Part shown: piece by piece, positions 1-25,399 of the stretch
Position numbering within the stretch: the stretch's first letter is position 1
Layout: each line of letters starts with the position of its first letter
From: a virus
Strand: one strand, 5' to 3'
IMG/VR virus record: IMGVR_UViG_3300042540_000693
Span: 1-25,399 of that record
DNA length: 25,399 bases
Program-made: the position numbers and the translations under genes
Notes under the pieces: generated by a model
Databases searched by the model: none
The model's input: the letters and a program-made list of their open reading frames with translations, nothing else
Told to the model about the DNA's origin: nothing

Positions 1-1
1 T

Positions 2-3000
2 GCGGAGATCTTCCAGACGGGCCAAGGCTTGTTCCTCGGCGCGGGTCAGCGGGATAGCGCGGCGCACCTTGTCGCGGATGACGACGTGCTGGAGTTCGTG
101 GAGGAAAGTGAGCGGGACGCTGTTCTTGTCGTGGAGGTTGTCCAGGTTGATCGAGACGACCGGAGCGCCCTCGGGCGTCAGGCTGAAGAGTCCGGCCCAA
201 GTGGTCTGCTTGTTGCCCGGCTTGGTGAAGCGTCCGATGTCGAGGACGACGCGGTCGAAGCGCACGCCGCGCTTGGCATTCTTGACGAACTCCTTGGCCA
301 TGAGCCGGAGGTTCATCGGCTGCGTCTTGTCGGTGGCGATCTTGTTGATGGCCGACACGACCGGATCTTCGTCGAAGAGTCCGGCGCGGTAGGCTTGCGC
401 CATGTTGCTGCGGATGATGGCCGCACGCTGCTGGTTGGGATTGAGGCGTGCGGCGGCGAACCGCTCGAACATCTTCTTGCCGTCGGCCGTCACCGTGTCG
501 GCGGCGGGTGCGGCGGATGCAGTTAGGGGATTATTACTCTGCTCCGCGAGGACGCCATCAAAGGTAGCAAGGTAGGACTGGTAGACGCGGTCAACTGTCC
601 CTTGCGGCAGAGCCGCGGTCTCGGCCTCGTCTAGGCCAAGGATGGCTCCGGCGAAGTCTCGCTGGGCTGCTGCGGCGACGGCTCTTGTCCGGCGAGGAGT
701 TGGCTGAACGCCTCGTCCTCCAGTCTGCCCAGCAGTTGATTCCTGAACAGTTCCGGCTGGGTCCGCAGGAGATCCGACAACACGCTCGGCTCGCCCTGTT
801 GGAGCCGTGTCCGGAGTTCGGGCGGCACGCGATTCAGCAACTCCGGAAAGTGCCGCCTCATTTGATACGCCGCGGCGAAGGTTCGTAAGTTCAGCGGGGG
901 TCGCTCTGGGAGTGGTGCGTTCGACGAGTCGACGCTCTTCGTTTCTGAAGTATTCAAGCTGGGATCTGTTAATTTTTCCATCGAGGTATGATTTTATCCT
1001 TCCGGCCCAGAGTCGGTCGACTTCTGAGAGTGGTTGGTTAGTTTGACTGCGTTCGCCCGCTTGGCGTTCAATCTCCATACCGGCATAACGCAGGAAAAGG
1101 TCTCGGTCAGAGTCGGGCAACTCGTCCATCAGGTTGAGAGCCTCCTCTATGTTGTTGGTAAACGGTGCGATTTCCCCGCCCTCGGCGTCCTCAACGCCCA
1201 CCCGCTTGCCCCTCTCGGCCAGCTTGGCTTGATCGATCCGGCCCTTGTCGTCCGGCTGGCTGGCCTTTAGCGCCACCTCATCGCCTGCCCCTTGGTTCTC
1301 GTCATCGAGGCTGACCTCGTCGCGGGTCATACCCTTGCGGGTCGCCGTGCGCTTGGCCGCGCTCAAGGCACTATTGCCGATGTTGTAGGGATTGAGCGAG
1401 CGGATGCTGGAGTCGTTGAGGAGATTGAAAGTGGAAAGGACGAGGCGGCGATCTTGGGCAACCTCGGCCGTCGAGCGCGAATACTTGCGCCCCTGCTGAG
1501 TGGCAAGAGCTTTATCCGCTTCGGCCAACTCCGAGATGATCTGCTCGGCCATGAAGTCGCGATCGACCTCGGAGAACTTCTCGGCCTTATCGAGGATGCG
1601 CCTGATCTGCGCGTCCTTCTTCTCTTGATCGAGCGCACCGAAGTCCACGAGTTCCTGCAACGCAGTGAGCGCCTCATCGCGGGTTGCACGCTTGGCCTCG
1701 GGGATGCCGGCCTTCTGCCCTCGACGGGCACGGGTGATGAGGTTCATCGCCCCCTGCGGCGACATCTTGAGCGCCTTACCCGCGCCTGTTCCGCGGGCTG
1801 CGGCTTTGGCTGCGGTCGCCTTCTCACTCAGCCCGCGGAACTTGTCGCGCAAAGCCTGAATCGCGAGACCTCGCTTGGCTTCTTGGTAGGCGATGAGTTT
1901 GTCGGAGACCTTTTCGCCGATCGTGCGCTGACGGCCGGGCAGCACCTTGGTCTTCTCGCTCGGGTTGGCCTTCTTCGCTTTGAGGAATGCCGCCGCGACC
2001 TTGCCCCTGGCTGTTTCCAGCGCCGTGTCACGCACTTCGGTCGTCACGGCCGGATCTTGGATATTCAGGATCGGACTGGTGATCTTATCATCGAAGAAGC
2101 CATAGACCGCATTCTCGGCATCATTGAGTTCTGCGATCGCGGCACGACCCTGCACACCGCGAAGGGCTTCTGTCAGCGGACCATCCCCTGCTTCTGTCTT
2201 GGCCGATGCCATACCCGCCTCGCTTCGTGCGATGCGGGACGGCGAAGCGATACGGATCGGATCGTAGATCCCCAAGCCTCGGCGTCGGCTCTTGGCTCCG
2301 CGCTGGGTTAGCGCACGATCTACGGAAAATTCCTGCGGAGTCTTGCCGACACGATACGTGCGCCCTTCATAGGTGACGCCCGTGATGAAAGTGTTGCGGT
2401 TGCCGTCTTTATCCGAACGCTCTTGCGTATAGAAGCGCACGGGCTGGCGATCCACTTTAGCCGTGCCTGCTTTCTGCCGCTGCTCGTGTTCAGTCCAGAA
2501 TTGGTTGGCCTCGGCCAGCGATTGCGCCGTCTCCGGTGTGACCAGCACGGGCTGTCCAAGATAGTTCATCTGCCGGATCGTCGTGTCGGCAGCGGTATCG
2601 ACCTCTTGGAGATAAGTCGCGTTGTCCTGCCCGCGGGTCGGACGGGCAGAGACAAGTTCGTTTTTCTCGCCCTTGCGGACACCGACAAATTCCGCGCTGC
2701 TCTTGGCAATGAGGTCCGGTCCTGTGGTCTGGATGTCCGGTGCAGCCGGAGCCGTGCCGCCCTGCTCCTCGGGCTTGAATCCACGGGTCGTCGAACGCTG
2801 CGGTATCGGCAACGCCTCGGCCGGAGCCTTACGATTGAAAAGTCGTGTCGTGACTGGGATGCCTTTGCCGCCGAGCTTATCCGGCAACATCCAGGTGAAC
2901 TTGCTCCCCTTGCCCGTCCAGCGCGTGCCCGTCATCGATTCGAGCTTCTGTCTGGTCGGGTTCGGCCCGAGAGCGTCCATGAGCACTTGGCTCGCCGGAT

Positions 3001-5215
3001 CATCCTGCTTGGTCGTAGTGCGCTCGACACCGAAGCGGTTGCGGATCTCCTGCTCGGCGATTGCACCCGTCGTCTCCGGCGTGATCGGCACGCCGAGTTC
3101 ACGCGCCGAGTTGATCCAAAGATTGTCATCGATCTTCGAACCCTCGACATCTTTGAAGTAGAGAAGATTCTGCGCCCGCTCGGCCTCACTCAACTGCTCA
3201 CCTTCGGCAGCAGGACGGATCGGCGCGGTTAGCGGCGACACCTTAATGCCAGTTCCGGTAGTCGCGGCGGCGGGAGCCACTTGCTCGGCCGGACGTGTCG
3301 TGATCCGGTTGAACTCATCTGCATCGTAAAGCCGGGTGGCGACTTTGTTATCCTCATCCGGCTCACTGCGGAGTTGGGCTTGGCCGTTTTGATTCAGCCG
3401 CACGAACGTCATCGGGATCGCGAAGGCATTACCTTCGCCGTCCTCGGTCAGCACACTGACTTGGTCGCCTTCCTTGAGATTGTCGACGAAGCCCTTGGCA
3501 TCCTCTTGCGGGCGGGCCAAGGTCGCCGCCGCGGACTCCAAGTCGCGGGTCAAAATTTCTTGGTCACGTAAACGGCGGCGCTCGGCCGCAGCGGCAAGCT
3601 CCTCGGCGTTGGAGGCAACTTCTTCACCCTCCACCAGATCCGCATCTTCGAGGTTCTCCTCGACCTTCTTCGGCGGTGTGACGGGCGGTGCCTTGAACGC
3701 CTCTGGATCGGCCATCTCCGCGAGCTTGGCCTTCACTTCGCTGCGGATATCCGAAGCACCTTCGAACGCAGGATTAAGCAGAACGCCTTGGCCGTATTTG
3801 GTCGGGATGGCAAATGCTCCGAAGCGGCTCACCTCTGGCACATTGAACGCCCACACCTGACCCGCCTTGTTCTGGCGGTATTCGAGATTGTTATATTCCT
3901 CGTTGCGGCTCTGGATCGTAATTGGCTCCGACCACTCTTCATCAGCGGGGGCTTCTTGCTGTTGCTCCTGCTCTTGGCTTTGCTCGGGCGGCAATTCGCT
4001 TCCGGTCTGCTGTTGCTGCCTCTTTGTCCGGAGCGCCTCGGTCGTCCGCGGGGAGAACGCCACTTCGACCACACCACCCGCACCGCCGAGAAGACCGCCG
4101 ACCGTGGCACCAGCCGCCGCGGCGATCTGACGCTCACGTTCGGCTTCCGGCGTCATAACGACATCCCCCACCGTGCGATTCGGGTCTGCCGATCCGAGGG
4201 CCGCTTGCTCCAATCCGGTTTGGATATACTCAGTCGGCCCCTCCACAGCAGATCCACTTGCCGCCCCACCGGCAAGACCTCCCCCGATGCGGCCGAGGGT
4301 CAAAGGCTTCACGCCTTCCACGGCTGCACGTTGCGCTTGAGAGAGGGGCTTCAAAAACTTTCCAGCGACAAAGACTTCCCCGAGCGTGTCGAGTGCGGCT
4401 CCAGGCGCGGCAAATGCTGCCGCTTGCGCGGCATTACCCTCACCCAATTCCTGTGCCATCTGCCCGAAACTCCCGCCAGCGATCTGGCCGAAGTTGGCCA
4501 AGTAAGCCCCGCCGACCGCCCCGCGCTTGGCGGCGGTTCCGGCTGCGGTCAGCGCGTTCTGTGCGACAAGCTGCGCGACTTCTTTTGCCGCTTCATTCTT
4601 GGCCATGCCTGCCGCCGTGCGCTTGGCGACTTCGTTGGCGATGATGCGCTGGGCTGCTGTTTTGGCCGCAGCCCCACCCAAGCCTGCACCACCGAGAGAA
4701 ATTAAAAGCTGCGGGAGTTGCTCACTTATTATCCCAGCCGCATAAAGACCGAAGTCCCCTAGCCCGTCGATGTCCTCGGTCGGATCTTGGATCGAGGCTT
4801 GGTTCTCCGCTGCCTCCTCCATCTTGCGGGCATAATTCTCCAAACCAAACTGCTCCAATTCTTCAACCCCGATAGCCTGCCCAAGAAGTCCGCTGAATCC
4901 ATAAAGAAGCCCCTGGGTCTGGTCTGTGCCTCGTTCCAATCCAGCGCCAATTTCTCCAGTCAATGACCGTTTCGACCGCATCGGAGCAGCCACAGCAACA
5001 CCCGCTTCCCGCATCGCCGCCTCGACGGCATCCGGATCTTCCCACCATTTCTTCTCGGTCACCTCAACCGCACGAGACTCATCAGGGGCGACCGTATTGA
5101 GACTGAGCCGCGGTCCGAGGTCGGGTTCCTCCGCGGATTCCGGATCCTCTAGTCCGAGTCCGAGAGCTTCTGCGGTGACGCGACGGACTTCTTCTGGGTC
5201 ATCATACCAAGCCAT
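2..5215 (-). CDS. Giant ejection/polyvalent protein, C-terminus outside window
   Basis: At least 1738 codons, open at the left edge with no stop after the ATG at 5215; an in-frame TGA two codons upstream fixes the start. Residues about 154-184 and 370-392 are hydrophobic glycine-rich segments, and EGPTEYIQTGLEQAALG (about 320-340) is a motif typical of phage ejection and polyvalent proteins. A Gln/Glu-rich linker lies near 395-430 (KKQQQQTGSELPPEQSQ). Long helical, charged regions follow. Near the left edge TFLHELQHVV (residues 1703-1712) contains HELQH (1706-1710), the HExxH zinc-metallopeptidase motif. It is probably a multi-domain protein packaged in the head and injected with the DNA, like T7 gp16 in position. 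The third zinc ligand would lie past the edge. A second frame (981-631) runs inside it; see that entry. Confidence 0.78.
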   Translation of the reverse strand, partial: MAWYDDPEEVRRVTAEALGLGLEDPESAEEPDLGPRLSLNTVAPDESRAVEVTEKKWWEDPDAVEAAMREAGVAVAAPMRSKRSLTGEIGAGLERGTDQTQGLLYGFSGLLGQAIGVEELEQFGLENYARKMEEAAENQASIQDPTEDIDGLGDFGLYAAGIISEQLPQLLISLGGAGLGGAAAKTAAQRIIANEVAKRTAAGMAKNEAAKEVAQLVAQNALTAAGTAAKRGAVGGAYLANFGQIAGGSFGQMAQELGEGNAAQAAAFAAPGAALDTLGEVFVAGKFLKPLSQAQRAAVEGVKPLTLGRIGGGLAGGAASGSAVEGPTEYIQTGLEQAALGSADPNRTVGDVVMTPEAERERQIAAAAGATVGGLLGGAGGVVEVAFSPRTTEALRTKRQQQQTGSELPPEQSQEQEQQQEAPADEEWSEPITIQSRNEEYNNLEYRQNKAGQVWAFNVPEVSRFGAFAIPTKYGQGVLLNPAFEGASDIRSEVKAKLAEMADPEAFKAPPVTPPKKVEENLEDADLVEGEEVASNAEELAAAAERRRLRDQEILTRDLESAAATLARPQEDAKGFVDNLKEGDQVSVLTEDGEGNAFAIPMTFVRLNQNGQAQLRSEPDEDNKVATRLYDADEFNRITTRPAEQVAPAAATTGTGIKVSPLTAPIRPAAEGEQLSEAERAQNLLYFKDVEGSKIDDNLWINSARELGVPITPETTGAIAEQEIRNRFGVERTTTKQDDPASQVLMDALGPNPTRQKLESMTGTRWTGKGSKFTWMLPDKLGGKGIPVTTRLFNRKAPAEALPIPQRSTTRGFKPEEQGGTAPAAPDIQTTGPDLIAKSSAEFVGVRKGEKNELVSARPTRGQDNATYLQEVDTAADTTIRQMNYLGQPVLVTPETAQSLAEANQFWTEHEQRQKAGTAKVDRQPVRFYTQERSDKDGNRNTFITGVTYEGRTYRVGKTPQEFSVDRALTQRGAKSRRRGLGIYDPIRIASPSRIARSEAGMASAKTEAGDGPLTEALRGVQGRAAIAELNDAENAVYGFFDDKITSPILNIQDPAVTTEVRDTALETARGKVAAAFLKAKKANPSEKTKVLPGRQRTIGEKVSDKLIAYQEAKRGLAIQALRDKFRGLSEKATAAKAAARGTGAGKALKMSPQGAMNLITRARRGQKAGIPEAKRATRDEALTALQELVDFGALDQEKKDAQIRRILDKAEKFSEVDRDFMAEQIISELAEADKALATQQGRKYSRSTAEVAQDRRLVLSTFNLLNDSSIRSLNPYNIGNSALSAAKRTATRKGMTRDEVSLDDENQGAGDEVALKASQPDDKGRIDQAKLAERGKRVGVEDAEGGEIAPFTNNIEEALNLMDELPDSDRDLFLRYAGMEIERQAGERSQTNQPLSEVDRLWAGRIKSYLDGKINRSQLEYFRNEERRLVERTTPRATPAELTNLRRGVSNEAALSGVAESRAARTPDTAPTGRAERVVGSPADPAGTVQESTAGQTGGRGVQPTPRRTRAVAAAAQRDFAGAILGLDEAETAALPQGTVDRVYQSYLATFDGVLAEQSNNPLTASAAPAADTVTADGKKMFERFAAARLNPNQQRAAIIRSNMAQAYRAGLFDEDPVVSAINKIATDKTQPMNLRLMAKEFVKNAKRGVRFDRVVLDIGRFTKPGNKQTTWAGLFSLTPEGAPVVSINLDNLHDKNSVPLTFLHELQHVVIRDKVRRAIPLTRAEEQALARLEDLR
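631..981 (-). CDS. 116-aa ORF embedded in the giant gene in another frame
   Basis: Runs in a different minus-strand frame from the giant gene, from MEKLTDPSLNTSETK to a TAG stop. Residues about 29-100 read like a folded helical protein (LRTFAAAYQMRRHFPELL, LLRTQPELFRNQLLGRL) with a disordered Pro/Glu/Ser tail. By hand count about three quarters or more of third codon positions are G or C across 900-640, as in the neighbouring genes, while the giant gene's own frame drops to about half there and reads as an Arg/Ala/Thr/Pro-rich linker. It has no strong ribosome-binding site. Either it is a true overprinted gene, or the giant protein carries two compensating frameshifts in this stretch. Confidence 0.5.
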   Translation of the reverse strand: MEKLTDPSLNTSETKSVDSSNAPLPERPPLNLRTFAAAYQMRRHFPELLNRVPPELRTRLQQGEPSVLSDLLRTQPELFRNQLLGRLEDEAFSQLLAGQEPSPQQPSETSPEPSLA

Positions 5216-5226
5216 CGGTCAAGGTA

Positions 5227-6906
5227 TCACTTACCACGCTTCGATGCTAATGCTCTGATACGCGACAGCACCTTATCGGGGGTGTCGACTTTCTGGCTCC
5301 ATGTGCCGTCCTCATTCTTTAACCCGCGAGCACTGAATCCTTGGAGTCGATCGGCTTTTTCGTAGACTTGTTTAACCACCTCTGGATCGATTTCACTGAG
5401 GAACTTGGCTGCTTCGGGATCTTCGGTCCGGCCGAGCACGCCGCTCATATCTTCGTCTTTAATCGTCGGATTTCGGAAGCCGATCTTATTGGCCCATGAG
5501 TTGCCGGCATAAAGACTACGTAGAGCACTTTCGATCTGCTCCTCATTCATCTCTTCCCGGACCGAGGCGATCATTTCGGGAGTGGGTTTGAAGTTGGTAT
5601 TTGTCGAATCTTTGCCCTCTTGAATCATTCGGCGGATTAAGTTCTTATTCGCTCTAGAGAGATTGTTTGCCGGCTGCTCTGCCGTCGGAGTAGAAGGAAC
5701 AGGTTCATTTTCCTTTGGCTTAAAAGTAGTAAAGCGGGCTTTCTTTTCTTTCTCCGCAAAAATATCTGGGGTCACCACTTGCCCGTTTTCGTCTAGGTAG
5801 AGTTGCCCCGCTTTCCGAATCGCGGCTTGGTAGTCTTCGGGGGTTTCAAAGGTTCTCCTATCAATTACGGGTAATTTTTCTCTAAATTCAGGAGACGCCA
5901 TTATTGTTCCGAGCTTTGTTTGCAACCCGAGTAAAGCGTCACCATAGCTACCTTCTTCGATGACTTGGTCATTTAAGGTCACCCTCGGGGTGTCGTCATT
6001 CTGTGCATTCTGCAAGAACTTCACATCTCGCAACACTGTTTTATAGTCTTCGACGGGATTGACCTCGACTGACAAACCCGCTTTCTTCTTAACATTCTGC
6101 ACCGTTCTGTAGGCGTCATCAGCAGCACGCCTAGCAGCCGGGTCGTCTGCGCGTAATTCGGCTGCACTTTCAGCCGTCTTGTAAACATCCACAGCGACCT
6201 TCAAAGCCTCGGCCGTTTCCGGATCTACGGAGACCCCCGCCTCGGTCTGTTGCTGCGGGTTCATTCGGTCAAAGAGGAATCCGCGCAAAGACTCTTCGTA
6301 AGTCAGACCTTTGGATTCGTCGGCTCTTTTCATAATCAACCCAGCATCCTGTGAGTTGATGAGACCGCTGGCTACGAGGTCATTGATCCTCGTGGCGGCA
6401 AGCTGGTCCACACTGTCCTGCTGCATCTTCCGCTCCCACGTATTCTTGATGCCGGCTGCCGACGATCTTTTCTGCTTGATCGCATCAATCGCGGGGAGAA
6501 TACGATCCTGCACCACCATCCGAAACTGGTCGTTCGGGTCAGGTTGCGCGGCAGCTTGCTCCGCCTGTTGTCTCCTCAAGGCTTCTTGCTCATCGACCGC
6601 TTGAACCGTCGAGAAAATCGGACCGCTTCCGCCCTGGTTGTTTATCTGCGTTAGGTCGAAAGATTGATCGCCTTGAAACGTATCTTGGCTGGCCATTGCG
6701 CCGGTATATGGCGCGGGATCTGCCGCCACACTCGAAAGCAGATTGGTTGCTACCTTGGTGTCCTGCTCCTGCTTTCCGCTGTAGTCCACATAGAGAGCTT
6801 CCAGTTCCTCGACAGGGACATCCTTCTTCCCAGCATAACCCTTCTGCCGCAGAAGGTTTTTGAAGTCTTTGCTGTAAGTAGCCGGATTTGTGATATCGAA
6901 AGCCAT
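5227..6906 (-). CDS. Internal virion-type protein (559 aa)
   Basis: Starts MAFDITNPATYSKDFKNLL; highly charged and mostly helical. The N-terminal 120 residues hold a small helical domain and Gln-rich linker (EQAAAQPDPNDQ). Residues about 130-310 are long helices (ILPAIDAIKQKRSSAAGIK). A central part contains a Pro-rich linker (NEPVPSTPTAEQPANN), and a conserved-looking C-terminal helical domain follows (EMNEEQIESALRSLYAGN, EDPEAAKFLSEIDPEVV). It matches T7 gp15 in position, between the gp14-like genes and the giant last protein. It is probably an internal head/ejection-complex subunit. The start is preceded by AGGGG, 9 nt away; the TGA stop lies 11 nt before the next ATG. Confidence 0.68.
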   Translation of the reverse strand: MAFDITNPATYSKDFKNLLRQKGYAGKKDVPVEELEALYVDYSGKQEQDTKVATNLLSSVAADPAPYTGAMASQDTFQGDQSFDLTQINNQGGSGPIFSTVQAVDEQEALRRQQAEQAAAQPDPNDQFRMVVQDRILPAIDAIKQKRSSAAGIKNTWERKMQQDSVDQLAATRINDLVASGLINSQDAGLIMKRADESKGLTYEESLRGFLFDRMNPQQQTEAGVSVDPETAEALKVAVDVYKTAESAAELRADDPAARRAADDAYRTVQNVKKKAGLSVEVNPVEDYKTVLRDVKFLQNAQNDDTPRVTLNDQVIEEGSYGDALLGLQTKLGTIMASPEFREKLPVIDRRTFETPEDYQAAIRKAGQLYLDENGQVVTPDIFAEKEKKARFTTFKPKENEPVPSTPTAEQPANNLSRANKNLIRRMIQEGKDSTNTNFKPTPEMIASVREEMNEEQIESALRSLYAGNSWANKIGFRNPTIKDEDMSGVLGRTEDPEAAKFLSEIDPEVVKQVYEKADRLQGFSARGLKNEDGTWSQKVDTPDKVLSRIRALASKRGK

Positions 6907-6910
6907 GTTA

Positions 6911-7396
6911 TTAGACCCCTGTTAAGTCTACCACTTTCTTCTTAGCCATCGGCTGACTACTCGTCTGCGGCTGCGATTGAGCGGCCGGCTTCCGGTCATA
7001 ACTAGTGCCCGTCAAATTGAAGCTAGTCGGATCCTCATCTTGAGCAGGAGCCTGATTCGAAGAACCACCGTTCCCCGCAACATTGCTGCTGGCACCGGAG
7101 CCGCCAGTTCTGATGATGCGTCGGCGCTCGTTGACCATTTCGTTTTGCAGACGATAGGAGTTCGCCATGTTCTCCGTCTCGTAGGCGAGTTGATTGAGGG
7201 TGAACTCGGCTTGAGCCGCTTTGGCTGGAAGAAGAATTCTTTCCAACTGCATGGCCATGTTAAACTTTTCCTGATCGCGGCGCGCTTGTGCTTGCGTGTT
7301 ATACGCAGTCAGAAACGTCGCTGCCGGGTTCCAGCCCCAAGGGGGCGCGGTGTCTGGAGTGGCAATGCTAATGGGAGATAGGACTGATGTAAGCAT
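6911..7396 (-). CDS. Internal virion-type protein (161 aa)
   Basis: The N-terminal third (PWGWNPAATFLTAYNTQAQARRD) leads into a helical coiled-coil middle (ARRDQEKFNMAMQLERILL, ETENMANSYRLQNEMVNERRR). The C-terminal third is a disordered Ser/Gly/Gln/Pro-rich tail ending AKKKVVDLTGV. It sits between the two larger ejection-type genes, with a strong AGGAG site 7 nt before the ATG, so it is expected to be made in quantity. I infer an internal virion protein. No catalytic motif is seen and the family is not recognised. Confidence 0.68.
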   Translation of the reverse strand: MLTSVLSPISIATPDTAPPWGWNPAATFLTAYNTQAQARRDQEKFNMAMQLERILLPAKAAQAEFTLNQLAYETENMANSYRLQNEMVNERRRIIRTGGSGASSNVAGNGGSSNQAPAQDEDPTSFNLTGTSYDRKPAAQSQPQTSSQPMAKKKVVDLTGV

Positions 7397-7398
7397 GG

Positions 7399-9762
7399 TT
7401 AAGCTCCTGTTCCTGATCCGTAGTCGAAGTTACCGAATCCTTTTGTGTTGCGACCATACATCCCCCACTGATTGTCGAAGCCGGTGGTCTTGCCCATTCC
7501 CCCCAACGCGCTGGTAAACATCCCCATCGTGCTGAACGGATTGCCGCCACCACTGGATCCACTGCCTCCGCCCGATCCAGAGCCTCCGCTAATCCCACTG
7601 CTGGCGATGCCACCAAGAGTGCTGCCGATTTGCAAACCAGCCATAGTGTTGCCGCCAGCCGCCGTCCCGATGACTCCCCCGGCAATCGTGGCCCCCATGT
7701 TTACAAGGCTCCCCCACATCGCGTTGTCGCTATTTTTCCCCGATGCCCAGTTGGCTTGATCGACTTCCCAGCCCTTTTGTGCCGCATTTATCTTGGTGCC
7801 CATCGCCGATCCGCGGACTTGCGCCATTGTATTGAAAGCGTTCTCCCGAGCACGGGTGTCACCTTGGTAGACATTTCCAGCCGTATTGATCTGGTTGCCA
7901 GTCATATTTTGGATAAACCCGGCGCTAGTGTTGTAAATATTCCCGGCCGCTTGGACATTTGTGCCGTAGAGCGAACGCCCAGTTCCGACATTGGTATTGT
8001 AAACACCAAGCCGCGCTTGGAAGTCGCGGTCCCAGATGTTCGTCAGATTGTCGGCTTGTCGGCGGGTGCGCTGGGCCAAGTTGTCTTGACCGGCGGCAAA
8101 GCCCAATCGGTTGATATCACTCTCACCCGCAAAAACATCGCGGGCGATGCCGAGATTCTGCGTTGTCCGCGTGTTGATGTTGGCGAGATTCCCTGCCAGC
8201 GCGGTGTTGAGAGTATTGTCGGTGCGCTCTGCACCATAGCGGATCGCGGCCAGGTTGGATCCAAGCATCAGATCTTGGGAGCGGCCCAGATAATCAAAGA
8301 CCCCGCGTGCGTCCTGCCGTCCTTGTAAGAATGCGGCCTGTCGCGTGTCGCCAACTTTGTTGAGTTGATCGAGTTCAGCCCTTTGCCGGTCGGTCAAAGA
8401 CATCCGGCTTTGGTCGGCGTAGTTTAACGCAGCGCGATTTCTTTCCGCCAATTCATTGGCCAGCCCACGCTCGCTCACATCAAAGAAAGTCCGATTCCGA
8501 TCGGTCTCCGCACTGAGAAGATCGGCGGCTTGGTTGCGCCGAAGCGTCTGGTCGTTGGCGAGAAATTGACCCGCATTGGCCCCCGCGTCTCTAGCTACTC
8601 CTTCAACTCTTGTCGCGTAGTTCAATCGACGCTGCGCGTCGTTTAGCTCCGAGCCTTGCTTCATCAGGTCCAAGGAGGTCAGTCCCAGGTCGCGTGCCGA
8701 CAAGCCACGACCCATTTCACTGCCCGCGCCGAAGCCGCCCTGCAAAGCACGCATCGCAGACGAACGAGCGAGATTTGCCTGCACATCGGCCGAGATCCGG
8801 CCACTCATCAGCGCCGCAGCATTTTCGTCGGCAATGGCTGAAAGCTCCAAGGCGCGGGGATCTGCCGTAGCCAGCATATCCATCCGGGTCTGGAGGGCGG
8901 CTTTGGAGATGAAGTCGGCCGCTTGGGTAAACTCCGCTAGGCGTTCCGGTGAAAGACTGAGGGCTTCCTCCAAGCGGCGATTGTAGTCGGAAGTAGAAGT
9001 CCCCGACATCGACAGGAAAGTATCCGCTAGTGATTTCCTTTCGGTGGTATTGCGCTCGATGTTGCTGAGTGAGTCTTTACGAAGCTCGTCGGTCAGCGCC
9101 TTTGTCTCAGAGTCGAAGCGACCCGTGATGTCTTTACTGTCTTTCGCTCTTTGGTCGGCCTCATCTAAAGAGCTTTTTAGGAACCCATCAGCACTCCTCT
9201 GAAATTCGTCAGCTAGTGATTTTGAGTCAGTCCCATATTTGGTAATCGTCGAAAGCTCTTCACCTTTTGTCTTGGCGATGTCGGCTTTGCGTTCCTCCTC
9301 GTATTTATCAAGAACGCTCTGACTGTCAGTGAAGCCGCGTTCAGATTCCGCGGTCGCCCGTGCGTCGTAGGTTTTGACAAGCTCGGCTCCACGTTCTTCA
9401 AAGTTTTTCAGCGCCGTCGAGAATTCCTTGCGGTCGGTCTCATCCAAGAGGGACATCGCCGAGCGGAAGTCTCCGGTGATATCCCCGAGATCCTTGAGGA
9501 GTTCCGTGTTCTCGGTCGCTTGGAACTCGACAAGTCGTTGGTTGAAGTCATCGAGGCGACCGAGTAAAGCCGTCTCTTCAGCATCGAGTTTGGTCGCACC
9601 TTTCTCGACAAGGTCGTCGACTTTTTTGGTGAGCCGATCGCCAAAGTTTGAGATGGCTTTGAGGTATGGGCCTACGTCGGCTTGCTGGTCGCGGACGTAT
9701 TGATCCGCTAGACGGTTGATCTCGGCTTTGGGGTATGCCGGTGCGCTGCTTTTATTACCCAT
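7399..9762 (-). CDS. Internal virion/ejection-type protein with hydrophobic C-terminus
   Basis: 787 aa. Residues about 1-270 are coiled coil, with spaced SLADEF/ALTDEL heptads. The middle (about 270-520) is helical and Ala/Arg-rich. Residues about 520-680 carry Asn-rich repeats (VYNTNVGTG, NIYNTSAGF, GNVYQGDTR). Residues about 685-724 are a long small-residue hydrophobic stretch (GATIAGGVIGTAAGG, IGSTLGGIASSG) that could span a membrane, followed by a Gly/Ser linker and an aromatic tail. Long coiled coil plus late membrane-like segment matches proteins that T7-like phages keep inside the head and eject into the host envelope to form the DNA channel. A strong ribosome-binding site (AAGGTGG) precedes the ATG, and the gene follows the 115-aa gene with a TAATG overlap. 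Confidence 0.75.
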   Translation of the reverse strand: MGNKSSAPAYPKAEINRLADQYVRDQQADVGPYLKAISNFGDRLTKKVDDLVEKGATKLDAEETALLGRLDDFNQRLVEFQATENTELLKDLGDITGDFRSAMSLLDETDRKEFSTALKNFEERGAELVKTYDARATAESERGFTDSQSVLDKYEEERKADIAKTKGEELSTITKYGTDSKSLADEFQRSADGFLKSSLDEADQRAKDSKDITGRFDSETKALTDELRKDSLSNIERNTTERKSLADTFLSMSGTSTSDYNRRLEEALSLSPERLAEFTQAADFISKAALQTRMDMLATADPRALELSAIADENAAALMSGRISADVQANLARSSAMRALQGGFGAGSEMGRGLSARDLGLTSLDLMKQGSELNDAQRRLNYATRVEGVARDAGANAGQFLANDQTLRRNQAADLLSAETDRNRTFFDVSERGLANELAERNRAALNYADQSRMSLTDRQRAELDQLNKVGDTRQAAFLQGRQDARGVFDYLGRSQDLMLGSNLAAIRYGAERTDNTLNTALAGNLANINTRTTQNLGIARDVFAGESDINRLGFAAGQDNLAQRTRRQADNLTNIWDRDFQARLGVYNTNVGTGRSLYGTNVQAAGNIYNTSAGFIQNMTGNQINTAGNVYQGDTRARENAFNTMAQVRGSAMGTKINAAQKGWEVDQANWASGKNSDNAMWGSLVNMGATIAGGVIGTAAGGNTMAGLQIGSTLGGIASSGISGGSGSGGGSGSSGGGNPFSTMGMFTSALGGMGKTTGFDNQWGMYGRNTKGFGNFDYGSGTGA

Positions 9763-10109
9763 TAGAGACCCACCTTCCTAGCTAGAGTTTCCCACTTAAA
9801 AATACGGAGACGGTCTTCGTTGCGACGGTGCCACAACACCCAGCGACGGGGTTTTGTCGCGGCCTGCATGAAGGCTCTGACCGGATTGGTGTGACCACTC
9901 GAAGCGGCCATGTGGACAAACCATGCGTTAGGGTGATTACTCATGTAGACCGTCTCCCCGTCCCAAAGCACTTCCCGTCCGCACACAAAAATCTCCGGAG
10001 AAGAGTAGAGAACTCCCTCTTTCAGACAGTTCACGACAGCTTCCGAAAACGGCTGCTCTGGGATGTATTTCTCGTGCCATTGTTTTGCGATTTGCCATGC
10101 GGGTTGCAC
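9762..10109 (-). CDS. 115-aa protein in the position of T7 gp13
   Basis: GTG start (MQPAWQIAKQWHEKY); no in-frame ATG exists nearby. A compact, Trp-rich protein: EIFVCGREVLWDGETVYMS in the middle, HPNAWFVHMAASSGHTNPV, then RRWVLWHRRNEDRLRIFKW near the C-terminus. The beta-strand pattern with a small helix and the WVLWHRRN.DRLRIF ending recall small acyltransferase-like virion proteins seen in T7-like phages, but no catalytic motif is certain. It lies between the connector-like gene and the internal-virion block, exactly where T7 has internal virion protein A. Its stop overlaps the next ATG (TAATG). Confidence 0.68.
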   Translation of the reverse strand: MQPAWQIAKQWHEKYIPEQPFSEAVVNCLKEGVLYSSPEIFVCGREVLWDGETVYMSNHPNAWFVHMAASSGHTNPVRAFMQAATKPRRWVLWHRRNEDRLRIFKWETLARKVGL

Positions 10110-10117
10110 AGTTATTA
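10105..10117 (-). promoter_or_regulatory. Degenerate late element, copy 7 (TAATAACTGTGCA)
   Basis: Three mismatches to the core, but it keeps TAATAAC and the GCA end at the right spacing. It overlaps the GTG start of the 115-aa gene and the sequence TGATATAAT (an extended -10 match). Position matches T7, which has a promoter before gene 13. Confidence 0.3.
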
Positions 10118-10119
10118 TA

Positions 10120-13100
10120 TCACCGAAACATGAGAACGCGACGGGTGTGGGCGGCTCCGCGGTTCCCTGTGAAGTTCTGTTGGGCGATCTGGCCGGAAAG
10201 CATCTCCTTGGCCTTGTCGATATGCGGGGTGATTTGCTCGCCCCCGAGGAGGATCCCCTTGGTCGCCTCGTAGACCGCTTGGTAGTTGCGGAGATACATT
10301 TTCTCCGAGTCGCTCGTATGCGGCACGAAGCGGCGTTTGGCTAGGATACGAACGACCGGAACCGTCGTCGGTAGGGTAATCCAGTATTTGCGCTTGAGGA
10401 CGTTGTCGGCCGGATCAATCGACTCACCGCGATCGACCGCCCCTTCCCGCCACTTGTCATCGGCCTCCCGGTAGCCCGTGCCGCCCTTGATCCACTCGTT
10501 GAGTCGATCGTGGACCGGCTTGGGATCTCCGTCGAAAGACATGAAAAGAATCGTCTCCACCTCGGCCGGTAGGAAGAACTCGCCCGTGGCGTTCACCGAA
10601 AGGGTATACTCGGCCACTGTGCCGACCCACTTACCGGCCAGCATCAACTGCTCTTCGGCCGCATTGACCATGCGTTTGATCGCCGAGTCCGAGAGCTTGT
10701 AAGCCTCGGGAAGTTCCAGACCGATCCGGCCCCAGTGGTAGCCGAAGGTGTCATTGGCTGAAGCAAGCAACGCTTCACGAGTTGCCCGGCGCGTGCCTTC
10801 GATCTCGGTCATCACATCACGCTCGACCAAGGCGACCGCTTGCTGCTTCAAGGCTGCGGCCACGTCCGACTGCCCCTTCGAAGTGGCGAGGTATGCCTCG
10901 ACGAGCAATTTCTTCTGTTCGTAAGTCGGCGCGGGGACGGTGCCGTTGTATTCCTCACGGCGCTGGACAAAGGCTTGGTGCGTTCCGATTTCCGTCGAGG
11001 CTTGGCCAAGGTAGGTTGTCAGACGCCCCGTCGGGATGGTGACGCCGTCGGGCAGTTCGTTGTGCAAATTGCCTTCATCACCCGCTGCCGCTCGACGCGC
11101 CGCCTCGACCTGGGTCATCAGGTCGCGCTCGATCAACGCTTGCGCTTCGGCTTTGAGGGCCGACGCTGCTTCGATCGCACCAGTTGAGGTCGCGAGATAG
11201 GACTCCACGTATTTTTTCCGCACTTCATAGGTAAAGGGATTGGGTTTGGTTCCACTGGAATAATCCTCACGACGGGCCAAGAAGTCCCAGTGAGTGCCAG
11301 CCTCCGTGGCGGCTTGGCCGAGATAGGTTGTCAGGCGGGAGGTGGAAACTTTCACCCCTTCCGGAAGCTCGTTGTGCAGACGGCCTTCTTCCCCTGCTTC
11401 GCCGCGACGGGTTGCTTCAATCTCAAACATGAGGTCGCGCTCGATCACCGCTTGAGCCTCGGTCTTGAGTGCCGCCGCCACGTCGGGAGCGGCATTGGTC
11501 GCCGCGACATAGGATTCGACCAGCTTCTTGCGGACCTCAAACGGGAAAGGATTCGGCTTGGTGCCGCCGAAGTAATCTTCGCGGCGGGCAAGAAAGTCGT
11601 AATGGGCCGAGGCGTCGAGCGCGGCTTGGGCCAAGTGCTGCGTCAGGCGGGCGGTCGAGATGGCCACGCCATTGGTCAGTTCGTTGTGCAGACGACCCTC
11701 TTCCCCTGCGGCGGCTCGGCGAGCGGCTTCGACTTGCGCCATGAGGTCGCGCTCGATGACGGCCAAGGCTTCCTGCTTTTTCGCTGTGGCCACTTCCACT
11801 GCACCCGTTGCCCCGGCGACATAGCTTTCGACCAAGGACTTGCGGACTTCGTAGGAGAAAGGATTCGGCTTGGTCCCACTGGAGTAATCTTCCCGGCGGG
11901 CCAAGAAATCCCAGTGCGCTCCGGCTTCAGTCGCCGCTTGGGCCAAGTAAGTTGTCATCCGCGCTGTGGAGATTTTCACACCCTCCGGCAATTCGTTGTG
12001 CAGCTTACCCTCTTCCCCTGCTTCCGCACGGCGAGCCGCTTCGACTTGGGCCATGAGGTCGCGCTCGATGACGGCAAACGCCTCCTGCTTGAGGGATGCC
12101 GCCACATCCGGAGCCGCCGTCGCCGTCGCGATGTATGACTCGACTAATTTCTCACGGATCTCAAAAGGGAAAGGGTTCGGCTTGGTGCCGCTGGAATAGT
12201 CCTCACGTCGGGCCAAGAAATCCCAATGCGCTCCGGCATCCGTGGCCGACTGAGTCAGATACTCGTTCATCCGCGAGGTTGGAATCTTCACGCCCTCCGG
12301 CAATTCGTTATGCAGCCGTCCCGCCTCGCCGCCAACCACTCGGCGGGCCGCTTCGATTTCCTGCATCAGGTTGCGCTCGACCAAGGCCAAGGCTTCTTGT
12401 TTCAAAGCCGATGCCGCGTCGACCGCCGCGCTGGTCGTGGCCAAGTAAGACTCAACCAACTTTTTGCGGACTTCGTAGGGGAAAGGACTCGGTGTCGTGC
12501 CGCCCGCATAGTCCTCACGGCGGGAAAGGAAAGAGTAATGGGCCGAGGCTTCGGTCTGGGCCTGAGCGAGATACGTGGTCAGACGTGCCGTCGGGATCTT
12601 TACCCCTTCCGGCAATTCATTGTGAAGCTGACCTTCCGTGCCGCCTGCGGCACGACGCACCGTTTCGACATCATCCATCAAGTCACGCTCGATCAGGGCA
12701 AAGGCTTCCTGCTTGAGCGAAGCGGCGACCTCGGCGGCGGCATTGGCCGTGGCAATGTAGGATTCGACTAGTTTCTTGCGAACTTCGAAGGTGAATGGAT
12801 TTGGTTTGATCCCTGTCGAGTAGTCCTCGCGCCGGGCCAAGAAGTCGTAGTGCAGCGAAGCATCCGAAGCTGCTTGAGAGAGATACTGCGTCATCCGCGC
12901 TGTCGGGATTTTTACCCCGTCCGGAAGCTCATTGTGCAGACGACCTTCCTCACCGGACTGTCCGCGCCGAGTCCGCTCCACGTCGGCCGTCACATTGCGG
13001 TCGATCAATTCCAAGGCTTGTGTCTTGAGCCCCGCACCATCCGCCCCGTTGTCTGCGGCAATGATGGAAAGCGCAAGAAGCCGGACTACTTCGACTGGAA

Positions 13101-13710
13101 GCAGGGAGTCGAATTGCGCGGCATCCGAAGTCAGCGCGGCAAAGGTCAGGCTGGTCTTGGCCTTGTCTTCGCGGCGGCTGACAAAATTGTAGTGATCGAC
13201 CGCCTGCTGGTAAGCCTGGTTGATGTAACTCTTGAGCCGACTTTCTGGGAGCCGATATTGGACGAGCGTCTCCAGACCGATCCGTCCGGTCATACCGCCG
13301 AAGGTGTTCTGCCCGTTTGAGGTGGCCAGTGATTGAAAGGTCGTCCGACGCGCCCGCTCGACTTCATTCATCAAGTTGCGCTCGATGTAGGAATTGGCCT
13401 TGGTCTCCAGCGCGGTGGCCAGTTCCAACTGGTTGTTCTCCTCGCGCCAGAGCGACAAGATCATCGTCTTGGTCGCATCGAGGTTGTCGAGGATGAGGTC
13501 GCCCGTGGTCGGCACGCCGGTCGTGCCACCCGATTGCCAGACGAGCGGCGACTTCTCCAACTCCTCGCGGCGGGAGAGGAAATTGTAGTGATCGATCAAA
13601 CGGCGCTGGGCCTCGTTGATCCGTTGGTCGATGCGCGTCGTATCGGTCACCGCCACGCCATTATCGACGTAGGGTGCCAGCAGATTACGTGCTTCGAGGT
13701 AAGTCGCCAT
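10120..13710 (-). CDS. Giant repeat protein with C-terminal gatekeeper-like domain
   Basis: 1196 aa. Residues 1-1000 are nine copies of one helical module; residues 1001-1196 are a distinct domain. Copies 3-8 (263-886) are each exactly 104 aa with consensus PEGVKIPTARMTTYL, H.DFLARREDY, KPNPFPYEVRKKLVESY and IERDLM.QVEAARR, ending EEGRLHNEL. Copies 1, 2 and 9 are more divergent but keep H..F..RRE and IERN/DVM. The C-terminal domain (PEAYKLSDSAIKRM..., KRRFVPHTSDSEKMYLRNYQ, and KGILLG) is about the length of T7 gp11 and resembles head-tail connector/gatekeeper proteins in its position. I infer a connector whose N-terminal helical unit has been multiplied into a long array, perhaps a ruler, ring or appendage. 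No family hit can be made by eye. The stop TGA overlaps an extended -10-like sequence. Confidence 0.82.
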   Translation of the reverse strand: MATYLEARNLLAPYVDNGVAVTDTTRIDQRINEAQRRLIDHYNFLSRREELEKSPLVWQSGGTTGVPTTGDLILDNLDATKTMILSLWREENNQLELATALETKANSYIERNLMNEVERARRTTFQSLATSNGQNTFGGMTGRIGLETLVQYRLPESRLKSYINQAYQQAVDHYNFVSRREDKAKTSLTFAALTSDAAQFDSLLPVEVVRLLALSIIAADNGADGAGLKTQALELIDRNVTADVERTRRGQSGEEGRLHNELPDGVKIPTARMTQYLSQAASDASLHYDFLARREDYSTGIKPNPFTFEVRKKLVESYIATANAAAEVAASLKQEAFALIERDLMDDVETVRRAAGGTEGQLHNELPEGVKIPTARLTTYLAQAQTEASAHYSFLSRREDYAGGTTPSPFPYEVRKKLVESYLATTSAAVDAASALKQEALALVERNLMQEIEAARRVVGGEAGRLHNELPEGVKIPTSRMNEYLTQSATDAGAHWDFLARREDYSSGTKPNPFPFEIREKLVESYIATATAAPDVAASLKQEAFAVIERDLMAQVEAARRAEAGEEGKLHNELPEGVKISTARMTTYLAQAATEAGAHWDFLARREDYSSGTKPNPFSYEVRKSLVESYVAGATGAVEVATAKKQEALAVIERDLMAQVEAARRAAAGEEGRLHNELTNGVAISTARLTQHLAQAALDASAHYDFLARREDYFGGTKPNPFPFEVRKKLVESYVAATNAAPDVAAALKTEAQAVIERDLMFEIEATRRGEAGEEGRLHNELPEGVKVSTSRLTTYLGQAATEAGTHWDFLARREDYSSGTKPNPFTYEVRKKYVESYLATSTGAIEAASALKAEAQALIERDLMTQVEAARRAAAGDEGNLHNELPDGVTIPTGRLTTYLGQASTEIGTHQAFVQRREEYNGTVPAPTYEQKKLLVEAYLATSKGQSDVAAALKQQAVALVERDVMTEIEGTRRATREALLASANDTFGYHWGRIGLELPEAYKLSDSAIKRMVNAAEEQLMLAGKWVGTVAEYTLSVNATGEFFLPAEVETILFMSFDGDPKPVHDRLNEWIKGGTGYREADDKWREGAVDRGESIDPADNVLKRKYWITLPTTVPVVRILAKRRFVPHTSDSEKMYLRNYQAVYEATKGILLGGEQITPHIDKAKEMLSGQIAQQNFTGNRGAAHTRRVLMFR
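11053..12924 (-). repeat. Six tandem 312-nt repeats in the 1196-aa gene
   Basis: Units run 12924-12613, 12612-12301, 12300-11989, 11988-11677, 11676-11365 and 11364-11053, each exactly 312 nt and in frame (104 codons). Blocks such as the codons for MAQVEAARR and LARREDY are nearly identical between copies while other codons have drifted, so the array is not a sequencing duplication. Three divergent units of the same family flank it: two at 13710-12925 and one at 11052-10711. Confidence 0.92.
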
Positions 13711-14133
13711 TTATTGCAGTCGGATCCAATTCGTCCCGTCGATCTTTTGCCACGCAAAGGATTGACCAGCCGTCGTTCCAGCCGGCAAAGCCGCACCCAG
13801 CACGGTATTGCCGTTCAGCGTGACGGTCAGGGTCGTGACAATGCTGCGTGTGAAAAACCGGAGAATCTGTCCGACCACACTATTGTTCGTGCTCGGGAAG
13901 GTGAATGTGAAAGTCGCGTAGGTCGTCGTGTTGTTGAGCACCACAGTCTCATCAATCCCGCTCGACCCTGCACTCAGCGTGCCACCCGCTGCGGGCGGCG
14001 CGGGAAGAGTAACAATGGCACGATTCTTCTTGGCTTCAGGTGCCGTGAGGTAGGACGCAAAGGTATCGAGCAACGACTGCGGGTCGTTGGGATACTTGGT
14101 TCCGGTGGGGAGTGTTCCTGGGATTAGTGCCAT
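13711..14133 (-). CDS. Short fibre/structural protein (140 aa)
   Basis: I choose MALIPGTLPTGTKY at 14133, 5 nt after the previous stop, over an ATG at 14160 that would overlap it. The first 45 residues (PNDPQSLLDTFASYLTAPEAKKNR) are helical; the rest is a Thr/Ala/Val-rich beta region (TVVLNNTTTYATFTFTFP, GTTAGQSFAWQKIDGTNWIRLQ). The ending GQSFAWQKIDGTNW.. resembles tips of phage fibre and appendage proteins. Its stop touches the ATG of the giant repeat gene (TAAATG), so it is coupled to it. Probably a tail appendage subunit, with no certain family. Confidence 0.65.
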   Translation of the reverse strand: MALIPGTLPTGTKYPNDPQSLLDTFASYLTAPEAKKNRAIVTLPAPPAAGGTLSAGSSGIDETVVLNNTTTYATFTFTFPSTNNSVVGQILRFFTRSIVTTLTVTLNGNTVLGAALPAGTTAGQSFAWQKIDGTNWIRLQ

Positions 14134-14138
14134 AATTG

Positions 14139-14585
14139 TTAGGTAATGACCGGATACCAAGTGATTGTAATGTTCTCAAAAGCGGCTACCCCCGAAATTG
14201 GAGTAACCTCGTAATAAATGTCTTTTGGTATAGGAATCATTCCTGAACCTGCGCGTTTGGTGTTGTTGTTGATGTCGTCTCCCGAATGCCAGACCCACGT
14301 ATCAGGGTTGCTTGTCGTGCCCACGGAGATCTGTATACCGTTGATAAAATTACCCGACACAATAACGCACAAATATCCATCGTCTGCCGCTTGATAGACG
14401 GTGTTGTATGCTCTCGCGACTCCAGCCGCATAGTTTGGAAAAGTAACTTTAGGGGCCAGCTTCGCAGCGGTGACTGCATCGTTAGCAAGCTGCGCGGTTC
14501 CAATGCCAAGTGCCTTAGTGGCCGAAGTCGTCTGCGTCGTGGCGTCGTCGAACGTGATGCCGGAGGATGTGATGGAGGTTGGCAT
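14139..14585 (-). CDS. Short fibre-type protein (148 aa)
   Basis: I choose the ATG at 14585 (MPTSITSSGITF), 2 nt after the previous stop; an upstream ATG at 14603 would overlap the collar gene and lose the usual MP(I/T)-type start of its neighbours. The N-terminal half is a standard fibre module (ITFDDATTQTTSATKALG, then TAQLANDAVTAAKLAPKV). The C-terminal half (about 60-148) is beta-rich with a GTTSNPDTWVWHSGDDINN segment and many aromatics, probably a small tip domain. It is likely another interchangeable fibre component. No precise receptor or family is recognised for the tip. Confidence 0.72.
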   Translation of the reverse strand: MPTSITSSGITFDDATTQTTSATKALGIGTAQLANDAVTAAKLAPKVTFPNYAAGVARAYNTVYQAADDGYLCVIVSGNFINGIQISVGTTSNPDTWVWHSGDDINNNTKRAGSGMIPIPKDIYYEVTPISGVAAFENITITWYPVIT

Positions 14586-14587
14586 GG

Positions 14588-15118
14588 TTAGAATTTGATG
14601 CAATACAGCATGGCGATGTTCTTCGGGCGGGTTTCGGTGCCGCCGGTGGCCAGTGCCGCGCCTGTTGCCGTAGGCCCATATCGGACTGGGCCAAATTGCG
14701 TTCCTGTAGTTCCAAAGTTGCCCGTGCTTGAAAAATTATTGATATCATGTGCATGGCTTTTCAATTCGTCGGCCTGCTTTGCACCAAACGTCCCCGCCGC
14801 CGTGCCGTCGCCGTTGGTTCCGCTGCCTCGCACGAAGTAGCCGCGCAGGTCGGGCACATTGAAAGTCGTGCTACCGTTGCCAACTCCGTGGGTCGTTCCG
14901 ACAGCAGCAAAGAGCCTTGCATAGGTGGAACGAGAAACTGCGGTGCCATCTGCCGCCAGCCATCCTGTCGGTGCGCTGTTCATGGCGAATGCCATCACCG
15001 CACCAGCAGGGACGCCTCCGGTGGTAATACCCGTCGCGTCCAAGGTCGCCGCGGTCGTCCCGTTGACCTTGATGTAGCCTTGGGCGAGTGTTGGATCTGC
15101 TTCTAATGAGATGGCCAT
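14588..15118 (-). CDS. Phage tail-collar domain protein
   Basis: 176 aa. After a fibre-like start (MAISLEADPTLAQGYIKVNG) it has the collar-domain signature: PTGWLAADGTAVSRSTYARL, then TTFNVPDLRGYFVRG, a QADELKSHAHDI segment and the end ETRPKNIAMLYCIKF. The two His of SHAH and nearby residues bind a metal in the T4 short-tail-fibre relative. Collar domains form the tips of phage fibres and bind host surface. The gene follows the 191-aa fibre gene by 9 nt and ends 2 nt before the next start. The family call is secure. Confidence 0.88.
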   Translation of the reverse strand: MAISLEADPTLAQGYIKVNGTTAATLDATGITTGGVPAGAVMAFAMNSAPTGWLAADGTAVSRSTYARLFAAVGTTHGVGNGSTTFNVPDLRGYFVRGSGTNGDGTAAGTFGAKQADELKSHAHDINNFSSTGNFGTTGTQFGPVRYGPTATGAALATGGTETRPKNIAMLYCIKF

Positions 15119-15127
15119 AGTAGATGG

Positions 15128-15703
15128 TTAGCTGTCTTTGATTTCGGTCAGCGTCAGCACAGCAGATGCTTGTCCGCCGTAGCGGCGTGTTCCGCCGTTG
15201 CTGTTGTATGCAAAATTTACGGTTCCAACACTTGGGCCAACACGGACAGAATAAGTTATCGCTGAACCGCTGGCCGGAGAATCTAGGTGCTGAATGAAGA
15301 CCGGCGTAAAGGCATTGGCTACTGAGTGAGTTGTGGCCATTACGTTGATTGCGGTAGATCCACGGAACAAAACGTGGCTTGCTGCAAAGCCAGTGTTTGG
15401 CGATGCGCAGAACCCGCTGAACTGAACAAGTATTTTGTTGGTGCTGCTATTCGGCGTGATCGTTGCCGTCAGCAATTCCCAGCCTTCTGTGCTTTGCGGA
15501 ATGGTGTCGTCAGAAGGAATAGGTGCGCTGATACTCAATACGGTCGCCACTGTAGACGAGACAACCTGAACAACGGCACCATCGGCAACCTTAGAATTAA
15601 CAACAGCACCATCGGCGATCTCACTTGTAGTCACACACCCATCCGGCAATCCCCCTGCGGTGATTCCGGCGACTGTTCCTGTTCCGTTGATGGTGATCGG
15701 CAT
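15128..15703 (-). CDS. Short fibre/appendage protein (191 aa)
   Basis: The N-terminus (MPITINGTGTVAGITAGGLPDG) and the following CVTTSEIADGAVVNSKVADGAV are standard phage-fibre modules, where short DGAV/SKVADGAV units form the shaft. The C-terminal part (about 60-191) is beta-rich and looks like a small globular receptor-binding or decorating domain (GWELLTATITPNSSTNKILV ... GGTRRYGGQASAVLTLTEI). The ATG comes 5 nt after the stop of the main fibre gene. It is probably a separate fibre tip, a short side fibre or a fibre-capping subunit. Partner choice cannot be seen. Confidence 0.72.
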   Translation of the reverse strand: MPITINGTGTVAGITAGGLPDGCVTTSEIADGAVVNSKVADGAVVQVVSSTVATVLSISAPIPSDDTIPQSTEGWELLTATITPNSSTNKILVQFSGFCASPNTGFAASHVLFRGSTAINVMATTHSVANAFTPVFIQHLDSPASGSAITYSVRVGPSVGTVNFAYNSNGGTRRYGGQASAVLTLTEIKDS

Positions 15704-15708
15704 AATTC

Positions 15709-17397
15709 TTAGACGACAGTCCAGGTTGAGCCATTGGGCACGGTGACTGTGATTCCGTTGGCGACCGTAATCGGGCCGGCTGACATGGCGTTTTTGTTAG
15801 TGCTTATTGTGTAATTCGTATCGACCGTTTGGTCGTTCTCATAAAATACACGATCTGTGCCGCCTCCGGTAGCGCCACGGATTTTGGCATTGGGATCGAT
15901 CTTGGCTTCGGTCACGGCACCATCGTTCAACATCGAGGTGGTGATGATGCTCGGGCCTCCGGTCAGGACGAGATACCAAGGCATCACGGTGGTTCCGACT
16001 GTGTCCGTCGCCTTGAAGAAAGTCATGTAGACGCGACCGCCATTGGCCGTTCCGGAGGTCACGGTGACCACCGCCGAGCCGAGTTCGGCATTGGTATCGG
16101 CATCGGTGACCCGGGTCAGCACCCATGCAGCCACGGCACTACCTGTGTTAGTCACGGTGTAAATGCCGTTGTGCGCGGCACTGGTCTGATCTTTGACTAA
16201 AATGCGGTCATTCGCCGCAACGGCCGCACCGTCGATAGACAGTGCGCCAAGGGTTCCGTTGTTGGTCAAAGTTGCTCCGACACCCGCTGTGCCGTTGGCG
16301 TATGTCGCGGTCAGGTTGGCCGTGGTCGCCAGCCGCGCCGCGTCTTTGTAAGGCATCCCGGTGACGGCGGAATAGTCGACGGCAATGGGAACGGCGGTTC
16401 CGACTGCTGTAACTCGACCCTTGGCGTCAACAGTGAACGGACGCACTTGGGCCGCGTTGTCGTTGTAGGTTCCGGCAGCGACACCGCTATTAGCCAAGGT
16501 TGCCGCCGCCGAGACGTTGGCCGACCCGTTGAAACTTGAGAGTGTCGCGGTGACATCGCCAGTCAGCGAAAGATTTCTTGCGGTAGCTAGTGTCGTGGCC
16601 GTTGAGGCATTGCCCGTCAACGGTCCGCTGAAAGCGGTGGCTGCACACGTTCCAGTAACGGTCGTCGCGCCCGCCGCCAACGTCCCCGTCGTGCTGATAT
16701 TTTGCGACCCGAAGGCCGGAGTGATCTTCGTTCCCGCAATCGCCGCCGCGCTGTTCACATCGGCATTGACGATGGTGTCAGCCGTAATCGCCGCAGCAAT
16801 GGCGATGTTGGCCGAACCATTGAAGGAAGTCGCCGTTCCGGTGACATCGCCGCTGATCGCAATCGTCCGTGCCGTCTGAAGGGTGGTCGCGGTGGCTGCG
16901 TTTCCGGTGGTGGATCCCGAAGTTCCCGACACGTTGCCGGTGACGTTACCGACGACGCTCCCGGAAAGAGTTGCCGTGATCGTGCCAGCCGCGAAGTTAC
17001 CGCTGGCATCTCGGGCCACGATGGCACTAGCCGTATTGGCACTGGTTGCCGTAGTCGCCGAGTTGGAAACCTTTCCGGCCGTGGCAATGGTCGCCAGCTT
17101 GGTGTCGACGATGGCTGCTCCGGCCGCAACTTTGGCGTCGGTAATATTCAGCGGCGGGACGATGTCGTTCAGCGCCACTTGACGCAGCGACCCGTCCGTC
17201 TGGCGGACAACGGCCACTGCCGTCTCCCCTGCCACTGGAGTCAGGGCCGTCTTGGCATCAAACACCTTGGCCTCGATCGCGGTCAGGGAAGCCCGCACTG
17301 TCGTCCCAGCTTGGTTCAGCGGAACCTCGTTGGCCGCAGCCAAGGGCGTCGTTGCTGGGTCTAGCCCTGCGATCTTCTTATTCGCGGTGTATGGCAT
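15709..17397 (-). CDS. Tail fibre protein
   Basis: 562 aa, extremely rich in Ala, Thr, Gly, Asn and Val, poor in charged residues: typical of trimeric phage fibres. Two internal repeats of about 35 aa (about 169-203 and 266-300) share TATTL.TAR....(S/T)GDVT.....SFNGSAN, a well-known fibre shaft pattern. DARLAT-like and DGAVTEAKIDPNAKI segments and a C-terminal tip with FYENDQTVDTNYTIS and VPNGSTWTVV follow, resembling tips of many phage fibres. It probably reads host-surface glycans. The N-terminus (MPYTANKKIAGLDP) would attach to the tail. The start follows a recurrent late element, and four further fibre-type genes follow downstream. Confidence 0.85.
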   Translation of the reverse strand: MPYTANKKIAGLDPATTPLAAANEVPLNQAGTTVRASLTAIEAKVFDAKTALTPVAGETAVAVVRQTDGSLRQVALNDIVPPLNITDAKVAAGAAIVDTKLATIATAGKVSNSATTATSANTASAIVARDASGNFAAGTITATLSGSVVGNVTGNVSGTSGSTTGNAATATTLQTARTIAISGDVTGTATSFNGSANIAIAAAITADTIVNADVNSAAAIAGTKITPAFGSQNISTTGTLAAGATTVTGTCAATAFSGPLTGNASTATTLATARNLSLTGDVTATLSSFNGSANVSAAATLANSGVAAGTYNDNAAQVRPFTVDAKGRVTAVGTAVPIAVDYSAVTGMPYKDAARLATTANLTATYANGTAGVGATLTNNGTLGALSIDGAAVAANDRILVKDQTSAAHNGIYTVTNTGSAVAAWVLTRVTDADTNAELGSAVVTVTSGTANGGRVYMTFFKATDTVGTTVMPWYLVLTGGPSIITTSMLNDGAVTEAKIDPNAKIRGATGGGTDRVFYENDQTVDTNYTISTNKNAMSAGPITVANGITVTVPNGSTWTVV

Positions 17398-17400
17398 GGT

Positions 17401-17413
17401 TGCGGGGTTATTA
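17401..17413 (-). promoter_or_regulatory. Recurrent late element, copy 6 (TAATAACCCCGCA)
   Basis: Perfect full-length copy between the 52-aa gene and the tail-fibre gene; the fibre ATG begins 3 nt after it and no ribosome-binding site is present. Confidence 0.55.
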
Positions 17414-17569
17414 TTCGATCAAAAGAGAAAAGGTGTCGTCGATCAGTAAGGTATACTCAGTCGGAGAATCTTCAATGAGCAGTGTGAGCCCGGCGGGCAA
17501 ACTGCTCCATGAATCCTGAACCGTGGTCAGTGAATCATCCAAACTGAAGAGTTCTTTGACTTCGGCCAT
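17411..17569 (-). CDS. Unknown 52-aa protein
   Basis: Short ORF MAEVKELFSLDDSLTTVQDSW...TFSLLIE, acidic and beta-like with two similar strands (TLLIEDSPTEYTLLID). The ATG overlaps the stop of the nozzle-like gene by one base (TAATG), with a strong GGAGG 9 nt upstream, so it is very likely translated. It ends in a double stop TAATAA that begins the next recurrent element. No known family recognised; perhaps a small tail component or fibre-attachment factor by position. Confidence 0.72.
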   Translation of the reverse strand: MAEVKELFSLDDSLTTVQDSWSSLPAGLTLLIEDSPTEYTLLIDDTFSLLIE

Positions 17570-20406
17570 TAGAGGGTTCCTCCGTTGACGGCTTCAGTGA
17601 GCCGGTTTCCGTGCAGCATGAGCCGGCCGAGCCGGGCACGGCCCGACCAGTTGACCCGCAAGGTGAAATCATAACCCAAGTAAGCCGGAACGTCCGTGGC
17701 CAGATTCGCCGTTCTGGGAGGGGCCGGAAAGCGAACCTGGGGAGCGTAGCCCCGCTCGTAGTTGAGAAGCTGCGGCGGGTCAGGATCGTAAGAGGTGGCC
17801 GAGGTATCGGCCTCCAACTGGGCACCCCAGACGAGAACGCCGGACACCCCGTCGCCCGCATAGCTTGTCGTCGTTCCGGAAGCGACGAGACCGATCGTCG
17901 TCCTGACTGTTCCAGCGCCCGTCGTCTCCGAAGTCATGGAGCAGCGATACCAGCCATCGGCGAGGGGTGTAATCGTGGCGGTCGCCGTGGCGGTAACGGA
18001 GGTAATGGCTCCACTGCCTTCTAGCAAAAAGTGCGCTGTTCTGGAGGCGGAGAACGCTGCTCCGGTGGTGGGGAATTGCAGATAGATGCGGGTGCGTCCC
18101 GACGGCTTCAGATACACGGAGAACGTGTAGCTGGTAAGCGACTGCAAAGTCGGGCTGGTCCGGTAAGTGCTGTGGACACTAGTGGATGTCGTCTCAATCA
18201 GACTGTCGGCGGTCAACGTCTGAAGCCCGAGTGGATCGAGAGCGGTGTCGGATAGTGTCGTGACGTTACTTTTGACCCACGTCACATCGTCGATCTTCTC
18301 AGACCAAGAGAGAAGGTTCTTACTCTCCAAGAGGAACTCCGTCTTGAAGTTGCGCTCGAAACTCTGCCACGTCGTAAAGTTCGGGTAGTCGTCGGGCCGA
18401 TAAGCCAGCGAGCAGTTGAACTCGTTGTCCGGCCCGCCACCGATATCATCGAACCACAAGTCACAGCGGATCAGCTTTTTCAGGCCCATGTCGTCCTTGA
18501 AGTTCATTGCCCGCGTCACGATGCCCGAGTGGATGACCCGCGGTCCTTCGACCGGCGTGTCGTATTCATCGTCCTTCGTCACCTGCCAAAGCTCGATGCG
18601 CCGACCCGTATCATCTTCATGGAAGCACCACGCATAGCACTGCGGGTCGCCATCGAAGGTGCCTTGGATAAGTTTCACAATGCGAAGCCCCGTCCAGACA
18701 CCGTCGAAAACCGCCGCGGATTTTCCGCGCCCTGCCGAGGTTGATTGGAAATCGAGCACGGCAACGCCGTTGAAAATCGTCGGGATAGGCTGTGCTGCGT
18801 AGGTGTCAGCCTCAGTCTGGTTCGCTGCCCGACGCGGAAAACGCTGCGGTAAGCAAGTCATCAAGAGCCGCCCGTCGAACTGGGCGAAGCTCACATTGTC
18901 GAGCATCCACGAAGTATCCTGTTTCAGAATGGGATCAATCTCCGCAGAGATCGGGGTCTGCCCGTAGCCCGTCGCCTCGGCGCGAGCATTGCGGTAATTG
19001 CGGATGCCGTTGCCTTCCAGGGAGCGGAAGAACAGATCGCCATTGACCGACAGGATGCTCTCGCTTGTCGTGCCGATGTTGTCGAACAGCACACGCTGAA
19101 AGCCTTCGGTATCTTTCCATTTCTCTCGCGGAGCGGACACCGCGAGGGTCACCGCGCCACGTTCACAGAACGCGATGAGATCCCCCTGCCCCGTAGCCGT
19201 GTCTTGCACCGGAAGGAAGGCCAAGGCTTTGACCCGACCCACCTTCCCGCTCGGGGCCAACGCTCCACCTTCATTAAGAAAAGTGTTTTCAGTAAAACGC
19301 AAAAGATCGCTGTCTTGGCCTGCGTTGAATCTAGATGTGGACCCGCCCGTGCCTGCCGTGGAAAGTGTGACAGGGATCGTGAATGTCGTCGCCGCAGTAA
19401 CCGTCGCGACATAAGTCGAGTCAATGACCGAACTATTCCCAGAAATTGAAACGAGGTCTCCGTTAGACAATCCATGTGGAGTTGCCGTGGTGATTACGGA
19501 AGGATTTGCAGCCGAAGCACTGACGATTTTTGCTTCAGTCAAAGATCCACTGAAGACCAAGTCACCCGCGATAATCTCTGATCCTTCATTGACCGCAACA
19601 AAGAGCCGCCCTTGACCATAAGCCATCTGCTTGCCGATCGGCACCGCTTGGCTCCCGTAGTAGCTGGCCCGGCGGCAGACGTAACCATCAAAGACCCGGG
19701 GTTCATCAAACCCATTTTGGATGATGACATACTTCTCCGCTTGGACCATAAAGACGGGAAGCGTGGTATCCATTTCATCGCTCAGATTTACACGCATCAC
19801 GGAACGTGCTTCGAAATCCAGCGCCATGATCTTGCCGTCGACAACAACGATCAACTCGGTCGGGTTTCCCTCGCGGGGATCTTGGTAGACCAGCGTCCCT
19901 TGCAAGAAGGTGCCGGACTGGATATCGTTGGCGTAGCGCGTCCGGCTGGTCGCTGAGTTGTAGAAATCCTCGCCGTAAGTCGAGTCGATGTCGCGGATGA
20001 TCGCGCCTTGCGTGGTTGCCGTTCCGCTCGTCGCATTGGCGTAAGTAAAAGTCGTCGCTCCGGTTTTGGTGATCCGGTAAGTGCCGTTGAATCCGGAAGG
20101 CGAAGCTCCCGAGATCGTCACCACGTCGCTGTCATCGTAGCCGTGGTTCGCCGTGGTCGTGACGGTAGCGAGTGAGCCGCTGCCAGAAATCGAGGAACTC
20201 GTCCTCGGCGGCTGCGGATTGCGCCAGTAATCCGGCGAGATCTCACGAAACCCAGGACGGGTGCGCGGGCCGTTGCCGCCACGGAAGGTGACGTTCGTGG
20301 CATACCAAGCGGCTTCGCTTGGCGTCTGGGGCGGCTCCTTGGAGCCGTCCATCCCCGCAGGAAGGCCGCGGAAGCCGTCGATGAGACGCTCCGTGTCGGC
20401 GATCAT
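17569..20406 (-). CDS. Large tail/nozzle-like protein with inserted sugar-binding-like module
   Basis: 945 aa. The N-terminus (LIDGFRGLPAGMDG... NVTFRGGNGPRTRPGF) and repeated beta-rich segments such as YGQGRLFVAV resemble the tail tubular B/nozzle or tail stabilisation proteins of short-tailed phages. Two similar beta modules of about 65 aa are inserted (about 72-136 and 292-357), each with the pattern TT..HG...D.V.ISG......YVATVT..TTFT, like FCCH-type modules in phage tail proteins. Residues about 695-875 form a jelly-roll carbohydrate-binding-like module: YTFSVYLKPSGRTRIYLQ, LADGWYRCS, then GDGVSGVLVWGAQLEA. The flanking sequence resumes after it (LLNYERGYAPQVRFP), so the module looks inserted into the older protein. 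A good GGAG site lies 7 nt before the ATG, and the stop overlaps the next start (TAATG). Confidence 0.8.
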   Translation of the reverse strand: MIADTERLIDGFRGLPAGMDGSKEPPQTPSEAAWYATNVTFRGGNGPRTRPGFREISPDYWRNPQPPRTSSSISGSGSLATVTTTANHGYDDSDVVTISGASPSGFNGTYRITKTGATTFTYANATSGTATTQGAIIRDIDSTYGEDFYNSATSRTRYANDIQSGTFLQGTLVYQDPREGNPTELIVVVDGKIMALDFEARSVMRVNLSDEMDTTLPVFMVQAEKYVIIQNGFDEPRVFDGYVCRRASYYGSQAVPIGKQMAYGQGRLFVAVNEGSEIIAGDLVFSGSLTEAKIVSASAANPSVITTATPHGLSNGDLVSISGNSSVIDSTYVATVTAATTFTIPVTLSTAGTGGSTSRFNAGQDSDLLRFTENTFLNEGGALAPSGKVGRVKALAFLPVQDTATGQGDLIAFCERGAVTLAVSAPREKWKDTEGFQRVLFDNIGTTSESILSVNGDLFFRSLEGNGIRNYRNARAEATGYGQTPISAEIDPILKQDTSWMLDNVSFAQFDGRLLMTCLPQRFPRRAANQTEADTYAAQPIPTIFNGVAVLDFQSTSAGRGKSAAVFDGVWTGLRIVKLIQGTFDGDPQCYAWCFHEDDTGRRIELWQVTKDDEYDTPVEGPRVIHSGIVTRAMNFKDDMGLKKLIRCDLWFDDIGGGPDNEFNCSLAYRPDDYPNFTTWQSFERNFKTEFLLESKNLLSWSEKIDDVTWVKSNVTTLSDTALDPLGLQTLTADSLIETTSTSVHSTYRTSPTLQSLTSYTFSVYLKPSGRTRIYLQFPTTGAAFSASRTAHFLLEGSGAITSVTATATATITPLADGWYRCSMTSETTGAGTVRTTIGLVASGTTTSYAGDGVSGVLVWGAQLEADTSATSYDPDPPQLLNYERGYAPQVRFPAPPRTANLATDVPAYLGYDFTLRVNWSGRARLGRLMLHGNRLTEAVNGGTL

Positions 20407-20410
20407 GCGA

Positions 20411-20626
20411 TTACTCCATCATTCCGGAGCGGATGGCTTCGTCGAAGCCCATCTCTTCGTCCATCTCCTCGGCTTCGGGAGCTTCGGACGTGGTGACGGG
20501 GAGACCGTCGACAGCGACGAGTTCAAGCTCACCTTCACCGAGTTTAAGCGTGGCGAGGGCGTCGAATGTGGAGCCGACTTCCACGCCATCGGGCGGGACC
20601 ATTCCTTCAGGGATTGCGAATTTCAT
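20411..20626 (-). CDS. Unknown 71-aa acidic protein
   Basis: Not recognised. The N-terminal half (FAIPEGMVPPDGVEVG) is beta-like and Pro/Gly-rich; the C-terminal half is very acidic (EAPEAEEMDEEMGFDEAIR). The stop lies 4 nt before the next ATG, and its last codons provide the GGAG ribosome-binding site for the 945-aa gene, so the two are probably coupled. Small acidic proteins of this sort occur near capsid genes of several phages, where their role is usually unknown. Confidence 0.65.
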   Translation of the reverse strand: MKFAIPEGMVPPDGVEVGSTFDALATLKLGEGELELVAVDGLPVTTSEAPEAEEMDEEMGFDEAIRSGMME

Positions 20627-20631
20627 AATGT

Positions 20632-20934
20632 TTATTGGTTTCTATTGGCGAGCCAGGTTTGCATCGGACCCACGGATTCTAATATAGCAGCATAAGCCGC
20701 CGCGACCTCCGGAACTTCAGCGATTGCCGCCCAAAGTTCATCAGTCGTGAAAGTCGTGTCGAATGCCGAAGGGCCGATCTCTTTGGTGCCGGCGTTATAC
20801 GGCGCGAAGTGCGCTTCCATCTTCCCACTGTCCACGCCGTCGCTGGCCAGCAAGAGGCGCTTGATCCAGAGATGGGGAAACGTCTTCTCCGGTGCGGCCG
20901 GGAAGACGATGGGATTCGGCGAAGGAATGTTCAT
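20632..20934 (-). CDS. Unknown 100-aa protein after capsid
   Basis: Not recognised. It begins MNIPSPNPIVFPAAPEKTF, a Pro-rich start, followed by a compact region (WIKRLLLASDGVDSGKMEAHFAPY) and a C-terminal acidic helical part (DELWAAIAEVPEVAAAYAAIL). There is no signal peptide or membrane segment. The start lies just beyond the UUCG hairpin and has only a weak purine stretch (AGAGGTG, part of the hairpin's outer arm) upstream, so folding of the hairpin could hide its ribosome-binding site. It may encode a small head or completion protein by position, but no function can be assigned. Confidence 0.7.
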   Translation of the reverse strand: MNIPSPNPIVFPAAPEKTFPHLWIKRLLLASDGVDSGKMEAHFAPYNAGTKEIGPSAFDTTFTTDELWAAIAEVPEVAAAYAAILESVGPMQTWLANRNQ

Positions 20935-20945
20935 GCTAGAAATGG

Positions 20946-20996
20946 AGCACCTCTGGCACCCTGGGAGCCGAAGCTCCCAGAGTGATGTGAGGTGCT
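20946..20996 (-). terminator. Two-tier hairpin with UUCG loop after the capsid gene
   Basis: The inner stem CTGGGAGC/GCTCCCAG (8 bp) closes a UUCG tetraloop with C-G closure, the most stable known loop. An outer stem AGCACCTC/GAGGTGCT (8 bp) encloses it. It lies a few bases after the capsid stop and ends about 12 nt before the next ATG. There is no U-run after either stem, so it is not a classical terminator; it may be a partial attenuator, a 3' stabiliser of capsid mRNA or an RNase processing site. Confidence 0.65.
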
Positions 20997-20999
20997 ACC

Positions 21000-22175
21000 T
21001 TAGTAGCAAGCGACGAGGTCGAGAGCGCGAGCGCAGCGTTTGTGGCGAACCACAAAGCCGAGGTCAGGACGCTCCACCTTCGGGCCATACGCGAAGAGTG
21101 CCCGGAAGAACCCTGTATTTCCATCGACGTTGCAGTCGCGGTCAGGGATATTCCGCCAGACGAATTCACCGGTCCAGCTATACTGGGGGTTATACTTCAT
21201 CGGGCTGGCAGCTTTCGGCTTGGGCACAAGAACCTTCAACACGTCAGCGTGATAAATCACGGTGTCGGTGTATTCCGCATTCTTGTAGGCGTCGGACACT
21301 TCCCACTTGTCACCTTTCGTCGTCGGGGTCGACGCGAACGGCTGACGGCGAACCCATGCACCGCCGACGAAGTCGTAACGGGGCGGGAATTCAACCGTGA
21401 AGAAGCGGAAGCCGCGATACACGCCAGACAGACCGGGCGCTCCGAGCATCGGGGACTGGGTCTCCGAACCCTCGTAAGCGTAACGGAAGTCGTCACGGGT
21501 GTTAGCGTCTTGGCGCTTGAGGTCATGGAACGTGAAACGCTCGCCGACTGCGGCATAAATCGGGGTCATCTCGTCAACGCGAGCAAACGGATTCATGCTG
21601 CCGCCATTGTAACCAAGCTGCTGGTAGATCTCTTCGAGGATTCCCCAGGTAAGTTTGGAAGTGGCCGGAGTCGAAGGGAAGACCGAGCTACCAGACGGGA
21701 GGTTCGCCGATGCGACCATTTTGGTGCCGCAAGCGTCGATATACTCGTCCTGATAAGCGTTGGTCCAAACCCATTTCGTGTTCTCGGAAAGAACGCGAAC
21801 GATGTTTTTGACCTGATCTTCGACCTGCCAGGCGAACTGAAGATCGTCCAAACAGATGTCGGGCGAGTTCAGCGCGGCCTTTTTGAGGCTGGTCTGGCGC
21901 AGGGTGATGCCGAAGTTGTCGATGTTCTGACCGGCGACTTGGCACTGACCGCCCGCTTCGCCGTCCGAAGACTCCCATGCACTAAAAGTGACGGGGCTGG
22001 ACGAGAGCGTGCGCTCGTAGATCGGGTAACTATATTCCGTTCCTTGCCCGTCCATCCACTGCTCACGCGGCAGATACTTCAGGTAGAAATCGGAGTTGAT
22101 GATGTTCTTCGAGACATTGTTCCGGATGAGGCCGGCATGTTCCACGAAGAGAGCTTCAATATTATTGCAAGGCAT
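21000..22175 (-). CDS. Major capsid protein (candidate)
   Basis: 391 aa, starting MPCNNIEALFVEHAG and ending LDLVACY. I do not see a family-specific motif. The size, a mixed alpha/beta composition with many aromatic and few charged blocks, the position right after scaffold, a private terminator/tandem-promoter control region and the best ribosome-binding site among the right-hand genes (AGGAG) all fit the major capsid protein, the most abundant virion protein. It has seven cysteines (for example in GGQCQ, DICLDD, DRDCNV and the C-terminal ACY), a rather high number that could allow cross-links. The gene is followed by a strong hairpin. A capsid or other abundant head protein is likely; which fold it has cannot be read by eye. 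Confidence 0.72.
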   Translation of the reverse strand: MPCNNIEALFVEHAGLIRNNVSKNIINSDFYLKYLPREQWMDGQGTEYSYPIYERTLSSSPVTFSAWESSDGEAGGQCQVAGQNIDNFGITLRQTSLKKAALNSPDICLDDLQFAWQVEDQVKNIVRVLSENTKWVWTNAYQDEYIDACGTKMVASANLPSGSSVFPSTPATSKLTWGILEEIYQQLGYNGGSMNPFARVDEMTPIYAAVGERFTFHDLKRQDANTRDDFRYAYEGSETQSPMLGAPGLSGVYRGFRFFTVEFPPRYDFVGGAWVRRQPFASTPTTKGDKWEVSDAYKNAEYTDTVIYHADVLKVLVPKPKAASPMKYNPQYSWTGEFVWRNIPDRDCNVDGNTGFFRALFAYGPKVERPDLGFVVRHKRCARALDLVACY

Positions 22176-22197
22176 AATGCTTGTTTTTCTCCTAATT

Positions 22198-22210
22198 TGT
22201 GGGGTTATTA
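22198..22210 (-). promoter_or_regulatory. Recurrent late element, copy 5 (TAATAACCCCACA)
   Basis: Perfect full-length copy 22 nt before the capsid ATG and directly upstream of the AATTAGGAG ribosome-binding region. It is not at the end of any gene. With the following bases (TTAGGAGA) it is the copy most like the T3 RNA polymerase promoter (AATTAACCCTCACTAAAG...). Confidence 0.6.
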
Positions 22211-22361
22211 CTTCGCCTTGATCGGGAGACGCACATGCGGTCCGAGGCTAGTGACAACACCACGATTTTGCTTTTCTCTTCCCGTCGCGGATCGGGCTTC
22301 CTCGCGAACCTAACTTTCTGATTTCTACCGGATGATTGCCGCTACCCGTAAACGTGAGACT

Positions 22362-22389
22362 AAGATACGGCAGCATAAGGGGTTGTCAA
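22362..22389 (-). promoter_or_regulatory. Sigma70-like promoter P2 upstream of the capsid gene
   Basis: -35 is a perfect TTGACA (22389-22384), the spacer is 16 nt and the -10 is TATCTT (22367-22362; 4 of 6). The predicted start would give a capsid leader of roughly 180 nt. With P1 it forms a tandem pair about 90 nt apart. Confidence 0.55.
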
Positions 22390-22391
22390 AT

Positions 22392-22402
22392 TGTGGGGTT
22401 AT
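22392..22402 (-). promoter_or_regulatory. Recurrent late element, copy 4 (ATAACCCCACA)
   Basis: Exact core copy. Unlike most others it is not attached to a stop codon: it sits in the non-coding gap a few bases upstream of the TTGACA of promoter P2. This shows the element is more than a by-product of gene ends. Confidence 0.55.
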
Positions 22403-22452
22403 GCTTGCTCCCTCATGCAGGACATCGCCGTCACAAAAACTACCGAGAGATT

Positions 22453-22480
22453 GTTATAGATCCGACCACACTTATGTAAA
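22453..22480 (-). promoter_or_regulatory. Sigma70-like promoter P1 upstream of the capsid gene
   Basis: -35 TTTACA (22480-22475) and -10 TATAAC (22458-22453) are each 5 of 6 to consensus, with a 16-nt spacer. It lies just downstream of the scaffold terminator and points toward the capsid gene. Confidence 0.5.
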
Positions 22481-22503
22481 TCTGTAGCCTTTTCTATCCA
22501 CCG

Positions 22504-22540
22504 AAAAATGCAGAGGCGGCTCCCTGGAAGGAACCGCCTC
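22504..22540 (-). terminator. Rho-independent terminator after the scaffold gene
   Basis: On the gene strand the arms GAGGCGGTTCC and GGAGCCGCCTC pair over 11 positions (one G-U wobble) around the 6-nt loop TTCCAG, followed by TGCATTTTT. This is a textbook intrinsic terminator 41 nt after the scaffold stop. It lies upstream of two sigma70-like promoters, so capsid transcription is re-initiated rather than read through. Confidence 0.88.
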
Positions 22541-22581
22541 GCGTCCGGTCACCGAAGTTCCCGGAGGGGTATGGAAACAAA

Positions 22582-23865
22582 CTAACTAGAGAGCCCCGAT
22601 TTGATGGCGCTGAAAAAGTCTTCATGCTCCACCTTTTCGGCTGTGCCCGAGCCGATGGCCGGATCCGCAGATCCCCCACCCGCGCCGGGTTTGGCGCTCT
22701 GATACTTACCGAGGGTCTTCTGAAGTTCGGCTGTCTTGGCCCAAAGCTGCTGCACCATCCCATAGAGGAAAGGCGAAGCCGCAGCCCGCAGCGCCAACTC
22801 GGCTCGCGCCGTGTCGTTCTCAGCCACGACATTCCAGTCGAGTCCGGTGGCGAACTGCTCGATCTCCCCGATCTTGGCATTCCACACCTCGTCGCCTTCA
22901 CGGCGGCGGAAGAGCGGAGCCTTCTCGGAAACATCGCCCCAGATCTTCTCCAGCGCCCCGCGATACTGCTTCTGGCGGGTCTCGACGAATGCCTTGTTCT
23001 GCTCGGCGTGATGTTCTTGGATCTTCTCCAGGGCCAGCCGCGCATTGTTGCGAACCTTGTTGGCGATGCCTTCGACCTTCTGCCACTCTTCGGCCATGCC
23101 ATAGAATCGGAGACGGTCGCGGTCGTTCATGCCGCTGGCCATATCAACGAGTAGCTCGGTCTGCTTCTCTGGATCGGCTTCGGCAAAGGCGACACGGGCA
23201 TCGGCCTCGCGGAATTCATACTTCTTGGCGAAGGATTCGAGTTGCGCGTTGATCCGTTCACGGGGAACGGCCACCGCATCCTTGAATTCTTTGGTCGCCT
23301 CGACACGGGCGATCTGAAGCTCGCGCTCGTAGGCATCGACCGTCTCCCGCAGTTGCTTGACCTCATCCGGAGCGACATCGGTCGACGGGCGCTTCTCCAG
23401 TTCGGCCACCTTCGCTTCGAGTTCCTCGCGGCGACGGCGCTCCTCTTTGAGAGCCTTGCGCTGCTCGGCCCACTTACGTTTGGCGGCATCGGTCATCGCC
23501 ACATCGACCGGCGGCTCGTCGTCGGCGTCCGGTTTCGGCTCGGCCTTCTTCGGTCCGCCGAGGAGTTCGGCGAGGTCATCGGCCGTGGCGGCTTTCGGAG
23601 GCTCGGCCTCTTCAGTCTTCGCTTCGGCGGCGGGTTCTTTCGCCGCTTCAGGGGCGGCGGTCTTGACGGGTTCTGCGGGGGCTTTGGCCTCCACCTTCGG
23701 TGCCTCGGGCTCTTTGCCCAAGCTGTTGAATGCCTCCGAGAGCGAACGTGCCGCGTCGAAGGTCATGGTGCCGCCAGTCTCGGAAAGTTCCGGAGTGACG
23801 GTTTTGCTTGTTTGATCCGACGCCGTGGCGGACTCGGTTTGAACCGGCGTTTGGTTTTCTGCCAT
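22582..23865 (-). CDS. Capsid scaffolding protein
   Basis: 427 aa, highly charged. Residues about 1-125 are a disordered Ala/Pro/Glu/Lys-rich region (EAPKVEAKAPAEPVK and similar). Residues about 130-200 form a strong coiled coil (KALKEERRRREELEAKVAEL). The rest is helical and charged, ending in a short amphipathic helix (EDFFSAIKSGLSS) of the type that can contact coat protein. Disordered acidic N-terminus, central coiled coil and a position immediately before the capsid gene are the usual marks of phage scaffolding proteins, which guide procapsid assembly and then leave. It is followed by a strong rho-independent terminator, separating its transcript from the capsid gene. No protease motif was seen, so it is not obviously a protease-scaffold fusion. 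The initiator follows a 3-nt gap and lacks a clear Shine-Dalgarno site. Confidence 0.85.
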   Translation of the reverse strand: MAENQTPVQTESATASDQTSKTVTPELSETGGTMTFDAARSLSEAFNSLGKEPEAPKVEAKAPAEPVKTAAPEAAKEPAAEAKTEEAEPPKAATADDLAELLGGPKKAEPKPDADDEPPVDVAMTDAAKRKWAEQRKALKEERRRREELEAKVAELEKRPSTDVAPDEVKQLRETVDAYERELQIARVEATKEFKDAVAVPRERINAQLESFAKKYEFREADARVAFAEADPEKQTELLVDMASGMNDRDRLRFYGMAEEWQKVEGIANKVRNNARLALEKIQEHHAEQNKAFVETRQKQYRGALEKIWGDVSEKAPLFRRREGDEVWNAKIGEIEQFATGLDWNVVAENDTARAELALRAAASPFLYGMVQQLWAKTAELQKTLGKYQSAKPGAGGGSADPAIGSGTAEKVEHEDFFSAIKSGLSS

Positions 23866-23868
23866 AAA

Positions 23869-24156
23869 TTATTCGTCGACTAGATTCGGCATAAGGTCTT
23901 TGGTCGAGGAGGCCACCTTGATCGGCGTGGCCAGGGCTTCGAGGGAGCGAAGCGCGTGGAAGAAGCCCTCACGGCGGGAATTCAGGAGGGCGCTGTGGAT
24001 GAGAAAATCGACATTGTCCGGTGCTGGCATTTCGGTCGGCTCCCCGAGTTCACGGAGCACTTGGAGCGCGAGTTGGACGTGGTTCTGCTTCAGGGTTTCG
24101 GCCAGCGACGTTTGCAGGAGTTCGTTGCGGCGGTAACTGTTGGCGGTTTGTTTCAT
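23869..24156 (-). CDS. Unknown 95-aa helical protein upstream of scaffold
   Basis: Not recognised. It begins MKQTANSYRRNELL and is predicted almost wholly helical, with two amphipathic stretches (about 13-38 and 50-75) split by a Pro-rich turn (GEPTEMPAPDN). There is no signal peptide or membrane segment. It ends only 3 nt before the scaffold gene and starts directly on a recurrent late element, so it is probably made together with scaffold. Such small genes between portal and scaffold may encode assembly or head-completion factors, but nothing in the sequence shows this. Confidence 0.7.
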   Translation of the reverse strand: MKQTANSYRRNELLQTSLAETLKQNHVQLALQVLRELGEPTEMPAPDNVDFLIHSALLNSRREGFFHALRSLEALATPIKVASSTKDLMPNLVDE

Positions 24157-24168
24157 GTGGAGTTATTA
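24156..24168 (-). promoter_or_regulatory. Recurrent late element, copy 3 (TAATAACTCCACA)
   Basis: One mismatch to the core. It includes both stops of the endolysin gene and ends inside the ATG of the 95-aa gene (CACATG), so the element fills the whole junction and leaves no room for a ribosome-binding site. Confidence 0.45.
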
Positions 24169-24681
24169 CGCTTTGCTCGGATGGATCCGCAGATAGCACC
24201 GAGCCAGCGAAAGATTGCGTTTCTTGAGCCAGACCCCGTCGCCCGTCTCCGAGTCCCGGTCGCCGCGTCCGTTGGTATTCCCCTCGACGCACTCGACGAT
24301 CTTGGAGGTCGCACCTACCACGATGCCCGTGTGGCTGAAATCAAAGACGATGATGTCGCCCGCCTTCGGGGTCGTCTTCTCCGGCAAGACTGTGACGGTG
24401 TTCGGACGCTTGCGGCCCCACTCGATCAGACCGAAAGCCAGTGCCGTGGTCGGTCGCCATTTCGCAGGCGAGCTATGCTTCAACCCGAGCCAATTCTTCG
24501 CTTCAGGATACCCGAGCCACTGCTGCACGCACCAATCGACAAAGGCCGCGCACCACGGCCAGGGCCCAGGCGGCAAGTTCGATGCGGCTTGGTAGACGCG
24601 GACTTTGGCTCCGCGGTTGTTGCCACCTGATTCACGCACCCCCACCTGGGACATCGCGACATCCGCCAGCTTTTGAATCAT
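24166..24681 (-). CDS. CHAP-like endolysin (peptidoglycan amidase/endopeptidase)
   Basis: 171 aa. The whole protein fits an NlpC/P60-CHAP-type peptidoglycan hydrolase: an N-terminal helix with GVRESGGNN, then WPWCAAFVDWC with the likely catalytic Cys44, KAGDIIVFDFSHTGIVV with the likely catalytic His117, and VEGNTN (Glu133-Asn137), the usual third polar position. It should cut peptide bonds of the cell wall during lysis once released by the holin. There is no signal peptide, so release depends on the membrane proteins encoded just upstream. The ATG lies one base after the lipoprotein stop. The gene ends in a double stop TAATAA that begins the next recurrent element. The family call is firm; the exact bond cleaved is unknown. 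Confidence 0.88.
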   Translation of the reverse strand: MIQKLADVAMSQVGVRESGGNNRGAKVRVYQAASNLPPGPWPWCAAFVDWCVQQWLGYPEAKNWLGLKHSSPAKWRPTTALAFGLIEWGRKRPNTVTVLPEKTTPKAGDIIVFDFSHTGIVVGATSKIVECVEGNTNGRGDRDSETGDGVWLKKRNLSLARCYLRIHPSKA

Positions 24682-24682
24682 A

Positions 24683-24826
24683 CTACTCAGGCTTGACCAC
24701 TTTTTTCCCGTCGCCCGGCTCGACCGAGACCGTCACCCTTTGATTGAGGAAGTCGTAGCCGAACCCGATTTTCGGGGTCACGCAGCCGGTGAGAAAAAAC
24801 GCCACCGCCGTGACCACGTATTTCAT
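24683..24826 (-). CDS. Small lipoprotein, spanin-like (Rz1-type) candidate
   Basis: 47 aa. MKYVVTAVAFFLTGC is a typical lipoprotein signal peptide: a basic start, a hydrophobic core and the lipobox L-T-G-C with Cys15 as the predicted lipidated residue. The mature part is only about 33 residues, polar, and ends KKVVKPE. It overlaps the 58-aa gene by 4 nt (ATGA) and ends one base before the endolysin ATG, so it belongs to the lysis cassette. By position it could be an outer-membrane spanin subunit (Rz1-like), which would imply a diderm host. It lacks the proline richness of classical Rz1, and no matching inner-membrane Rz was seen apart from the 95-aa coiled-coil protein, so the spanin role is inference. 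Confidence 0.7.
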   Translation of the reverse strand: MKYVVTAVAFFLTGCVTPKIGFGYDFLNQRVTVSVEPGDGKKVVKPE

Positions 24827-24999
24827 TTGCGGGAGAACTTCGCGACGATGTTGGCGATCGCCTTGAGCGTCTTCTCCGGCTGCTCGCCGGGGATGAGCGC
24901 GAAGATCGCGATCAAGGCGAGGATGAGGCCGTAGGCCGCTCCGAGGATTTCCAGCCAGTTCAAGGAACTGACCACTTGGATGATGTTGGTGATGTCCAT
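24823..24999 (-). CDS. 58-aa membrane protein, holin candidate
   Basis: Short ORF starting MDITNIIQVV and ending VAKFSRK. Residues about 14-41 form a long hydrophobic stretch (LEILGAAYGLILALIAIF), followed by PGEQPEKTLKAIANIVAKFSRK, a polar, amphipathic and basic end. Small phage proteins with one strong membrane segment, a Pro-rich turn and a basic helix are often found beside endolysins and are usually read as holins. The stop TGA overlaps the next start (ATGA), so it is translationally coupled to the lipoprotein gene. With the 95-aa protein upstream there are two candidate membrane-permeabilising proteins; which is the true holin cannot be told from sequence. Confidence 0.75.
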   Translation of the reverse strand: MDITNIIQVVSSLNWLEILGAAYGLILALIAIFALIPGEQPEKTLKAIANIVAKFSRK

Positions 25000-25006
25000 A
25001 ATATGT

Positions 25007-25019
25007 TGTGTGGTTATTA
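25007..25019 (-). promoter_or_regulatory. Recurrent late element, copy 2 (TAATAACCACACA)
   Basis: One mismatch to the core ATAACCCCRCA. It begins 1 nt after the TAG stop of the 95-aa membrane gene and lies 7 nt before the ATG of the 58-aa gene. It contains no purine-rich ribosome-binding site. Confidence 0.45.
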
Positions 25020-25307
25020 CTATCGTTGCAAAATTGCCGCCCGCAACCCGTCCATCAAGAAAGCCGAGAGTGCCCCGATCGCGGCAGCGATCCCGTAGAT
25101 CGTCGACTTGGTATTCTCCAGGTGCTTAAGCCGATCGTCATGTTTTTCGAACGATCTCCGGAAGGACTCCTGGTGCTCCAAGATCAAGTCGACCTTGGTC
25201 TCCAACCGCGCCAATCTTTCACCATCGAAGCTCATCGACAGAGATTCTTCCTTCCGTCGGCGAGAACCGTCGGGGGCCAACATGTTGAGCGGGTCGGAGA
25301 CATTCAT
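25020..25307 (-). CDS. Small coiled-coil membrane protein, XhlA/holin-like
   Basis: 95 aa. Residues about 26-66 are charged and heptad-like (ERLARLETKVDLIL..., then KHDDRLKHLENTK), predicting a coiled coil. A single membrane segment follows at about 69-88 (IYGIAAAIGALSAFLM), then a short basic tail. This layout matches the XhlA/haemolysin-type phage lysis accessory proteins, which combine an N-terminal coiled coil with a C-terminal membrane anchor. It is the first gene of a cluster that also holds a second membrane protein, a lipoprotein and an endolysin, so a role in host membrane disruption is likely. The start has no clear ribosome-binding site and follows an ATAACCCCGCA element. The exact function is inferred from architecture and context, not from a signature motif. 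Confidence 0.75.
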   Translation of the reverse strand: MNVSDPLNMLAPDGSRRRKEESLSMSFDGERLARLETKVDLILEHQESFRRSFEKHDDRLKHLENTKSTIYGIAAAIGALSAFLMDGLRAAILQR

Positions 25308-25318
25308 TGTTAATATGG

Positions 25319-25329
25319 TGCGGGGTTAT
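25319..25329 (-). promoter_or_regulatory. Recurrent late element ATAACCCCRCA, copy 1
   Basis: Exact copy of the 11-nt core (ATAACCCCGCA) on the gene strand, overlapping the stop codon of the upstream gene and lying 12 nt before the ATG of the 95-aa membrane protein. There is no Shine-Dalgarno sequence in this leader. Candidate phage RNA polymerase promoter core; see the findings. Confidence 0.5.
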
Positions 25330-25399
25330 GACCCCTGCAACTGCTCGAGTTGAGGCGGCTGTGCCGACTGCGCGGCGAGCCACTGCTGCGTCGCGGGGA
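25326..25399 (-). CDS. C-terminal end of an upstream late gene (possibly portal)
   Basis: Only the last 23 complete codons are in the window, ending QQLEQ-like residues (QPPQLEQLQGS) before a TAA stop at 25326-25328; the gene starts beyond the right edge. The tail is rich in Gln, Ala and Pro, as is common at the ends of phage portal proteins, but there is no diagnostic motif. In T7-like phages the portal gene sits upstream of scaffold and capsid, so portal is the best guess by position; this is inference only. The stop codon is the start of an ATAACCCCGCA element leading into the next gene. Confidence 0.5.
   Translation of the reverse strand, partial: PATQQWLAAQSAQPPQLEQLQGS

What the first reader, a model, noticed from the sequence alone, without database searches (positions are those of the whole stretch)
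22362..22540. Terminator followed by two tandem host-type promoters isolates the capsid gene
An 11-bp intrinsic terminator ends the scaffold transcript, and two sigma70-like promoters (both with 16-nt spacers, about 90 nt apart) restart transcription, in between which lies a copy of the recurrent element. The mixture of host-type and phage-type signals in one gap suggests dual control that sets the high capsid:scaffold ratio.
Basis: partly seen in the sequence, partly recalled or inferred. Interest (0 to 1): 0.5.

Follow-up and report, generated by a model that had tools for sequence, protein, structure and literature searches.

The report
Folded RNA leader of phage capsid gene
In a family of uncultured phages the gene for the probable main shell protein has its own start signal, and its RNA appears to begin directly with two knotted folds and to be followed by a long hairpin, which probably keeps this message alive or controls how much shell protein is made.

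Summary
The terminator (22540-22513) and both promoter-like sites are present on the minus strand, but they are unequal. The downstream site P2 (22389-22362) is conserved in position: in 24 of 26 leaders its -10 box ends 6-9 nt before one RNA fold. P1 (22480-22453) lies in a variable insert and is kept in 2 of 26. The terminator is common (14 of 32), not universal. No phage RNA polymerase was found, so 'phage-type' control is unsupported.

A strong hairpin of changing sequence also follows the capsid stop codon in 18 of 18 representatives. Rfam has no match.

Best reading: an expression cassette whose 5'-terminal pseudoknots and 3' hairpin protect or regulate the capsid message. Anatomy is well supported; function is inferred. 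Rivals are autogenous translational control (as in T4 gene 32) and put-like antitermination. That the gene is the capsid gene rests on position, size and gene order; no profile or structure confirmed it.

The parts
22513..22540 (-). Intrinsic terminator after the scaffold-like gene
   Evidence: 12 bp, loop 4, TGCATTTTTC. Analogous hairpins of different sequence in 14 of 32 records against 33 of 1600 random. In the 74-kb relative G002 it is one of two such sites on the late strand, the other being 58 kb away and weaker.
22453..22480 (-). P1, TTTACA-16-TATAAC; weak, in a variable insert
   Evidence: Only the window and L006 keep it; degraded in L024.
22391..22402 (-). Copy of the recurrent element (ATAACCCCACAA) next to the P2 -35 box
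   Evidence: Exact match; read by eye, degenerate versions precede TTGACA in clade A only.
22362..22389 (-). P2, conserved sigma70-type capsid promoter, TTGACA-16-TATCTT
   Evidence: -10 ends 6-9 nt before PK1 in 24 of 26 leaders; predicted +1 about 22355 (inferred).
22329..22354 (-). PK1: H-type pseudoknot [CGTT]ta(CGGGT)[AGCG]gcaatc(ATCCG)
   Evidence: Covariation in 10 representatives: stem 2 28 of 29 Watson-Crick pairs against 11.5 permuted, 25 of 20000 permutations as good (counted over 6 distinct stems); blind finder.
22281..22306 (-). PK2: second H-type pseudoknot [CGCG]aggaag(CCCG)atc[CGCG]a(CGGG)
   Evidence: 12 representatives: stem 2 33 of 35 Watson-Crick pairs against 17.7 permuted, 0 of 20000 (counted over 8 distinct stems).
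22199..22263 (-). Extended hairpin; its 3' strand is the second copy of the element (UAAUAACCCCAC)
   Evidence: Folding of the post-PK2 leader, z below 0 in 22 of 22 (-0.2 to -4.0); pairing kept with changed sequence, e.g. CAGUUAUU/AAUAACUG and CAGUCAUU/AAUGACUG.
22173..22193 (-). Shine-Dalgarno (AGGAG), spacer and ATG
   Evidence: no clear Shine-Dalgarno in clade C, such as L031.
21000..22175 (-). Probable major capsid gene, 391 aa
   Evidence: 51 IMG/VR relatives. No Pfam or PHROGs match, and two poor AlphaFold models: assignment by size and gene order.
20944..20999 (-). Post-capsid two-tier hairpin, about 20-24 bp, with an asymmetric internal loop
   Evidence: Among the most stable 90-nt windows of its strand (4 of 563 as low); hairpin at this place in 18 of 18 representatives, two-tier in 14.
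22582..23865 (-). Scaffold-like gene upstream, 427 aa
   Evidence: no Pfam or PHROGs match; name inferred from position and composition.

Best explanation
This is a capsid-gene expression cassette. A terminator stops incoming transcription, and the host sigma70-type RNA polymerase starts a fresh transcript at P2 with its first nucleotide at or beside the foot of PK1 (about 22355). The 5' end folds at once into two tandem H-type pseudoknots, then an extended hairpin that uses the recurrent element as one strand and ends just before the Shine-Dalgarno and ATG. A long two-tier hairpin follows the stop codon. Most likely mechanism (inferred): the 5'-terminal pseudoknots leave almost no single-stranded 5' end for pyrophosphohydrolase or RNase E/J entry, the extended hairpin keeps the ribosome site open, and the 3' hairpin blocks exonucleases or is a processing site; together they make the capsid message longer-lived than its neighbours. 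The terminator would make sure that capsid messages carry this 5' end. Shown by comparison: promoter position, pseudoknots, extended hairpin, post-capsid hairpin. Inferred: transcription start, stability, dosage, and the name capsid.
For: Promoter-to-fold distance 6-9 nt in 24 of 26 leaders. PK1 and PK2 covariation. In one search the blind finder returned my PK1 (or its 3-bp core) in 6 of 11 leaders, a shifted register with the same stem 2 in 3, other folds in 2 (L035, L036); shuffles as good in 0-16 of 200 for each. The PK1 anchor was found in the window and 50 of 51 loci (L017 is cut off). Extended hairpin, 22 of 22 with z below 0. Post-capsid hairpin, 18 of 18. No second capsid-type copy was seen elsewhere in the records scanned; other descriptor hits were at the random level for most records. 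In the distant relatives L205, L206, L207, L212 and L214 the TTGACA (L206 TTGACG) promoter stands a few nt before a different 5'-terminal stem (read), and L206, L207 and L212 keep an H-type pseudoknot just after it (6, 4 and 2 of 100 shuffles as good). 5' hairpins stabilise bacterial mRNAs and impede RppH (PMC3997798, passages).
Against: No RNA data. Ordinary folding of the whole leader is no better than shuffles (z 0.69), although that program cannot form pseudoknots. L205, L213 and L214 show no clear pseudoknot (28, 13 and 26 of 100 shuffles as good). Pseudoknot segments were placed by hand and the sequences are related, so the permutation counts overstate independence. Stem 1 of both pseudoknots is less convincing (282 and 856 of 20000). 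In clades A and B a U-run follows the post-capsid hairpin (L003, L023, L024, L028), so there it may be a leaky terminator. Clade C lacks a Shine-Dalgarno, so a uniform translational role is unlikely.
Confidence: 0.5

Rival explanations
1. Autogenous translational operator: excess capsid or scaffold protein, or a host ribosomal protein, binds the pseudoknots and shuts off capsid translation, as gp32 does on its own mRNA in T4.
For: Two covarying pseudoknots in the leader of an abundant structural gene. The T4 gene 32 leader pseudoknot lies 67 nt upstream of its start codon and was described in 2010 as perhaps the only viral example in translational autoregulation (PMC3014915, passages).
Against: The pseudoknots lie about 105-180 nt from the ATG in the window; the extended hairpin ends before the Shine-Dalgarno and leaves it open; clade C lacks a Shine-Dalgarno but keeps the pseudoknots. 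Fixed placement at the transcript start is not needed for an operator.
Confidence: 0.25
2. put-like antitermination RNA: the nascent pseudoknots bind the RNA polymerase that made them and carry it through the long late operon.
For: Placed at the promoter of a long structural operon. HK022 putL is a roughly 70-nt RNA of two stem-loops just downstream of PL (PMC9378689, passages).
Against: On the late strand of G002 no strong intrinsic terminator lies between 5128 and 63960, so nothing intrinsic needs reading through. put is not pseudoknotted in the passages read. Rho sites were not examined.
Confidence: 0.1
3. One reading: two tandem promoters under separate host and phage control set the capsid:scaffold ratio.
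For: Both sites exist in the window.
Against: P1 is not conserved and lies in an insert. No phage RNA polymerase found (the control of 43 was empty). The element is mostly beside start codons.
Confidence: 0.06
4. A ligand-binding riboswitch or other metabolite sensor.
For: Compact pseudoknots with an A-rich third loop, G(U/C)AA in most, resemble small riboswitch folds (recalled).
Against: No Rfam match at gathering level or of note at relaxed level; stems vary freely and few loop positions are invariant.
Confidence: 0.06

Closest known systems
T4/T2/RB69 gene 32 mRNA leader
   Same: H-type pseudoknot in a phage mRNA leader upstream of an abundant protein's gene, on an unusually stable mRNA (PMC3014915, passages)
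   Different: One pseudoknot, with repeats over the ribosome site bound by gp32; here two or three tandem pseudoknots that begin at the predicted transcript start, before a capsid gene, with an added hairpin and a post-gene hairpin
5'-terminal stem-loop stabilisers (ompA, papA)
   Same: Structure at the extreme 5' end (PMC3997798, passages and references)
   Different: Simple hairpins; here pseudoknots; no stability measured here
HK022 put RNA
   Same: Structured RNA just behind a sigma70 promoter of a long phage operon
   Different: Early promoters, two stem-loops; no intrinsic terminators to overcome here
T7 gene 10 region (phi10 promoter, leader stem, Tphi, RNase III sites; recalled)
   Same: The capsid gene has its own promoter, leader structure and downstream hairpin
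   Different: Host-type promoter, and the order includes an upstream terminator
Type III toxin-antitoxin RNA (recalled; a review was seen in the listing)
   Same: Tandem pseudoknots
   Different: No toxin gene and no terminator between the pseudoknots and the gene

Membership tests
Sigma70-type promoter | TTGACA / TATAAT-like hexamers 15-19 nt apart, conserved in position | tested here: met
   P2 met; P1 not conserved
Phage single-subunit RNA polymerase promoter | Cognate RNA polymerase gene in the genome | tested here: inconclusive
   0 of 10 records with PF00940, control also empty; no RNA polymerase name among the large ORFs scanned
T4 gene 32-type autoregulatory pseudoknot | H-type pseudoknot in the leader | tested here: met
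   Covariation
T4 gene 32-type autoregulatory pseudoknot | Gene product binds the leader and represses its translation | not testable with these tools
   Needs binding assays
[quoted passage not shown]
   The downstream gene is capsid-like by position; no family match
HK022 put RNA | Immediately downstream of a promoter | tested here: met
HK022 put RNA | Two stem-loops without a pseudoknot | tested here: not met
   Pseudoknots
HK022 put RNA | Suppresses downstream terminators | not testable with these tools
   Only indirect: no intrinsic terminator downstream in G002
Any Rfam 15 family | Match at gathering score | tested here: not met
   0 matches in 8 sources and 0 in 6 distant ones
5'-terminal mRNA stabiliser | Base-paired within a few nt of the 5' end | tested here: met
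   Predicted start only
5'-terminal mRNA stabiliser | Prolongs mRNA half-life | not testable with these tools
   Needs RNA decay assays
RNase III processing site (post-capsid hairpin) | About two turns of duplex with an internal loop | tested here: met
   14 of 18 representatives; the defining feature is recalled
RNase III processing site (post-capsid hairpin) | Cleaved by RNase III | not testable with these tools
   Needs cleavage assay
HK97-fold major capsid protein | HK97 fold | tested here: inconclusive
   AlphaFold pLDDT 33 and 34; no PDB match
Type III toxin-antitoxin | Toxin gene downstream | tested here: not met
   391-aa conserved capsid-like gene

The most novel reading that the evidence does not exclude
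An undescribed class of phage mRNA element: a tandem-pseudoknot '5' cap' that starts at the first transcribed nucleotide of the capsid message, works with a swappable 3' hairpin to set capsid dosage by mRNA lifetime, and is kept although its sequence, and in distant relatives its fold, is replaced.
Probability: 0.35. Interest if true: 0.75.

Novelty: new variant of a known kind. Interest (0 to 1): 0.6.

Why it matters
Capsid protein must far outnumber its neighbours, and few phages are known to do this with mRNA structure. A leader whose pseudoknots begin at the transcript start, found in a family with no match among 50,697 public phage records, would be a testable part for stabilising mRNA, and would make it directly testable whether pseudoknots can serve as 5' caps in bacteria.

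Tried and rejected
Rejected: phage RNA polymerase promoter (no polymerase found, element sits by start codons); type III antitoxin (no toxin gene); group I/II intron in the leader (no Rfam match). Tried without gain: capsid identification by Pfam, PHROGs, PDB sequences and two AlphaFold jobs; relatives in the phage records and in bacterial genomes, none; MAFFT alignment across clades mis-set the pseudoknot arms, so I placed segments by hand; search for paralogous pseudoknots elsewhere, at random level in most records but above the mean in some, e.g. L036 7 against 1.4 and L048 8 against 2.6, with no second capsid-type copy seen. That descriptor also missed the known leader of L010 and L048 themselves, so its silence is weak. 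Papers; no listed paper described a capsid-leader pseudoknot, but the library lacks most subscription journals. The loose terminator and upstream-ORF script picked spurious ORFs and was replaced.

Full report
What the window is. The window is a 25.4-kb phage contig, 58% GC, whose genes of interest lie on the minus strand. The gene at 22175-21000 (391 aa) is the probable major capsid gene and 23865-22582 the probable scaffold gene; neither has a Pfam or PHROGs match, and two AlphaFold runs were too poor to use (pLDDT 33 and 34). A CHAP endolysin lies upstream. The capsid protein has 51 related loci in IMG/VR and more distant ones at 46-55% identity, none among 50,697 phage records, and none in the GTDB genome scan.

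Check of the observation. A consensus scan alone gives no support for the promoters (3 found, 2.9 expected). Comparison does: in 26 leaders the best sigma70-type site within 330 nt of the ATG has its -10 end 6-9 nt before one RNA fold in 24; the exceptions are L018 (3 nt, its runner-up standing at the usual place) and L049 (35 nt, because it carries one more pseudoknot-like unit upstream). In 23 of 26 at most 16 of 200 shuffles score as well; L028, L049 and L036 do not reach that (27, 36, 121). The six distant records give 17, 99, 37, 32, 107 and 5 of 200 (all). P1 occurs as runner-up only in the window and L006. The window's gap holds about 100 nt between terminator and -35 that L008 and L023 lack (the terminator ends 122 nt before the -35 in the window, 22 nt in those). 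P1 lies in that insert.

Terminator. By a strict rule 14 of 32 records have an intrinsic terminator in the 300 nt before P2, against 33 of 1600 random sequences; the sequences differ between lineages. In G002, a 74-kb relative whose leader is identical to the window's, it is the only strong one on the late strand apart from a weaker site at 63960. So the junction is a real but not universal insulator.

The leader RNA. Directly after P2 every family member with enough sequence (the window and 50 of 51 loci; for some of them the anchor among several candidates was chosen by hand) carries a conserved fold. PK1 is [S1]-short loop-(S2)-[S1']-loop, mostly G(U/C)AA or GUUAA-(S2'): for example L039 CGCU ua CGAGU AGCG guaau ACUCG, L028 CGCU ga CUGAA AGCG guaaau UUCAG, L036 UGCC gguu ACAG GGCA guaaau CUGU, L041 CGG ugcu UGCAG CCG guuaaa CUGCA. 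PK2 follows with its own covarying stems. Over 10 (PK1) and 12 (PK2) hand-segmented representatives, the distinct stem-2 pairs have 28 of 29 and 33 of 35 Watson-Crick pairs, where permuted partners give 11.5 and 17.7 (25 and 0 of 20000 permutations reach the observed value); stem 1 is weaker (282 and 856 of 20000). A blind search with fixed geometry recovered my PK1 or its 3-bp core in 6 of 11, a shifted register with the same stem 2 in 3, and other folds in L035 and L036; shuffles as good numbered 0-16 of 200. The sequences are related, so these numbers are not independent probabilities.

The recurrent element. Its capsid-proximal copy (22208-22197) is the 3' strand of an extended hairpin (22263-22199). 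In clade A the pairing partner changes with it: GUGG.GUUGU/AUAAC.CCAC, CAGUUAUU/AAUAACUG, CAGUCAUU/AAUGACUG, UGGUGU.UAUUAC/GUAAUAACGCCA. All 22 leaders tested fold better than the shuffle mean in this part (z -0.2 to -4.0). The other copies lie beside stop and start codons. A looser pattern gave 3-5 copies in three of ten related genomes, one each in two and none in five, all on one strand within each genome and none in the reversed-pattern control. The copy beside P2 is confined to clade A (read by eye). I take it as an intergenic sequence motif, not a phage promoter.

After the gene. In 18 of 18 representatives a strong hairpin follows the capsid stop codon, in 14 of them two-tier with an asymmetric internal loop; sequences differ strongly and the pairing is kept (the stems in 86 were taken from predicted folds, so full pairing there is by construction). 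Most lack a U-tract; L003, L023, L024 and L028 have a U-run close by, so a leaky terminator is possible there. The hairpin ranks within the lowest 4% of windows in 17 of 18; L028 is weaker (32 of 368 windows as low).

Distant relatives. L205, L206, L207 and L212 share a different leader start (ACGAATGGAATAAGGCG in three, a variant in L206) that again begins a few nt after the -10; L206, L207 and L212 then have an H-type pseudoknot whose third loop is UAAU, CAA or UAA (6, 4 and 2 of 100 shuffles as good); L205, L213 and L214 do not show one. The constant feature is structure at the predicted transcript start; L213 is the exception, its first stem standing further downstream by eye.

Mechanism. 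I favour protection and dosage control of the capsid message (confidence 0.5 for the whole statement; the anatomy alone I would put near 0.9). 5' hairpins are known to slow bacterial mRNA decay (PMC3997798, passages). The nearest phage case, T4 gene 32, joins a leader pseudoknot, translational autoregulation and unusual mRNA stability (PMC3014915, passages), so an autogenous operator is the chief rival (0.25). A put-like antiterminator (PMC9378689, passages) is possible, but G002 has no strong intrinsic terminator downstream for it to overcome.

Novelty. No Rfam family matched, and literature searches listed no capsid-leader pseudoknot. I rate it a new variant of a known kind.

Noticed in passing
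L207:3762-3989; similar in L206 from about 3790: Group I intron-like RNA interrupts the capsid gene just after its start (RF00028, E 5e-8, 38 bits, below the gathering score of 50). L206 has similar sequence by eye.
   Followed up: partly
L205, L206, L207, L212 leaders: A second conserved leader motif, ACGCACGAATGGAATAAGGCGT (L206: TGCGCTCGAAGGATAATAAGGCGCA), whose closing stem covaries.
   Followed up: partly
window 25329, 25019, 24168, 22403, 22210, 17413, 10117 (-): Recurrent (T)AATAACC-type motif, mostly beside stop or start codons; function unknown.
   Followed up: partly
window 10787-13385: 1196-aa ORF built of tandem repeats of about 312 nt (family D1).
   Followed up: no
L049 leader: A third pseudoknot-like unit (GACGATGCTTGAGGCGGTAAACTTCAAG) upstream of PK1; its stem 1 is weak.
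   Followed up: partly
L006, L024, L048 insert before P2: Small hairpin AGGACTTC..GAAGTCCT inside the variable insert that also holds P1 in the window and L006.
   Followed up: no
L101:2426-12511: 3361-aa virion-type protein (PHROG 22602, LPD37) in a 74-kb relative that also carries integrase, family A DNA polymerase, primase and a DUF2800 protein.
   Followed up: no
L041 after the capsid gene: Run of about ten AAT repeats between the post-capsid hairpin and the next gene.
   Followed up: no
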